The translations under genes and the position numbers were made by a program. Of a stretch of 64,000 nucleotides of DNA, positions 1 to 64,000 are shown piece by piece. The stretch is taken from the NCBI GenBank assembly GCA_002869585.1, contig PKUO01000058.1:1-64000 (forward strand), in the 5' to 3' direction. The stretch's first letter is position 1. Each line of letters opens with the position of its first letter. The notes under the pieces were generated by a model, which was given only the letters and a program-made list of their open reading frames with translations, was not told the DNA's origin and searched no databases. Source of the stretch: Sedimenticola sp. (GTDB lineage Bacteria; Pseudomonadota; Gammaproteobacteria; Chromatiales; Chromatiaceae).

Positions 1-135
1 CTCAATATTTTAGCGGCAGGGCATGCCGTTTTAGCCTGTGGAGCAGAGGCGTTGGCCGCTGTGATGAAGCAGGAACCCGCTGAAGCGACTCAGGGCAATC
101 TCGCCCTGAGCGCCGTAGGAATCCCCGCTCTTTAG
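1..135 (+). CDS. tnpB: TnpB/OrfB RNA-guided endonuclease, C-terminal 44 residues (5' partial)
   Basis: Frame 1 is open from base 1 to a TAG at 133-135. It encodes a tail beginning LNILAAGHAVLACG and ending in MKQEPAEATQ...VGIPAL. This is the characteristic end of IS605 OrfB/TnpB proteins: the segment after the third RuvC-like motif, followed by the short MKQEP and GIPAL stretches. TnpB proteins are RNA-guided nucleases that promote retention of the element. Only the last 44 codons are visible, so catalytic residues cannot be checked. The end of the gene overlaps the guide-RNA scaffold. No other reading of these bases is as convincing, and the stop sits inside the terminal hairpin as is usual for the family. 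Confidence 0.75.
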   Translation, partial: LNILAAGHAVLACGAEALAAVMKQEPAEATQGNLALSAVGIPAL

Positions 136-152
136 GGCGGGGAGGATGTCAA
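89..152 (+). ncRNA. 3' part of the omega-RNA (reRNA) scaffold overlapping tnpB
   Basis: Two stem-loops are visible. The first pairs 89-96 (CTCAGGGC) with 103-110, loop AATCTC. The second pairs 123-130 (CCCCGCTC) with 135-142, loop TTTA, with one T-G wobble. The run then ends in GAGGATGTCAA at 143-152. In characterised IS605 elements the omega-RNA spans the end of tnpB and the right end, and its guide is the flanking genomic DNA. By that rule the guide here would start near 153 (AGGTGCTTTCC). The structures are seen directly; transcription and the guide boundary are inferred. Confidence 0.5.
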
Positions 153-188
153 AGGTGCTTTCCGGCAGGCTTCATCCGGTGATGGAAA

Positions 189-1163
189 TTAGTACTGGCC
201 TAATGCTGTATTTGCCAGATAGGCCATATAGCCAATATAGCAAGCCAACAAGGTGGCACCCTCAAAGCGGTTAATCCGACCAAACCCCTTAAATCCATAG
301 CCAAAAACGAACAACGACAGAGTCAAGGCAGACATGACCAGTATGTCTCGTGAAAAGACTTCCGGTCCCACGCTCATTGGCTGGATTATTCCGGCGATTC
401 CTACTACGGCCAGGGTATTGAACAGGTTGGAGCCGAGTACATTGCCCAGTGCTATATCGTGTTCTTTTTTGCGAATAGCGATGATCGACGAGGCCAGTTC
501 CGGTAGGGACGTTCCAACCGCTATGATAGTCAGGCCGATGATCAGGTCGCTGACGCCGAAGCCATGTGCTATTTCCACCGCGCCCCAGATCAGGATGCGG
601 GAGCTGATGATCAGCAGCAGCAAACCGATGATCAACCAAGTCATGGCTTGACGAAGCGGCATGGCTTGGTGTTCCAGTTCTTGCTCCATTTCCATGCCCA
701 GAGTGTCGCTCTTTTTCTTTGTACCTTGCCAGATGGTCCAGCCCATCACGCCGCTAAATACGACCAGTAGCACCAAGGCATCCATGCGGGTTATTACACC
801 ATCCCAAAGCTGCCAGGCGGCCAGGCCAGTGATAACGGCGAGGATGGGTAACTCCTTGCGCAGTACCTGTGATTGCACGGCAATGGGACTGATCAGCGCC
901 GTCAGGCCAAGGATAAGGGCGATATTGGTGATGTTTGAGCCGTAAGCGTTGCCCAGGGCGATTTCGGGATTGCCCTGTGATGCCGCAATTGCGGAGACCA
1001 TCATTTCTGGAGCTGATGTCCCGAAGCCAACGATCACCATGCCGATCAACAGTGGAGACATGCCAAAGTGACGTGCTGCGGCAGCGGAGCCTTCTACAAA
1101 GCGGTTGGCGCTCCAGACAAGAAGCGCGAGGCCAACGATGAGTGCGAGAAAAGCGGGAATCAT
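189..1163 (-). CDS. CaCA-family sodium/calcium exchanger, YrbG-like
   Basis: Predicted 324-residue inner-membrane antiporter of the Ca2+/cation antiporter family, exchanging Na+ or K+ and Ca2+. It has two alpha-repeat motifs, GFGTSAPEM near residue 50 and AVGTSLPEL near residue 218, in two halves of about five membrane segments each, separated by a charged cytoplasmic loop (KKKSDTLGMEMEQELEHQ). The ATG at 1163 (MIPAFLAL) was chosen because it matches the N-terminus of YrbG proteins; an upstream extension in the same frame has no membrane-protein character and begins at a non-ATG codon. The gene stands alone between the TnpB end and the efflux operon. The transported ions are not determined by the sequence. 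Confidence 0.85.
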   Translation of the reverse strand: MIPAFLALIVGLALLVWSANRFVEGSAAAARHFGMSPLLIGMVIVGFGTSAPEMMVSAIAASQGNPEIALGNAYGSNITNIALILGLTALISPIAVQSQVLRKELPILAVITGLAAWQLWDGVITRMDALVLLVVFSGVMGWTIWQGTKKKSDTLGMEMEQELEHQAMPLRQAMTWLIIGLLLLIISSRILIWGAVEIAHGFGVSDLIIGLTIIAVGTSLPELASSIIAIRKKEHDIALGNVLGSNLFNTLAVVGIAGIIQPMSVGPEVFSRDILVMSALTLSLFVFGYGFKGFGRINRFEGATLLACYIGYMAYLANTALGQY

Positions 1164-1264
1164 AAAAGCCCTGTATCCAAACAAGTGCGCCATTCTACAC
1201 AATCACCACAGCACAGCGTTACAGCTAAAAGGTATGTGACACAATAATTTGGCAACTTGTTGAT

Positions 1265-4200
1265 CTACTGTGCCTGTTCCTCTTGCTCCAGTGCCTGTTG
1301 GGCCTTGGCATGATCACGGGCCAGCAGCAGATAGAAGGCGGGTAGGACAAATAGCGTGAAAAAGGTGCCAATACCCAGCCCGGTTGTAATAGTAAGGCCG
1401 ATATCAAAGCGGCTTACTGCACCCGGTCCACTGGCGGTTAGCAGAGGTAGCATTGCCACGATCAGGGCTACCGCCGTCATTAGAATGGGGCGCAGACGTA
1501 TGGTGGCTGCTTTCTCCACCGCCTCCCGTTTGGACAACCCCTCCTTGATCTGCAATTGGTTTGCGAATTCAACAATCAGGATGCCGTTCTTCGCCACTAC
1601 ACCGATCAGGGTGATGAGCCCAACCTGGGTGTAGATATTTACCGAGGCCATGCCCAGGGTGATGAACACCATCGCCCCTGCGATTGATAGTGGTACCGAA
1701 ATAAGGATGATCAGAGGATCTCGCCAGCTTTCAAACTGAGCGGCCAGTACCAGATAGATCACCAGCAACGACAGGAAAAAGGTAATCACCAGGCCGCTTC
1801 CCTGCTGGGCGTATTGTCGTGAATCACCCGCGTAGTCGTAACTGTAGCCCTTGGGCAGAATCTCCTGGGCCTGGGCTTCCAGAAAGGCCAGCGCATCGCC
1901 CAGTTTTACTCCCGGGAACATCACCCCTTCCACGGTTACCGAGTTGAGCTGCTGAAACTGGGTGCGGGTGGAGGGTTCGACGCTGCTCTCCATGCTGACC
2001 ACATTGGACAGGGGTACAAGATCACCGCTGTTGGCGCGGATGTAGTAATCTTCGAGCATCGCCTCGCTGAGCCGGTACTCCTGTTCCACCTGGGGTATCA
2101 CCTTGTAGCTGCGGCCATCGAGATTGAACCGATTGACATAACCGCCACCGAGCATGGTACCCAAGTTTCGTCCAATCTCCGCCATGCTGATGCCAAGATC
2201 ACCTGCCCGGTCACGGTCAACCAACAGGCGGGTAACGGGGCGGTCCAGACCCACGGATTTTTTCAGAAACATAAAGTTACCGCTGCCCATGCCACGCCCG
2301 ATAATCTGGTCGGCCAATTCAATGATCTCCTCATAGGTGCGGTCACTAGTGATGACAAACTGCACCGGCAGGCCTCCGGCGGAACCCGGCAGGCTCGGTC
2401 TTGGAAAGGCTACACTCTGGAAGCCGGCAACCTTGTCCATGGCGGCCTGGACCTCCGGTTGTACCGACATCTGGGTGCGCTCGCGCTGGTTGATGGAGAT
2501 CATCTTGAAACCGCCAAACACCGTATCCTGGGTTCTGCCGAGGATATAGAAACCATCGTTATACTCAGGGATCTTCTTGAACTCCTCCTGGATTTGTCGG
2601 GCATAGGTGCGGTGATAATCCAGGGTGGCGGTACGCGGGCCGGTAGCCTGGAAGAACAGAATGCCCTGGTCTTCCGTGGGCGCGAGTTCATTCTGGCTGG
2701 TAATGAACATCAGGTAGATGGCAGGCAGGGTGATCAGCGCGAAAATGACACTCACCGACGTTGTCGAGAGTGAGCCGTGGAGCAGTCGCCGGTAGCCCGC
2801 GGAGAGCCAGTTGAAAAATGCCTCGACCCGCTGCTCGAAGCGGCCCTGGCTGCCGTGGGGTTTCAGCACACGTGAAGAGATCACCGGCGAGAGGGTCAGT
2901 GCGACTATGCCGGAAATAACCACCGCACCGGTCAGTGTGAAAGCGAACTCGGTGAACAACGTGCCTACCAACCCGCCCATGAAGCCGATCGGTGCATACA
3001 CAGCCAGCAGGGTAGTGGTCATGGCGATGATCGGCACGGCCATTTCCCGTGCACCATAAATGGCGGCGTGGAATTTCGTCTCACCCTGTTCGATATGGCG
3101 ATGAACATTCTCCACGACGATAATCGCATCATCCACCACCAGGCCGATCGCCAGCACCATGGAAAGCAAGGTGAGCAGATTCAGTGAGTAACCCAGCAGC
3201 AACATCACAAAGGCGCCGCCGATGAGTGACAACGGTACGGCCACCGCCGGTACTGCTGCCGCCCGAAACGAGCCGAGTGTCAGGTAGACCACGAACAGCA
3301 CGATCACCACCGCCTCGATGATGGTGCGGTAGACCTCGTCGATAGAGTCCTGGATGAAGGTGCTGGCATCGTAAGGGATCATCGCCTGCATCCCTTCTGG
3401 CAGTTGTGCGCGGATCTTTGGTATCTCGTCATTGACCCGTCCGGCTACAGTCAGCGGGTTTGAGCCGGGCGCCTGCTCCACGGCAATGAATACCGCCGGG
3501 ATACCGTTATACCAGGCCGTTGAGTCATAATCCTCAGCGCCCAGTTCAGTGCGTGCGATGTCATCCAGGCGCACCAGGGTGCAATTACTGCTGCGTACCA
3601 CCAGGCGTTGAAAATCCTCAGCGCGATTGATGTCGGTGCTGGCGGTTAAATCCACCGCCACGTATTTGCCCTTGGTTGATCCAACTCCGGCCAGATAATT
3701 GTTGGCCCGCAGCACGTCGGCCACATCCTCTGCGGTCACCCCCAGCGCCGCCATGCGGCGAGGGTCGAGCCAGATACGCATGGCGAACTGCTGGCCGAAC
3801 ATGCGTGCCTTGGCTACACCGGGCAACGCCTGCAGCTGCGGCTGCACCACCCGAAGCACATAGTCCGCAAGCTGTACCCGGGAGATATCCTGGCTGTAGA
3901 AGGCTACATACATCAGCGCCGTGGAGTCGCCGGTGCTTGACTCGATCACCGGATCCTGGGCATCGGCAGGCAGTACATTTCGCTTACTCGCCACCTTGGC
4001 CTGGATCTCGGCAACGGCTGCATTGGCGTCGTAATTGAGCTCCATATGGATTTCAATGGTGGAGTTGCCCTGGCTACTGGTGGAGAACAGGTAGTCGATG
4101 CCGTTGGCTTCGGCAATGGCCTGTTGCAGCGGGGTGGTGACGAAGCCCTTGACCAGGTCGGAGCTGGCGCCCGGGTAGCTGGTGGTCACCTTGACCACGG

Positions 4201-4327
4201 TGCTGTCGATGACCGGGTACTGGCGCACTTCAAGCATGCCGAGTGAACGCAGACCGACGATCAGGATCAGCAGACTGATCACCGAGGCCAGCACCGGGCG
4301 TTTGATGAAGATATCGGTAAATTTCAT
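1265..4327 (-). CDS. RND efflux pump inner-membrane permease (HAE1/AcrB-type)
   Basis: Predicted 1020-residue proton-driven multidrug exporter. It starts MKFTDIFIKRPVLA, typical of HAE1 permeases, with one helix, a large periplasmic domain, a six-helix bundle, and then a repeat of the same arrangement (second porter domain around residues 540-840, helices to about residue 1000). The acidic relay motif GLVVDDAIIVVENV is present near residue 400, with the Asp pair needed for proton transfer. Its start overlaps the stop of the adaptor gene by four bases (ATGA), so the two are translationally coupled. No outer-membrane channel gene is adjacent, so the pump probably borrows a TolC-like channel. 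The substrate is unknown. Confidence 0.93.
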   Translation of the reverse strand: MKFTDIFIKRPVLASVISLLILIVGLRSLGMLEVRQYPVIDSTVVKVTTSYPGASSDLVKGFVTTPLQQAIAEANGIDYLFSTSSQGNSTIEIHMELNYDANAAVAEIQAKVASKRNVLPADAQDPVIESSTGDSTALMYVAFYSQDISRVQLADYVLRVVQPQLQALPGVAKARMFGQQFAMRIWLDPRRMAALGVTAEDVADVLRANNYLAGVGSTKGKYVAVDLTASTDINRAEDFQRLVVRSSNCTLVRLDDIARTELGAEDYDSTAWYNGIPAVFIAVEQAPGSNPLTVAGRVNDEIPKIRAQLPEGMQAMIPYDASTFIQDSIDEVYRTIIEAVVIVLFVVYLTLGSFRAAAVPAVAVPLSLIGGAFVMLLLGYSLNLLTLLSMVLAIGLVVDDAIIVVENVHRHIEQGETKFHAAIYGAREMAVPIIAMTTTLLAVYAPIGFMGGLVGTLFTEFAFTLTGAVVISGIVALTLSPVISSRVLKPHGSQGRFEQRVEAFFNWLSAGYRRLLHGSLSTTSVSVIFALITLPAIYLMFITSQNELAPTEDQGILFFQATGPRTATLDYHRTYARQIQEEFKKIPEYNDGFYILGRTQDTVFGGFKMISINQRERTQMSVQPEVQAAMDKVAGFQSVAFPRPSLPGSAGGLPVQFVITSDRTYEEIIELADQIIGRGMGSGNFMFLKKSVGLDRPVTRLLVDRDRAGDLGISMAEIGRNLGTMLGGGYVNRFNLDGRSYKVIPQVEQEYRLSEAMLEDYYIRANSGDLVPLSNVVSMESSVEPSTRTQFQQLNSVTVEGVMFPGVKLGDALAFLEAQAQEILPKGYSYDYAGDSRQYAQQGSGLVITFFLSLLVIYLVLAAQFESWRDPLIILISVPLSIAGAMVFITLGMASVNIYTQVGLITLIGVVAKNGILIVEFANQLQIKEGLSKREAVEKAATIRLRPILMTAVALIVAMLPLLTASGPGAVSRFDIGLTITTGLGIGTFFTLFVLPAFYLLLARDHAKAQQALEQEEQAQ

Positions 4328-5427
4328 TGTTCGGCAGCCTTGCCGTTTGCCAACTGCACGGAGTTGTCGATGGTGACTGACTGACCGTCACGCAACTTCA
4401 CCAGTCCGGCGCCTACCACCCGTTCGCCGACTTCCAGCCCCCGGGTGACGACTACCCGGCCTTCACGCACTTCGCCTGTTTCGATCTGTCGCCGTTTAAC
4501 CTGAAGGCCTTCACCTTCAGCTTCAACAATGACATAGGTGAAATTGCCGTAGGTGTTGTAACTGACAGCGGTCTGCGGCACGGTGAGCACGTCCTGCGCG
4601 TCCTGCATCAGGGTCTCGACTTCGGCAAACATGCCGGGTCGCAGGCGGTTGTCACCATTGGGTACAGTGGCCCGGACCTGGATTGAGCGACTGCCTACAT
4701 CAATGCCGGAATCGATCGCGCTGACGCTGCCGCTGAACAGGTTTCCCGGATAGGCTCCAACCCGCAGATGCACCGTTTGTCCAGGCATGATTTTGCTGAA
4801 CTCGCGCTCCGGCAGGGCATAGTCCACATACAGAGGGTCCAGTGCCTGCAGGCTGACAATCGAAGTGCCTACCGGCAGAAACTGCCCCTGATCCACCTGG
4901 CGGATACCGAGGATGCCGCTGAAGGGTGACTTGATCACTTTCTTCTGCACGGTTGCCCGTTGTTGGGTTACTTTGGCCTGTGCGCTGTCGAAGGTGGCCT
5001 TGGCGATATCAAAGTCTGATTTGGAAACGGCCTGTTTTGGTATCAGTTCAGAGGTACGCTGGTACTGCACCTCGGCCAGACGCTGATCGGCCTTGAGTGA
5101 TTCGAGGGTGGCCAGTTCCACCGAGTCCTCGAGCCTGAGCAACACATCACCGGCCTGGACGGGCTGGCCGGATTCAAATGCGATCATACTGACGATGCCG
5201 GGCACCTCGTTGGTGACATCGATGCCACTCTGAGCCCGCAAGCTGCCCACTGAGCGTAACCTGGGCTGCCAGTTCTCCTGCTCTACCATCGCCGATGCGA
5301 TAACGGCCGGTGGACGGGGGGCGGTGAGTTGTGCGTTCATCTGCTGGAACTGCTGGTATTTCCAGTAAGCGACGCCAGCGGCTGCGCCACCAAACAACAG
5401 AAGAACGAGAATCAGACGCTTAATCAT
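4324..5427 (-). CDS. RND efflux periplasmic adaptor (membrane fusion protein)
   Basis: 367-residue HlyD/AcrA-type adaptor. It has a single N-terminal membrane anchor (MIKRLILVLLLFGGAAAG), then a lipoyl half-motif, an alpha-helical hairpin around residues 95-150 (TSELIPKQAVSKSDF), the second lipoyl half (SPFSGILGIRQV), and beta-barrel and membrane-proximal domains. It links the permease to an outer-membrane channel. The start at 5427 is set by the anchor; an upstream extension in this frame is just the tetR gene read in another frame. It overlaps the tetR stop by 8 bases and the permease start by 4 bases, giving a tight tetR-mfp-rnd operon. There is no lipobox cysteine, so it is membrane-anchored rather than a lipoprotein. 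Confidence 0.92.
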   Translation of the reverse strand: MIKRLILVLLLFGGAAAGVAYWKYQQFQQMNAQLTAPRPPAVIASAMVEQENWQPRLRSVGSLRAQSGIDVTNEVPGIVSMIAFESGQPVQAGDVLLRLEDSVELATLESLKADQRLAEVQYQRTSELIPKQAVSKSDFDIAKATFDSAQAKVTQQRATVQKKVIKSPFSGILGIRQVDQGQFLPVGTSIVSLQALDPLYVDYALPEREFSKIMPGQTVHLRVGAYPGNLFSGSVSAIDSGIDVGSRSIQVRATVPNGDNRLRPGMFAEVETLMQDAQDVLTVPQTAVSYNTYGNFTYVIVEAEGEGLQVKRRQIETGEVREGRVVVTRGLEVGERVVGAGLVKLRDGQSVTIDNSVQLANGKAAEQ

Positions 5428-6145
5428 GAACTTTTTCCTGGGATTTTGCGGGTAAAACCGGATTGGCGCAGGCGTCGGAGGGCGTATTGTCGACGGGTCT
5501 GCGCAGACAGCCATGGAACAGAAGATCGGATGCCATTTCCACATAGCGCTGGGGATCGTCGGCAAAGTCCACCAGTGGAAAATGCCGCAGCACATTGCGG
5601 CTCTGAAAGAAAAATACATTGGTGCTGATGATCAGATGCGCCAACAACGACGGGTCAATGTCGGAACGGAATTCGCCACTCTGCTGACCTTCCCGCACGA
5701 TCTCAACCAGTTCAGTGAAGCTGTCAAAGAACACCTGTTCGGCCAGTTCCTTGGCCCCTTCGGGGCTGGATTCCATGATCTCCCGCATAATCAGGCGGGA
5801 GATCTGCTCGCGGCGCAGCAGGATATCCAGGTGGTGGTGTAGAAAAGCCGACAGTTGCCTGGCCACCGATTCTCCCTTGCCGCGCACACGGCACAGCGCT
5901 TCTCTGCTGTCCTGGCAGGCTTCACGCATGACCTCCAGGTAGAGCCCATGTTTGCTGCCGAAATGGTGAAATACATTGGCCTTGCTCACCCCGGCCTGCC
6001 GCGCCACCTCACCCATGGAGGTGGCTTCATAGCCCCTGTTTGCGAACAGCCGGGAGGCAACCTCCAGAATGGCCTGTCCACCGGGAGGTATGTTCGGTAT
6101 GCCTTCAAGAAGATCAGGAGTATGCGCGCTTTTGGCGTATTGCAT
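5420..6145 (-). CDS. TetR/AcrR-family repressor of the efflux operon
   Basis: 241-residue regulator with an N-terminal TetR helix-turn-helix (GYEATSMGEVARQAGVSK then NVFHHFGSKHGLYLEV, about residues 38-75) and an alpha-helical ligand domain of the CerR-like C-terminal type. ATG at 6145 is preferred because AAGGA lies seven bases upstream of it; a GTG 18 bases further up would lie inside the operator palindrome. The last eight bases overlap the adaptor gene, so repressor and pump are one transcript and the repressor should control itself and the pump. The ligand is unknown. The C-terminal tail (about 25 residues) is not conserved-looking. Confidence 0.88.
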   Translation of the reverse strand: MQYAKSAHTPDLLEGIPNIPPGGQAILEVASRLFANRGYEATSMGEVARQAGVSKANVFHHFGSKHGLYLEVMREACQDSREALCRVRGKGESVARQLSAFLHHHLDILLRREQISRLIMREIMESSPEGAKELAEQVFFDSFTELVEIVREGQQSGEFRSDIDPSLLAHLIISTNVFFFQSRNVLRHFPLVDFADDPQRYVEMASDLLFHGCLRRPVDNTPSDACANPVLPAKSQEKVHD

Positions 6146-6159
6146 CAGGAGTTCCTTAC

Positions 6160-6181
6160 GCACTGACCGATCGGTCAGTGC
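6160..6181. promoter_or_regulatory. TetR-type operator, perfect 22-bp palindrome
   Basis: Half-site GCACTGACCGA at 6160-6170 is followed directly by its exact reverse complement at 6171-6181. TGACCGnnCGGTCA-like palindromes are common operators of AcrR/TetR repressors. It lies 15 bases upstream of the tetR ATG, where bound repressor would block transcription start, which fits autoregulation of tetR-mfp-rnd. Confidence 0.75.
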
Positions 6182-6269
6182 TATTTTAGACGCCTATTGG
6201 GATGCCTACAAGGTAAGTATCAGAAATCACAGGTCCCGCAGGTGCAATCACTCGAGGAACACAGATCGT

Positions 6270-7757
6270 CTATCCACTCATGACATGTGAGATTGATTTG
6301 TCCCAGCCCGCCAGTAATTGCTGCCTGAGTCCGGTATTCATGCTTGGTTTGAACAGCGTTTCGCGACGCCAGTGGCTGGCGATATCCTCGAGGGAGCTGA
6401 AAATGCCCTGCTGCAATCCAGCCAGGTAGGCGGCGCCCAGGGCGGTGGTTTCGATAATCTCCGGGCGTTCCACGGGGATATCGATGATGTCCGAGAGGAA
6501 CTGCAACAGCCAGTCGTTGGTCACCATGCCACCGTCCACACGCAAAAAGTCCATGCCGACACCATCCGCAGCCATCGCTCGCACCAGATCCCTGGTCTGG
6601 TAGGCGACTGATTCCAGCGTGGCGCGTACCAGTTCAGCGACACCGGTATCCCGGGTGAGTCCAAACACCGCCCCGCGTGCATGGGGGTCCCAATAGGGGG
6701 CGCCAAGCCCGGTGAAGGCAGGGACCAGATAGACGCCCCGGTTGTCAGCGAGACCTGCGGCCAAAGGTCCGGTCTCTTGCGCTGTAGCTATGATGCCGAT
6801 GCCGTCGCGCAGCCACTGAACCGCCGCTCCCGCAACAAATATCGAACCTTCCAGGGCGTAGCTGACCTCACCACCTATGCGGTAGGCAACGGTAGTCAGT
6901 AATTTATGATTGGAGGTGACGGCTTTGCTTCCGGTATTCAGCACGGCAAAGCAACCGGTGCCGTAGGTGGATTTGACCATGCCCGGTTTGAAACAGGCCT
7001 GTCCGATGGTGGCGGCCTGTTGATCACCGGCTACCCCGGCGATCGGTATGGCAATGCCGGTTACATCCGCATGGGTTGTGCCGTAATCCGCTGCGCAGTC
7101 TTTAACCTCCGGCAGCATGGATTCAGGAATCCGTAACAGAGCCAGCATGTCCGGGTCCCATCGCTGTTGATGGATATTGAACAGTAAGGTGCGGGAGGCG
7201 TTTGTAGCATCGGTCGCATGGACCTTGCCCTGTGTCAGACGCCAAATCAGGAAGCAGTCGGTGGTACCAAAGGCGAGGCGACCCTGGCTGGCAAGGTCTG
7301 CTGCACCCTCCACATGGTCCAGAATCCAGCGGATTTTGGTGCCGGAAAAATAGGGGTCGAGTAATAAACCGGTACTGGACTGAACCTGTTCTTCCTTGCC
7401 TGCCTGTTTCATTTCGGCACAATAATCGGCGGTACGCCGGTCCTGCCAGACAATCGCATTGTAGATCGCCTTGCCGCTCTCCCGGTCCCAGACCACGGTG
7501 GTTTCGCGCTGATTGGTGATGCCGATAGCGGCAATTGTTAGGGCTTCTTTCTGACTCCAGGTAATTGCCTCGCGGCAAACGCTCAGCGTGGTGGACCAGA
7601 TCTCCTCCGGATCGTGTTCCACCCAGCCAGAGGCAGGAAAAATCTGGCGAAATTCCCGCTGAGCCGTGAACACGGGTTGTCCGTTCGTTTTGAACAGAAT
7701 AGCCCGGGAGCTGGTGGTTCCCTGGTCGATACTCAGAATCAGTGGTTTGTCCGTCAT
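6270..7757 (-). CDS. glpK: Glycerol kinase
   Basis: 495 residues (E. coli enzyme about 502). Phosphorylates glycerol with ATP in the cytosol to give sn-glycerol 3-phosphate. The FGGY-kinase start [16 protein letters not shown], the [13 protein letters not shown] substrate region, [12 protein letters not shown] and the C-terminal signature region around [16 protein letters not shown] are all present. It is transcribed divergently from glpV across a 292-bp AT-rich region that contains candidate GlpR half-sites, so kinase and transporter are probably co-regulated. It ends in TAG at a normal family length, which helps argue that TAG is a true stop in this genome. Confidence 0.97.
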
Positions 7758-7813
7758 TGATGATCTCTCTTTCCGGCTACTGCGAGCAGGCCAGATATCT
7801 ATTTCAGTTTATT

Positions 7814-7819
7814 ATTATA
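7814..7819 (-). promoter_or_regulatory. Probable -10 box of the glpK promoter
   Basis: On the minus strand the sequence reads TATAAT, with a poor -35 (AGCCAA) 17 bases further up. A CGTTTT element, similar to the candidate GlpR half-sites of the glpV side, lies in the spacer. This could start the glpK transcript about 50 bases before its ATG. The weak -35 keeps confidence modest. Confidence 0.35.
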
Positions 7820-7914
7820 TAGCTAAAACGATGCTCTTGGCTTCTGCAGCATGGTGCTTTTCTCACTGGAATTGCACCACCTGCAAATTCGCATTGTACA
7901 TACTATAGATGGTT

Positions 7915-8006
7915 ACGAAAGAATAGTATGTTCGTTTTTCAATAAAAAATGCTCATTTTATGGAAGATTAGCATTGAAACGAAAATATACTGTGCTAATA
8001 TCGAAA
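7915..8006. promoter_or_regulatory. Cluster of candidate GlpR half-sites (CGAAA)
   Basis: CGAAA occurs at 7916-7920, 7980-7984 and 8002-8006, and its complement TTCG at 7931-7934. The last two direct copies are 22 bp apart and bracket the -10 box of the glpV promoter; the first is 64 bp before the second. DeoR-family regulators commonly bind short direct or inverted TTTCG/CGAAA elements, and a deoR-type glpR gene lies in this operon. The repeats are visible; their role is inferred. Confidence 0.45.
7974..8001 (+). promoter_or_regulatory. Sigma-70 promoter of the glpV-glpB operon
   Basis: TTGAAA (7974-7979), 16-bp spacer, TAATAT (7996-8001). Start would be near 8008, giving a leader of about 42 bases with GGAGG ahead of the glpV ATG. 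Candidate GlpR half-sites lie in the spacer and just after the -10 box, positions suited to repression. Confidence 0.6.
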
Positions 8007-8049
8007 GCTCATGGGGCTATATTGCGCCAAAGCGTCGGAGGAAAATTTA

Positions 8050-9789
8050 ATGAAGACGAGAATCGCCGTTGCGATTGCAACCGCATTGATCTGTGCCTCG
8101 CCTGCGGTATTTGCCGGGAAGGCCGAAGCGGAAAAATGGATAAGTAGCGAATTTCAACCATCGACCCTCTCTAAAGCCCAACAGATGGATGAGATGGCTT
8201 GGTTTATGAAAGCAGCCGAGCCATTCAAAGGGATGGAAATCAACGTCCTGTCGGAAACCATTCCTACCCACGAATATGAATCGAAAACCCTGACCAAGGC
8301 CTTCGAGGAGATTACCGGCATCAAGGTCAATCACCAGTTGCTGGGTGAAGGCGAGGTTGTGCAGGCGGTTCAGACCCAGATGCAGACCGGACGGAATCTG
8401 TACGATGCCTATATCAACGACTCAGACCTGATTGGCACCCACTCACGCCTCCAACTTGCGGTCAATCTGAGTGACTGGATGGCGGGTGAGGGAAAAGATG
8501 TCACCAATCCGATGTTGGACCTTGACGATTTTATGGGCATCTCCTTTACAACCGGGCCGGATGGCAAGATCTATCAACTTCCCGATAAGCAGTTCGCGAA
8601 CCTTTACTGGTTCCGCTATGACTGGTTTCAACGGGATGATTTGAAGAAAAAGTTCAAAGAACTCTATGGCTATGATCTTGGCGTACCTGTCAACTGGTCA
8701 GCCTATGAGGACATCGCCGAGTTTTTCTCGGTCCATGTGAAAGAGGTTGATGGCGTTCGCATCTATGGCCATATGGATTACGGTAAACGCGCCCCTGATC
8801 TGGGCTGGCGTATGACTGATGCCTGGCTGTCCATGGCGGGAGCCGGCAGTAATGGTCTGCCCAATGGTCGTCCTGTTGACGAATGGGGTATCCGCATGGA
8901 AGAGGGTTCCTGTAACCCTGTGGGCGCCAGCGTATCCCGTGGCGGTGCAGCCAACGGCCCGGCAGCGGTTTATGCGATTCGCAAGTGGGATGAATGGCTT
9001 CGCAAGTATGCGCCTCCGGGGGCGGCCAGCTATGACTTCTATCAGTCACTGCCAGCCTTGTCACAGGGCAATGTGGCTCAGCAGATCTTCTGGTATACCG
9101 CATTTACCTCTTCCATGGTGGCGCCCAAGAGTGATGGTAACAACACGGTTGATGATGCTGGAAAACCACTCTGGCGCATGGCCCCTTCGCCCCACGGTCC
9201 CTACTGGGAAGAGGGTCAGAAGTTGGGTTATCAGGACACAGGCTCCTGGACACTGTTTAAATCTACCCCGGTGGACCGGCGCAAGGCAGCCTGGCTGTTT
9301 GCCCAGTTCACAGTTTCAAAAACAGTTTCACTTAAAAAGGCCCATGTTGGTCTGACGCCTATCCGCGACAGCGATATCCGTCATGCATCCTTCACTGAGC
9401 GTTCCCCCAATCTCGGCGGACTGGTCGAATTCTACCGTTCCCCCGACCGGGTGCGCTGGACACCGACCGGTGTGAACGTGCCTGACTATCCAAAACTGGC
9501 GCAAATCTGGTGGCAGCAGATTGGTGATGTCAACTCTGGGGCATTCACACCCCAGGAGGCTATGGACAGACTGGCCGGCGAGATGGATATAACCATGGCA
9601 CGTATGCAGGCGGCAGACGAAAAAGCCAATGTTTACGGTGGTTGTGGTCCTCGGTTGAACGAGGTGAAAGATCCATCGTACTGGCTGAATCAGCCGGGTT
9701 CACCAAAGGCGAAGTTGGATAATGAGAAACCCAAGGGCGAGACCATTGACTATGACGAACTGGTCAAGCGTTGGCAAAGTGCGGGTTGA
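8050..9789 (+). CDS. glpV: Glycerol ABC transporter periplasmic binding protein
   Basis: 579 residues, long for a sugar-type (family 1) binding protein but normal for GlpV of the rhizobial GlpSTPQV system. Signal peptide MKTRIAVAIATALICASPAVFA, cleaved before GKAEAEKW. Start at 8050 fits both the signal peptide and a GGAGG seven to eleven bases upstream; in-frame codons before it lie in the leader. Its position next to glpK, glpR and the GlpSTPQ components assigns glycerol, or a closely related polyol, as the ligand by analogy with Rhizobium leguminosarum. Being first in the operon and followed by a stable stem-loop fits high expression of the binding protein relative to membrane parts. Confidence 0.85.
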   Translation: MKTRIAVAIATALICASPAVFAGKAEAEKWISSEFQPSTLSKAQQMDEMAWFMKAAEPFKGMEINVLSETIPTHEYESKTLTKAFEEITGIKVNHQLLGEGEVVQAVQTQMQTGRNLYDAYINDSDLIGTHSRLQLAVNLSDWMAGEGKDVTNPMLDLDDFMGISFTTGPDGKIYQLPDKQFANLYWFRYDWFQRDDLKKKFKELYGYDLGVPVNWSAYEDIAEFFSVHVKEVDGVRIYGHMDYGKRAPDLGWRMTDAWLSMAGAGSNGLPNGRPVDEWGIRMEEGSCNPVGASVSRGGAANGPAAVYAIRKWDEWLRKYAPPGAASYDFYQSLPALSQGNVAQQIFWYTAFTSSMVAPKSDGNNTVDDAGKPLWRMAPSPHGPYWEEGQKLGYQDTGSWTLFKSTPVDRRKAAWLFAQFTVSKTVSLKKAHVGLTPIRDSDIRHASFTERSPNLGGLVEFYRSPDRVRWTPTGVNVPDYPKLAQIWWQQIGDVNSGAFTPQEAMDRLAGEMDITMARMQAADEKANVYGGCGPRLNEVKDPSYWLNQPGSPKAKLDNEKPKGETIDYDELVKRWQSAG

Positions 9790-9816
9790 TTGGCGATCTG
9801 CATGAGGGTGTGTAGG

Positions 9817-9845
9817 TGTGGAGGGTGTTCAAAGCACCCTCCACA
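9817..9845 (+). other. Stem-loop after glpV, probable mRNA-stabilising or partial-termination element
   Basis: TGTGGAGGGTG (9817-9827) pairs perfectly with CACCCTCCACA (9835-9845) over an 11-bp stem with loop TTCAAAG. No T-run follows, so it is a poor intrinsic terminator. Such structures after binding-protein genes often protect the upstream message or lower downstream expression. Confidence 0.5.
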
Positions 9846-10006
9846 ATGCACTCGGCGGACAGGTTACAGTATTGATGTGCCAAAGCCGCGGGATACCTGT
9901 CGGCCCACTTGCAATACAGTGAATGAGAAAGTACCTGGGCCAAATATCGCCTCCTGACCAATTACATACTGGAACATTCACCCATACCTAGCCAGTCATC
10001 GATGCC

Positions 10007-10837
10007 ATGAACAGTCCAGTCAAAGCACCCAATCTGAATCCTCGCCAGAAAGAGATCCTCAACCATGTGCGCATCCGCGGGGAAGTACAGGTGGATCCGT
10101 TGGCGGAAACATTCAATGTGACGCCACAGACGATACGCCGTGATCTCAATCAACTGCGCGAAATGGGTCTGCTGCACAGGGTTCATGGCGGAGCTATCGT
10201 GCATGATGGCGTAGCCAACCTCGGTTACGAGGCGCGCCGTAGAATAGCGAAAGATGAGAAAGAGGCCATAGCCCATTGCGCGGCCGATCTGATTCCCGAT
10301 GACACCTCGCTGTTTATCAATATTGGCACCACAACCGAACAGGTGGCCCGTTACCTGGCAAGTCATGTGGGTCTTCTGGTGATTACCAACAATATCAATG
10401 TCGTCAACACGCTGCGTGAGTGTGAGGCCATGCAGGTCATGACTGCCGGTGGAATCGTGCGGCGTGAAGACGGTGGCATAGTGGGTGATGCGACCGTTGA
10501 TTTTATTGCCCAGTTCAAAGTGGATTTTGCGGTGGTCGGAGCTTCGGCCATTGAAGAGGATGGTACGGTCCTTGATTATGATCCACGCGAGGTGCGTGTT
10601 GCACAGGCCATTATTGCCAATGCCAGATCGGTAATCTTGGTAGCCGACTCGACCAAGTTCGAGCGTAATGCACCTATACGCATCGTGGATATATCGAAGG
10701 TGGATTATTTTGTCACGGATCGAATGCCTTCACCTGAATTCACGGCCATCTGTAAGGAGCAGGGCGTTACCCTGATTATCGCTTCCGGAAAGGGTGAGTG
10801 CGATGCAGTTGTCGATCATCGCAAGAGAAAAGGCTGA
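10007..10837 (+). CDS. glpR: DeoR-family glycerol-3-phosphate regulon repressor
   Basis: 276 residues. N-terminal DeoR helix-turn-helix (NPRQKEILNHVRIRGEVQV, then VTPQTIRRDLNQLREMGL, residues about 11-55) followed by the sugar-phosphate-isomerase-like effector domain (INIGTTTEQVARYL; VADSTKFERNAPIRI). Members sense a phosphorylated sugar or polyol; here glycerol 3-phosphate is the likely inducer. It sits inside the operon it should control, between glpV and glpS. The ATG at 10007 lacks a strong ribosome site, suggesting low expression. Regulatory function is inferred from family and neighbours. Confidence 0.88.
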   Translation: MNSPVKAPNLNPRQKEILNHVRIRGEVQVDPLAETFNVTPQTIRRDLNQLREMGLLHRVHGGAIVHDGVANLGYEARRRIAKDEKEAIAHCAADLIPDDTSLFINIGTTTEQVARYLASHVGLLVITNNINVVNTLRECEAMQVMTAGGIVRREDGGIVGDATVDFIAQFKVDFAVVGASAIEEDGTVLDYDPREVRVAQAIIANARSVILVADSTKFERNAPIRIVDISKVDYFVTDRMPSPEFTAICKEQGVTLIIASGKGECDAVVDHRKRKG

Positions 10838-10922
10838 TCTTTTCCGGCCCCATCAACATGACAAACAGATAACGCATTCGATGCAAACCACTTCACTCAG
10901 CGTAGTACGGCGGATCAACTGA

Positions 10923-11984
10923 ATGGCCATTGAACTCAAAGAAGTAACCAAGGTGGTAGGCATTGACACCCATATCCACGAAACCAGCATAAAACTGGAA
11001 GAGGGGCGCTTTAATATTCTGCTGGGTACCACGCTTTCGGGTAAAACTACATTGTTGCGTTTAATGGCCGGTCTTGAACGGCCCACCAAAGGCGAAATCT
11101 GGTTCAAGGGCGCGAATGTTACCGGTGTGCCGGTGCAGAAACGCAAAGTCGCCATGGTCTATCAGCAGTTTATCAACTACCCGAACTTTACCGTTTACGA
11201 CAATATTGCCTCCCCATTGAAGGTGATTCGATTACCTAAAAAAGAGATTGAAGCCCGCGTCCACAAGGTGGCTGAACTGTTGAAGATCACCCCAATGCTT
11301 AAACGTATGCCGAGCGAACTGTCCGGTGGTCAGCAGCAGCGTACAGCACTGGCGCGCGCGCTGGTCAAGGAGTCTGACCTGGTGTTGCTGGATGAACCCC
11401 TGGCCGATCTGGATTACAAACTGAGAGAAGAACTCAGGGAGGAGCTGCCGAAGCTATTTCACGACAGTGGCGCCACCGTGGTCTATGCCACGACCGAGCC
11501 GGCCGAGGCGCTCCTGCTGGGCGGTTACACGGCCACCCTGCACGAAGGTCGCGTCACCCAGTATGGACCTACTCCGTCGGTCTATCGTATCCCCCAAGAT
11601 TTGCTCAGTGCGAGGGTCTTTTCCGATCCCCCGATCAATACCGCATCAATCACCAAGCGGGGTGAAAAGTTTCACTATAACGAAACGGCCAGTTGGAATG
11701 TGAGTGAAAGATACAAAGCGCTACCCGACGGTCCCTATACCATAGGGTTTCGCCCTCACCACATAACGCTTGAGCCGGACAATGATGAGTCGATCAGCGT
11801 CAAAGGCACTGTGGTCGTTACCGAAATCAGTGGCTCCGAAAGCGTCATCCATATGAGTGTTGGTCATGATACCTGGGTGTCACTCTCCCACGGCATTCAT
11901 CCCTTCAAGCGGGGAGACGCGGTAGAGCTATATCTACAGACAGATCATTGTTTTTATTTCGATGCGAACGAACGGTTTATTTAA
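10923..11984 (+). CDS. glpS: Glycerol ABC transporter ATPase GlpS, degenerate switch-histidine loop
   Basis: 353 residues, MalK/UgpC-like with a C-terminal TOBE region. Walker A GTTLSGKT (about 36-43), Q-loop YQQF, intact signature LSGGQQQRTALARAL, and Walker B LVLLDEPLADLD with its glutamate. The H-loop reads YATTEPAEAL where MalK has YVTHDQ, so the switch histidine is threonine. This is typical of GlpS proteins and means that the ATP site formed by GlpS Walker motifs should hydrolyse poorly. Partner is GlpT, which keeps the histidine but has lost the signature. Together they energise the GlpPQ permease. Confidence 0.88.
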   Translation: MAIELKEVTKVVGIDTHIHETSIKLEEGRFNILLGTTLSGKTTLLRLMAGLERPTKGEIWFKGANVTGVPVQKRKVAMVYQQFINYPNFTVYDNIASPLKVIRLPKKEIEARVHKVAELLKITPMLKRMPSELSGGQQQRTALARALVKESDLVLLDEPLADLDYKLREELREELPKLFHDSGATVVYATTEPAEALLLGGYTATLHEGRVTQYGPTPSVYRIPQDLLSARVFSDPPINTASITKRGEKFHYNETASWNVSERYKALPDGPYTIGFRPHHITLEPDNDESISVKGTVVVTEISGSESVIHMSVGHDTWVSLSHGIHPFKRGDAVELYLQTDHCFYFDANERFI

Positions 11985-12121
11985 TGCACGGTTGCCTGGC
12001 CCGGCTGGTATACGGAGCAATCCGGAGTGTCTGCCCAGGCGCCACCATTGTGCCTGCCCAGTGAAAACAGGCTTCACTCGGGCTGTGCGTGTTGACGGTT
12101 TTACTGGAGAGCGATAGCGCC

Positions 12122-13189
12122 ATGGCAAAAATCACCCTGGACAAGGTTCGGCACAGTTATACAGACACACCGCTGTCACCGGATGATTGGGCACTGAAAC
12201 AGCTGGATGTGATCTGGTCTGATGGTGGCGCATACGCTCTGCTTGGTCCATCCGGCTGTGGAAAAACCACGCTACTGAATGTCATCTCAGGACTGTTGCA
12301 GCCTTCCGAGTGGCGAGTTCTGTTTGATGATCAGGATGTAACCAACGTGCCTTCTGACCGACGTGATATTGCCCAGATTTTTCAATTCCCAGTGGTCTAC
12401 GACACCATGAGTGTGTTCGACAATCTGGCCTTTCCACTGCGTAACCGGGGAGTACCGGAAGCACAGGTCAAAAGCAGAGTGAACGAGATCGCTCGAATGC
12501 TGGATCTGGAGAGTGCACTGGCGAATAGGGCATCCGGCCTTACCGCTGATGGCAAGCAAAAGATCTCCCTGGGTCGCGGATTGGTGCGCTCTGATGTCAA
12601 TGTAATCATGTTCGACGAACCTCTGACCGTGATCGATCCCCATCTCAAATGGCAGTTGCGCTCCAAGCTCAAGGAACTGCACCAGGAAGTCGGGGCCACC
12701 ATGATCTACGTTACCCACGACCAAACCGAGGCGCTCACCTTTGCCGACAAGGTGGTAGTGATGCACGAGGGAATGGTGGTGCAGATAGGGACGCCGGTGG
12801 AGTTGTTTGACAAGCCGAAGCATACCTTTGTGGGACACTTCATCGGGTCGCCTGGAATGAATCTGCTGCCCTGTGAGGTGATCGAAGGGAGTCCCAGTTT
12901 TCTGGGTCACCGGGTGGAGGTGGCTGAGGCAGTAGAGCGGCCCAAAGACGCCAAGCAGATAGAGATCGGGGTACGCCCGGAGTTTCTGAGTTTTGCCTCA
13001 GAAGGGCTTCCCGTGGATATTGTCAAGGTGAATGATGTGGGACGCTACCGCATTGTCGAGGTAAGCCACAAATCCCAGTCTATCAAGCTGGTGACGCCGG
13101 AAAACGTGCCCATACCAGAGAACAAGGGCCATTTGGTTTTCGACCGGGCCAAAACCCATGTTTATGCAGATGGATGGATTATTAGCTGA
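12122..13189 (+). CDS. glpT: Glycerol ABC transporter ATPase GlpT, degenerate signature motif
   Basis: 355 residues. Walker A GPSGCGKTT (about 41-49), Q-loop FQFPVVYDT, Walker B VIMFDEPLTVID and intact H-loop YVTHDQTEAL. The ABC signature, normally LSGGQ, reads LTADGKQKISLGRGL, so the serine-glycine-glycine core is lost. ATG at 12122 is chosen from family alignment (MAKITLDKV), with GGAG upstream; a short in-frame extension is unlikely. A gap of 137 bp separates it from glpS and shows nothing beyond short partial repeats. Not to be confused with the E. coli GlpT antiporter, which shares only the name. Confidence 0.87.
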   Translation: MAKITLDKVRHSYTDTPLSPDDWALKQLDVIWSDGGAYALLGPSGCGKTTLLNVISGLLQPSEWRVLFDDQDVTNVPSDRRDIAQIFQFPVVYDTMSVFDNLAFPLRNRGVPEAQVKSRVNEIARMLDLESALANRASGLTADGKQKISLGRGLVRSDVNVIMFDEPLTVIDPHLKWQLRSKLKELHQEVGATMIYVTHDQTEALTFADKVVVMHEGMVVQIGTPVELFDKPKHTFVGHFIGSPGMNLLPCEVIEGSPSFLGHRVEVAEAVERPKDAKQIEIGVRPEFLSFASEGLPVDIVKVNDVGRYRIVEVSHKSQSIKLVTPENVPIPENKGHLVFDRAKTHVYADGWIIS

Positions 13190-13200
13190 GATGCCCCCTT

Positions 13201-14067
13201 ATGATCGATAAGACAACCAATCAGAAAGCGTGGTTCCTGGTACTGCCCGTGGTGGTTTTGGTGGCGTTCAACGCCCTGATTCCTCTGATGACGGTGGTCA
13301 ACTACTCGGTTCAGGAGACCTTCGGCAATAATGTCTTCTTTTTCGAAGGCGTCAAGTGGTTCGAGCAAATACTGCATTCAGAACGATTTCATGCCTCATT
13401 GCTGCGGCAATTGTCTTTCACCGGCATTATTCTTCTGATTGAAGTGCCTCTGGGTGTGGCTATCGCCCTGGCGATGCCGAAGAAAGGACCCTGGGTATCT
13501 GTCTGCCTGGTATTGATGGCGCTGCCTCTGCTGATTCCCTGGAATGTGGTCGGCGCCATGTGGAATATCTTTGCACTGCCGGAGATCGGTCTGCTGGGTA
13601 AAATGATCAACGGCCTGGGGTTTGACTACAACTTCACCCAGCAACCGCTGGCTGCCTGGTTCACCACTATCCTGATGGATGTTTGGCACTGGACCTCGCT
13701 TGTTGTGCTGCTGGCCTACGCCGGCCTGAGTTCCATTCCCGATGCCTACTACCAGGCGGCACGTATCGACGGTGCCAGTGCCTGGTCGGTGTTTCGTTAT
13801 ATTCAATTGCCGAAAATGAAGCGGGTGCTGACCATTGCCATTCTGCTGCGGTTTATGGACAGCTTTATGATCTACACCGAACCTTTCGTGTTAACCGGGG
13901 GTGGTCCGGGCAACACGACCACCTTCCTGTCGATTGATCTGGTGAAGATCGCCTTGGGCCAGTTTGATCTGGGTCCGGCAGCGGCAATGTCATTGATATA
14001 TTTCCTCATAATCCTGTTGTTGAGCTGGATCTTCTACACCCTGATGATGCGTAACGAGGAAAAATGA
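13201..14067 (+). CDS. glpP: Glycerol ABC transporter permease GlpP
   Basis: 288 residues, binding-protein-dependent inner-membrane permease (MalF-like) with six membrane segments. The EAA coupling loop, YYQAARIDGASAWSVFRYIQ, lies around residues 185-205 and should dock onto GlpS or GlpT. It begins 11 bp after glpT and overlaps glpQ by four bases, so permease subunits are co-translated. The C-terminal half carries the typical GGPGNTTTFLS segment of this class. Substrate assignment rests on the operon. Confidence 0.88.
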   Translation: MIDKTTNQKAWFLVLPVVVLVAFNALIPLMTVVNYSVQETFGNNVFFFEGVKWFEQILHSERFHASLLRQLSFTGIILLIEVPLGVAIALAMPKKGPWVSVCLVLMALPLLIPWNVVGAMWNIFALPEIGLLGKMINGLGFDYNFTQQPLAAWFTTILMDVWHWTSLVVLLAYAGLSSIPDAYYQAARIDGASAWSVFRYIQLPKMKRVLTIAILLRFMDSFMIYTEPFVLTGGGPGNTTTFLSIDLVKIALGQFDLGPAAAMSLIYFLIILLLSWIFYTLMMRNEEK

Positions 14068-14867
14068 TGAAAAATACAAAATGGCTGGCGCCAACCATCT
14101 ATATCCTTTTTCTGCTGTTGCCCATCTACTGGCTGGTTAGCATGTCGTTCAAGACCACCAACGAAATACTTGGGTCATTCTCGCTCTGGCCCCAGGAATT
14201 TACCCTGAACAACTACATCACCATATTCACCGATCCCACCTGGTACAACGGCTATTTCAATTCGTTGACCTATGTGATGATGAATACACTGCTCTCGGTC
14301 AGCGTGGCGTTGCCAGCCGCCTACGCCTTTTCGCGTTACCGTTTTCTTGGTGATAAACATCTCTTTTTCTGGCTGCTTACCAATCGTATGGCGCCACCTG
14401 CGGTGTTCGCCCTGCCGTTTTTTCAGCTCTATTCTGCCGTGGGATTATTCGATACGCCGATTGCCGTTGCGCTCGCCCATTGCCTGTTCAATATTCCACT
14501 GGCGGTCTGGATTCTTGAAGGCTTCATGTCTGGGGTGCCCAAGGAGTTGGATGAGACGGCCTATGTCGACGGTTATTCATTCGTGCATTTTTTCATCAAG
14601 ATCTTCATTCCAACGATTGCGGCGGGCATCGGTGTGGTGATGTTTTTCTGCTTCATGTTCTCCTGGGTAGAACTGCTGCTCGCGAAAACACTGACCTCGG
14701 TAGTGGCCAAGCCGATCGCGGCGACCATGACGCGCACGGCGAGCACCTCCGGATATGAACTGGGTCTGCTTGCGGCGGCCGGTACCCTGACGATTATTCC
14801 CGGGGCGTTCGTGATCTACTTCGTTCGCCACCATATCGCCAAGGGCTTTGCCCTGGGTCGAGTTTAG
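14064..14867 (+). CDS. glpQ: Glycerol ABC transporter permease GlpQ
   Basis: 267 residues, MalG-like permease partner of GlpP. Six predicted membrane helices; EAA loop KELDETAYVDGYSFVHFFIK around residues 155-175. The ATGA overlap with glpP indicates coupled translation. It ends in TAG at a normal length. Not related to the periplasmic phosphodiesterase named GlpQ in E. coli. With GlpP it should form the transmembrane channel for glycerol handed over by GlpV. Confidence 0.87.
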   Translation: MMKNTKWLAPTIYILFLLLPIYWLVSMSFKTTNEILGSFSLWPQEFTLNNYITIFTDPTWYNGYFNSLTYVMMNTLLSVSVALPAAYAFSRYRFLGDKHLFFWLLTNRMAPPAVFALPFFQLYSAVGLFDTPIAVALAHCLFNIPLAVWILEGFMSGVPKELDETAYVDGYSFVHFFIKIFIPTIAAGIGVVMFFCFMFSWVELLLAKTLTSVVAKPIAATMTRTASTSGYELGLLAAAGTLTIIPGAFVIYFVRHHIAKGFALGRV

Positions 14868-14881
14868 AAGAGGGTTTACGC

Positions 14882-15163
14882 ATGATTCTTTCCTGGATGG
14901 CATGGACCTGGCCCACAACGGCATTTTTCATCTTTATTGTGTTAGCAATAGCCACCATGGGCGTGTGGGAACATTTCAGTCCCGGTGGTGGACCGCGCAG
15001 GGGTGTGCTCGGCCTGGACACCACCCGCGGTGACCGTCTGTTCATCTCGATCATAGGCAGCGCATTCATTCATCTGGGCTGGCTGGGTTTTATGGGGACA
15101 CCGCTCTGGGGCGCGCTGGCCATTTCCATCATTTTCCTGATCTCGGTCTTCAGATGGGTTTGA
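14882..15163 (+). CDS. glpU: Small membrane protein GlpU (DUF2160)
   Basis: 93 residues with about three hydrophobic segments and a conserved soluble stretch HFSPGGGPRRGVLGLDTTRG between the first and second. DUF2160 proteins occur almost only in glpSTPQV operons; their biochemical role is unknown, possibly assembly or modulation of the transporter. It begins 14 bp after glpQ and ends 13 bp before glpD, clearly in the operon. Confidence 0.82.
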   Translation: MILSWMAWTWPTTAFFIFIVLAIATMGVWEHFSPGGGPRRGVLGLDTTRGDRLFISIIGSAFIHLGWLGFMGTPLWGALAISIIFLISVFRWV

Positions 15164-15176
15164 TCTCTACAGGGCC

Positions 15177-16691
15177 ATGATCACCAAGGATCTGCTAATT
15201 GTTGGCGGTGGTATCAATGGAGTGGGTATTGCGCGCGATGCGGCTGGGCGTGGTCTCAGTGTGCTTCTGTGCGAGAAAGACGACCTGGCCCAGCACACCT
15301 CGTCGGCCAGCACCAAGCTGATTCATGGCGGTTTGCGTTACCTGGAAAATTATGATTTCAGACTGGTGCGCCGTGCCTTGATCGAACGTGAAGTGCTGCT
15401 CAAATCTGCTCCGCATATTATCTGGCCACTACGCTTTGTATTGCCTCACCACCAGTCTCTGCGGCCAAAATGGCTGATAAGAATGGGGCTGTTTTTGTAT
15501 GACTATATCGGTGGCAGAAAATTACTGCCGCCATCACAGGGTATAGATCTGCGAAAACATCCGGCAGGGGAAGCGCTGAAACCCGAGTATCAGGCAGGTT
15601 TTGAATACTCCGATTGTTGGGTGCAGGATGCGAGACTGGTCGTGCTCAACGCAATGGATGCCCAGTTGCATGGTGCGGAGATCAGGACACGGACCCATTG
15701 CGTCGGTCTGCAGCGCCACCGGGATCACTGGATAGCCGATCTGCGCGATGAGATGACCGGTGAAGTCTACCAGGTCAAAACGCGCGTGCTGGTCAATGCG
15801 GCCGGCCCCTGGGTTGAGCGGGTGCTCAAACTGGATAGTGAGGGACACACGGATAAACGAGTGCGATTGATCAAGGGCAGCCATATTGTCGTGCCGAGAT
15901 TATTCGATCACGAGTATCCCTATATCTTTCAGAACAAAGATGGCCGGGTACTGTTCGCGATCCCTTTTGAAGGCTCATTCACGCTGATTGGCACCACCGA
16001 TCTCGATGTCGGTGAGAATCCTGATGCTGCCCAAATCGAGGCCGATGAGATCGCCTACATCTGTCAGGCGGTCGATGTGTATCTGGATAAGCCGATAACA
16101 CCGCAGGATGTCGTATGGAGCTACAGTGGCGTTCGGCCTCTGTATGACAATGAAGCCAGCAACGCATCCAAGGTGACACGGGATTATGTGCTTGATCTGG
16201 AAACCAGTGCGGCGCCTATCCTTTCTGTGTTCGGTGGAAAGATAACTACCTACCGTGAACTGGCCGAGGAGGCAATCGATCTTTTGGCCAAGCCGATGCA
16301 TATCCATCATCCAGACTGGACCGCCACTGCACACCTGCCGGGAGGGGATATCGAAAACGCCGATTTTGACACCTTTCTCAGACTCTGCAAGAAGGCTTAT
16401 TCCTGGTTGCCCGAGGAGATCGTGTATGACTACGCCAGAAATTACGGCACCCGGATATCGCGGTTGCTTGCCGGATGCCAAAGCATGCAGGCGCTGGGCT
16501 TGCACTTCGGTGGCCCCCTGTATGAGGTTGAAGTGACATACCTTATGGAGCATGAGTTCGCCTGCACGGCCGAGGACGTACTCTGGCGACGCACCAAAAA
16601 AGGGTTGTTCGTCTCTAATCAGGTAGTAGCGGATCTCGACCAGTGGATGAGATCAAGGCGTGCGAATAAGCCGCGCGCCCCAACCTCCTGA
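15177..16691 (+). CDS. glpD: FAD-dependent glycerol-3-phosphate dehydrogenase (single-subunit)
   Basis: 504 residues. Membrane-associated flavoenzyme oxidising glycerol 3-phosphate to dihydroxyacetone phosphate with electrons to quinone. FAD-binding motif IVGGGINGVGIARDAAGRG at residues 8-26, the family signature SSASTKLIHGGLRYLE near 43-58, the substrate region RVRLIKGSHIVVPR, and C-terminal domain to residue about 500. It lies directly downstream of the transporter genes. Because glpA and glpB follow, this genome carries both the single-subunit and the three-subunit enzyme in one locus. Confidence 0.95.
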   Translation: MITKDLLIVGGGINGVGIARDAAGRGLSVLLCEKDDLAQHTSSASTKLIHGGLRYLENYDFRLVRRALIEREVLLKSAPHIIWPLRFVLPHHQSLRPKWLIRMGLFLYDYIGGRKLLPPSQGIDLRKHPAGEALKPEYQAGFEYSDCWVQDARLVVLNAMDAQLHGAEIRTRTHCVGLQRHRDHWIADLRDEMTGEVYQVKTRVLVNAAGPWVERVLKLDSEGHTDKRVRLIKGSHIVVPRLFDHEYPYIFQNKDGRVLFAIPFEGSFTLIGTTDLDVGENPDAAQIEADEIAYICQAVDVYLDKPITPQDVVWSYSGVRPLYDNEASNASKVTRDYVLDLETSAAPILSVFGGKITTYRELAEEAIDLLAKPMHIHHPDWTATAHLPGGDIENADFDTFLRLCKKAYSWLPEEIVYDYARNYGTRISRLLAGCQSMQALGLHFGGPLYEVEVTYLMEHEFACTAEDVLWRRTKKGLFVSNQVVADLDQWMRSRRANKPRAPTS

Positions 16692-16799
16692 TTACCGGGT
16701 ACGTTGCGCATGCGCATCAGCGTATATACTCGATAAAGATTGTGTCTTATAGCAGTGCTGCAAAATGAAGTCGGTTAACCCTATACAAACGAGGTGGAC

Positions 16800-18095
16800 A
16801 TGACTGCTGCTGTGCAAAACTCCTTGCCTGTGATTGATTTCAAGGCGAAGGCCCATGAACTGCTGCCCCAGGGCGCCAGCTATGATTCATGCCTGAACTG
16901 CGGCCTCTGCTCCTCCGGTTGTCCAGCTTCCGGTCTGGAGGGGATGGATCCCCGCCGATTTATTCGCATGGCAATGCTGGGTATGAATGAGGAGCTCTCT
17001 TCCACACCCTGGATCTGGACCTGTACCCAGTGCAAGCGCTGTATGTATGTGTGTCCCATGAGCATCGATGTTTCCGTGCTGGTGGGTTTGGCCCGGGGTG
17101 GCTGGCCCGTTGAAAAAAAACCCAAGGGGATCGTTCGTTCCTGCGAGGCCCAGTTACGCTTCTCCAGTACCAGCGCCATGGGTGTGAGGTCAGAGGATTT
17201 TATCGAGGTTGTTGAAGAGATAGTAGAAGAGGTGCGTGAGCAGGATGAGCGCTTCAGACATATCGAGGCGCCCATCGACAAGCAGGGCGCATACTTCTTT
17301 GTCAATCAAAACTCCCGGGAACCGGCCGTGGAACCTGAGGAGTTGGCGCCTCTGTTGAAGATCTTCGATTACGTTGGTGCGGACTGGACCTATGCCTCCA
17401 AGGGGTGGGCGGCAGAAAACTTCTGCATGTTCACCGGCGACGATGCCGCCTGGAAAGAGATGGTCAAACAGCGGGTCGATGCCGTCAATGAACTGGGCTG
17501 CAAGGTCTGGGTCAATACCGAGTGTGGCCACTCCTTCTACACCATCTGGAAAGGGATTGAACGCTTCGGTCTGGATGCCCACTTCGAGCCGGGCAGCCTT
17601 GTCAGTTTCTATGCCCAGTGGATTCGCGAGGGAAAACTGCCCGTCAACCCGGACTGGAACACCCGGGGGATAAAGTTCACCCTCCAGGACCCTTGCCAAC
17701 TCGTGCGCAAATCCATTGGCGATCCGGTGGCGGATGATCTCCGTTTCGTCGCCAAACAACTGGTCGGGGAAGAGAACTTTATCGACATGCAGCCCTGCCG
17801 TAGCGCGAACTACTGCTGCGGTGGCGGCGGCGGATTCTTGCAGGCTGGAATGAACGAACAGCGGCATGCCTACGGCAAGCGCAAATTCGACCAGATCATG
17901 ACCACCCAGGCAGACTATGTTCTCACGCCATGTCACAACTGCCATACGCAGATGGATGACATTGGCGAATTTTTTGGCGGCCACTACCGGGTGATTCATT
18001 TCTGGACCCTGATCTGTCTCTCCCTCGGCATTCTAGGAGAGAACGAGCGCAAGTATCTGGGGCCGGAGCTGGCCGACATTGGTCTTTCGCGATGA
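16800..18095 (+). CDS. glpC: GlpC-like iron-sulfur subunit, HdrD/TmcB-type
   Basis: 431 residues. Two N-terminal [4Fe-4S] sites (CLNCGLCSSGCPASG and CTQCKRCMYVCPMSID, residues about 28-80), followed by two CCG-type domains. The second is intact (DPCQLVR, then CRSANYCCGGGGGF, then TPCHNCHTQ). In the first, most cysteines are missing: only CMFTGD and NTECGHS remain. The protein resembles heterodisulfide-reductase D, DsrK and TmcB proteins more than E. coli GlpC, yet it occupies the glpC position next to glpA and glpB. It likely passes electrons from GlpA to quinone. ATG 16800 has GAGG five bases upstream; a GTG at 16794 overlaps that ribosome site. Confidence 0.75.
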   Translation: MTAAVQNSLPVIDFKAKAHELLPQGASYDSCLNCGLCSSGCPASGLEGMDPRRFIRMAMLGMNEELSSTPWIWTCTQCKRCMYVCPMSIDVSVLVGLARGGWPVEKKPKGIVRSCEAQLRFSSTSAMGVRSEDFIEVVEEIVEEVREQDERFRHIEAPIDKQGAYFFVNQNSREPAVEPEELAPLLKIFDYVGADWTYASKGWAAENFCMFTGDDAAWKEMVKQRVDAVNELGCKVWVNTECGHSFYTIWKGIERFGLDAHFEPGSLVSFYAQWIREGKLPVNPDWNTRGIKFTLQDPCQLVRKSIGDPVADDLRFVAKQLVGEENFIDMQPCRSANYCCGGGGGFLQAGMNEQRHAYGKRKFDQIMTTQADYVLTPCHNCHTQMDDIGEFFGGHYRVIHFWTLICLSLGILGENERKYLGPELADIGLSR

Positions 18096-19726
18096 ACACA
18101 CAGGAAACAAACGGGGTCGAAACCTTCGAGACGGATGTACTGATCATCGGTGGCGGTGTTACCGGGACTGGTGTGATGCGTGATCTGGCGTTGCGCGGCA
18201 TACACTGCCTGTTGATTGATCGCCGCGACCTCAACGCCGGGGCATCCGGGGGGAATCATGGTCTGCTGCACAGTGGCGGGCGCTATGCCTCCCAGGATGC
18301 AGAGACTGCCGCGGAGTGCCGACAGGAAGGGGATATCCTCAGGCGTATCGCCGCCGAGTGTATCGACGATTGCGGTGGCCTGTTTGTCGCTGTGGAGGGT
18401 GATGATCCCGAATTTGCCGAAGCCTTCTCCGGGCACTGCAAAGCAGCAGGTATCCAATGCACCAGCCTGAGCCCGATGGAGGCCAGGGAAAGGGAGCCCA
18501 TGCTCTCTGAGCGTGTGTTTGCCGCTTACGCTGTTACCGATGCCACCATTGATCCTTTCCGGATCACTCTGGGTAATGTCAACCATGCCCAGCAATTGAC
18601 CCGCAGTCTCTTTCTGCCGCATACCGAAGTGGAGCGCTTTGAGATTGAGAACGGTGTCATCAGCAGTGCCTGGTGCCGCGACATGCGCACTGGCGCCAGG
18701 CGCCGCATCCTGGCCAGGCAGGTGGTGAATGCCGCGGGCGCCTGGGCCATGCAGGTGGCGCAACTGGCCGGTTGCTCCGAGGTACGCCTGCTCTACTCGA
18801 AGGGGACCTTGATCATTTCCAATACCCGAATCGGTCAGGGTGTGATCAATCATCTGCGCCGGCCGGGTGATGGCGACATTCTGGTGCCTGGAGGCACGGT
18901 CTCGCTGCTGGGTACCACTTCGGACAATATCGAGAGTCTGGACGATATTCGCCCCACCGTTGCGGAAGTGGAGCGTGTTTTAAACGAGGGCAGGGCAATG
19001 GTGCCCTGCCTGGAGAAGACCCGCTTTATCCGTGCCTTCTCCGGTGTCCGCCCACTACTGCTTGCTTCCGGCAGCGGCGCGGATGGACGCGCTGTCAGTC
19101 GGGGCTTCACCCTTTTCGATCATCAGGACCAGGGGTTGGAGAATTTCGCTACGGTCACCGGTGGCAAGTTGACAACCTTCCGCTTGATGGCGGAAAAGAC
19201 CGGCGATCTCGTAGCTCGTCGCTTGGGCAACACCCAGCCTTGCAGAACTGCGACCGAATCACTGCCGTCGGGTGATGCCATTCGCTGGACCGAACCCGGA
19301 TTTGCCCCGCGTGACTGGTATAAGCGCAACGACCCCCAGGATATGATTCTGTGCGAGTGCGAGATGGTGCCCCAGTCGGCAATTGATTCAATCGTTGAAT
19401 CAGCGCCAGGTGCGGAACAACAGATGACCCTACAGGCCATCGGGGTGCGCAGCCGGGTGGGGAAGGGATCTTGTCAGGGTTCGTTTTGCAGCATCCGCGT
19501 CACCTCCCATCTTTATGACCGGGGCGTATACGACTCCAGCCAGGGGCTGTTGCATATGCGCGACTTCCTGAGTGCGCGGTTCAAGGGGGTTCAGCCGGTG
19601 TTGTGGGGTGAGCAAATGCCCCAGATGGAGCTCTCAGAGGCGCTGCACTGCAGCCTGATGGGGCTGGATCAACTCGAAAGCCAATCCGATGCCCCGGATG
19701 GCATCGGTGATCCGGAGTCGACATGA
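18092..19726 (+). CDS. glpA: Glycerol-3-phosphate dehydrogenase subunit A (anaerobic type)
   Basis: 544 residues (E. coli 542). FAD motif LIIGGGVTGTGVMRDLALRG at residues 15-34, DAO-type substrate domain with NHGLLHSGGRYA and NAAGAWAMQVA, and a C-terminal BFD-like [2Fe-2S] domain with CEC near residue 420 and CQGSFC near 465, in the usual cysteine spacing. It overlaps the glpC-like gene and glpB by four bases each. It should be the catalytic subunit of a three-part enzyme used when electrons go to anaerobic acceptors, but the partner GlpB is interrupted here. Confidence 0.93.
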   Translation: MNTQETNGVETFETDVLIIGGGVTGTGVMRDLALRGIHCLLIDRRDLNAGASGGNHGLLHSGGRYASQDAETAAECRQEGDILRRIAAECIDDCGGLFVAVEGDDPEFAEAFSGHCKAAGIQCTSLSPMEAREREPMLSERVFAAYAVTDATIDPFRITLGNVNHAQQLTRSLFLPHTEVERFEIENGVISSAWCRDMRTGARRRILARQVVNAAGAWAMQVAQLAGCSEVRLLYSKGTLIISNTRIGQGVINHLRRPGDGDILVPGGTVSLLGTTSDNIESLDDIRPTVAEVERVLNEGRAMVPCLEKTRFIRAFSGVRPLLLASGSGADGRAVSRGFTLFDHQDQGLENFATVTGGKLTTFRLMAEKTGDLVARRLGNTQPCRTATESLPSGDAIRWTEPGFAPRDWYKRNDPQDMILCECEMVPQSAIDSIVESAPGAEQQMTLQAIGVRSRVGKGSCQGSFCSIRVTSHLYDRGVYDSSQGLLHMRDFLSARFKGVQPVLWGEQMPQMELSEALHCSLMGLDQLESQSDAPDGIGDPEST

Positions 19727-21003
19727 ACAGACAGACAAGGCGCTACAAGGTCCAGTTGGCGGTGATTGGTTCAGGTCTGGCCGGGTTTGCCGCCAGTGTC
19801 TTTGCCCTGGAACGGGGGATCCACTGTGCCCAGGTGGGAAATACCGGGGCCATTGCCTACACAACAGGCTATTTCGATCTGCTGGGAAGCCATCAGCATC
19901 GATTGCTGAATGACCCGTGGGCGGGCTTGGATCGGTTGCTGTCATCTGAACCCGATCATCCTCTCTCGCGGATTGCTAAAGCGGAGATTCGGACCGCGTT
20001 TGACCGGTTTACCCAAACGCTGACGGAGATGGGCATAAGCTACACCAGGGCAGGTGACCGAAATCTGTTCGCGCTAACCCCTGCTGGTACCCTCAAGCCA
20101 ACTCTGTCCGTCCCGATGACCATGCAGTCTGGCATCGCGGCAAGAGAGCGGGGCGCCAAGGTGCTGATTGCCGATTTTTGGGGCCTGCAAGGATTCAGCG
20201 CCAACGAATTTGTGGCCAATGGCAAGGCATCCTGGCCACAACTCTCGGCGACCAGGCTGGCCTTTCCTGACATGGAGAGCGGCGCCCAGGTATTTCCAGA
20301 GGTTATGGCGCGGGCGCTGGAAGTCCCGGTAAATCGCGAGCGCCTCGCCGAGCGCTTAAGTGCTGTTCTGGGCGATGCCGAGTCGATCGGTATGCCCGCA
20401 ATTATGGGTATTCATAAACCGGATCATGTCCATGCTGAGCTTGAGAGGCTTGTGGGTGTCCCGCTGTTTTAGATCCCGACTATGCCGCCTGCTGTACCAG
20501 GCATACGCCTGCGCGAGATGTTCGAACAGACATTCCCGGCGAAGGGCCTGACCCTGGTGCCACAGCAAAAGGTAGAACGGTTGGAACTGACCGAGGGGGG
20601 TGCGACCCTGCACCTCAAGGACAGTTATGGTGATGTGGTAATCGAAACCGATGCCACGATTCTGGCCACTGGCCGTTTTCTTTCCGGGGGATTGCAGGCA
20701 GACCGGCAAGGCGTTCACGAAACGCTGCTGAATATTCCGGTCAGACAGCCAGCAAGCCGGGCTGAATGGTATCGGTCAGACTACTTTGACCCCCAGGGCC
20801 ATCAAATCAACCGTTCGGGCATCGAGGTGGATGGTCATTTTCGACCCTTGTCTGCAGATGGTGCGCCTATCCATGAGCGTTTATTCGCTGCAGGGATTCT
20901 CCTGGCGCATCAGGATTGGATACGTCAGCGTTGTGGCGCGGGGGTGGCTATCGCCAGTGCCTACAAAGCCGTGGAAGCAGCGTCGAAAATAGTGTCGGGT
21001 TAG
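19723..21003 (+). pseudogene. glpB: Glycerol-3-phosphate dehydrogenase subunit B, interrupted by an in-frame TAG
   Basis: Reading straight through gives 426 codons, matching E. coli GlpB (419). The N-terminal FAD motif VIGSGLAGFAASVFALERG and the C-terminal segment (PPAVPGIRL, LATGRFLSGGL, RCGAGVAIASAYKA) are in the same frame. Codon 250 is TAG (20470-20472), sitting in GVPLF-stop-IPTMPP where E. coli has GVPVREIPTLPP, so a glutamate codon GAG became TAG. A restart at ATG 20482 is possible but would yield a fragment without the FAD motif. Either a real nonsense mutation or an error in the sequence. The frame after the stop is otherwise undamaged, so any loss is recent. Confidence 0.85.
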
Positions 21004-21060
21004 ATTGATTTTGCCAGGCAACAACCAGGTATTGCTCATAGAAGCATTCTATAGCGCCAG

Positions 21061-21867
21061 CTAAGCCAATTGCTGTACAGCGGTGCCTGTTTCTCCGGTG
21101 ATATGCTTCAGTTTTTCCAGGTCTGCTGTCCGCTGATTAATCTCTTTTACGGCCTTTTTATAGAAGCTGCGCAGATGGCTTTTCAAGTGACTGGTCACCG
21201 ATGAATTGGGAATACCCTTCAGTACGGAAAAGGTCGCCAATGCATAGGTCGCCTCGCGCTCGGAGAGATAGGCGTCACGATTGCTGTTGGGGTTATAGCA
21301 GCTTCCGCAGCCACCCCGGAAGGTGAAGGCGCTGTTGGCGAACATCACGCCAAAGCCCAGAAATATAGCCAACAGTTCCGTTGCATGTGGCCAGTATTCG
21401 ACGCCTCCCGGTGGCGGGGTCTTGGCCATCTGCCCCATATAATGGGCCAATGTGTGGGCAAATACCGCGATCATGCCTTCCGGATTGTTGATCTGTTGTG
21501 GGTTATAGGGAATCTGCAGACGGTGATCAACGGCGACTGCTTCATCGGCAATACCCTCCGGACCCCGTAATGCGCCTCTAATTTCAACCTGGGGGGGATT
21601 GAGCAGCGAGCAGCTGTTCTGATCAGCGAGTAGCGTCGGCCAGTGGCTGATTCCGGCATAGTGCTTGACCTGCTCGAAGACCAGGTTGGCCATGCCCTGG
21701 ACGCTATCGACCCGTCCGGGAAAGAACTGGTTGTTGGGTAGCACAAGCTGGGTGTCGCTGTAGAAAAGGTTCTCGTTGAAATTTTCCAGAGACCAGGCAA
21801 AGGCGTCGAACAGCCATTGTGCAGACGTCTCTTCCAGCAGTGCTCTATCTTTAAACAGACCAAACAT
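21061..21867 (-). CDS. Conserved protein of unknown function with a zincin-like HxxxH segment
   Basis: 268 residues, no signal peptide. Not recognised as a named family. The middle contains FAHTLAHYMGQM (about residue 140) followed some 25 residues later by ATELLAIFLGFG, a layout like HExxH metallopeptidases with a downstream glutamate, but the catalytic glutamate of HExxH is threonine. A later segment, FRGGCGSCYNPNSNRDAYLS, has a CxxC pair, then the family-like SEREATYALATFS. The C-terminus is helical and charged. ATG at 21867 follows GAAGGG at a good distance; a GTG 15 bases upstream overlaps that site. Convergent with glpB and apparently unrelated to glycerol use. Confidence 0.6.
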   Translation of the reverse strand: MFGLFKDRALLEETSAQWLFDAFAWSLENFNENLFYSDTQLVLPNNQFFPGRVDSVQGMANLVFEQVKHYAGISHWPTLLADQNSCSLLNPPQVEIRGALRGPEGIADEAVAVDHRLQIPYNPQQINNPEGMIAVFAHTLAHYMGQMAKTPPPGGVEYWPHATELLAIFLGFGVMFANSAFTFRGGCGSCYNPNSNRDAYLSEREATYALATFSVLKGIPNSSVTSHLKSHLRSFYKKAVKEINQRTADLEKLKHITGETGTAVQQLA

Positions 21868-22061
21868 CACAATACCCTTCACTCATCGATTGATGATTGC
21901 CTCGTTTCAGGCAGTTCCCATTGACTAGGATCCGCCAACAAAACAAAGCCTTACGTTTGATTCAACGCAGGCTTATTTCAACGCGCAATCTAGCACACTA
22001 CACCCTGTGCACTGAAATCCAGACCACAGGGTGATTATCGGGGGTTAAAGCGCCGATTAGC

Positions 22062-22688
22062 TCAGTCCATGATTTCCCAGGAACCGTCCCGGTTGCGGCA
22101 GGCGGTTCCATAGACCTGCTGGGATTCCCCGCCGATGTCCACTTGCTGGGTGTACTCACGGCAGTAGCGGCCTTCACTGCTAGTGCCTTCCCGAATGACT
22201 GTTACCGAGCCAGAAGCCGCCCTGTCGTTCCAGCGGATGGTTTCACCGACAGGCGCTTTCAGGGCGCCACGCAGGGCCAGTTCATGCTGACGCTGCTGGG
22301 ATTCGTTCAGGTTGTCAATGATCGCCAGAGTGATAGCGGTAAACCCCAGCCAGCCCCAGAAGTCGTTGTCACGGTAGTAGTGGCGGTGTCTGGGGTAGTA
22401 GTGGCGATTCGGGGAAAGGGACCAAGGCTTGCCGTAGTAACGGTATCTTGGATTGTAGTGTCGGTAACGGCTGGGTGGATCTGGTCGATGGCGCCTCTGA
22501 GTGCCATAGCGCTGTTTGTCACGGGAGCGATTGGAGCGGGCGGGGGGGTCTCTCCGATAGTCACGGTAAGTATCGTAATCCTGTGATGAGTAACGGTCTG
22601 CCAAGGCTTCGCCCGGGGTTGCCAGCAGGCCCAGTGTGGCGATTGCTGCGCTTAGCAGGGCGGAATAGATGATGGTCTGTTTTAACAT
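22062..22688 (-). CDS. Exported protein with R/Y/H-rich region and surface-antigen (17-kDa-like) C-terminal domain
   Basis: 208 residues. Signal peptide MLKQTIIYSALLSAAIATLG...GEALA. Residues about 32-115 are strikingly rich in Arg, Tyr, His and Pro (YRDYRRDPPARSNRSRD; RHYYPRHRHYYRDND). A hydrophobic stretch FWGWLGFTAITLAIID follows, then a C-terminal domain with ASGSVTVIREG...RYCREYTQQVDIGG and GTACRNRDGSWEI, the form of the rickettsial 17-kDa surface-antigen/outer-membrane lipoprotein family domain. No lipobox cysteine is seen. Envelope location is predicted; function unknown. Two in-frame ATGs upstream exist, but the signal peptide favours 22688. Confidence 0.7.
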   Translation of the reverse strand: MLKQTIIYSALLSAAIATLGLLATPGEALADRYSSQDYDTYRDYRRDPPARSNRSRDKQRYGTQRRHRPDPPSRYRHYNPRYRYYGKPWSLSPNRHYYPRHRHYYRDNDFWGWLGFTAITLAIIDNLNESQQRQHELALRGALKAPVGETIRWNDRAASGSVTVIREGTSSEGRYCREYTQQVDIGGESQQVYGTACRNRDGSWEIMD

Positions 22689-23012
22689 GATTGCGGGTAC
22701 CTTCTGCATACAAATAAGATGTGAATTCCCATAGTTTGATTGTAGCAACTTTAAGTATTATTTTCGGGATATGCGTCGAGAATGATGAGGCCTGCCAGAA
22801 CCGTTTCAGTCGAATGCCAATTCCACTATCAGGCCTAATGCGATTAACAAAATTCCTATGGACAAACCCCGTTCACAGACGAATGACAATCAACGTCACA
22901 CTATGGCCAAGCGATTGATTTTCATGGTAAAGCGTGTGAAACAGTTCCGATGATTTAGCCCGCGATGGACTAGTTTTTCTGATATGGGCGACGCAAAGGG
23001 GGCGGAAGATCC
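22689..23012. other. Divergent intergenic region without recognisable gene
   Basis: 324 bp between the R/Y/H-rich protein and the SH3 lipoprotein. It should contain two divergent promoters, but I found no convincing -35/-10 pair, no hairpin terminator and no RNA gene. The only ribosome site is GGAAG just before 23013. Confidence 0.5.
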
Positions 23013-24008
23013 ATGCATAAGAAAAATATATCCATATTGTCGAAAGTGGCGTGTAAAAAACTGGCGATCTTTGCCATGTTCCTAGTGAGTGGGTGTGTCA
23101 GCATGCCGCACTACCAGGCGATGGACCGGGATGATCAATATAATTCGGGTGCTGCCAGCGCGGTCAATTACCAGATAGATCCCAGTCTGAATGAGCAGGT
23201 CATTGATTGCGTGGTAATCATGCCACTGGAGATTACTGACAGCGCTTCAAACACCATCACCTTCAGCCAGCACGCACAGCAATCGAGCGGCAGTGAGGCG
23301 GATTACGGGAAAATTCTCGATGAAGATATTTATGATCTGCTCATCGATGCCAATGATAAACGCCAGATGCTCAGGAGCATGCTCTATGCCTTTATGGCTC
23401 CGCACAGTTCGCGCGATATTGAACTGCGCAAGGTGGATCAGGCCATTGTTGCTTCAGGGGAAGATAAAACCCCCGCATCGATAGCAGGCCAACTGGCCTG
23501 TGACTGGGTGATGCAAGGTGAGATTACCAAATTCTCGGTGAACAATTTCGGTATCTATTCCGCAATCAGCATTGCCGCAGACCTGCAGATTCTCAGGGCA
23601 AGCGACGGAGGCGTTGTCTGGCGGGGTAGTCATGAGGCCACCACCCACGAAGGTTCGCTACCACTGACCCCGATCGATTTCGCGGTTGCAGCGGTGAAGG
23701 CGTCGATAAGCATCAATCCTGAGCAGGTGGAACGGGTCAGCAGCGACCTTGCCCGGCGACTGGTAAGAACCATGCCCCTGGATAGCAATAACGATTTTGT
23801 TGTCGCTCAGGAAAGGGAGCAATTGCTCAGAGTCATTTCCCAGGGATTGAATCTCAGGGAAGGGCCGGGTACCCGCTTTGCAGTCAGCGATGTCCTCAAC
23901 AATGATGAACAGGTGACTATTATCGAAAAGGCAGAGCAGGGACCCTGGATGCGGGTGCGGACCCTTGAAGGTAAAGAGGGCTATGTTTCCAGTCTGTTCC
24001 TGAATTGA
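23013..24008 (+). CDS. Lipoprotein with C-terminal bacterial SH3 domain
   Basis: 331 residues. Lipoprotein signal with lipobox LVSGC (cysteine at about residue 28), so probably anchored in the outer membrane; residue +2 is Val, not Asp. Residues about 60-250 resemble the beta-rich domain of CsgG/DUF799-like lipoproteins (DWVMQGEITKFSVNNFG; GVVWRGSHEATTHEG). The last 65 residues form an SH3b domain (GLNLREGPGTRFAVSDVL ... EGYVSSLFLN), which usually binds peptidoglycan or other wall material. No neighbour clarifies its role. Confidence 0.75.
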   Translation: MHKKNISILSKVACKKLAIFAMFLVSGCVSMPHYQAMDRDDQYNSGAASAVNYQIDPSLNEQVIDCVVIMPLEITDSASNTITFSQHAQQSSGSEADYGKILDEDIYDLLIDANDKRQMLRSMLYAFMAPHSSRDIELRKVDQAIVASGEDKTPASIAGQLACDWVMQGEITKFSVNNFGIYSAISIAADLQILRASDGGVVWRGSHEATTHEGSLPLTPIDFAVAAVKASISINPEQVERVSSDLARRLVRTMPLDSNNDFVVAQEREQLLRVISQGLNLREGPGTRFAVSDVLNNDEQVTIIEKAEQGPWMRVRTLEGKEGYVSSLFLN

Positions 24009-24032
24009 TGCAGGCAGGCATGCAGAGTCAAC

Positions 24033-26894
24033 TCAAACTGTAATCGCCTTTCTCAGCTGGTATTCCTTGAGGAACTGGGTGGTCTGTACTGCCCCTAGGG
24101 GTTTGCTGTAGAGATAGCCTTGCACCTGGTGACAACCCTCGTTTTCCAGAAATGATTTTTGCGTCTCGGTCTCCACGCCCTCGGCAATCACCGTCAGGTT
24201 GAGGCTTTTGCCCAGCGCAATCACGGCCCGGGTTATGGCCATGTCGTCTGCGTCAGCGGGAATGTCGCGCACGAAGGATTTGTCGATTTTCAGCTTGTTC
24301 AATGGCAGCTGTTTCAGGTAGGCCAGCGAGGAGTATCCGGTGCCGAAATCATCTATGGCCAGCTCTATGCCGATTTTGCGTATCTCCTTCAGGAGTGAAA
24401 TGGACTGGTCCGCATGCTCCATGATAAACCCTTCGGTGATCTCCAGCTCCAGCCATTCAGGATTGCAGCCCGTCCGGGAAAGAATAGACTCAATGGTGTC
24501 GAGCAGCTGATTGTGTCTGAGCTGTTTGCCGGAGATGTTTACCGCGACACGCACATCTGTCAGCCCGGCCTCATGCCACTCCCTGATTTGCCTGCTCGCC
24601 TCGTGTAATATCCAGTCGCCCAACGGGATGATCAATCCGGTATCTTCGGCAACGGGTATAAACTGCATGGGGGAAACAGTCCCTCTGACAGGGTGCAACC
24701 AACGGATCAGCGCTTCTATGCCGATAATTTGTCCGGTTGCCAGATCAAACTGGGGTTGGTAATTAAGAGCAAACTCTTGATTTTCAATGCCATGACGTAG
24801 GGCGGTCTCCATGGAGACGCGCTGAAAGGCCCTGTCTGTCATATCTTTGGTGTAATACTGGAAGGTGTTTCTTCCCTCTCTTTTTGCCTTGTACATGGCG
24901 GCATCGGCATTTCTCAACAGTGTTTCAGCATCATTTCCATCTTCGGGGTAGATACTGATCCCTATGCTGGCGGTGATGAACAGTTGCTGGTTATCGATAT
25001 GGAAAGGCTGTTCAAGACATTTGATCAGTTTTTGCGCCATTGTCGCGGTATGCTGGACATCATTGACCGACTCCATAATCAGGGTGAACTCGTCACCACC
25101 CAGGCGCGCAACCGTATCGTCTTCGCGTATGCAGGCAGAAAATCGCGTTGACACCTCACGAAGAATTTTATCGCCAAAGGCATGACCCAGGCTGTCGTTG
25201 ATCTCCTTGAACCGGTCGACGTCCACGAAGAACAGGGCAATATGTTCCTGGGTGCGGTGTGATTTATGAATCGATTGCTCGAGCCGGTCAGTGAACAGGA
25301 TTCGGTTCGGTAAATTGGTGAGCGAATCGTGATGGGCGAGATGATCAAGGTAGTCTTTTTGCTGCTTGATCTCTTCCAGCAGATCCAGTTGCTGGGTAAT
25401 GTCAGTGATGAATGCCAGGGCTGCCATTACACTGCCGTCGCGGTTTCTCAGGGTGACCGAACTGAACAGGGTGGGGATGTTAAAACCTTTTTTGTGGCGC
25501 AGGGATATTTCATAACTTCTGCGCTCGGTCGTTGCGATGCGGGATGTCTGCTCAATAAAGATATGACGGTTTTCGTCATCAACGAAATCCATGGGTGTCT
25601 TGCCATACATTTCGGCAACCGTGTAACCGAGCATGGTGCTAAGCCGGCTGTTGATCTCCAGGGTCTTTTTATCCGGACCGATAAGCCACATCCCCTCGGG
25701 GGCAGCTTCAAAAATTGTTTTGTAGCGCTGTTCACTCGCTCTGAGTTCATTCGTCCGGTAGCGGATAATGCGCCGCATCTGCGCCATGAGCAGCAGCAAT
25801 AACAGTGCTATTGTCGAAACCAGGAGAATCGTGAGCAACATCCAGTTGTCCACCAGCCACTCAGCCAGATCAAGCCTGTTGTCCCTGTCGTTGTACAGCA
25901 TTCCGGAATAGTTGCTATCTGACGCGATGAACCCCAGTTCAGCGAAAACTCCCTGGATGTGCTTCCAGCGTTCCGGGTTCATGTAGCCTATTTTCACCAG
26001 TAGCGGCTGGATAAGTTCACGCGAGGCGCGCGCCTCATATTCCAGATGGTCGCGGGTGAAATTCTGGGTATTGTATTTCTCGAGGATCAGATCAATGATC
26101 TCGTCTTCATGCTCCAGTGCATAGGTCCATCCCTTCAGACTGGCCTGGAGGAAGTTATGCACACGTTCGGGGTTGTTCTTCAGTTCACTCTCGGTGGTGG
26201 ACAGCACATCGCCATAGAAATCGACATCGTAGTTTTTCGGCAGCAGGTAAAGCGGTTCCACCCCCGCCTGTTGCAGGGTGAATCCCTGGTCGGTGAGATA
26301 GGCATTGAAGGCGTCGGTTTCGCCGTTGATCAGCGATTCAGGATTGAAGCTGGTTTTTAACCGGGTATAGCTTCCATCATACAGGCCGGCGCGACGCAGA
26401 GAAGCCTGTAAAGCCGCATCCTGGTAGCCTTTGCCAATCATGATGCGTTTGCCAGCAAGATCCTCTATACGCTGGATTCCTGAATCGGCCCTCACCAATA
26501 AAGCGTAGGGGCTGTGCTGAAAAACGGTGGCCAGGGCAACAACCGGGCCTCCCTTTACCCGATGGATCAGAACATCCGATCCCGAAACGGCATAATCTGC
26601 CTCACCCTCCAACATGCGATCAATTGTCGAGCGGTAGTCCTGGGTTTCCACGATCCGTACATCGAGGCCCGCATCCTGGTAATAACCCTTTTCCAGCGCG
26701 GCATAATAGCCGGCGAACTGGAACTGGTGCATCCATTTGAGTTGCAGTGTGATGGATTCAGCGCTCAGAGTCTGTGTGGAGAACAGACACAGAAATAGTA
26801 ATAGTGGACCAGGGGATAGCAGCAGTCGCCAAACAGAGTGGAAATGCTTGGATAATGGTTGCGTGGAGTAGGTGCCTTTATCGTTGTAGATCAT
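24033..26894 (-). CDS. Membrane sensor with NMT1-type binding domain, PAS, GGDEF and EAL
   Basis: About 953 residues. N-terminal export signal (LLLFLCLFSTQTLSA), periplasmic NMT1/THI5-like binding domain (LQLKWMHQFQFAGYYAALEKGYY onward), one membrane helix near residue 345 (WMLLTILLVSTIALLLLLLM), PAS, then GGDEF (LGGDEF intact with RxxD inhibitory site REDD) and EAL (IGIEALIRWLHP, NISGKQL, DDFGTGYSS, AEGVE). Both catalytic cores keep their key residues, so it could make or degrade c-di-GMP. The fused binding domain suggests that a thiamine-precursor-like or other small ligand sets the activity. Start is uncertain: 26894 gives the tidier signal, 26972 is possible. Confidence 0.85.
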   Translation of the reverse strand: MIYNDKGTYSTQPLSKHFHSVWRLLLSPGPLLLFLCLFSTQTLSAESITLQLKWMHQFQFAGYYAALEKGYYQDAGLDVRIVETQDYRSTIDRMLEGEADYAVSGSDVLIHRVKGGPVVALATVFQHSPYALLVRADSGIQRIEDLAGKRIMIGKGYQDAALQASLRRAGLYDGSYTRLKTSFNPESLINGETDAFNAYLTDQGFTLQQAGVEPLYLLPKNYDVDFYGDVLSTTESELKNNPERVHNFLQASLKGWTYALEHEDEIIDLILEKYNTQNFTRDHLEYEARASRELIQPLLVKIGYMNPERWKHIQGVFAELGFIASDSNYSGMLYNDRDNRLDLAEWLVDNWMLLTILLVSTIALLLLLLMAQMRRIIRYRTNELRASEQRYKTIFEAAPEGMWLIGPDKKTLEINSRLSTMLGYTVAEMYGKTPMDFVDDENRHIFIEQTSRIATTERRSYEISLRHKKGFNIPTLFSSVTLRNRDGSVMAALAFITDITQQLDLLEEIKQQKDYLDHLAHHDSLTNLPNRILFTDRLEQSIHKSHRTQEHIALFFVDVDRFKEINDSLGHAFGDKILREVSTRFSACIREDDTVARLGGDEFTLIMESVNDVQHTATMAQKLIKCLEQPFHIDNQQLFITASIGISIYPEDGNDAETLLRNADAAMYKAKREGRNTFQYYTKDMTDRAFQRVSMETALRHGIENQEFALNYQPQFDLATGQIIGIEALIRWLHPVRGTVSPMQFIPVAEDTGLIIPLGDWILHEASRQIREWHEAGLTDVRVAVNISGKQLRHNQLLDTIESILSRTGCNPEWLELEITEGFIMEHADQSISLLKEIRKIGIELAIDDFGTGYSSLAYLKQLPLNKLKIDKSFVRDIPADADDMAITRAVIALGKSLNLTVIAEGVETETQKSFLENEGCHQVQGYLYSKPLGAVQTTQFLKEYQLRKAITV

Positions 26895-27039
26895 AATGTT
26901 GGTTTTGGATAAAGGGTTGGCCTGTTTCCAGTTATGGTTGTTTCGCTCTGGTTTTATGAAAACCCTAATCATGGATTGGTTATAACATGGTTCTAGTAAA
27001 TAGCGTCAACTACAGAAGTTACTTGAGTTGGAGCAAGAG

Positions 27040-29505
27040 TTATCCAGGCAGTTTGTGGATGAAGCTTACAAAGTCATGATCTTTCATAGGCTTGGCAAAG
27101 AGATAACCCTGACCATACTCAACGCCGAGTTTTCTGAGGAATTCAGCCTGATCGGCTGTTTCTATCCCCTCCGCAACCAATCGGTAGCCCAGCTTTCTCC
27201 CCATCAGGGCAATGGTTTCGGTCAGCATGCAATCATTTTTATCGCCGGGTATGCCGTCGATAAAGGTCTGATCAATTTTGAGCTGGTTGATTGGATAGTG
27301 CTTGAGGTAGCTGAGCGAAGAGTAGCCGGTACCAAAGTCGTCAATGGCGATGGCGATCCCCGCCTGCTGCAATTCATACATGCGTTCAATTACCACCGGT
27401 TGATTATCCAGCAGGAGTCCTTCCGTGATTTCGAGGGCGAGTCTGATTCCCTGCTCCCTGGCGCGCACCGCCATGGATGCGATGAAGCTGGAAAAACCTT
27501 CGTGATGAAAATGGCGGGGTGATATGTTGAACGATAACGTGAACTCTTCATCAGCGGGAATTTTCCAGTGTCGTGCCTTATCGAGTACATCGGTGAAGGT
27601 CCACTCTGCAATGTTGCCGATCAGGCCGCTCTCCTCGGCGATGGGAATGAAACGGATCGGCGGAATGTTGCCTTGTTCCCGGCTTTCCCAACGCAGTAAG
27701 ACTTCGGCGCCAATGATCGCGTTATCGATCAGGCGGATCATGGGCTGAAATACCGGATAGAACTCGTTGCGCGTGATTGCCCGTTGCAGGTTGCTCTTCA
27801 GCTCCATGTCTTCCATGGAGAGGCGGCTGATCGCAGCATTGTAAAAATAAAAATTATTCCGTCCCCGTTTCTTGGCGTGGTACATCGCCAGATCGGCATC
27901 CCTGATCAAGGCTTCAGGGTTGTCGCCATCATTCGGGTGCAGGGCGATACCAATGCTCGAGGTCACGACAAAGAGCTTGTCATTGATTTCGAAGTCGGAT
28001 TCCAGAGACTTGACCAGTTTGCTGGCGATCTGGTTGATATGGCTGATATCCTCATCCGTGCCGTTCACCAGCGCGAGAAATTCATCCCCGCCCAGGCGTC
28101 CCAGGGTGTCCTGGGTCCGTAAAATGCTGCGCAGTCGTTGGGCGACGGCAATCAGCAGTTTATCGCCCGCGGCATGGCCCAGGGTGTCGTTGACCATCTT
28201 GAAGTTATCAAGATCGATGTAGATAACGGCGACCCAGCCGCCGTTTCGTTTGGTCTGTTCGATCAGCTGGCTTAGGCGGTCATAGACCAGGTTGCGATTA
28301 GGCAGTCCGGTCAGCGCGTCATGGGTCGCCTGCTCGTATAGACGTTTTTCGAACTCTTTCCGCTCGGTGATATCCTCTTTTACCGCCAGATAGTGGGTGA
28401 CGGTACCGCTGGCGTTTTTGATCGGGGCAATGGTTGCCGATTCCCAATAGGTCTCGCCGTTTTTACGGCGGTTTTCAAACTCACCTTCCCAGATATCACC
28501 GCTAACCAGGGTATTCCACATGGTTCTGTAGAAACTCTTCGGGGCATTGCCTCCTTTGAGCAGATTGGGCTTTTTGCCCAGGATTTCCGCGGAGGTGTAT
28601 CCGGTTACTTCGGTGAACTTGGGGTTGACGTATTCAATATTCCCTTCGAGGTCGGTGATGACAACCGAAGCAGGGCTCTGCTCGACCGCCCGGGATAGTT
28701 TCGACAGCTCATCGGTGGCCTGTTTGCGCAGGGCGACTTCATCCTCAAGCCGCATATTGGTTTCGAGCAGTTTTTTCCGATCAGCCGAGATCTCCTGCAG
28801 CATGTTATTGAAGCACAGGGCCAGTTCACCCAGTTCGTCGCCGGAGTAGATTTCGATTTTGTGATTGAACTGTCCTTGCGCAACCCGGCTCGCCCCCTCT
28901 CTCAATTTACGAACCGGCTGCATGACGCTGTAGCGGAAGATGTGAAAGATGATCAGGGACAGAAACAGTATGATGGCAATATAGATGACAAACTGCTTGG
29001 TCAGGCTTTGACGCATCAGTTGCTGCAACTGCTGGGTGTCGAACCCGATAACCACTTCTCCCAGCTTGTCCTGATAGTGGTGTATTGGAAAATGCAGGGT
29101 GGAAACCCTGTGCTTCTGCCCCGCATTTGCTGTATGTGAGATCCATTGATTCACCTGTTGCAAGGTCAACGGTTCAGGCAGGTAGGTGGTCAGCGCTTTG
29201 CCCTCATTGTTCAGGATGACTGAAAATTTGATGTCGGGGTCGGTGCTGAGTTGTTTGACGAATTTATCGAGGGTGGAAATATCGAATGAGACGATGGCGT
29301 CCGGACTGATCAATGCAACGAAATTACCCAGAGTCTCAGCTTTGTGTTTGAGGCTGTCGGCTAGCAATTGTTGCTGGTTGGACGTGAAATAACCGGCGGC
29401 AGCACCCAAGGTCAATATCAGGACACTGGAGATCCAGGCAATGAACTTGAGACTCAGCGTTGAGGTGCTGAACTTTCGGTTCGGATAATGGGAGTCGTTT
29501 TGCAA
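27040..29505 (-). CDS. Membrane GGDEF-EAL protein with HAMP and PAS
   Basis: 821 residues. N-terminal helix (about 20-42), periplasmic sensor of about 130 residues, second helix (FVIYIAIILFLSLIIF), HAMP (RKLREGASRVAQGQFNHKI), PAS (AVEQSPASVVITDLEGNIEY) with PAC, GGDEF (RLGGDEF, inhibitory site RTQD) and EAL domain with EVL in place of EAL. Other EAL residues (NISPRHF, EITEG, DDFGTGYSS, KIDQ, AEGIE) are present, so phosphodiesterase activity is plausible. The TTG start at 29505 lies one base after the stop of the PhnD-like gene, implying coupling: the binding protein may report to this protein's periplasmic domain. Confidence 0.87.
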   Translation of the reverse strand: MQNDSHYPNRKFSTSTLSLKFIAWISSVLILTLGAAAGYFTSNQQQLLADSLKHKAETLGNFVALISPDAIVSFDISTLDKFVKQLSTDPDIKFSVILNNEGKALTTYLPEPLTLQQVNQWISHTANAGQKHRVSTLHFPIHHYQDKLGEVVIGFDTQQLQQLMRQSLTKQFVIYIAIILFLSLIIFHIFRYSVMQPVRKLREGASRVAQGQFNHKIEIYSGDELGELALCFNNMLQEISADRKKLLETNMRLEDEVALRKQATDELSKLSRAVEQSPASVVITDLEGNIEYVNPKFTEVTGYTSAEILGKKPNLLKGGNAPKSFYRTMWNTLVSGDIWEGEFENRRKNGETYWESATIAPIKNASGTVTHYLAVKEDITERKEFEKRLYEQATHDALTGLPNRNLVYDRLSQLIEQTKRNGGWVAVIYIDLDNFKMVNDTLGHAAGDKLLIAVAQRLRSILRTQDTLGRLGGDEFLALVNGTDEDISHINQIASKLVKSLESDFEINDKLFVVTSSIGIALHPNDGDNPEALIRDADLAMYHAKKRGRNNFYFYNAAISRLSMEDMELKSNLQRAITRNEFYPVFQPMIRLIDNAIIGAEVLLRWESREQGNIPPIRFIPIAEESGLIGNIAEWTFTDVLDKARHWKIPADEEFTLSFNISPRHFHHEGFSSFIASMAVRAREQGIRLALEITEGLLLDNQPVVIERMYELQQAGIAIAIDDFGTGYSSLSYLKHYPINQLKIDQTFIDGIPGDKNDCMLTETIALMGRKLGYRLVAEGIETADQAEFLRKLGVEYGQGYLFAKPMKDHDFVSFIHKLPG

Positions 29506-29506
29506 T

Positions 29507-30388
29507 TTAGTGATGTCCGCTGATCTTGTGCATTATGGTTCTTATTGGGTCATAGTCACTGTCTGATACGGGATTGAAGCCGGTCAATTGCGCCTGCTGA
29601 AGGATCCTCACTCCCTGTTCTGAATGGCTGAACAGCATCATTTCATAGCGGATTTTATCTTTGACGGAGTCTGACAGACCCTGTTTCACCGCCCAGGGCA
29701 ATTGTGGGAGTTCATCGCTCACGGCAAGCTGCATCAGCTCATTGGTGTCGATCTTATCTGCAACCATGGGCAATTGCGCCACCATGTCACCTGCGCCTGC
29801 GGCATCGGCATGTCCCAGATAGACGGCCAGTACGGCATTGGGCGGGCTGATTGCAAATTTCTCCTGATAGTCGCCAGGCATCAGGCCCGCCTTCCGGAGC
29901 AGATAGGTGTGTACCAGATAGCTCATCATGGCATCCTTCCCCCCGCCAAACAGAATGGTGCGCCCCTGCAGGTCTTTGATTGACTTTATGCCCGAGTCCT
30001 TGCGCGTATAGAGGGCGCCTTTTATTGTTTTTTGTCCAAACTCCTCGTTTTGCAACAGGGCATCGTATCCGAGCCTGTCATGGGCCTGAATATACTGGTA
30101 CTGGTTCAGGTGGACGAGATGAAAGCGCCGGCTGTTCAGCATGCGTTCAAATGCGCTGAAATTGGGGGCCGTTTCCAGGCGAACACCGACCCCAAGCTTT
30201 TCTTCCAGATGGGCGGCCAGCGGTTTGAAAAGTTGTATGGTGACTGCCGGATTGCGACGCGGAAAGACTCCGATTACCAGTTCATCCAGGGCCGCGGCGG
30301 GAGGTGTGGATAAAATCCCGATGATAATGAATAGCACGGCAGCAAATTCAAGTCGTTTATGATTAAAACAGCGTGAACTAATAAGCAT
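29507..30388 (-). CDS. PhnD-like periplasmic substrate-binding protein
   Basis: 293 residues with signal peptide (LEFAAVLFIIIGILSTPPAAA) and a phosphonate/phosphite-type binding fold: LVIGVFPRRNPAVTIQLFKPLAAHLEEKLG, then LKDLQGRTILFGGG-like motif (about residue 145), and YLGHADAAGAGDMVA. No ABC permease or ATPase genes are near. Instead it is followed with one base between by a GGDEF-EAL gene, so it probably acts as a ligand sensor for c-di-GMP signalling and not as a transporter part. Start at ATG 30388 is set by the signal peptide. Ligand unknown. Confidence 0.8.
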   Translation of the reverse strand: MLISSRCFNHKRLEFAAVLFIIIGILSTPPAAALDELVIGVFPRRNPAVTIQLFKPLAAHLEEKLGVGVRLETAPNFSAFERMLNSRRFHLVHLNQYQYIQAHDRLGYDALLQNEEFGQKTIKGALYTRKDSGIKSIKDLQGRTILFGGGKDAMMSYLVHTYLLRKAGLMPGDYQEKFAISPPNAVLAVYLGHADAAGAGDMVAQLPMVADKIDTNELMQLAVSDELPQLPWAVKQGLSDSVKDKIRYEMMLFSHSEQGVRILQQAQLTGFNPVSDSDYDPIRTIMHKISGHH

Positions 30389-30716
30389 TGGCGGTGCCTG
30401 AATGGAGCTGGTTTTTATTAAAGTAGCGTAGCACAACAGTCCGACAAGCCTGCATGGGCAGAGCGTTTTACGTGCACACAGTAATGATCTAGCGGCCATG
30501 GTGGGGAAATCTGAACTGTTTCACCCTTCAGATACGGGCGAGTCAGGTCGCTAACGGGTGTTGAAAGCGGGCGGAAAAATTGTGCGGCGCACAATAATTC
30601 CTGCTAAAATTCATACTCTTTTTTTTCGAATATCCATGGCTGTTACCCTGCGGCACTACCGGATAGGGTCATGCATATTCATGTTCCATGGTCTCAGGAC
30701 CAGAACCAGAGGCACC
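30389..30716. other. Divergent intergenic region between the PhnD-like gene and pta
   Basis: 328 bp. It contains a 17-bp inverted repeat (30579-30595) and a TAAAAT that could be a -10 box at 30605-30610 for pta. No RNA gene or coding potential is apparent; open frames crossing it are in-frame extensions of the flanking genes. Confidence 0.45.
30579..30595. repeat. Inverted repeat in the pta upstream region, candidate operator
   Basis: ATTGTGC (30579-30585), GGC, GCACAAT (30589-30595): a perfect 7-bp inverted repeat with a 3-bp centre. It overlaps where a -35 box would lie for the TAAAAT at 30605-30610. A regulator site is plausible; no binding protein can be named. Confidence 0.35.
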
Positions 30717-32813
30717 ATGTTCAGAAGTATCTATATCGCCGGGGCAGAACCTGGCAGTGGTAAATCGATCGTCGTACTCGGCATGATGGAAATGCTGAAA
30801 TCGCTGACCGACAAGGTTGGTTTCTTTCGACCGGTTATCACCGAAAATGGCGGGAAGGATTCCCTGATCCACCTGATTGCGACGCGGTATCAGATCGATA
30901 TACCCGCAGAGGCGTTATATGGTGTAACCGATGAAACCGCACGGAATTTTCTCTCCGAGGGGCGTTACGGAGAGCTGTTGAAGCGTATTATCAACAAGTA
31001 CAAGGCGCTCGAGCGGCAATTCGATGTCGTACTCTGTGCCGGTACGGACTTTTCCGATATCACCTCGGCCCTGGAGCTCGATTTCAATGCCGACCTGGCC
31101 AATAATTTCGGCTGTCAGCTGTTGCCGGTTATCAAGGGTCTGGGGCGTTCCACCCGTGAGGTGATCGACGCGGTCAGGGTGCTGGAGGAGTCGCTTGAGG
31201 ACCGCGGCTGTGAACTGCTGGCGGCAGTGGTCAATCGGGTTTGCCCGGAGCAGATGGAAAAAATCGCCGATGGGCTCTCCTCATCGGCCATCAAATCGGT
31301 GCCATTCTACCTGCTGCCAGAGTATCGCACCCTGGAAAAACCGACGGTGGGCGAGATAGCGCGTACCCTGGAGCTGGATGTGATCAGCGGTGATCAGGAG
31401 GCGCTCAATCACGAGGTGGACAGCTACAAGGTGGCTGCCATGGAGGTTCCGGATTTTCTCGATCACATCGAAGAGGATTGCCTGGTAATCACCCCGGGGG
31501 ATCGCTCGGATATCATTCTCGGGACCCTGATTGCCGACGCATCCAGCACCTACCCAAAGATTTCCGGGCTATTGCTGACCGGTGGCATGCAGCCGGCCCG
31601 CCAGTTGAGCCTGTTGCTGGAAGGGGTAAGCAAATCCAGGGTGCCGATTCTGAGCGCACCCTGGGATACCTTCATCTCCGCACTCAAGGTCAATGCCGTA
31701 GAGGGCAATATACTGCCCGCCGATGATCGCAAGATCGCCGCGGCGCTGGGCGTGTTTGAGAAACATATCGACGTGCAGGGGCTCAAGGAGTATTTCACAG
31801 CGATAAGCCCCAGCCACCGTATGACGCCGCTGATGTTTGAGTATGAACTGATTCAGCGTGCCAAGTCACAACGCCAGCATATCGTGCTTCCGGAGGGGTT
31901 TGATGAGCGGATACTGCGTGCCGCTGAGATTATCCGCCTGCGTGATGTGGTGGATATCACTTTCTTGGGGAACGAAGAGAAGATTCTGAAAAAGATCGCG
32001 GCCCTGGGTCTGAAACTGGACGATATACCGATCATCGATCCACAAACCTCGGAATGGCGGCAGCTGTTCGCCGATACCTACTACGAACTGCGCAAACACA
32101 AGGGCATTTCTCCGGAGATGGCCTATGACACCATGGCCGATGTCAGCTATTTCGGCACCATGATGGTCCATCACGGCTTTGCCGGTGGCATGGTCTCGGG
32201 TGCGGCGCATACCACCCAGCACACCATTCGTCCGGCGTTTGAAATAATCCGCACCAAGCCGGGTTGTGCGCTGGTGTCGAGTGTCTTTTTCATGTGCCTG
32301 GAAAACCGGGTGCTGGTCTATGGTGATTGCGCCATCAATCCCAATCCCAATGCGGAACAGCTGGCCGATATTGCCATCCGTTCAACCGAAACTGCGGCCA
32401 TGTTCGGCATCGAGCCGCGCACCGCGCTGCTCTCCTATTCGACCGGTGAGTCGGGCAAGGGGGCGGATGTGGATACCGTCCGCGCTGCCGCACGGATCGC
32501 CAACAGTCTGCGCCCGGACCTGATGATCGAAGGTCCGATCCAGTACGACGCGGCCGTCGATGCCGGGGTGGCCCGCTCCAAGATGCCGGACAGCCAGGTC
32601 GCCGGCCAGGCGACGGTGTTTGTCTTTCCTGATCTCAATACCGGCAACAACACCTACAAGGCGGTGCAGCGCTCTGCCAACGCCGTGGCGATCGGTCCTG
32701 TCATTCAGGGCCTGAACAAGCCGGTCAACGATTTGAGTCGCGGCTGTTCCGTCACTGATATTGTGAATACCGTCGCGATCACCGCAATTCAGGCCCAGGG
32801 CAGCCCTGCATGA
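30717..32813 (+). CDS. pta: Phosphate acetyltransferase (long form)
   Basis: 698 residues (E. coli 714). Interconverts acetyl-CoA and acetyl phosphate. N-terminal P-loop domain (IYIAGAEPGSGKSIVVLG, residues 4-21), DRTGG-type middle domain (about 210-330), and C-terminal catalytic PTA domain (LPEGFDERILRAAEIIRL through ARSKMPDSQVAGQATVFVFP). ATG 30717 starts the P-loop domain; the upstream in-frame extension is not conserved-looking. It overlaps ackA by four bases, the classical pta-ackA unit for acetate overflow or for acetate assimilation. Confidence 0.95.
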   Translation: MFRSIYIAGAEPGSGKSIVVLGMMEMLKSLTDKVGFFRPVITENGGKDSLIHLIATRYQIDIPAEALYGVTDETARNFLSEGRYGELLKRIINKYKALERQFDVVLCAGTDFSDITSALELDFNADLANNFGCQLLPVIKGLGRSTREVIDAVRVLEESLEDRGCELLAAVVNRVCPEQMEKIADGLSSSAIKSVPFYLLPEYRTLEKPTVGEIARTLELDVISGDQEALNHEVDSYKVAAMEVPDFLDHIEEDCLVITPGDRSDIILGTLIADASSTYPKISGLLLTGGMQPARQLSLLLEGVSKSRVPILSAPWDTFISALKVNAVEGNILPADDRKIAAALGVFEKHIDVQGLKEYFTAISPSHRMTPLMFEYELIQRAKSQRQHIVLPEGFDERILRAAEIIRLRDVVDITFLGNEEKILKKIAALGLKLDDIPIIDPQTSEWRQLFADTYYELRKHKGISPEMAYDTMADVSYFGTMMVHHGFAGGMVSGAAHTTQHTIRPAFEIIRTKPGCALVSSVFFMCLENRVLVYGDCAINPNPNAEQLADIAIRSTETAAMFGIEPRTALLSYSTGESGKGADVDTVRAAARIANSLRPDLMIEGPIQYDAAVDAGVARSKMPDSQVAGQATVFVFPDLNTGNNTYKAVQRSANAVAIGPVIQGLNKPVNDLSRGCSVTDIVNTVAITAIQAQGSPA

Positions 32814-34015
32814 AAGTACTGGTGATCAATACCGGCAGCTCATCGATCAAGTACAAGCTGTTTGAGATGACCGGTCAGCGCATGCTAGCGGCCGGGGTGC
32901 TTGAGCGTATCGGTGAACCGGCCGGTCAGTTAAGCCAACGCTGGGAGGCAGGTGCAGCGGGAATGCAGAGTACCTGTGTGGAGTGTGTCGCCGAGAACCA
33001 TCACCAGGGAATGGAGCTGATCGTCAGGCAGATGCAGCAGACTGGGGTCTTGGGTTCGGCATCGGAGCTGGCCGCGGTGGGGCATCGCGTGGTCCACGGT
33101 GGCGAGGTTTTCAGCCAACCGGTGCTGATCGATCAGCAGGTGATCGACGTGGTCAGGGAGATGATCCCCCTGGCGCCACTGCATAACCCCGCCAACCTCG
33201 AAGGCATCGAGGTGGCGATGGAGCTCTATCCCGATGTCCCCCAGATCGGTGTATTCGATACGGCCTTTCATCAGACCATGCCGGCGGCTGCCTATCGCTA
33301 CGCCCTGCCGGAATCCGTGTATAAACAGAACCGGGTGCGCCGCTATGGTTTTCATGGCACTTCCCATCACCATGTGGCCAAACAGGCGGCGGCTTACCTG
33401 GGACGGGCCCTTTCTGAGCTGAATCTGATTACTGTCCATCTGGGTAACGGTTGCAGCGCCAGTGCGATCAAACATGGCCGCAGCGTGGACACCTCGATGG
33501 GCATGACGCCCCTGGAAGGACTGGTGATGGGAACCCGTTGCGGTGACCTTGATCCGGCCATCCACTTCTATCTCCAGCGTGAAGCCGGGATTAGTCCCGA
33601 CACCCTGGAAACCCTGCTCAATAAAGAGAGCGGCCTGAAAGGGCTGTGTGGTGTCAGCGATATGCGTGAGGTCAGTGAGCAGGCACAGCAGGGCAAGCCG
33701 GAGGCAGCCCTGGCCAGGGAGATGTTTATCTATCGCGTGAAAAAGTACCTGGGCGCCTATTACGCGGTATTGGGCCGGGTCGACGCGATTGTCTTTACCG
33801 GGGGCATTGGTTAAAACGATACGGATGCCCGTCTGCGTATTTGCAGCGATCTGGAGGCCTTGGGCATTGTGGTCGATGCCAGCAGCAACAGTGCGCCCGC
33901 AAAGGGTATCCGTCCCTTTCATGGGGACGATTCAAGGGTTTCCCTGCTGGTCATACCGACGGATGAGGAGTTGGAGATTGCCTTGAGTTGCCAGTCACTG
34001 GTTAAGCAAGAGTGA
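32810..34015 (+). pseudogene. ackA: Acetate kinase, interrupted by an in-frame TAA
   Basis: Read-through length is 401 codons, the family norm. N-terminal VLVINTGSSSIKYKLFE, HRVVHGGEVF, FHGTSHHHVA and GTRCGDLDPAI are intact. Codon 335 (33812-33814) is TAA inside FTGGIG-stop-NDTDAR; acetate kinases have GGIGEN at this place, so GAA became TAA. The same frame then continues 66 codons with SLLVIPTDEELEIA, which holds the conserved C-terminal Glu involved in metal binding, and ends in TGA. A product stopping at codon 334 would lack that segment and probably be inactive, leaving pta without its partner unless the base call is wrong. Confidence 0.87.
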
Positions 34016-34042
34016 AGGCTTTGTCTGAACGGCACAGCATAG

Positions 34043-34077
34043 ACAGGAAGCCCGCTGTATGAGCGGGCTTCCTGTTT
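34043..34077. terminator. Bidirectional intrinsic terminator between ackA and ppdK
   Basis: ACAGGAAGCCCGC (34043-34055) pairs with its complement at 34063-34075 over 13 perfect base pairs, loop TGTATGA, followed by a short T stretch. It lies between the convergent ackA and ppdK genes and could stop transcription from both sides. Confidence 0.7.
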
Positions 34078-34104
34078 AGCACTATTTAGACAGAAGAAAT
34101 TGCT

Positions 34105-36870
34105 TTACGCTTTCACCTCGTTTCTGAGCGCCGCCTGGGCCGCTGCCAGTCGTGCGATAGGGACACGCGGACCTGAGCAGGAGACATAACTCAGGCCGAT
34201 GTTGTGGCAGAAGTTGATCGAGGAGGGGTGTCCGCCGTGTTCGCCACAGATCCCCACCTTCATATCCGGACGGGTGCTTCTGCCCCAGCCCACGGCCAGT
34301 TCCATCAGCTTTCCGGTGCCCTCGATATCCAGCACCTCGAACGGGTTGTTCAGCAGAATTTCATACTCGTTGTACATCGGCAGGAACTTGTTCTCCGCAT
34401 CCTCGCGGGAAAACGAGAAGGTCGCCTGGGTCAGGTCGTTGGTGCCGAAGGAGAAGAATTCCGCCTCATCGGCCAGTGATTCGGCGCGCATGCAGGCCCG
34501 CACCACCTCGAGCATTGAGCCGAACTTGAAGTTCAGGGTGAGCCCATACTTTTCTTCCACAGCCCAGCGGACGCTATCCACCATCTGTTTGACGCGCTTG
34601 AGCTCCTGCACGGTACAGACCTGCGGCACCATGATCTCCGGATAGACCTCGATGCCCTCCTGGGTACACTCGGCAGCCGCTTCCAGGATGGCGCGAATCT
34701 GCATGGTATAGATTTCCGGTAAGGTGATGCCCAGCCTGACGCCACGGTGCCCGAGCATCGGATTGACCTCGTGCAGCGCCCGGACCTTTTTCAGCATGGT
34801 CTCTTTCTTAATGATGGCCGCATCGACAATCTGCGGATCTGCCATCTCGGTAACCGCCGGATGGGTGTCACTGCCGCGATACATGAAATCCACGGTATCG
34901 GAGAGGATGCTCATGCCCAGCACGGTGTCGCGCAGATGCCGCAGCTGCTCCAGCTCGGAGGCCAGTTGCTGCTCGGAGGGCAGGAACTCATGAATGGGCG
35001 GATCCAGGAGGCGTACGGTTACCGGCTTGCCGGCCATGGCCGAGAGCATACCCTTGAAATCGCTGCGCTGTATGGGCAGCAGTTTGTTCAGCGACACCTC
35101 GCGCGCGGCACTGTCTTCAGCAAGAATCATTTCCACCACGATGGGCAGCCGATCGACACTGTTGAACATGCGCTCGGTGCGGCAAAGACCAATGCCCTGG
35201 GCGCCAAACTCGACGGCGTTGACCGCATCATCCGGGGTATCGGCGTTGGCCATCACCTTCAGTCTCGCGGCTTCATCCGCCCAGCCGAGCAGTGTTTTCA
35301 GCTCTTCGGAAAACTCCGCCTCGATCATCGGCACTTCGCCAAGATAGACGTCCCCGCTGGAGCCGTCGATGGTGATCAGGTCGCCTTCGGAGATGGTGCT
35401 GTCACCAACGAACGCCTTGCGCATCTGCACATCCACCTGTATCCCCTCGGCGCCGGCGACACAGGGCTTGCCCATGCCTCGAGCGACCACGGCGGCATGG
35501 GAGGTCTTGCCGCCCCGGGAGGTGAGAATGCCCTGAGAGGCGAAAAATCCGTGAATGTCTTCGGGTTTGGTCTCCTCGCGTATCAGAATCACGCGCTTGC
35601 CGCTACGACCGAGTATCTCGGCACGGTCGGCATCGAAGATCGCGTGTCCGACCGCGGCCCCGGGGGAAGCCGAAAGGCCCCGCGCCAGGGGTTTGGCCTT
35701 GGTGCTGGGGTCGAGCATCGGGAACAGCAGTTGTTCAAGCAGTTCGGGTTGAATCCGCAGCAGGGCCTGCTGTTTATCGATCAGGCCATCCTTGACCATC
35801 TCAACCGAGGTGCGCACCAGTGCGGCGGCGTTCATTTTGCCGTTGCGGGTCTGCAGGCAGTAGAGGCGGCCGCGTTCGATGGTGAATTCAAAATCATGGA
35901 CCTCCTTGTAGTGGCTTTCCAGGTTCTCGCGCAAGGTCTGCAGTTGCTGATACATCTCCGGCATCTCTTCCTTGAGTGCATCGATGATTTTCGGGGTGCG
36001 GATGCCGGCGACCACATCTTCGCCCTGGGCGTTGGTCAGGTACTCGCCAAACAGCAGGTTTTCTCCGGTATCGGGATAGCGGGTAAAGGCCACGCCGGTG
36101 CCCGAGTCATCACCGAGATTACCGAACACCATGGTGCAGATGTTCACCGCGGTGCCGTTGGCCATATCCTTGGTGATGTGGAATTCGCGGCGGTAATCCA
36201 CCGCACGCTTGCCCATCCAGGAGTTGAACACGGCCTTGATGGCCAGCTCCAGCTGCTCCATAGGGTCTTCCGGAAAGGGTTTTCCGGTCTCTCTTTCGAT
36301 GACCTTGAGGAAACGCTCGGAGATCTCTTTCAGATGCTTTGCCGTGAGATGCACATCGGCGGTTACGGCGGCGGCCTTTTTTACTGCATCAAACTCGCTG
36401 TCGAAGGCCTCATCACTGATACCCAGGGCGACCTTGCCGAACAGCTGGATAAAACGCCGGTAGGCATCGTAGCCGAAGCGTTCATTGCGGGTCTGGGTGA
36501 TCAGCCCGGGCAGGGTATTGGTGTTGAGCCCCAGATTGAGAATAGTATCCATCATGCCGGGCATCGACATGGCGGAACCGGAGCGGACCGATACCAGCAA
36601 TGGATCACTGGCGTTGCCGAAGCCTTTCCCGGTCTGCTGTTCCAGATTGCGCATGTGCTCATGCACCTGCTGCATGACGCCGGCCGGCAGGGCCTGCTCG
36701 GCACTGTCCAGATACTCCAGGCAGGCCTCTGTGCTGATGGTGAAACCGGGGGGGACATTCAGCCCAATCTGTGTCATTTCGCAGAGGTTGGCCCCTTTGC
36801 CACCCAGCAGCATCTTGTTTTTGCCGTCGCCCTCTTTGAATCCAAATACAAATTTTCTGTTGTCGCTCAT
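34105..36870 (-). CDS. ppdK: Pyruvate, phosphate dikinase
   Basis: 921 residues. Converts pyruvate, ATP and phosphate to phosphoenolpyruvate, AMP and pyrophosphate, reversibly. Domains in order: ATP-grasp (KMLLGGKGANLCEM near residue 20), phosphohistidine domain with the catalytic His in GGKTSHAAVVARGMG (about 460) and the regulatory-type Thr two residues before it, and the PEP/pyruvate barrel with GTNDLTQATFSFSRED and VGICGEHGGHP near the C-terminus. Convergent with pta-ackA, sharing the terminator; together these genes sit at the acetate/pyruvate/PEP node. No regulatory kinase-phosphatase gene is seen beside it. Confidence 0.96.
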   Translation of the reverse strand: MSDNRKFVFGFKEGDGKNKMLLGGKGANLCEMTQIGLNVPPGFTISTEACLEYLDSAEQALPAGVMQQVHEHMRNLEQQTGKGFGNASDPLLVSVRSGSAMSMPGMMDTILNLGLNTNTLPGLITQTRNERFGYDAYRRFIQLFGKVALGISDEAFDSEFDAVKKAAAVTADVHLTAKHLKEISERFLKVIERETGKPFPEDPMEQLELAIKAVFNSWMGKRAVDYRREFHITKDMANGTAVNICTMVFGNLGDDSGTGVAFTRYPDTGENLLFGEYLTNAQGEDVVAGIRTPKIIDALKEEMPEMYQQLQTLRENLESHYKEVHDFEFTIERGRLYCLQTRNGKMNAAALVRTSVEMVKDGLIDKQQALLRIQPELLEQLLFPMLDPSTKAKPLARGLSASPGAAVGHAIFDADRAEILGRSGKRVILIREETKPEDIHGFFASQGILTSRGGKTSHAAVVARGMGKPCVAGAEGIQVDVQMRKAFVGDSTISEGDLITIDGSSGDVYLGEVPMIEAEFSEELKTLLGWADEAARLKVMANADTPDDAVNAVEFGAQGIGLCRTERMFNSVDRLPIVVEMILAEDSAAREVSLNKLLPIQRSDFKGMLSAMAGKPVTVRLLDPPIHEFLPSEQQLASELEQLRHLRDTVLGMSILSDTVDFMYRGSDTHPAVTEMADPQIVDAAIIKKETMLKKVRALHEVNPMLGHRGVRLGITLPEIYTMQIRAILEAAAECTQEGIEVYPEIMVPQVCTVQELKRVKQMVDSVRWAVEEKYGLTLNFKFGSMLEVVRACMRAESLADEAEFFSFGTNDLTQATFSFSREDAENKFLPMYNEYEILLNNPFEVLDIEGTGKLMELAVGWGRSTRPDMKVGICGEHGGHPSSINFCHNIGLSYVSCSGPRVPIARLAAAQAALRNEVKA

Positions 36871-37227
36871 TCAATCACTCCCGGTTGCACGAAGGGTATT
36901 CCATTGAGAAATAGTAGTTTGTGGGTTGTTTTCACCTGATTATCAAGCAAAAGACATACCGCATCAGCTTGAATGGCTGATACTGACACGCTTATCGTTT
37001 GGAAGACCAAGATATCAGATAATTATTATATCTTAATGAATTCTCTTGCAGCATGCGATCTGGTCATGATCGGGCATATGTGTGATTCTGATCAACAACA
37101 GTGGATATAGTGGCTGAAAAATCGCTGATTTGACTGGGGGTGATTGCAGGTTCCTTGGGATATTTCATTTTTTTGCTCCATAATAGGGCACCGATTTCAC
37201 AGCCGTCAGGCAATTGGACCGTTTTGC
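36871..37227. other. AT-rich divergent intergenic region between ppdK and xrtH
   Basis: 357 bp holding the promoters of two divergent genes. There are several AT-rich tracts (around 37015-37040 and 37165-37180) but no -35/-10 pair stands out, and no hairpin, RNA gene or coding potential was seen. Confidence 0.45.
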
Positions 37228-37737
37228 ATGCTGAAATTTTTTTTACTGTTTCTGCTCATTCAGGCCGGACTGTTTACCGCTGAACTGGTCAGGCCGGTGC
37301 AGCAACACCTGGTGATTCCCTTCACCGAGGGCATCGCGGCGATCAGCGCCTGGCTGGTGAAGCTGTTCGATGACAGTGTGTTCTCACAGGGTATTGTCAT
37401 CCGCGACATGGAGAGCGGTTTTGCGGTAGCCATTGAAGCAGGTTGCAACGGCGTCGAGGCGACGATTGTCCTGGTCGCTGCACTGCTGGCCTTTTCCGCC
37501 CCCTGGAAGCACAAGCTATGGGGTATTGTTATCGGGTTTCTGGCCATCCAGGGGCTGAATCTGCTGCGCATAATCAGCCTTTTCTACCTGGGACAATGGA
37601 ACAAGACGGCATTTGAGTGGGCGCATCTCTACATTTGGCAGGCGCTGATCATGCTCGATGTGCTGATCATCTTTCTGATCTGGCTGCGCTATCTGCCGCA
37701 ACGCCCGGCGACTGCGGGACAGCCCCGTGCCGCGTAG
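37228..37737 (+). CDS. xrtH: Exosortase H
   Basis: 169 residues, small integral membrane protein with about five helices. It has the exosortase/archaeosortase catalytic triad in order: Cys in EAGCNGVEA (about residue 75), Arg in LNLLRIISLFYLG (about 115), and His in FEWAHLYIWQALIM (about 135). Exosortase H processes proteins with a C-terminal IPTLxxWG-type sorting signal for export or surface attachment. ATG 37228 (MLKFFLLFLLIQ) begins the first helix. It overlaps its partner gene by 11 bases. No protein with a matching C-terminal signal is encoded in this window. Confidence 0.85.
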   Translation: MLKFFLLFLLIQAGLFTAELVRPVQQHLVIPFTEGIAAISAWLVKLFDDSVFSQGIVIRDMESGFAVAIEAGCNGVEATIVLVAALLAFSAPWKHKLWGIVIGFLAIQGLNLLRIISLFYLGQWNKTAFEWAHLYIWQALIMLDVLIIFLIWLRYLPQRPATAGQPRAA

Positions 37738-38335
37738 TCCGGTAACCCTGTTTTTCGTCAAAGTACTGCTGTGGTTGCCGGTGATTTTCGCCGCATGGTA
37801 TTTCATGGCGATTGTCGCCACCTGGCCCGTCACCTACCTGGTTAAAACAGCCTTGATGTGGCTGTTTCCAGATGTCATCAGCCTCATCAAACAGTCCGGT
37901 TACATGGTTGAGGCAGCCGCCTATTACACCGCACAGAACGCCACGGCAGCGGTGCCCCAGGGAGTCACTGCCGAGCTGGTGTTCGAGGTGAATGCCCTGA
38001 GCTACGGTTACTGTGTCCCTCTTTATACCGCGCTGATTCTGGCGACACCGAGCGAAGAGGGTGAAAAGTGGTTTCGCTGGGTGTTTGGCATGCTCATCCT
38101 GCAGTTCAGCCAGGCCTGGGGCGTCAGTTTTGATATTTTGAAAAGCCTGTTATTCAATGTCGGACCAGAGGTGGCGCAGGCGTTCGCCTTCAGCCAATGG
38201 CAGCTGGAAGCAGTGGCTCTGGGGTATCAATTCGGCTATCTGGTGGTGCCTGCGGTGACGCCGGTGGTGGTCTGGATGGCCTTCCATTCGGATTACTTGA
38301 AAACCCTGGCGCCAAATCTGGTTCAGCAGGGATAA
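37727..38335 (+). CDS. Exosortase H-associated membrane protein
   Basis: 202 residues, GTG start inside the end of xrtH. Two N-terminal hydrophobic segments, a periplasmic stretch (about 60-95), and two or three more helices (YCVPLYTALILATP; WVFGMLILQFSQAWGVSF; YLVVPAVTPVVVWMAF). This is the membrane protein that regularly accompanies XrtH; its role is unknown but co-conservation suggests that it acts with the sortase. Confidence 0.75.
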   Translation: MPRSPVTLFFVKVLLWLPVIFAAWYFMAIVATWPVTYLVKTALMWLFPDVISLIKQSGYMVEAAAYYTAQNATAAVPQGVTAELVFEVNALSYGYCVPLYTALILATPSEEGEKWFRWVFGMLILQFSQAWGVSFDILKSLLFNVGPEVAQAFAFSQWQLEAVALGYQFGYLVVPAVTPVVVWMAFHSDYLKTLAPNLVQQG

Positions 38336-38386
38336 TCCTTTTCCAGATTAAGTACAGCCTGCCCGAACCCGCACAAAGGAGTATGG

Positions 38387-39166
38387 ATGGATCAGTTGCT
38401 GGAAATCATGGCCCGTTTGCGTGATCCGCAACAGGGCTGCCCCTGGGATATAAAACAGACCTTTGCCACCATCGTGCCCTATACCATTGAAGAGGCCTAC
38501 GAGGTGGCGGATGCCATCGAGCGCAATGATTTTCCCGAATTGCGCGACGAACTGGGGGATCTGCTGTTCCAGGTGGTGTTCTATGCACAGATGGCCAAGG
38601 AGCAGGGCCAGTTCGATTTTCAGCAGGTGGTCGACGCCATCTGCGAAAAGATGATCCGCCGCCATCCCCACGTGTTCGCCGATGCCAAGGTCCGGGATGC
38701 CGATCATCAGAGCGAGGCCTGGGAGCGTCACAAAGCTGCCTAACGGCAGGAAAAATCTGGCGATGATCGACCGGGTCAGCTGGATGGCGTGGCCAAGGGG
38801 TTGCCCGCGCTGATACGCGCGGAAAAACTCCAGAAACGGGCGGCCAAGGTAGGTTTTGACTGGCCCGAGGCGCTGCCGGTTCTGCTCAAGGTCAAAGAGG
38901 AGATCGCTGAGCTGGAGCAGGAGATAACCCAAGGGGGAGATCAGGATCGTGTCGCCGACGAGATGGGGGATCTGCTATTCAGCTGCGTCAACCTGGCCAG
39001 GCATCTCGGTGTGGATGCCGAGTCCGCCCTGCGCGAGGCGAATGGCAAGTTTGAGAAACGCTTTCGCCAGGTTGAGCAAAAACTCCACCGGCAGGGCAGT
39101 TCGGTGGTCGAGGCCAGCCTGGAGGAGATGGACAGCCTGTGGGACGAGGTGAAGCGGGATGCCTGA
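38387..39166 (+). pseudogene. mazG: Nucleoside triphosphate pyrophosphohydrolase MazG, interrupted by an in-frame TAA
   Basis: Read-through length 259 residues (E. coli 263). Two MazG domains: the first with GCPWDIKQTFATIVPYTIEE and EELRDELGDLLFQVVFYAQM-like residues, the second with KVKEEIAELEQEI and DEMGDLLFSCVNLARHLG, where the catalytic metal site of the family lies. Codon 119 (38741-38743) is TAA between ERHKAA and RQEKSG; E. coli has KTEERAQ here, so a GAA codon became TAA. A GTG at 38789 could restart and give a fragment with the second domain. AAAGGAG precedes the ATG at 38387. The enzyme cleans up abnormal NTPs. Confidence 0.85.
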
Positions 39167-39296
39167 TGCAGATCGAATGGGCAATCCGATGGTCGAAAAT
39201 TCTAACAGAGAGTGATAGTTGTTCACTTGTCTGCTACAAATTGAGTCGTGAACGAGGTGGTATATCAATCCGCCTGATCTCTTGGAGATATGATAG

Positions 39297-40829
39297 ATGA
39301 GACAGTGGTTGTTACTCGCAGCGATGGTTGCATTGCTGCATTTAACCGGTTGTGCCACCAATCCCGTTACCGGAAAGAACGAGCTGTCGCTGGTATCGGA
39401 AGACCAGGAGCTGGATATCGGCAAGAAGCAGTACGCCCCCAGCCGGCAGATGCAGGGCGGCGACTTTATTCTCGACCGTAAGCTGACTGCGTATGTTCAG
39501 CAGGTTGGCGATCGGCTGGCGGCGGTGAGTGATCGCAAGCTGCCCTATGAATTCGTTGTGCTCAACGACTCCACCCCCAATGCCTGGGCGCTCCCCGGGG
39601 GCAAGATCGCGGTGAATCGCGGACTGCTGGTTGAACTGGGCAGCGAGGCGGAGCTGGCCGCGGTGATCGGGCACGAAATCGTCCATGCCGCCGCACGCCA
39701 CGGCGCCAAAGGCATGGAGCGGGGCATGTTGTTGCAGGGGGCGATTGCAGTGGCCGGTGCTGCGGCCAGTGGCAGTGACTACTCCCAGCTTGCAGTGGGC
39801 GCGGCGGCGGTCGGGGCCAATCTGATCAACCAGAGTTATTCGCGTGATGCCGAGTCGGAGTCCGATTATTACGGCATGCAGTACATGGTCAGGGCGGGCT
39901 ACGATCCGCGCGCCGCGATTGAGTTGCAGGAGACCTTTGTGCGACTCTCCGAAAGCAGGCAATCCAACTGGCTTGCCGGTCTGTTTGCCAGTCATCCACC
40001 CTCGCGGGAGCGGGTCGAGGCGAACCGCAAGACAGCAGCAACCCTGGCCAAGGGGGGAGAGATCGGTCGTGAGCGCTATCAGCAGATGACAGCGTACATC
40101 CGCAAGCTCAAACCGGCCTATGCCGCCTATGGGAAGGGTGCCGAGGCGCTGGAGAAAAAGGCCTATGTGGAGGCCTTGCAACTCGCCGAACAGGCACTGG
40201 CGATGGAGCCGCGCGAGGGCCTGTTCCACGCCCTGAAGGGCGATGTGCTGGCGGCCCAGGGGCAGGATGCTAAGGCACTGGCCTACTATGACAAGGCGGT
40301 GACGCTCAATCCCGGATACTTCAAGCACTACCTGCAGCGGGGCGAGTCATTGACCCGGGTCGGCAACCGCGCCCGGGCAGTACGCGATCTGGAAAAAAGT
40401 GTCGAACTGCTGCCCACTGCCAACGCCTACTACAGCCTCGGCATCCTGGCCTCCGCTGCGGGCGATAAGGCCACTGCAATAAGCCATTTACGTCAGGCGG
40501 CTTCGGGCAAATCGGCAACCAGCCAGATTGCCGGCAAAGAGTTGGTGAAGCTCGATCTGCCCAACAATCCTGGCGCCTACCTACAGGCGAGCGTCGGCAA
40601 TTATCAGAATCGGCTGATCGTGGCGGTTCAGAATACTACCGGTGTCGAGATCGGCGATCTGAGTGTAGTGGTTGTGCGCTTTGATGGTCGGCAGCATCGC
40701 TATAAACTGTCGCAGCGTTTACCGGCCGGAAAGACCCTGAGGTTCAGTACCGATATCCCCCTGGCGAACCCGCAGGATCTGAAATTGTGGCAGGCCAGGG
40801 TGCTCAGTGCCAGACTCACCGGACAATGA
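39297..40829 (+). CDS. M48-family metalloprotease lipoprotein with TPR repeats
   Basis: 510 residues. Lipoprotein signal MRQWLLLAAMVALLHLTGC, so probably outer-membrane anchored facing the periplasm. Zinc site HEIVHAAARHG (about residue 125) and the third ligand in RDAESESDYYG (about 182). Residues 270-420 form tetratricopeptide repeats (AYVEALQLAEQALAMEPREG; ALAYYDKAVTLNPGYFKH). Domain order matches BepA/YfgC and LoiP-like proteins that act in outer-membrane protein quality control. The C-terminal 90 residues are beta-rich and less familiar. prc, another periplasmic protease, lies two genes downstream. Confidence 0.9.
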   Translation: MRQWLLLAAMVALLHLTGCATNPVTGKNELSLVSEDQELDIGKKQYAPSRQMQGGDFILDRKLTAYVQQVGDRLAAVSDRKLPYEFVVLNDSTPNAWALPGGKIAVNRGLLVELGSEAELAAVIGHEIVHAAARHGAKGMERGMLLQGAIAVAGAAASGSDYSQLAVGAAAVGANLINQSYSRDAESESDYYGMQYMVRAGYDPRAAIELQETFVRLSESRQSNWLAGLFASHPPSRERVEANRKTAATLAKGGEIGRERYQQMTAYIRKLKPAYAAYGKGAEALEKKAYVEALQLAEQALAMEPREGLFHALKGDVLAAQGQDAKALAYYDKAVTLNPGYFKHYLQRGESLTRVGNRARAVRDLEKSVELLPTANAYYSLGILASAAGDKATAISHLRQAASGKSATSQIAGKELVKLDLPNNPGAYLQASVGNYQNRLIVAVQNTTGVEIGDLSVVVVRFDGRQHRYKLSQRLPAGKTLRFSTDIPLANPQDLKLWQARVLSARLTGQ

Positions 40830-40844
40830 GGGGATCCGTCTGAC

Positions 40845-41705
40845 ATGGCCTTTATGGACCCCGTTCGTGCCTGTAATCAGCACGATCCGCAACGCTATGT
40901 TCCGTTTCGCGTGGATGCTGTGGCGGTAGGCCGCGTTTACCCTGAGTTTGCCCGGCAGGCCGTCGACTGCTGCGGGGAGTTCTCGCTTGGGGATGCGGGA
41001 CTTACTTACAAGACAACCGGGGGCTCGCTGGAGCAGCGCAGCACGGAGTTCGCCGGTCTGCTGCGCAAGCTGCTCAAGCAAGGACTGATCTCTCATCTGC
41101 ACGGTGAGCAGTATGTGGCTACCCCGGCGGGTCGGGAGCAGGGCATATTGCTGGTGGATCGTGCCGCAGCCCCCTATTTTGGGATCCGGGCGTTCGGTCA
41201 GCATATCAACGGCTTTGTCAAAACCCCTGAAGGGTTGCTGATGTGGGTGGGGCGCCGCTCAGCCGATCGCAAGCATTTTCCCGGTCATTTGGATAATCTG
41301 GCGGCCGGGGGACTCCCCTATGACATCTCCCTCGAGGACAACCTGAAGAAAGAGTGTTGGGAAGAGGCCTCGATACCCGCTGAACTGGCCGTCCAGGCAG
41401 TGCCGGTCGGAGCCATCACCTATTGCACGGATACCGGAAAAGGCTGTAAGCCGGATACCCTCTATTGCTATGATATTGAATTGCCAGAAGATTTTGTCCC
41501 GATCTGTAGCGATGGCGAGGTCGATGAATTTCTCCTGCTGCCGATCCGACGGGTGATCGAACTGGTTAGGGACAGCAAAGAGTTCAAGCTCAACTGCAAC
41601 CTGGTGATCATCGACTTCCTGATCCGGCATGGCTATATCAAACCGGACGAGCCGGATTATCTCGACCTGGTTGGCACTCTTCACAGGCCGTTGACGCCTT
41701 TTTGA
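40845..41705 (+). CDS. Nudix hydrolase with DUF4743 (thiamine pyrophosphokinase-associated type)
   Basis: 286 residues. N-terminal DUF4743 region (YVPFRVDAVAVGRVYPEFA) followed by a Nudix fold of the kind found next to or fused with fungal thiamine pyrophosphokinase Tnr3. The Nudix box is altered: GGLPYDISLEDNLKKECWEE keeps the EcxEE metal-binding end but has Lys for Arg and no Glu at the seventh position. This subfamily often tolerates such changes. Begins 15 bp after the M48 gene and ends 92 bp before prc. The substrate, perhaps oxidised thiamine diphosphates as reported for relatives, is not shown by sequence. Confidence 0.75.
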   Translation: MAFMDPVRACNQHDPQRYVPFRVDAVAVGRVYPEFARQAVDCCGEFSLGDAGLTYKTTGGSLEQRSTEFAGLLRKLLKQGLISHLHGEQYVATPAGREQGILLVDRAAAPYFGIRAFGQHINGFVKTPEGLLMWVGRRSADRKHFPGHLDNLAAGGLPYDISLEDNLKKECWEEASIPAELAVQAVPVGAITYCTDTGKGCKPDTLYCYDIELPEDFVPICSDGEVDEFLLLPIRRVIELVRDSKEFKLNCNLVIIDFLIRHGYIKPDEPDYLDLVGTLHRPLTPF

Positions 41706-41797
41706 AGGGTCATGCTACACTCGAAATCAGATCTTTTCTGAACAGATGGGACAAGATCTGGTCCAATTTGCCGGTGTCTTCCTATCAGGACTCGAAT

Positions 41798-43885
41798 ATG
41801 CGACGTTTTATTATTCAAATTTTTATCCTGCTGGCCCTGCTCTGCACCGGTCCGTTGTGGGCCAATGTCAAAGAGGTGCCGGTCGAAGAGCTGGTGCCTA
41901 CCCGCGAGCAGCGCCAGGCAGCCCTGATTGCGATACGGGTGATCGATAAGTATCACTACAAGAAGCACAAGCTGGATGACGAGTTTTCCCGCGGGATCAT
42001 GGCGCGTTACCTCGATTCCCTGGATCCGGGCAAGGTGTTTTTCACCGAACAGGATGTCAGGGACTTCAATATCTACCAGGATACCCTGGACGACGCCCTC
42101 AAGCAGGCGCGCCTCGAGCCGGCCTTCAATATCTACCGCGTATTTCGCCAACGGGTTGACGAGCGGGTCGACTATGCCCTGAAAATGCTGCAGACCGAGC
42201 TCGACTTCACCATTGATGAGGAGTACGGGTTTGATCGCGAGGATGCGCCCTGGGCAAAAAACCAGAAAGAGCTGGATGATCTCTGGCGTAAAAGGGTGAA
42301 GAACGACATCCTCAGCCTGCGCCTGCGCAACAAGGCGGAGGAGAAGATCAACGACACCCTGAGCAAGCGTTATGAGGGATTGAGAAGGCGTACCCACCAG
42401 CTTGGATCGGATGATGTCTTTCAGACCTTTCTGAACGCCTACACACTCAATCTCGAGCCGCACACCTCGTACATGTCACCGCGTATCTCCGAGAACTTCG
42501 ATATCAGCATGCGCCTTTCCCTGGAGGGTATAGGCGCGGTGCTAAGCAGCGACAACGAATACACCCTGGTGCAACGGACGGTGGCCGGTGGTCCGGCGGA
42601 CCAGAGCGGCAAGCTCCATGCGGGAGATAGAATCGTTGGTGTCGGGCAGGGTGATCAGGGTGAAATCATCGATGTCATCGGCTGGCGACTGCAGGATGTG
42701 GTCGAACAGATCCGCGGACCCAAGGGCACTGTGGTGCGCTTGCAGGTGCTTCCTGAAGATGAGGGTGAGGATGGACAGAGCGAAATTCTTACCCTGACCC
42801 GCAACGAGATCAAACTCGAAGACCAGGCGGCCAAGAGCTTCGTGATCGACATTCCCGACAGCGCCGGGCCAATCAAGGTCGGCGTGATCGAGCTGCCGGC
42901 CTTCTACCGTGATTTTCGCGGTTACTCAGAGGGTGAAAAGAATTTTCGCAGCACCACCCGGGATGTGCGCAGGGAGCTGGAAAATCTGATCGAGCAGAAG
43001 GTAGACGGGGTGGTGATCGACCTCAGGGACAATGGCGGTGGTTCACTGGTCGAGGCGACCGAGCTGACCGGGCTGTTCATTCCCACCGGCCCGGTGGTGC
43101 AGGTTAAGGGCGCCAGCGGTGAGTTGGAGATCGAGCAGGACCCAGACCCTGAACTGGTCTATGGCGGTCCGCTGGCGGTGCTGGTCAACCGCAACAGCGC
43201 CTCGGCCTCGGAGATTTTTGCCGGGGCCATTCAGGACTACAAGCGCGGTCTGATCATCGGCGAACCGACCTTTGGCAAGGGCACGGTACAGACCCTGGTG
43301 GATCTCGGGCGTTTCGTACGCGAGGACGGCGACAAGCTGGGCCGTCTGCGCCTGACCATGGCCCAGTTTTTCCGCATCAGTGGCGACAGTACCCAGTTCC
43401 GGGGTGTGGTGCCTGATATTGTCTATCCCACGGCAACCAGTTCCGAGGAACATGGCGAACGCGCGCTCGATAATGCACTGCCGTGGGTAAGCATTGATCC
43501 GACCAGTTACCAGCCCTGGAAACTCGACCTGGTTGCCAAGTATCTGGATAACCATCACAAACGTATCGAGACAGATCCTGGCTTCAGCTACCTGGAGTAT
43601 GAATCGAATCAGCTGATTGAGGCGCGCAACCGGAAAACCGTGTCGCTCAACGAGGTAAAGCGCCAGCAGGAGTGGCAGACCCGCGAGGCGAAGCGCAAGA
43701 GCGAAAAGAACACTCTGCGCGCGGCCATGGGGCTGGAGCCGATCAACGACGATGGCGATGATGAGAAAATCGCTGAACGGGTGGATACCAAGGATGATCC
43801 GATCGCCCGGGTCATGGTCGATGAGGCGGCCAGAATTCTCTCCGACTTCATCCACGGCCAGCACCAGGCCGCCATGGTCAAATAA
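41798..43885 (+). CDS. prc: Carboxy-terminal processing periplasmic protease (Tsp/Prc)
   Basis: 695 residues (E. coli 682). Signal peptide MRRFIIQIFILLALLCTGPLWA. PDZ domain around residues 240-330 (SLEGIGAVLSSDNEYTLV), S41 protease domain with the Ser in NRNSASASEIFAGA (about 470) and Lys in EPTFGKGTVQTL (about 495), and a helical C-terminal domain (DUF3340 type) rich in charged residues. ATG 41798 follows AGGA; the in-frame extension upstream overlaps the Nudix gene end and has no signal character. Degrades misfolded and tagged periplasmic proteins and trims penicillin-binding protein 3 in relatives. Confidence 0.95.
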   Translation: MRRFIIQIFILLALLCTGPLWANVKEVPVEELVPTREQRQAALIAIRVIDKYHYKKHKLDDEFSRGIMARYLDSLDPGKVFFTEQDVRDFNIYQDTLDDALKQARLEPAFNIYRVFRQRVDERVDYALKMLQTELDFTIDEEYGFDREDAPWAKNQKELDDLWRKRVKNDILSLRLRNKAEEKINDTLSKRYEGLRRRTHQLGSDDVFQTFLNAYTLNLEPHTSYMSPRISENFDISMRLSLEGIGAVLSSDNEYTLVQRTVAGGPADQSGKLHAGDRIVGVGQGDQGEIIDVIGWRLQDVVEQIRGPKGTVVRLQVLPEDEGEDGQSEILTLTRNEIKLEDQAAKSFVIDIPDSAGPIKVGVIELPAFYRDFRGYSEGEKNFRSTTRDVRRELENLIEQKVDGVVIDLRDNGGGSLVEATELTGLFIPTGPVVQVKGASGELEIEQDPDPELVYGGPLAVLVNRNSASASEIFAGAIQDYKRGLIIGEPTFGKGTVQTLVDLGRFVREDGDKLGRLRLTMAQFFRISGDSTQFRGVVPDIVYPTATSSEEHGERALDNALPWVSIDPTSYQPWKLDLVAKYLDNHHKRIETDPGFSYLEYESNQLIEARNRKTVSLNEVKRQQEWQTREAKRKSEKNTLRAAMGLEPINDDGDDEKIAERVDTKDDPIARVMVDEAARILSDFIHGQHQAAMVK

Positions 43886-43895
43886 TGCCTATCGC

Positions 43896-43939
43896 AGGCA
43901 GCGCTGCAAGGTCTCTCAGCAGGCCCTAGAGCGCTGCCT
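43896..43939. repeat. Long-loop inverted repeat between convergent prc and pbpG
   Basis: AGGCAGCGCT (43896-43905) and its exact complement (43930-43939) are separated by 24 bases. The right arm lies within the last codons of pbpG. With such a loop and no T-run it is a weak terminator candidate that could work in both directions. Confidence 0.3.
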
Positions 43940-44831
43940 CGATCCACTTGCGAAGCCTGTTGGAATCACCAAACGGCGTCAGCTTGCCAAACGAATTGAG
44001 CAGGACAATCACCAGGGGGCGATCAGCGATCTCGGCCGCCATCACCAGGCAACGACCCGCTTCATTGATATAACCGGTCTTGCTCAGCATGATCTCCCAG
44101 CTGTCGCTCTTGAGCAGGCGGTTGGTATTGCCGAAGGTCAGTGAACCGCGCTTGCGAAAAGGGTGAACTTCAATCTTTTCGGTCGTTGTGGCGGAGCGGA
44201 TCAGCGGGTACTGCTTCAGCGCATGGCGAATGAGCAGGGAGAGATCATAGGCGGTCGCCACATTGCCGGCATCCAGCCCGGTCGGGTCGGTGAACCGGCT
44301 GTTTTTCATCCCCAGTGATGCAGCCTTTTTATTCATGGCCTTGACCAACTGCGCCTTGCCGCCAGGGTAGGTGCGGGCCAGTGCCGCCGCCGCACGATTG
44401 TCCGAGGCGATCAGCGCCACCTTGAGCATATCCTTTCTGTTCAGGGCTGCGCCATAGTCGAGTCTGGAACCTGTCAGGCGTAACTGGTCGCGGTCTGCCC
44501 GGGTGATCTTGATCTTCTCGTCCATCGGTAATTTGGCATCGAGAATGACCATGGCCGTCATCAGCTTGGTGATCGATGCGATCGGCCGCGGGGTATCGGC
44601 CTGCTTGGCAAATACCGTTTCGCCCTGATTATCGATGATCAGAACGGACTCTGACCTGAGGTTGAGTTTTTTCGGGTTGAGCCTATCCCAGTGTGATGTG
44701 CCTGGCCCTGTTGTGCTGTTGGTTTTTGCCTTGTCGATAGCAGCCAGTTTGATGGATTGGTCGGCCTGTGCTGCAGAGTAGAGCAGGGCGGGAATGACAA
44801 GCATGAGTATTTTTATTGATGATACACGCAC
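43926..44831 (-). CDS. pbpG: D-alanyl-D-alanine endopeptidase (PBP7-like)
   Basis: 301 residues from a GTG at 44831. Signal peptide VRVSSIKILMLVIPALLYSAAQA. Peptidase S11 motifs: SITK (residues 86-89), SDN (about 145) and SKTG (about 253), all intact. Cleaves peptide cross-links in murein. Start is uncertain: ATG 44804 would shorten the signal; further upstream codons add a non-hydrophobic tail. It is divergent from gshA over a shared promoter region and convergent with prc. Confidence 0.88.
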   Translation of the reverse strand: MRVSSIKILMLVIPALLYSAAQADQSIKLAAIDKAKTNSTTGPGTSHWDRLNPKKLNLRSESVLIIDNQGETVFAKQADTPRPIASITKLMTAMVILDAKLPMDEKIKITRADRDQLRLTGSRLDYGAALNRKDMLKVALIASDNRAAAALARTYPGGKAQLVKAMNKKAASLGMKNSRFTDPTGLDAGNVATAYDLSLLIRHALKQYPLIRSATTTEKIEVHPFRKRGSLTFGNTNRLLKSDSWEIMLSKTGYINEAGRCLVMAAEIADRPLVIVLLNSFGKLTPFGDSNRLRKWIEAAL

Positions 44832-44912
44832 AACTGACCCCGGGTGAGATACCTTAAAAACTGTATAAGTTTGTATCACTTGATTGATGAATGCAAACCC
44901 CTGCGCCAGGCG

Positions 44913-44918
44913 TATAAT
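44913..44918 (+). promoter_or_regulatory. Probable -10 box of gshA
   Basis: Perfect TATAAT at 44913-44918 with a weak -35 (ATGCAA) 17 bases upstream. Transcription would begin near 44925, ahead of either candidate start codon of gshA. Confidence 0.4.
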
Positions 44919-44989
44919 AAGCGGCCTATTGATTTTGATTGTCCCGCAAGGCGCAGGCTTTGAACGGCGCGCGGGCATATGACGGGACA

Positions 44990-46570
44990 GTGCTTTTGTA
45001 TCAGTCTGTAGAAAAACGCGTCACACAACTGGCAGACTGTGGCGAGCCAGCCGCCGTTACCGGGGCTCTGGCCGGTTTGGAAAAAGAGTGCCTGCGCGTC
45101 TCACCGGACGGGAGTATCTCCCAGGCCCCGCATCCGCGCTCCCTCGGTTCGGCCCTGACCAATCCCTACATCACCACCGATTACTCGGAAGCGCTGATCG
45201 AGTTCATTACCCCGCCGTTTCTTCATAGCGAGCAGGCACTCTCTTTTCTGCGCGATACCCAGAAGTTCGTCTATCAGAATCTCGATCGGGAGATCCTTTG
45301 GGCGACCAGCATGCCCTGTGTGCTGGAAGGGGGAGCGAACATCCCGATTGCCCAGTACGGCAGTTCCAATGCCGGGGTGATGAAAAGCGTCTACCGCGAG
45401 GGACTGGGGCATCGTTATGGCCGGGTGATGCAGGTGATTGCCGGGGTCCATTTCAATTTCTCCTTTGCCACCGATCTCTGGCCTATTTTCCAGACACTGT
45501 TGAATGACCGGCGTCCGCAGCGGGATTTTATCGATGCCAGCTACATGGGGCTGACCCGGAACCTGCAGCGCTATGGCTGGCTGATTCCCTACCTGTTCGG
45601 GGCCTCACCCGCAGTATGTAAATCCTTTCTCGGTGATAAGCCCACCCGGCTGGAGAGCTTTGATGCCAGCACCTACTACGAACCCTACGCCACCTCCCTG
45701 CGTATGGGAGATATCGGCTATACCAACAGCAAGGAGAAGGGCGTCGGCATCAAGGCCAACTACAACAGCCTGAATGCCTATGTGGACATTCTGACCCATG
45801 CGATTGAGACCCCCAGTCCGATATGGGAAAAGATTGGCGTAGTGGTTGACGGACGTTATAAACAACTCAATGCCAATATCCTGCAGATCGAGAACGAGTA
45901 CTACAGCACCGTGCGGCCGAAACAGGTGCTCAGGGATATGGAGAAACCAACCCTGGCCCTGAAAAATCGAGGCATCCAGTACATCGAACTGCGCTCACTG
46001 GATGTAAATGCCTATGATCCCCTGGGCGTCAGCGAAGAGCAGATGAAGTTTCTGCGGGCCTTCATGCTGTTCTGTCTGCTGCAGCAGAGTCCGCCGATCA
46101 ATGTCCAGGAGCAGCGCGAAATCGACCAGAATATTGGCGGCGCCGCCCACCGTGGGCGCGATCCGCAACTCTACCTGCTGCGTCAGGGTCGTGAGATCGG
46201 GCTGCGGGACTGGGCCAGTGAGGTCTGTGAGGCGATGCAGGGGGTATGTGAACTGCTGGATGCGGGCAGCAATGGCTCAGCCTATTCACGAGCCCTGCAA
46301 CAGCAACAGGCCAAGATCGACGATCCGCAGCTCACCCCCTCGGCCAGAATGCTCGCCGAGATGCGCGAGCAGGGCGAAGGGTTCTTTCACTTTGCCCAGC
46401 GCATGTCCCACCAGCACCGCGATTTTTTCAGCGGTATTGAGCTCCCCCCGGAGCGGGAAAAGCTGTTCCGGGATGAAGCGGCCGATTCACTGCAGCGGCA
46501 GATCGCCATCGAGCAGGCGGACCGGGTAGACTTCGAACACTTCCTTGCCGATTATTTCGCGCAGCACTGA
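44990..46570 (+). CDS. gshA: Glutamate-cysteine ligase
   Basis: 526 residues from the GTG at 44990 (E. coli 518). First step of glutathione synthesis, joining Glu and Cys with ATP. Motifs of the gammaproteobacterial GshA type: GLEKECLRVSPDG (about 30-42), TTDYSEALIEFITPP, SMPCVLEGGANIPIAQYG, GVHFNFSF, and NRGIQYIELRSLDVNAYDPLG-type segment. The N-terminus is uncertain: a TTG at 44939 in frame would add 17 residues that lack conservation, and neither start has a strong ribosome site. It ends three bases before the convergent SDR gene stop. Confidence 0.93.
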   Translation: MLLYQSVEKRVTQLADCGEPAAVTGALAGLEKECLRVSPDGSISQAPHPRSLGSALTNPYITTDYSEALIEFITPPFLHSEQALSFLRDTQKFVYQNLDREILWATSMPCVLEGGANIPIAQYGSSNAGVMKSVYREGLGHRYGRVMQVIAGVHFNFSFATDLWPIFQTLLNDRRPQRDFIDASYMGLTRNLQRYGWLIPYLFGASPAVCKSFLGDKPTRLESFDASTYYEPYATSLRMGDIGYTNSKEKGVGIKANYNSLNAYVDILTHAIETPSPIWEKIGVVVDGRYKQLNANILQIENEYYSTVRPKQVLRDMEKPTLALKNRGIQYIELRSLDVNAYDPLGVSEEQMKFLRAFMLFCLLQQSPPINVQEQREIDQNIGGAAHRGRDPQLYLLRQGREIGLRDWASEVCEAMQGVCELLDAGSNGSAYSRALQQQQAKIDDPQLTPSARMLAEMREQGEGFFHFAQRMSHQHRDFFSGIELPPEREKLFRDEAADSLQRQIAIEQADRVDFEHFLADYFAQH

Positions 46571-46573
46571 GAC

Positions 46574-47413
46574 CTATACCTTTGACAGTACCCAGTCCAG
46601 GGCGCGGGTGGGCAGCAGGCGTTTCAGGGTGCCGAACAGATAGGTGGGGACGGTCACATAGTAGCGTGCCCTGGGACTGCGGCTCTCCAGGGCGTGAATG
46701 ACGCGTTTCGCCACCGCCTCCGGTGGCAGTGTAAAGGGCACGGCCGGACCCTCTTTGGTCAGGCGCGCCTGCATGGCCGCGTAGGCCTCTTTGTGGTAAC
46801 TATCGGTCGGGTCGATATTCTCTTTCCATTTTGTATAGCCGTTGGCGCGAAACCGGCTTTCAATCGGCCCCGGCTCGATCAGGCTGACATGGATGCCGGT
46901 GCCGCGCAGTTCCAGACGCAGGGTGTCACTCAACCCCTCCAGGGCATACTTGCTGGCATTGTAGGCCCCGCGATAGCTCATCGCCGCGAAACCCAGTACA
47001 GAGCTGTTCTGGATGATGCGACCTTCCCCCTGCCGACGCATCACCGGCAGGACAGCGCGGGTCAGTTCGTGCCAGCCAAACAGGTTGGTTTCGAACTGCT
47101 GGCGCAGGGTCTCGCGGGTCAGATCCTCGACCGCACCCGGCTGGCCATAGGCACCATTGTTGAACAGGGCGTATAACCGCCCGCCGGTCTGGTCCAGCAG
47201 CTGGGCGAGGGCGGCCTGGATGCTTTCTGAATCATCCAGGTCGAGCAACAGGCTGTCCGGCAATCCCTGCTGGCGCAGTATATCCACATCCTCTGGTTTG
47301 CGGGCGGAGGCGAATACGCGGTAGCCGCGCGCCTGGAGTATTTTCGCCGTGCACAGGCCGATACCGCTGGAGCAGCCGCTGATCAATATGGATTTATCAT
47401 AACTATCAGTCAC
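46574..47413 (-). CDS. Short-chain dehydrogenase/reductase
   Basis: 279 residues, classical SDR. Rossmann motif SGCSSGIGLCTAKIL (about residues 13-27), NNGAYG (about 87), catalytic Ser in IQNSSVLG and YxxxK in YRGAYNASKYALEG (about 152-156). NADP preference is suggested by ASARKPE after the second strand. GTG start at 47413 has GAGGAG nine bases upstream. Substrate unknown; the sequence is of the general type often annotated as 17-beta-hydroxysteroid-dehydrogenase-like. Convergent with gshA. Confidence 0.87.
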   Translation of the reverse strand: MTDSYDKSILISGCSSGIGLCTAKILQARGYRVFASARKPEDVDILRQQGLPDSLLLDLDDSESIQAALAQLLDQTGGRLYALFNNGAYGQPGAVEDLTRETLRQQFETNLFGWHELTRAVLPVMRRQGEGRIIQNSSVLGFAAMSYRGAYNASKYALEGLSDTLRLELRGTGIHVSLIEPGPIESRFRANGYTKWKENIDPTDSYHKEAYAAMQARLTKEGPAVPFTLPPEAVAKRVIHALESRSPRARYYVTVPTYLFGTLKRLLPTRALDWVLSKV

Positions 47414-47489
47414 TTAGTCGTTCTCCTCTTGTCCTGATTCTATTCTACAGAGAGCGCTGGCCGTTTTCCGTATTTTTGCAAATAAGAAT

Positions 47490-47516
47490 TAAAGTTTCCC
47501 AGAAAGTTACCGCTAT
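47490..47516 (+). promoter_or_regulatory. Sigma-28 (FliA) type flagellar promoter for pomA-motB-pilZ
   Basis: TAAAGTTT (47490-47497) matches the sigma-28 -35 consensus exactly. After an 11-bp spacer comes ACCGCTAT (47509-47516), five of eight matches to GCCGATAA at the correct spacing. It lies 76 bp upstream of the stator gene start. Stator genes are usually class-3 flagellar genes under sigma-28. Confidence 0.55.
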
Positions 47517-47592
47517 CACTATCAGCACCGTACAGGTGAATAACAAAGTCGGAGTTTCGCCCATGGAACGAGAGAGCTAAGAGGTAGTCGCA

Positions 47593-48354
47593 GTGGACAT
47601 CGCAACCCTAATCGGTTTACTTGGTGGTTTCGGTATCATCATCGGGGCAATTGCCACGGGTGGTGACATCATGCTGTTCGTCAATGTGCCCTCGATTCTG
47701 ATTGTCGTCGGCGGTACCTGCATGGTTACCCTGATGCAGGTATCTCTAAAAGATTTTCTCGGCTCTTTTGCCATTGGCATGAAGGCCTTTTTCTACAAAA
47801 CCGATGACCCCAAGCAGTTGATAGAAGAGGCCGTGCAACTGGCGGATATCGCCCGGAAAAACGGACTGCTGGCCCTGGAGGGACAAGAGATCGGCAACGA
47901 CTTTCTGAAAAAGGGCATTGGCCTGTGTGTGGATGGACATGACCCCAGCCTGGTGCAGAAACTGTTGAACAAGGATATCAGCCTGACCATTCAGCGTCAT
48001 GAAGTCGGTCAGATGATGTTCAAAAATATGGCGATCATGGCACCTGCGATGGGCATGATCGGAACCCTGGTCGGATTGGTACAGATGCTCGCCAATATGA
48101 GCGATCCGGCGAGTATTGGCCCGGCCATGGCGGTGGCTTTGCTGACCACCCTTTATGGAGCAGTGATTGCGAATGCCTTCGCGCAACCCATTGCCGATAA
48201 GCTGGCCCGGGCCAGCCAGCTGGAAAGAACCAACAAATCCCTGATTCTCGAAACCATATCCGGTATTCAGGAAGGCATGAATCCTCGTGTGCTGGATCAG
48301 TTGCTCTCAACCTATCTGCCTGCCAATAAGCGTACGCAGGAAGATGCCGGCTGA
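47593..48354 (+). CDS. pomA: Flagellar motor stator protein PomA/MotA
   Basis: 253 residues, GTG start with AGAGG nine bases upstream. Four membrane helices: residues 3-25, 30-50, then the large cytoplasmic loop with charged residues that touch FliG, then about 148-170 (MAIMAPAMGMIGTLVGLVQML) and 180-200 (MAVALLTTLYGAVIANAF). Sequence is of the Na+-driven PomA type rather than E. coli MotA, though the ion is not proven. Paired with the MotB-like gene 18 bp downstream. Confidence 0.93.
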   Translation: MDIATLIGLLGGFGIIIGAIATGGDIMLFVNVPSILIVVGGTCMVTLMQVSLKDFLGSFAIGMKAFFYKTDDPKQLIEEAVQLADIARKNGLLALEGQEIGNDFLKKGIGLCVDGHDPSLVQKLLNKDISLTIQRHEVGQMMFKNMAIMAPAMGMIGTLVGLVQMLANMSDPASIGPAMAVALLTTLYGAVIANAFAQPIADKLARASQLERTNKSLILETISGIQEGMNPRVLDQLLSTYLPANKRTQEDAG

Positions 48355-48372
48355 TGATGGGGTGTCTCAACC

Positions 48373-49284
48373 ATGAGTGATGATTGCCCGAAATGTGAAG
48401 GGGGGCTGCCGCCCTGGCTGGCGACATTCGCCGATCTGATGTCTCTGCTGATGTGCTTTTTCGTACTCTTACTCTCGTTTGCTACCATTGATGCCGTGCG
48501 CTTCAAGAAGATGGCCGACTCCATGAAAGACGCCTTTGGTGTTCAACGTGAAATACCTGCAACAGAGATTGTTAAAGGGACTAGCGTTATTAAGCAGGAG
48601 TTTAGTCCTTCTACCATACCTGAGCCTTCGCTGATTAATGAAATCAGGCAGCAGACTGTCGATGAAGAGAAGGAGAACCTGGATGTCCCACAAAAAGATG
48701 AAGGGAAGGGGGAATTTGAGGTCGATGAACAGATGCAGCAGGCTACCGCTGAGCAATTGAAAGAGCAGCTTGAAGAAAAGATTAAAGATGAGGTGAAAGA
48801 GGAAGCCGAGATCCTTAAGGAGATCCTCAAAGATGAGATCACAGAAGGGCTGGTCACGGTAGAGACGGTAGAGACCAAAATCATTGTGCGGATTCAGGAG
48901 AAAGGCTCTTTTCCTTCCGGAAGTGCTTCCCTTGACCCTGGCTTTTTTGAGGTGATGGACCGCATCAGCCAGGCGGTGGCCGATTCACCAGGCAAGATAG
49001 TGGTTGCTGGCCACACCGACGATATTCCAATATCGACAACGCGCTTCCGTTCCAACTGGGAACTCTCCTCGGCGCGTGCCGTGACGGTGCTGCATGCCAT
49101 GTTGAGAAACCCTGAGATAGATCCACAGCGGGTAATGGTCGAAGGGCATGCCGATTCCAATCCCCTGGAGGCCAATGACTCGGCGGAAAACCGCGCCAAG
49201 AACCGTCGTGTCGAACTGATCATTCTGCGCGGTAGTGATCAGGACAAAGGTGAAATTATCAATGCCATCAATCCGCAGGGATGA
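48373..49284 (+). CDS. motB: Flagellar motor stator protein MotB/PomB
   Basis: 303 residues. Single membrane helix with the ion-carrying Asp in LATFADLMSLLMCFFVLLLSF (about residue 22). A long, strongly charged Glu/Lys linker follows (about 80-165, predicted coiled coil: EQLKEQLEEKIKDEVKEE). The OmpA-like peptidoglycan-binding domain is at 190-300 (VVAGHTDDIPI; VEGHADSNPLEAND; NRRVELIILR). Anchors the PomA ring to the wall. The linker is longer and more acidic-basic alternating than in E. coli MotB. Confidence 0.92.
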   Translation: MSDDCPKCEGGLPPWLATFADLMSLLMCFFVLLLSFATIDAVRFKKMADSMKDAFGVQREIPATEIVKGTSVIKQEFSPSTIPEPSLINEIRQQTVDEEKENLDVPQKDEGKGEFEVDEQMQQATAEQLKEQLEEKIKDEVKEEAEILKEILKDEITEGLVTVETVETKIIVRIQEKGSFPSGSASLDPGFFEVMDRISQAVADSPGKIVVAGHTDDIPISTTRFRSNWELSSARAVTVLHAMLRNPEIDPQRVMVEGHADSNPLEANDSAENRAKNRRVELIILRGSDQDKGEIINAINPQG

Positions 49285-49311
49285 TGTTGTCAGAGAGAGC
49301 AATGCGGGACT

Positions 49312-49923
49312 ATGGATAAAACGCAGACACAAAATACTACGGATCGACGCCGCTACTTTCGTATCGAGGATTCGGTCAACCTCAGCTACCAGGTAATCAG
49401 GGCCGAGGAACTGCCAGAGCGGCTGGCGCGTCTGGAGAGTGAACTGGACAGCGATTTTACCGTGATGAGCAGCCTGGCGGCGGTCAGCCAGCAGATGTCA
49501 GGCATTTTGCACAAAATCGAAGCCTCGCAGCCTGATATCGCCAGCTATCTGAAGGCGCTCGATAAGAAAGTGGATATTCTCGGTCGCGCACTCCTGATCC
49601 AGAACAGCGATATATCCGAACATGCCACCAATCAGGTCAATCTGAGCGCCAGTGGCGTGGCCTTCCAGGCCGCGGAGGCGCTGGTCGAGGGAACGCTGCT
49701 GGAACTGAGGCTTTTGTTGTTTCCGTCGTTTACGGGAATCATGACTTTCGCCGAGGTGATCGGTTGTCAACCCTTGGCGCAGCGCGAAAACGATTTCAGT
49801 CACTCCATCCGGGTCAATTTCACCCATCTGCGGGAGAGTGATCGCGATGTCATCATCGGTCATGTGATTCGCAAGCAGGGCGATCTGCTGCGCCAGCAGC
49901 GCGAAGAGCGGGAAGGCTCTTAG
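49312..49923 (+). CDS. PilZ-domain c-di-GMP effector linked to the stator operon
   Basis: 203 residues. PilZ motifs are split: RRRYFRI at residues 12-18 (RxxxR arm) and NLSASGVAF near 105-113 ([D/N]xSxxG), with a helical insertion of about 80 residues between (LESELDSDFTVMSSLAAVSQQM onward) that could be a coiled coil. It lies 27 bp after motB, so c-di-GMP binding may act on the motor as YcgR does in E. coli, although this is a different protein. Its stop overlaps the convergent DUF1841 gene by four bases. Confidence 0.8.
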   Translation: MDKTQTQNTTDRRRYFRIEDSVNLSYQVIRAEELPERLARLESELDSDFTVMSSLAAVSQQMSGILHKIEASQPDIASYLKALDKKVDILGRALLIQNSDISEHATNQVNLSASGVAFQAAEALVEGTLLELRLLLFPSFTGIMTFAEVIGCQPLAQRENDFSHSIRVNFTHLRESDRDVIIGHVIRKQGDLLRQQREEREGS

Positions 49924-50345
49924 ATCAACGCCCGGATGCATTCAATATAGCGGGCCTCATCTGGCATGCTGTTGTTGCGCTGTGCTTCCCAGAGCATCAT
50001 GCCAAGGCACTCCATCAGCTGATGCTCAACGTCGTGGGCATCGCCGGTCTTTTCCAGCAGTTGCCGGTAGAGGGCTGAGATGCCCGCCGGTCGGTCGGTG
50101 CTGATCTGCTCAGAGAGGCCGATGTGCATGGAGAGATGCAGGAACGGATTGGTCTGGCCCTGATCCGGCAGGAAATCGCGTTCAAGCTGTTCTTCTGACG
50201 CCTCCAGTAGTCGGTGGTATTCCGGATGTTGTTTTACCACCGCGACGATCAGTTGCTCCAGCGGTTCGAGGGGTACTCCCTCCTGGGCCTTTTTCCAGGA
50301 ATCCATGAAGAAGCGTCGCATTTGCCGTCGGTCGTTACCAAACAT
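49920..50345 (-). CDS. DUF1841 protein
   Basis: 141 residues, soluble and mostly helical: FGNDRRQMRRFFMDSWKK at the start, LVIAVVKQHPEYHRLLE-like region (about 35-50), and NPFLHLSMHIGLSEQISTDRP (about 66-86), the most conserved part of DUF1841. The family has no known function but is often found next to nth, as here (20 bp downstream of it). Confidence 0.85.
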   Translation of the reverse strand: MFGNDRRQMRRFFMDSWKKAQEGVPLEPLEQLIVAVVKQHPEYHRLLEASEEQLERDFLPDQGQTNPFLHLSMHIGLSEQISTDRPAGISALYRQLLEKTGDAHDVEHQLMECLGMMLWEAQRNNSMPDEARYIECIRALI

Positions 50346-50365
50346 AGTTACTCTTTAAAGCGCTG

Positions 50366-51001
50366 TTAATCCGAGGTCTTTTGCTTGTATTCACAAAGCG
50401 CCTCAATGATACATGATCCGCACCGGGGTTTGCGCGCCAGGCAGGTATATCGGCCATGCAGGATCAGCCAGTGGTGGGCATCCTGCAAGAACTCCTTCGG
50501 TATGTATTTGACCAGTTTGTCTTCCACCTCCCGCACGGTTTTGCCCGGCGCGATTCGGGTCCGGTTGGCAACCCGGAAGATATGGGTGTCGACCGCCATG
50601 GTCGGATGGCCAAAGGCGGTATTCAGCACGACATTGGCGGTTTTGCGGCCGACGCCTGGCAGTGACTCCAGGGCGGCGCGATCTTCCGGTACCTCGCCGT
50701 TGTGCTGGTCGATCAGGATTTGGCAGGTCTTGATGATGTTGGCCGCCTTGCTGTTGAACAGACCGATGGTTTTGATATGGTGCTTCAAGCCCTCTTCACC
50801 CAACGCCAGTATTGCGCCCGGTGTGTTGGCCACCGGATAGAGCTGCTGTGTTGCCTTGTTTACGCCCTTATCCGTTGCCTGTGCCGAGAGGATCACGGCG
50901 ATCAGCAGTTCAAAGGGAGTTGTGTAAGTGAGCTCTGTCGTCGGGCTGGGGTTTTCAGCCCGCAGCGTTGCAAAGATCAGGTGGCGTTTCTCTTTATTCA
51001 T
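50366..51001 (-). CDS. nth: Endonuclease III
   Basis: 211 residues, the exact E. coli length. Base-excision repair glycosylase/AP lyase for oxidised pyrimidines. Helix-hairpin-helix LPGVGRKTANVVLNTAF with catalytic Lys (about 120), catalytic Asp in AVDTHIFRVANR (about 138), and C-terminal [4Fe-4S] cluster CLARKPRCGSCIIEALC (C-x6-C-x2-C-x5-C). ATG 51001 gives the canonical MNKEKRHLIFATLR start. In E. coli nth ends the rsx/rnf operon; here an opposite-strand kinase gene separates it from rnfE. Confidence 0.96.
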   Translation of the reverse strand: MNKEKRHLIFATLRAENPSPTTELTYTTPFELLIAVILSAQATDKGVNKATQQLYPVANTPGAILALGEEGLKHHIKTIGLFNSKAANIIKTCQILIDQHNGEVPEDRAALESLPGVGRKTANVVLNTAFGHPTMAVDTHIFRVANRTRIAPGKTVREVEDKLVKYIPKEFLQDAHHWLILHGRYTCLARKPRCGSCIIEALCEYKQKTSD

Positions 51002-51141
51002 CAGGTGTTCAATAACGGGTGTCTGTGACGTTTCGGATCGGCAGTTTATCATGGCTAAACGCTTGAATTCCGGCTCTAATCAGTGTTTATTAGGCGCGCC
51101 CGCCGCTCTCATCGACCATCGGGCGTATTCATGGAGGAGTT

Positions 51142-53202
51142 ATGTCGGCGTCAGGGAACACACAATTCAGTGGTTACGAGAGGGCCTTGGATAATCCGGA
51201 TTTTCAAGCGGGGATGATTCGGCTGGGAATCTGGCTGGTTGCCTTAATATACATAGGTACAGCGGCCTATCGCGGTTATTACCCCGTCGACCTGAATCAC
51301 TATACCCTGCTGTTTTTCCTGTTTTTTCTTGTTTTCAGCGGTATCCTGGTCAGCGTCTATATTCGGCCGGAATGGGCGCTGAGGCGATATGTTACCCTGG
51401 TTATCGACATCTCCGCCGCCAGTTTCTGTATCTACCTGGCCCAGGACAGCACCAGCCCCTTCTACCTGATCTATATCTGGATCTTTATCTCTTACGGCAC
51501 GCGCTACGGTGAAAAATATCTGAAGGCATCTGCGTTCCTAAGCGTGATGGCCTATACGGGTGTGCTCGTATACCAGAATCAGTTCAGGGAGCAGGGCTTT
51601 GAGATCGCGCTTATCTATCTGTTGCTGACAGTGCTGCCATTTTACCAGTACGTCCTGTTGCGTAAGTTGCACAAGGCCTGCCGGGAAGCCGAGATGTCCA
51701 GCCAGGCGAAAACCCGCTTCCTGGCAAAAATGACGCGCCAGCTCAGATCCCCCCTGAACGGCATTCTGGGCATTACCCAATTGATGGAAAAGGGGAATCT
51801 CGACAGCGATCAGCGCGCCTATCTGAAAACAGTTTCCAGCGCCGCCGATACCCTGCGATCGAGAATAGGTGATGCTCTCGATTTGTCGAGAATCGAAACC
51901 GGCACGCTGACACTGGATAACCATGAGTTCGAGACGCGAACCCTGGTGCAGGATGTCTGCGACGGCATGACGGTGCCCGCCCTGGAAAAAGGGCTGGAAA
52001 TGATCTGCAGCATAGACCCTGATGTGCCGTTGACGATCCACAGCGATTTCAACCGGCTCAAGCAGATTTTATTCAATCTGGTCGAAAATGCGGTGAACAG
52101 CAGTGAAACGGGGCTGATTGAGATAAAACTCAGTGTGATGTGGCACACCATCAGTACCTATTTGCGTATTGATATCATCGATACCGGCAAAGGGGTTCCA
52201 GAGGAAATTGTTGCCGAGGTTTTCGCCAACAAGTATTCGAAGGCGAAGATGCAGTCGTTGAACGCATCGAGTGTGGGGCTGGGCCTGACGATCGTCTATC
52301 AACTATCGAAGTTGATGTCGATCGATATATCGGTAGCAAAAAACGCGGGGGGTGGCAGTTGTGTCAGCCTGGCGATCCCTCTGGGGCAGAGGACCCAGCT
52401 GGCGAGTAAAGTGCCGATGCCCGATCTGGAGGGGCTGACCGGCTTCGTCTTTGAGCGGAATCTGCGGGTGTTGGGGCAGATAGAGGCTCTGCTCTCCGAA
52501 CGGGGCGTCAGTTACCGATCGGCATCACATGTCGCGCAACTGGCCACCGAGGTCTCCTTACTGGAGAGGCGGCGTGTCGATTTTGCTATCATTGCCGATG
52601 CCCCAGACAGGCCGCAGGATATGTATCGTATCGCGGATATTGTCAGGGATCATCTGGGTCAGGATGTGCCGGTGATCTTTCTCGGCTTCAGTGGCCGGGA
52701 GATTGGCCGAAGCTATCTGCATAGCCGGTTTATGGGCAAACCTGTATTCATGGATGTATTGGCGAGAAATATCAAGCGTATGGTTGAATCTGGAGACAGC
52801 CCCCGAGACGATGACCCCAAGCATGCCGTTTCACGAATCCGTGTGCTGGTGGCCGAGGACAACCGCATCAGCGGGATGATTCTGAGTACCTTGCTCGCAG
52901 ATCTGGGGCATGAGGTGTACTGGGCCAAAGATGGGCAGGAGGCGCTGGATGCCGCCGGCGCCAGTCGATTCGATCTTGCCATAATCGATGTGCGAATGCC
53001 GAGGATGGATGGGTTGGTTTTTACCCAGCACTATCGCCGGGATGAGGGAGATGGCGCGCATATGCCGATCATTGCCCTGACCGCCCACGATAACGAGGAG
53101 CTGCGTCAACAGTGTTTTATGGTGGGCATGGACGAGTTCCTGCTCAAGCCGGTCGATCGGCAGGTATTGAGTGCTGTTATACAGCAACACCTGAAGCGTT
53201 GA
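51142..53202 (+). CDS. Hybrid sensor kinase lacking the phospho-acceptor histidine
   Basis: 686 residues, with GGAGG before the ATG. N-terminal membrane region of about six helices (residues 25-175), resembling RpfC-like proteins. The dimerisation segment reads FLAKMTRQLRSPLNGILG; kinases have SHELRTPLNG here, so residue 199 is Arg (CGC) in place of His and the next acidic residue is Gln. The ATPase domain keeps the N-box (FNLVENAVNSS), DTGKGVPEE and SVGLGLTIV. A degenerate receiver-like domain follows (440-555), then a full receiver with Asp616 (IIDVRMPRMDG), ALTA and LLKPV. It could bind ATP but not phosphorylate itself on the usual site. Flanked by rnfE (convergent) and nth (divergent). 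Confidence 0.88.
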   Translation: MSASGNTQFSGYERALDNPDFQAGMIRLGIWLVALIYIGTAAYRGYYPVDLNHYTLLFFLFFLVFSGILVSVYIRPEWALRRYVTLVIDISAASFCIYLAQDSTSPFYLIYIWIFISYGTRYGEKYLKASAFLSVMAYTGVLVYQNQFREQGFEIALIYLLLTVLPFYQYVLLRKLHKACREAEMSSQAKTRFLAKMTRQLRSPLNGILGITQLMEKGNLDSDQRAYLKTVSSAADTLRSRIGDALDLSRIETGTLTLDNHEFETRTLVQDVCDGMTVPALEKGLEMICSIDPDVPLTIHSDFNRLKQILFNLVENAVNSSETGLIEIKLSVMWHTISTYLRIDIIDTGKGVPEEIVAEVFANKYSKAKMQSLNASSVGLGLTIVYQLSKLMSIDISVAKNAGGGSCVSLAIPLGQRTQLASKVPMPDLEGLTGFVFERNLRVLGQIEALLSERGVSYRSASHVAQLATEVSLLERRRVDFAIIADAPDRPQDMYRIADIVRDHLGQDVPVIFLGFSGREIGRSYLHSRFMGKPVFMDVLARNIKRMVESGDSPRDDDPKHAVSRIRVLVAEDNRISGMILSTLLADLGHEVYWAKDGQEALDAAGASRFDLAIIDVRMPRMDGLVFTQHYRRDEGDGAHMPIIALTAHDNEELRQQCFMVGMDEFLLKPVDRQVLSAVIQQHLKR

Positions 53203-53251
53203 ACAAAACGTCCGCGCAATCCCGTTTCTTTAGAGGTGGGTCAAGCGGGTA

Positions 53252-53935
53252 CTAGCTGGTTTGCGCCTCGGCAAGCACCACTTTGACCTTGCGACTGGCA
53301 GCCCGGCCGTCGATCACATTCTTCAGCGCAATCATAAAACCCAGGCCGAGAAAGGCACCGGGGGGTAGAATCGCCAGCAGCATGCCGTTGAAGTCCTCGC
53401 CCAGGGTCAGGGTCAGTCCGCGTGCGCCCTCACCGAACATCAGATGCGCCTGTGACAGCAGGGTGCCCATGCCGACGATTTCCCGCAACGAACCCAGAGC
53501 CACCAAGGCAAAGGTGAATCCGGCGCCCATCGCCAGCCCATCGATGGCAGAGCGGAACAGGTTGTTTTTCGAGGCAAAGGCCTCGGCCCGGCCGATGATG
53601 GCGCAGTTGGTGACGATCAGCGGGATGAAGATGCCGAGCACCTTGTAGAGCCCGTAGAACCAGGCATTCATGCTCAGTTCGACCGCAGTCACGAATGAGG
53701 CGATAACCAGCACGAATACCGGCAATCGCACTTCGGGTCGCACCAGATTGCGGATCAATGAGACGGTGACATTCGAGAGAGTCAGCACCAGGGTGGTGGC
53801 AATGCCCAGCCCCAGGCCATTGATCGCCGTATTGGTCACTGCCAGCAGCGGACAGAGCCCGAGCAGCGCGACCAGCGCCTGGTTGTTGCTCCAGAGACCA
53901 TCCTTTATCAGCTTGCTGTAACCGGTATCAGCCAT
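53252..53935 (-). CDS. rnfE: Electron transport complex subunit RnfE
   Basis: 227 residues, six membrane helices, homologous to RnfA and Nqr[20 protein letters not shown] at the N-terminus and [17 protein letters not shown] in the middle each carry the conserved Cys that with those of RnfA coordinates an intramembrane iron centre. Last gene of rnfABCDGE; 12 bp after rnfG. Confidence 0.95.
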
Positions 53936-53947
53936 GACGCTATTCTC

Positions 53948-54586
53948 TCATTGCGTGCTTGCGACGTTGACGGGAGCAGGAGCAAACAGCGAACGGCTAT
54001 TGTCCTTGTAATAGAGCAGGGTGTTCTTGACCGCCTGCACGATGGAGCGGGGGGTAATCGTCGCGCCGGTGAATTGGTCGAAATCGCCGCCGTCACGCTT
54101 GACCTTCCACTTCGAAATGTCGGGATTTTTCAGGGATTTACCCTTGAAACCGAAGATCCAGTCGGATCGTTCCTCTTCGATTTTATCCCCCAGCCCCGGT
54201 GTCTCCTTGTGGGAAATGACCCGTACGCCACCCAGCGTGTAATCGGCGTTGACCGCCACCAGCAGTTTGATCGGCCCGCTGTAGCCATCCGGAACCGTGG
54301 TGGTGAAAACCGCAGCAACCGGCTGATCGGCCTTGCGGCCGCGATAGACCTGGATATGCTCGCCACCCAAGCGGTCTTTATCCGCAATGGTGATGAAGTC
54401 GCTGACGATATCGTTGTCGATAGAGTCTGCCGGTACCAGGGCTGACAGGTTCTTGAGCAGGGCTTCACGCTCATTGGCGGCGATGCGCTCGGCGGTCTGA
54501 TCGTAGGTGAATGCCAACAGGCTGGTCCCGCTCACTGCAAACAGGGCCAGCAGCAGGCCTGCAATGAGAACCGGATATTTAGTCAT
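53948..54586 (-). CDS. rnfG: Electron transport complex subunit RnfG
   Basis: 212 residues from ATG 54586, which has GAGGAG five bases upstream and overlaps the rnfD end by 8 bases. N-terminal helix (VLIAGLLLALFAVSGTSLLAF), periplasmic FMN-binding domain with the flavinylation motif DQFTGATITPRSIV (about residue 170); the Thr before ITP carries covalent FMN in relatives after modification by ApbE. No apbE gene in the window. Confidence 0.95.
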   Translation of the reverse strand: MTKYPVLIAGLLLALFAVSGTSLLAFTYDQTAERIAANEREALLKNLSALVPADSIDNDIVSDFITIADKDRLGGEHIQVYRGRKADQPVAAVFTTTVPDGYSGPIKLLVAVNADYTLGGVRVISHKETPGLGDKIEEERSDWIFGFKGKSLKNPDISKWKVKRDGGDFDQFTGATITPRSIVQAVKNTLLYYKDNSRSLFAPAPVNVASTQ

Positions 54587-55622
54587 GACTACTCCTCTCA
54601 TGCCCGAAGACGCGTGGTTGGGTGTAGTAATCGATGGTGGGGGCGGCCATGTTCAAAAGCAATACAGAGAAGGCCACCGCATCCGGATAGCCGCCCCAGG
54701 TGCGGATGATATAGATGAGCACGCCGATACTGGCGCCGTAGATCAACTGGCCTTTTTTGGTGGTGCAGGCGGATACCGGGTCGGTGGCGATAAAAAAGGC
54801 CCCGAGAATCGTCCCGCCACTGAACACGTGGAACAGCGCGAAGGGGTGGGCATCCTGATCGATGATGTGAAACAGCATGGCGATCACCACCAGGGCGCCG
54901 ATCATGGCAACCGGGATATGCCAGCTGATGATGCGTTTATAGAGCAGCAATAGGCCACCGAGGAGATACCAGTTGCCGACCCATTCCCAGCCGAGGCCGC
55001 CGAAGTCGCCCCACAGGGGGCTATTCTTGATTTCGCCCAGGGTGAAGTTCAGATCCAGCTGGGTGCGCATCACATCCAGGGGGGTGGCCATGGAGAGCGC
55101 GTCCCAGGTGAGTCCGGCCGGCAGGCTGCCGGTAAAGATCAGCGTCAGGGTCTGGCTGAACGACAGGGCATGCTGGTTGAGCATTTCCGGGGGTACCCAG
55201 GAAGTCATGGGTATCGGGTATGAGACCAGCAGCAGGACATAGGCGGCCATTGCCGGGTTGAACGGGTTGTAGCCAATGCCGCCATAGAGTTGCTTCACCA
55301 CGATAATGGCGAACACCATGCCGATCACCGTCAGCCACCAGGGCAGCAGCGGCGGCACCGCCAGGGCGAACAGAACTGCTGTGACCACGGCGCTGAGGTC
55401 CTTGATCTCCGGTATTGGATTGCGGCCGCGCATTTTCAGTACCAGCGCTTCGCTGGTCACTGCGACCACCGAGGCGAAGACAATATTGATCAGCGTGCCC
55501 CAGCCGAAATACCAAGTCATCGCAATGGTGCCGGGGATCAGCGCGATCAACACCCACAGCATGGTCCAGGTGACGCTGTTCGGGCGCTCGGTGTGGGGTG
55601 AGGTGATGGTGGCAAAACGCAT
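54579..55622 (-). CDS. rnfD: Electron transport complex subunit RnfD
   Basis: 347 residues, about ten helices, NqrB-like. A flavinylation-type sequence DALSMATPLDVM (about residues 180-191) carries the candidate Thr for covalent FMN. FNPAMAAYVLLLVSYP and GTILGAFFIATDPVSACTTKKG are typical of RnfD. Four bp after rnfC. Membrane core of the ferredoxin:NAD+ oxidoreductase. Confidence 0.95.
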   Translation of the reverse strand: MRFATITSPHTERPNSVTWTMLWVLIALIPGTIAMTWYFGWGTLINIVFASVVAVTSEALVLKMRGRNPIPEIKDLSAVVTAVLFALAVPPLLPWWLTVIGMVFAIIVVKQLYGGIGYNPFNPAMAAYVLLLVSYPIPMTSWVPPEMLNQHALSFSQTLTLIFTGSLPAGLTWDALSMATPLDVMRTQLDLNFTLGEIKNSPLWGDFGGLGWEWVGNWYLLGGLLLLYKRIISWHIPVAMIGALVVIAMLFHIIDQDAHPFALFHVFSGGTILGAFFIATDPVSACTTKKGQLIYGASIGVLIYIIRTWGGYPDAVAFSVLLLNMAAPTIDYYTQPRVFGHERSSHD

Positions 55623-55625
55623 AGG

Positions 55626-57350
55626 TTATCCGTCCTGCGATTCGGTGGTGTCGGTTACTGTAGTTGCGGAATGGCTGGCCTTGCGCCGCGTCTCTGCCTG
55701 GTCGATCTTCGCCTGCTGGGCAGGGGTCAGGTTCTCGGTGTTCTGTGGCGCCACGCCCTGTTCCGTCAGCTTGGCCTTTTTCTCGGCCGCCCGTTTCATT
55801 GCGGCCTCTATCGCCGCCTTCTTGGGGTCTGCGCCATCGGCATCGTTGCTCTTTTTGGCGGCCGGCTTCTTCGCCAGGGCCTCCTTCTTCATGCGCAGCT
55901 TGGCCTGGCGCTCCGCTTCCAGTCTTTCGAGGCGGGCCACCCTGACCTCATGGCGTTTGCGCGCCTGTTCAGCCTTTTGTTTCTCCTGTTCCTGCGCCCA
56001 GCTTTCGGTCTTGGCATAGCGGTAATACTGCACCAGCGGGATGTGCGCCGGACAGACATGCGAGCAGCAACCACACTCGATGCAGTCGAACAGGTGGTAT
56101 TCCTGGGTTTTCTCCAGATCCTTGGCGCGGGCATACCAGTACATCTGCTGGGGCAGCAGATTGACCGGGCAGACCGCGGCGCACTGGCCGCAGCGGATGC
56201 AGGGAGTGGCGGGACCCGGATCCGGCGCCTCGTGCCCGCTGGCCGCGAGCAGGCAGTTGGCCGCCTTGGTGATCGGGGCGGCATCGTCGTTCAGGGTGAA
56301 GCCCATCATCGGCCCACCGAGAATCAGTTTCGATATCTTCGAGGTGTAGTCGCCTGCCAGCTCGATTAGGTTCCGCGCAGGCGTGCCGATCAGCACCTCG
56401 AAATTGGCCGGTGTTTTCACGCCTTCGCCGGTTACCGTGACCAGGCGAGAGATCAGTGGCTTGCCCTCGAGTACCGCATCGGCAATGGCCGCCGCTGTGC
56501 CGACGTTGTGGCAGACTATGCCGATTTTCGCCGGAATCGCCCCTGAAGGCACCTCTTTGCCGGTCAGCACCCGGATCAACTGCTTCTCACCGCCGCTGGG
56601 GTAGAGGGTCGGGATAGGCACCACTTCAAGTCCCGTCAGGCCGCTGCTGGCTGCCGCTTCGCGCATCGCGCCGATCGCCTCGGGTTTGTTGTCCTCGATG
56701 CCTACCAGCACCCGTTCGGGTTTGAGCAGATGCATGAGAATCTCGATGCCGCTGATAATCCGCTGCGGGTGCTCGCGCATCAGCATGTCATCGCAGGTGA
56801 TGTAGGGTTCGCATTCCGCGCCGTTGATGATCAGTGTCTTGATCCAGGTCTCGGGTCCCGGATTGATCTTTACGCTGGTGGGGAAGGCCGCGCCGCCCAA
56901 GCCGACGATTCCGCTTTGGCGGATACGTTCGCGCAGCTCAGCGGGGTCGCTGTTGTGATAACTGGTCAGAGGCTCGGGCAGATCAATCCATTCATCCCTG
57001 CAATCGCTGTCGATGACGACGCACAAGCCGGTCAGGCCGGAAGGGTGCGGGATGAGGTGTTCTGCGATATCGGCCACGGTGCCCGAGGTGGGGGCATGTA
57101 CCGGGGCGCTGATATAGCCCTGGGCCCTGGCGATCAACTGGCCTTTGAGAACCCGCTCGCCGACTGTCACCAGTGGTTCAGCGATTTCACCAATATGCTG
57201 TTGCAAGGGGACGATCAGCCGGGCGGGAATCGGGGCCTTGCGTACCGGATCGCCCGTCGATTGCGATTTGTTGTCAGGCAGGTGCAGCCCGCCGTGGAAG
57301 TGGAACAGTTTGCGGTTGCTGACGGAGGTCGCTTTATGCATGACGGGCAT
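55626..57350 (-). CDS. rnfC: Electron transport complex subunit RnfC
   Basis: 574 residues. N-terminal FMN/NADH-binding part ([16 protein letters not shown] near 130; [14 protein letters not shown]), SLBB domain, two [4Fe-4S] clusters ([15 protein letters not shown] and [15 protein letters not shown], about 375-430), and a variable Lys/Ala/Glu-rich helical tail (450-574) as in many gammaproteobacterial RnfC. Site of NADH reaction. Overlaps rnfB by 17 bases; ATG 57341 is an alternative start. Confidence 0.95.
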
Positions 57351-57909
57351 CCCCTGCGTTGACCAGCTCGGGGGAGGCGTTGTTCGGGAATGGCCATTTC
57401 CAGTTGCTGGTATCCACTTTCAACGGCTCCATGTGAATACACTCCACTGGGCAGGGGGGCAGGCAGAGTTCACAGCCGGTGCACTCGTTGCCGATCACCG
57501 TATGCATCTGTTTTGCCGCGCCGAGAATGGCGTCTACCGGGCAGGCCTGAATGCACAGGGTGCAGCCGATGCACTCCTGCTCGTCGATCACGGCGACGGC
57601 CTTGGGCTTCTCGACAGCTGCCTCGCCATCCATCGGCACCGGGTCAACACCCAGCAGATCGGCCAGAGCGATCATGGTTGCCTCGCCGCCTGGGGGGCAC
57701 TTGTTGATGCTGTCCTCGCCATTGGCTATGGATTCGGCATAGGGACGGCAGCCCGGATGACCGCACTGTCCGCATTGTGTCTGGGGGAGCAGGGCATCGA
57801 TCTTGTCGACAATCGGGTCACCTTCGACATGGAAGCGGATCGAGGAAAATCCCAGCAACAGCCCGAAAGCGAGGGCGAGAGTGGCAATGGCGAGTATCGC
57901 GATGATCAT
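57334..57909 (-). CDS. rnfB: Electron transport complex subunit RnfB
   Basis: 191 residues. N-terminal helix, then the [4Fe-4S] domain [19 protein letters not shown] with the fourth Cys in NKCPPGG, then two ferredoxin clusters [16 protein letters not shown] and [16 protein letters not shown]. Accepts electrons from ferredoxin. All cysteines present. Nine bp after rnfA. Confidence 0.96.
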
Positions 57910-57918
57910 GATCAGGCC

Positions 57919-58500
57919 CTAGTTCGAGACCAGCCCGGCAAAGCCCATAAACGCCATGGACATCAGGCCCGCAGTGATCAAGGCAATGGCGCTGCCCTGG
58001 AAGGGCTTGGGGACATCGGCCACGGTGATACGTTCCCGGACCGCGGCAAACAGCACCAGCACCATGGAGAATCCCACCGCAGCGCCAAATCCATAGAGCC
58101 CGGATTCGATGAAGCTGTGCTGCTCCTGGGTGTTGAGCAGCGCGACGCCAAGAACGGCGCAGTTGGTGGTGATCAGCGGCAGGAATATGCCCAGCACCTG
58201 GTAGAGTACCGGGCTGGTCTTGTGCATCACCATTTCAGTGAACTGCACCAGGACCGCGATCACCAGGATAAAGGTGATGGTGCGCAGATACTCGATTCCC
58301 AGCGGTGCGAGCAGATATTCGTTGGCCAGGTAACTGCAGATCGATGAGAGGGTCAGCACGAAGGTGGTCGCCATGCCCATGCCAATCGCCGTTTCCAGCT
58401 TTTTCGACACGCCCATGAACGGGCACAGCCCGAGAAACTTCACCAGAACGAAGTTGTTGACCAGAACGGTACTGATAATGATCAGGGCGTATTCTTTCAT
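57919..58500 (-). CDS. rnfA: Electron transport complex subunit RnfA
   Basis: 193 residues from ATG 58500 ([20 protein letters not shown]), the usual start and length. Six helices; conserved Cys in [11 protein letters not shown] and [11 protein letters not shown], partner of RnfE. First gene of the rnf operon, 156 bp downstream of metG on the same strand, so it may have its own promoter. Confidence 0.96.
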
Positions 58501-58656
58501 CTGCTTCGAAGCTACCTCAAGCCGCTTGTCGGGAATCTTAGGGGTTGAGACCCGGCTAAACAACCGATGATTTGTACGTACATAGCCTTATACCGGGTAT
58601 ATCCTCAAGGGCGCATTGATTTTTCTTCAGCGCGAATCCCTGCAACCGGTTCCAGC

Positions 58657-60696
58657 CTATTTGACCTTCATGCCGGGTTCGGCGCCGCTGTCCGGGTTGA
58701 GAATGAACAGGTCCTTGCCGCCGGGGCCAGCCGCCAGCACCATCCCTTCCGACAGCCCAAAACGCATCTTTCTTGGTGCTAGGTTCGCGACCATTACCGT
58801 GAGTTTGCCCTCCAGATCCTCCGGGGCGTAGGCGGATTTGATCCCGGCGAAGACATTGCGCGTTTCGCCGCCCAGATCCAGGGTCAGCTGCAACAGTTTG
58901 TCGGCGCCCTCGACATGTGCCGCCTTGGCGATTCTGACCACGCGCAGATCGACCTTGGCGAAGTCGTCGTAGTCGATACTGGCGGCAATCGGATGGTCTG
59001 CCAATGGACCGCTGGGCTTGGCCTCGGCGGTAGCGGTTTTTGTCAGGTCCTGCTTCGAATCTTCGGTCATGGCTTCCACCTGTTTTGGGTCGATGCGTGT
59101 CATCAGGGGTTCAAACTTGGCGATCTGATGGCCGGTCAGCGGCTGTTTCAGTGCTGCCCAGCTGAGGGCGTCGATTTGCAGAAAGGCCTCGGACTTTTCT
59201 GCCGTGGCCGGCAGGATGGGGCGTAGATAGCCGATCAGCAGGCGGAACAGGTTGAGGCCCATGGAGCAGGTGTCCTGAAGTTCCTGATCTTTGCCTTCCT
59301 CCTTGGCAATCACCCAGGGCTTTTTCTCATCGATATACTGATTGGCGCGATCCGCTAGGGCCATGATTTCGCGCACCGCACGGCTGAATTCACGCTTCTC
59401 GTAGTGTTCGGCGATGGTTTCGCCGGCATCGATGAACGCCTGCAGCAGGGCCGGTTCAGCGATCTGCTCCGAGAGCATGCCATCGAAACGCTTGCTGATG
59501 AATCCCGCGCAACGGCTGGCGATGTTCACCACCTTACCGACCAGGTCGGCATTGATGCGCGCGGTGAAATCCTCCAGGTTCAGATAGATGTCCTCAACCC
59601 CTGAGCCCAGCTTGCCCGCGAAGTAGTAGCGCAGGTATTCCGGATTGAGGTGATCGAGATAGGTGCGCGCCTTGATGAAGGTGCCCCGCGACTTGGACAT
59701 ATTCTGCCCGTCGACTGTGAGAAAACCGTGTGAGAAGACCGCTGTCGGGGTGCGGAAGTCAGCGCCATGCAGCATCGCCGGCCAGAACAGGGCATGAAAG
59801 TAGATGATGTCCTTGCCGATGAAGTGATAGAGCTCGGCATCCGAGTCCTTGCCCCAGAACTCGTCGAAATTCAGCCCCTCGCTGCGGTCACACAGATTCT
59901 GGAAGCTGGCCTGGTAGCCGATCGGCGCATCCAGCCAGACATAGAAGTACTTGCCGGGATGGTCCGGTATCTCAAACCCGAAATAGGGGGCGTCCCGGGA
60001 GATATCCCACTCCTGCAGCCCGGCGTTGAACCATTCATCGAGCTTGTTGGAGACCTCTTTCTGCAGATGGCCGCCCCGGGTCCACTGCTTGAGCATCTCC
60101 TCGAAATCGCCCAGACGGAAAAAGTAATGCTCCGACTCTTTGTCCACGGGCGTGGCGCCGGAGACGGCGGAGACCGGGTTTTTCAGCTCGCTGGGGGAGT
60201 AACTGGCACCGCACACCTCGCAGTTGTCACCGTACTGGTCCTGGGCTCCGCACTTTGGGCACTCGCCCTTGATGAAGCGATCCGGCAGGAACATGTTCTC
60301 CACCGGGTCGTAGGCCTGGGTGATGGTGCGCCTGGAGATGTGACCCTTGTCGCGGTTACGCTCGTAGATGCGATTGGCGCAGATGCGGTTCTCTTCGGAG
60401 TGGGTCGAATGATAATTGTCGAAATCCACATTGAATTGGGCGAAATCGGCCTTATGTTCCTCAGCAACCCGTGCGATCAGCGCCTCGGACTCGATCCCCT
60501 CCTGGCGCGCGCGTAGCATGATCGGGGTGCCATGGGCGTCATCGGCACAGACATAAATGCACTGATGGCCGCGCATTTTCTGAAAACGGACCCAGATATC
60601 AGTCTGGATGTATTCCACCAGATGTCCGATATGAATCGGTCCGTTGGCATAGGGAAGGGCGCTGGTTACCAGGATTTTTCGCGGTGTTTGACTCAT
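58657..60696 (-). CDS. metG: Methionyl-tRNA synthetase
   Basis: 679 residues. Class I synthetase with HIGH-type motif [10 protein letters not shown] (about residue 21), zinc region [17 protein letters not shown] (about 145), KMSKS as [10 protein letters not shown] (about 335), anticodon-binding domain, and a C-terminal EMAP/Trbp111-type tRNA-binding domain (about 575-679: [20 protein letters not shown]). Start taken at [19 protein letters not shown]; an ATG 15 bases upstream is also possible. Confidence 0.97.
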
Positions 60697-60845
60697 GGCG
60701 GTTGACTGCATCTATAGACCCGGAGGATCAGGCTAAGGGATAATTAAGCGATCAATTATCGCATAGTAATCGCAGAATGTGGCAGATTAGGCGATCAATT
60801 CCAGGCGGGATCTTGAAGTTTCACAATAAAGACCCACTGTTTTAG

Positions 60846-60874
60846 TTGGGAAATCGTGTGGCTTGATGTAGAAT
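60846..60874 (+). promoter_or_regulatory. Sigma-70 promoter of apbC
   Basis: TTGGGA (60846-60851), 17-bp spacer, TAGAAT (60869-60874). Start near 60881 would leave an 83-base leader before the apbC ATG. Confidence 0.45.
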
Positions 60875-60963
60875 GCGCGGCCATTAACGTACAAACCAGT
60901 GCTGAACACACTATTTTTTCTGGTGGGACCGTGAGTTTTGTGACCTGCCGGCAGGAGAGCAAT

Positions 60964-62055
60964 ATGTCAGAAGTAACGAAAGAGCAGATTGAAGAGGCGA
61001 TCAAGGGTTACACAGAACCCCATATGGACAAGGATCTGGTCAGCGCCAAGTGTGTCAAGGCCATCGAAATCGCTGGCGACAAGGTAAAGATCAAGGTTGA
61101 ACTCGGCTTTCCGGCCAAGGGCATCGAGGCGGCGCTGAGCGCCAAAGTCAAGGAGTTGGCCGAATCCGTTGCCGGGGTCGCCAGCGCCGAGGTCGAATGC
61201 GGTACCAAGGTGGTCGCTCACTCTGTTCAGAAGTCACTCAAACCGATTGATAACGTCAAGAATATCATCGCCGTGGCCTCAGGCAAGGGTGGTGTGGGTA
61301 AATCCACCACCGCTGTGAACCTGGCGCTGGCGCTGGCTGCTGAAGGGGCCAAGGTTGGTATCCTGGATGCGGATATCTATGGTCCCTCCCAACCACGCAT
61401 GCTCGGTGTCAGCGGTCAGCCCGAGTCGAAAGACGGCAAGACCCTGGAGCCTATATCCAGCTATGGTCTGCAGGCGATGTCCATCGGCTTTCTGATCGAT
61501 GAAGAGACCCCGATGATCTGGCGTGGTCCGATGGTCACCCAGGCGCTTGAACAGCTTCTGAACGACACCAACTGGGACAACCTCGATTACCTGGTGATCG
61601 ATCTGCCGCCGGGTACCGGCGACACCCAGCTGACATTGGCGCAAAAGGTGCCGGTGTCTGGCGCGGTGATTGTCACCACCCCTCAGGACATCGCCCTGCT
61701 GGATGCCCGTAAAGGCTTCAAAATGTTCGAGAAGGTGGAAGTGCCGGTCCTGGGTATCGTCGAAAACATGAGCACCAACATCTGTTCCAGCTGTGGTCAC
61801 GAAGAGCACATCTTCGGTGAGGGCGGCGGTGTCCGCATGGCTGAACAGTACGGTGTGAATTTTCTCGGTGCTCTGCCCCTGGATATCCGTATCCGTGAAG
61901 AGACCGACGGCGGCAAGCCGACCGTGGTGGCCGAGCCCGAGGCGCGTATTTCACAGATCTATCGCGAAATTGCACGCAAAGTCGCGGCCAAGCTTGCGCT
62001 ACAGGCGAAGAGCTACGCCTCCAAGTTCCCCAACATCGTGATTCAGAACAACTGA
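60964..62055 (+). CDS. apbC: Iron-sulfur cluster carrier ApbC/Mrp
   Basis: 363 residues. N-terminal MIP18-type domain (residues 1-85), then P-loop ATPase with deviant Walker A SGKGGVGKSTTAVNL (about 101), DADIYGPSQPRMLG, DLPPGTGDTQL, and CSSCGHEEHIFGEGGG (about 275), the CxxC pair that holds a bridging cluster. Delivers Fe-S clusters to target proteins. AGGAG lies seven bases before ATG 60964. Divergent from metG, a common arrangement in this class. Confidence 0.96.
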   Translation: MSEVTKEQIEEAIKGYTEPHMDKDLVSAKCVKAIEIAGDKVKIKVELGFPAKGIEAALSAKVKELAESVAGVASAEVECGTKVVAHSVQKSLKPIDNVKNIIAVASGKGGVGKSTTAVNLALALAAEGAKVGILDADIYGPSQPRMLGVSGQPESKDGKTLEPISSYGLQAMSIGFLIDEETPMIWRGPMVTQALEQLLNDTNWDNLDYLVIDLPPGTGDTQLTLAQKVPVSGAVIVTTPQDIALLDARKGFKMFEKVEVPVLGIVENMSTNICSSCGHEEHIFGEGGGVRMAEQYGVNFLGALPLDIRIREETDGGKPTVVAEPEARISQIYREIARKVAAKLALQAKSYASKFPNIVIQNN

Positions 62056-62064
62056 TGATCACGG

Positions 62065-62101
62065 CGGGGCCGACGTTGGTCAAAACCGGCGTCCGGCCCC
62101 G
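62065..62101 (+). other. Strong stem-loop after apbC
   Basis: Left arm 62065-62080 pairs with 62085-62101 over 16 base pairs, with loop CAAA and one bulged C at 62094; two pairs are T-G. The stem is GC-rich but no T-run follows, so it may be a terminator needing Rho, a stabiliser, or a bidirectional barrier before the dCMP deaminase gene. Confidence 0.55.
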
Positions 62102-62124
62102 GCCACCTCAGAGGGTAAGATGAA

Positions 62125-62655
62125 TTGAGCACCAAGTGGGACACCCGTTTTCTGGGGCTGGCGGCCCATATCTCCAGCTGGAGCAAGGACCCCTCATCCC
62201 AGGTCGGCGCGGTGATCACCGATGGCAATCGCATTATCTCCCTCGGGTACAACGGTTTTGCGGCCGGGGTGCACGACACCGCCGAACGTCTCACAGACCG
62301 CGCCTGCAAGCTTAATCTGACGATTCATGCCGAAGAGAATGCGATGATCTTCGCCAAGCGGGATCTGACCGGCTGTACTGTCTATGTCACGCACCCCCCC
62401 TGTCCGCGTTGTGCCTCCAAACTGGTTCAGGAAGAGGTCAAGCGTATTGTGTTTATCTCACCCAGCGAGGATTTTTTATCACGCTGGGCGGATGATCTGA
62501 CCATCTCCTATGAGATGTACGAAGAGGCAGGGATAGAGCACAAGGCCTATGATCTGGACGAGATCAACATCGATAACGCCAAGGTGACCGTGGCGCCGGG
62601 TGGATTTTTCAAACAGGTGCTCAGCCGCCTGCTGGCGGGCGTAACCCGATCCTGA
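62125..62655 (+). CDS. Deoxycytidylate (dCMP) deaminase family protein
   Basis: 176 residues, TTG start with GAGGG about 12 bases upstream. Zinc motifs of cytidine/deoxycytidylate deaminases: HAEENAM (about 72-78) and PPCPRCASKLV (about 93-103). LGLAAHISSWSKDPSSQVGAV at the N-terminus is typical of dCMP deaminases, which make dUMP for thymidylate synthesis. ComEB-like relatives are possible. No ATG alternative fits the family start. Confidence 0.88.
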   Translation: MSTKWDTRFLGLAAHISSWSKDPSSQVGAVITDGNRIISLGYNGFAAGVHDTAERLTDRACKLNLTIHAEENAMIFAKRDLTGCTVYVTHPPCPRCASKLVQEEVKRIVFISPSEDFLSRWADDLTISYEMYEEAGIEHKAYDLDEINIDNAKVTVAPGGFFKQVLSRLLAGVTRS

Positions 62656-62674
62656 TATTTTCGGGTCGAGGCGG

Positions 62675-63397
62675 TTATTGCTTCCAGGTGATCGAGACCA
62701 GTTCCATATGAAACTGATCGTCCCCCTCATGTCGAATGACTTTTACCGGTAAATAGTTAAGCTCCGGCGCCATCCAGAAGGTGGCCTTGGATTCTCTGCC
62801 CTGTTTTTGTCGGGTCAGCCGGATACTGTGGAAATTCCCTGCCGGTGTGGTGATCTGCTCGCTGCCTTGATTAGTGTAGGTGTAGGACTTGAGCCGCCCG
62901 CCGTCGGCCACCCGGTATTCGAACCGCTCTTCGCCTTCGTTAAGCTGCAGGATCAGCGCCAGTTGCTGGCTGAACTTGTCCTGGACACCAGAGGTAATGC
63001 TCATCGACCAGAGCGAGCCGGGGGTTTGATTGATGACTTTCTGTTTATCCCATTGAAAGGTCAGGTTGACCTGACGGTGCTGGTCCGGTTTCTTGTGGGA
63101 ATAGCTGTAGTGTTGAGGAATGACGCGGTTGCGGTTGATGGTTCCGCGGCTGATTTCACTCACCTCGTCATCACGAATCACCGCCACCAGGCCAGTGGTG
63201 ACGGTATGGGCCGCGTATTGATAGTTGCCCTGGGTATCGATGTCGAGTGAAACCGAGACGTTGCCCAGGGTCATGCCGCCCAGGCTGAGTTTGTACTTTG
63301 CACTGAACGGATAGAGTAGTTGCCCGCCATCCGCCAAGGCGCATTTGTAAATCAACAGCATCCCACAGATCAGCAACATCTGCAGGTTGCGCTTCAT
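62675..63397 (-). CDS. DUF3108 exported protein
   Basis: 240 residues with signal peptide (MKRNLQMLLICGMLLIYKCALA). DUF3108 beta-rich domain: FSAKYKLSLGGMTLGNVSVSL, then VIPQHYSYSHKKPDQHRQVN and a C-terminal LPVKVIRHEGDDQFHMELVS. Probably periplasmic; function unknown. Overlaps purN by four bases (ATGA), the usual purN-DUF3108 order. Confidence 0.88.
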   Translation of the reverse strand: MKRNLQMLLICGMLLIYKCALADGGQLLYPFSAKYKLSLGGMTLGNVSVSLDIDTQGNYQYAAHTVTTGLVAVIRDDEVSEISRGTINRNRVIPQHYSYSHKKPDQHRQVNLTFQWDKQKVINQTPGSLWSMSITSGVQDKFSQQLALILQLNEGEERFEYRVADGGRLKSYTYTNQGSEQITTPAGNFHSIRLTRQKQGRESKATFWMAPELNYLPVKVIRHEGDDQFHMELVSITWKQ

Positions 63398-64000
63398 CGC
63401 GGGGGGGTCTCCCTGAAATCCAGCTGAATCGGTTTGGCCAGAGGTTGGCCATCGTACAACACCCGGTTGCCTTCCACCGCCAACCGGCCCTCGGCGAACC
63501 AGCGTATCACCGTGGGGTAGATGACATGCTCCTGGGTCAGGACCCGGGCGGCCAACCGCTGCTCGTCATCGTCATTTTCAACCGGCACCTGGACCTGCAA
63601 CACCACCGGTCCGCCATCCAGTTCGTCGGTAACAAAGTGGACACTGGCGCCATGAACCCGCTCACCGGCCTCGAGGGCGCGGCGATGGGTGTGCAGTCCA
63701 CGGTAGGCGGGCAGCAGGGAGGGGTGAATGTTGAGCATGCGGCCCGCAAAACGCTGGACGAAGTCTGGGGTGAGGATTCTCATGAACCCCGCCAGTATGA
63801 TTAGTCCGGGTTGATAGCTCTCGATCAGATCGGCCAGGGCCAGGTAATAACTCTCCCGATCGGGATAGTTTTCATGGTCCAGCACCTGCGTCTCGATGTG
63901 GGCGTGCTCGGCGCGGATCAGGCCATAGGCGTCCGTCTTGTTGCTGATCACCGCCTTGATCTCGACCGGCAGATCACCACGGCCAGCCGCGTCGATAATC
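63394..64000 (-). CDS. purN: Phosphoribosylglycinamide formyltransferase, 5' end outside the window
   Basis: About 201 residues visible; the frame runs past base 64000 starting in IIDAAGRGDLPVEIKAV, so only about the first 15-20 residues are missing. Catalytic Asn-His-Asp region: LAGFMRILTPDFV, NIHPSLLPAYRGLHTH, and SVHFVTDELDGGPV. Transfers formyl from 10-formyl-THF to GAR in purine synthesis. Ends FRETPPR, overlapping the DUF3108 start. Confidence 0.95.
   Translation of the reverse strand, partial: IIDAAGRGDLPVEIKAVISNKTDAYGLIRAEHAHIETQVLDHENYPDRESYYLALADLIESYQPGLIILAGFMRILTPDFVQRFAGRMLNIHPSLLPAYRGLHTHRRALEAGERVHGASVHFVTDELDGGPVVLQVQVPVENDDDEQRLAARVLTQEHVIYPTVIRWFAEGRLAVEGNRVLYDGQPLAKPIQLDFRETPPR

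Follow-up and report, generated by a model that had tools for sequence, protein, structure and literature searches.

Can a hybrid sensor kinase that lacks its phospho-acceptor histidine still act as a kinase and, if not, what is its receiver for? This question is raised by a gene of Sedimenticola sp. located at positions 51142..53202 of the 64,000-nucleotide stretch of contig PKUO01000058.1 (assembly GCA_002869585.1), which is referred to here as the window. In HisKA proteins the H-box histidine, the acidic residue adjacent to it and the threonine at position +4 serve kinase and phosphatase chemistry. Bacterial pseudo-histidine-kinases such as DivL and RcsD are already known; in the accessible parts of the open-licence literature, neither this gene nor any histidine kinase with arginine at the histidine position was found to be described. 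An earlier reading of the sequence alone (the sequence-only reading) had proposed a pseudokinase or allosteric sensor whose receiver is phosphorylated by another protein, or a protein that is phosphorylated on a different residue.

Genomes, alignments and trees

A first search covered 38 genomes including the own genome. Subsequently, 210 genomes of the same family were searched, with up to five candidates scored in each, and at least 103 of them, the own genome included, contained a match at E 1e-90 or better. The set of 109 related frames consisted of 105 listed matches besides the gene under study, second copies included, and four frames from three genomes. These four additional frames are mostly pieces. 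One piece among the 109 has no residue at the histidine position, hence 108 frames were compared there. One second hybrid kinase copy within a genome (L119, genome G112) carries an in-frame TAG. A contig search with the 686-aa protein yielded one distant kinase only (26% identity), which is not an orthologue and was set aside.

A column was regarded as conserved if it was at least 95% identical in the other frames (up to 105), and altered conserved columns were counted per domain. Expected stop codons were estimated roughly, giving transitions twice the weight of transversions. A tree of neighbour genes was calculated from nth, DUF1841, rnfE and rnfG of 53 loci. Within the genus two genomes were compared, the only other one examined being that of a sister species (G001).

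Gene position and domain organization

The gene (P0001, plus strand) is an open frame without a stop that encodes 686 aa, read here as a probably kinase-dead hybrid sensor. It sits between nth and rnf, outside any rpf cluster. The two neighbours used for synteny are 50366..51052 (minus strand), which we take to be nth for endonuclease III, and on the opposite side 53252..53935 (minus strand), presumably rnfE.

The N-terminal part (residues 14-180; 51181..51681) is a putative multi-helix membrane sensor of the RpfC type, an assignment that rests on blastp matches with the sensor regions of two RpfC-like kinases encoded elsewhere in the genome (E 7e-22 and 6e-18, two-sequence subject) and on modelled helices at residues 19-43, 51-74, 79-100, 108-122, 124-145 and 152 onward. 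It is followed by the HisKA domain (residues 189-254; 51706..51903), the HATPase_c domain (residues 302-415; 52045..52386), a middle pseudo-receiver, REC1 (residues 430-550; 52429..52791), and the final receiver, REC2 (residues 566-682; 52837..53187), all on the plus strand. HisKA, HATPase_c and Response_reg (residues 568-680, 90.9 bits for the final receiver) were above the Pfam cut-offs, and no Hpt domain was found in the protein by the Pfam scan. The AlphaFold model of the 686-aa protein reached a mean pLDDT of 83.8 and a pTM of 0.62, with the ATP lid (363-376) below a pLDDT of 50. According to Pfam, the model and structural matches, the HisKA and HATPase folds are present although the histidine is replaced.

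Loss of the catalytic residues

As had been read from the sequence, the H-box lacks the phospho-acceptor histidine, residue 199 being arginine (CGC, 51736..51738) within MTRQLRSPL, and the adjacent acidic residue is absent as well, its place being taken by Gln200. The motif MTHELRTPL is found exactly in 98 of the 109 related frames. At the histidine position 106 of 108 frames have histidine, the exceptions being glutamine in L145 (genome G050) and asparagine in L153 (genome G053). The adjacent position is Glu in 107 and Asp in one of the 108, and position +4, Ser in the protein under study, is Thr in 106 related frames and Gly in the Gln and Asn cases. The seven full-length relatives from the first search (36-43% identity) all have histidine. 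The own genome contains 37 HisKA matches (E 0.001 or better), and since the other 36 all keep the histidine, as judged by eye from the translations, this gene is the exception.

Orthologues bearing histidine, which the sequence-only reading would have taken as a sign of a strain mutation, thus do exist; a strain mutation is nevertheless not implied, because many other positions are altered and the kinase is missing at the corresponding place of the sister genome.

The ATPase motifs, previously described as intact, are so in part only. Residues N312, N316, D347, G349, G351, G379 and G381 are kept, but residues of the N-box (K319N, F320S, T321S), the F-box (F364K) and the G2-box (Ser377 for Gly) are altered, and at each of these five positions the replaced residue is kept by 95-99% of the related frames. 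With 12 of 32 conserved ATPase columns altered, the description is wrong in part; judged from the alignment, the protein does not have the complete N, G1, F and G2 boxes of an active histidine kinase. The changes in the histidine, the adjacent acid, the +4 threonine and part of the ATP site together bear out the view of a pseudokinase, and the protein is very likely kinase-dead on these sequence grounds.

Conservation of the receivers

The final receiver presents a different picture. Its acceptor aspartate was rightly noted from the sequence as present (D616, codon 52987-52989), and it stands together with E572/D573, T647 and K669, so that the acidic pair, the acceptor Asp, the Thr/Ser and the Lys of Response_reg are all there. 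The degenerate middle receiver is real too, but ordinary across the family: the protein under study has E438, D486 and K533, as do 92, 97 and 97% of the related frames, respectively, and such pseudo-receivers have been described as widespread (PMC7010744).

Counted per domain, the altered conserved columns were 4/20 in the sensor, 6/24 in the HisKA region, 12/32 in the ATPase (residues 298-416), 0/3 in REC1 and 0/24 in REC2. A second alignment of 45 sequences, 42 of them used as reference, gave 4/24, 9/27, 13/33, 0/4 and 1/31. For the HisKA region and for the ATPase one other frame (L153) is as altered, and for the sensor two of the 105 others are. Drift of the whole gene to the extent of its ATPase (0.47 changes per conserved site) would predict about 14 stops, and drift to the extent of the HisKA region about 9; none was observed. 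By these counts the final receiver appears to be the best-kept domain, and there is good reason to think that it still functions as a receiver.

A stand-alone receiver in the sister genome

The sister genome shares with the window the order of rnf, nth, DUF1841, pilZ, motB and motA, and its only matching frame between rnf and nth is a stand-alone receiver with 63% identity to the final receiver, 132 codons long from a TTG or 131 from an ATG. The frame was not cut by a contig end, as the contig extends upstream to nth, which starts about 380 bases away. A tblastn search of the surrounding 1 kb revealed no remnant of the kinase (best E 0.72), and a G2-box-like stretch (ORF 10224-10604) was dropped due to its overlap with nth on the opposite strand. 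The other matches in this genome at E 1e-40 are paralogues of 26-31% identity. Between rnfE and the receiver (L047 7742-9719) the sister genome carries about 2 kb of extra genes, a CHRD-domain gene among them, as compared to about 50 bases in the window.

Among the matches listed from the 210 genomes (E 1e-24 or better, up to 20 candidates scored in each genome) this receiver is the only frame so short, all others having 243 aa or more. One of its 27 conserved columns is altered. The dN between the two receivers of the genus is 0.278 over 127 codons; their dS was not estimable, which is read as saturation and hence as purifying selection. Neighbour genes of the same genome pair show dN of 0.08-0.22 and dN/dS of 0.05-0.13. 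The two receivers have seven residues in common that are rare in 99 other sequences (578, 579, 639, 650, 651, 668 and 673), and six of these lie where helix 1 starts or next to T647 and K669. Such residues would fit a changed partner, and shared descent within the genus would explain them too.

Probable repeated loss at the nth-rnf place

The two other frames without histidine, L145 and L153, are likewise located between nth and rnf. Both stop short of the final receiver, and the next gene, about 40-75 bases on, is rnfE. In L145 the ATPase is nearly unchanged (1/32 columns altered), and in L153 12/31 columns are altered. Since these two frames have lost the final receiver and kept the core, the notion that the receiver is what matters is no rule of the family. 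A further related kinase with histidine (L147 361-2787, genome G098) has a frame that runs into an ATP-grasp-like C-terminus with weak Pfam matches (best CPSase_L_D2, 23.4 bits with a cut-off of 19.8), in which Pfam finds no receiver.

Protein trees were unstable: those of the sensor only, of sensor plus core, and of the latter without the H-box place the gene differently, one pairing it with the distant L156 (0.70) and another with L153 (0.96). Due to this instability, perhaps caused by long branches, the neighbour-gene tree was used instead. It joins the window with the sister genome (1.0) and L153 with the histidine-bearing G012 (0.97), and leaves L145 outside a group of 14 (0.97); the node joining L153/G012 with the window is weak (0.69). 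By parsimony on this tree, Arg, Gln and Asn would represent three separate losses inside one clade of 15 (0.93), of which 14 members have a HisKA domain. Judged post hoc, losses would cluster like this by chance with a probability of about 0.016, with the outside piece L056, which has no residue at the position, counted as histidine-bearing. The pairing with L153 in a protein tree (0.96) is evidence against independent losses and was given less weight because both branches are long.

RpfC-like paralogues and candidate phosphoryl donors

On another contig of the own genome (L173 3825-11591) two RpfC-like kinases lie on either side of an RpfF-like crotonase gene, next to an HD-GYP regulator. Both kinases have the histidine, and one has a clear and one a borderline Hpt domain. 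The RpfF-like gene reaches 227 bits, below the curated RpfF cut-off of 550, and is better described by the general crotonase model (355.5 bits, cut-off 177). RpfF-like genes occur in each of the four genomes whose kinase is dismantled (G000, G001, G050 and G053) and in two of the five genomes with an intact kinase that were examined; as a marker of the dismantled kinase the gene was therefore rejected, the separation not being clean.

In the contig of the window the profile search found no Hpt match and no second HisKA match. The genome as a whole has 14 Hpt matches, one of them in a short stand-alone frame that has its own hybrid kinase next to it. Candidate donors of the phosphoryl group therefore exist, and any of them might take this role.

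Interpretation and alternative explanations

The catalytic residues of this hybrid sensor have been lost, its receiver has been selectively preserved, and a receiver-only state is found in the sister genome. Phosphorylation in trans, the donor and the role of a tether are what we infer beyond that. The ancestor would have been a hybrid kinase of the RpfC/PA1396 type, with membrane sensor, HisKA, ATPase, pseudo-receiver and receiver and no Hpt. In the genus its own autophosphorylation would have been lost, with selection now strongest on the final receiver, which may be charged in trans by the Hpt or HisKA domain of another kinase; the two RpfC-like kinases with their clear and borderline Hpt domains, or the one stand-alone Hpt of the genome, are candidates. 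The charged receiver might then pass the phosphoryl group on or soak it up, and the membrane sensor and dead core, discarded in the sister species on this view, may function as a tether or an allosteric gate. To this reading as a whole, a former RpfC/PA1396-type hybrid kinase that is now kinase-dead and has a receiver supplied by another kinase or Hpt, we assign a probability of roughly 0.6. For phosphorylation of the receiver by another protein, as proposed earlier, the support is indirect and consists of the well-kept final receiver and the receiver-only sister genome. That receivers may also act through binding alone, with no phosphorylation involved, speaks against this reading, as do the absence of an Hpt or second HisKA match from the contig of the window, the loss of the final receiver in L145 and L153, and the sensor, which by its column count has drifted more than usual; charging in trans nonetheless seems the rather more probable of the two modes of action.

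A sequencing or assembly error at the histidine codon is hardly credible: the source is a draft assembly of 109 contigs and one base turns His into Arg, but three H-box and many ATPase residues are altered together in an open frame, which one sequencing slip would not produce. A kinase still active through another residue or substrate could rely on the seven ATP-site residues that remain, but as K319, F320, T321, F364 and the glycine at 377 are replaced and 12 of 32 conserved ATPase columns altered, this is very improbable, and the decay of the ATP site likewise disfavours phosphorylation on a different residue, the other option of the sequence-only reading. More can be said for an allosteric partner resembling DivL or RetS, in which the dead core would still form dimers or dock receivers. 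Through heterodimers or by binding a phosphorylated receiver it would modulate an active kinase, for instance one of the RpfC-like paralogues, without phosphotransfer of its own. The full-length frame has been retained despite the decay of catalytic residues, L145 and L153 keep the core with the final receiver gone, the structural matches listed for the model include RetS and DivL, and DivL is described as binding DivK~P without kinase or phosphatase activity (PMC4211667). However, the sister genome lost sensor and core at the nth-rnf place and kept the receiver, and within the protein it is the HisKA region and the ATPase that have changed most, which leaves this explanation unlikely.

Alternatively, the gene may be in decay, with only the receiver still useful and sensor and core as leftovers awaiting deletion. 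The sister genome would then be the end state, and the sensor drift (4/20 columns, reached by 2 of 105 other frames) would fit; the 686 codons without a stop, where about 9 to 14 stops would be expected without constraint, make it improbable. The receiver could also hold a partner such as the RpfF-like crotonase independently of phosphorylation, the kinase being dispensable. This draws on the reported binding of RpfF by the Xanthomonas RpfC receiver without phosphorelay (PMC4504480), on the match of that receiver (3m6m) to the final receiver at 53 bits, and on the RpfF-like gene in all four dismantled-kinase genomes. It is made quite improbable by the loss of the final receiver in G050 and G053, by RpfF-like genes in two of five intact-kinase genomes, by the low RpfF score of the own gene and its better fit to the crotonase model, by the two histidine-bearing RpfC-like kinases that already flank that gene, and by the retention of the phosphorylation residues of the receiver.

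Comparison with known systems

PA1396 of Pseudomonas aeruginosa, an RpfC-like hybrid kinase without Hpt that is described as using an orphan Hpt (PMC4504480), shares by its description the RpfC-type membrane input, the kinase core, the receiver and the lack of Hpt; it is described there as autophosphorylating, in contrast to the present protein without histidine and without a sound ATP site. Xanthomonas RpfC, which reportedly represses signal synthesis through binding of its receiver to RpfF without phosphorelay (PMC4504480), likewise has a kinase core and a receiver similar to the final receiver, but the present protein has neither Hpt nor phospho-acceptor histidine and is encoded between nth and rnf.

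The match to DivL of Caulobacter amounts to 69 bits by sequence and a Foldseek E of about 9e-12. DivL is not known to have a receiver of its own. Both proteins have a HisKA fold, another residue at the histidine place and a weakened ATP site, DivL by its description (PMC4211667); DivL is described as having Tyr at this place and binding a separate DivK~P, unlike the Arg and the own intact receiver found here. RcsD of Enterobacteriaceae is similarly described as a membrane protein whose kinase domain is inactive and which retains a single relay domain (PMC13317618, preprint); in RcsD this is the Hpt, here it is the receiver. The best solved match both by sequence (154.6 bits) and by fold was ShkA of Caulobacter (6qrj), which has the same order of core, middle pseudo-receiver and final receiver and, unlike the present protein, is described as an active kinase (PMC7010744). 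Its c-di-GMP-binding Tyr338, as described, aligns by eye with residue 530, which is Phe here, and a Tyr is not conserved in the related frames; no conserved DDR linker was seen in the 16 stretches inspected. ShkA-like control by c-di-GMP is not claimed.

A hybrid kinase apparently caught mid-dismantling

The gene seems to be caught in the middle of its dismantling, and the signalling protein has probably been rewired. The nth-rnf place offers a kinase-dead version with receiver in the window, versions without histidine and final receiver in two other genera, and the receiver alone in the sister species. As a tentative proposal, with the odds somewhat against it, this place may be a natural series in which a hybrid kinase was dismantled at least three times, with a kinase-dead intermediate acting as a membrane receptor that gates a receiver charged by another kinase. 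If true, this would turn around the usual arrangement, where the sensor acts as donor. To annotate this gene simply as 'hybrid histidine kinase' would be misleading. What exceeds routine is the repeated dismantling at one place together with a receiver-only descendant: orthologues with intact H-box, three versions without histidine (Arg, Gln and Asn) and the lone receiver at a single gene place let one ask which function survives catalytic loss and whether receivers go to a new donor.
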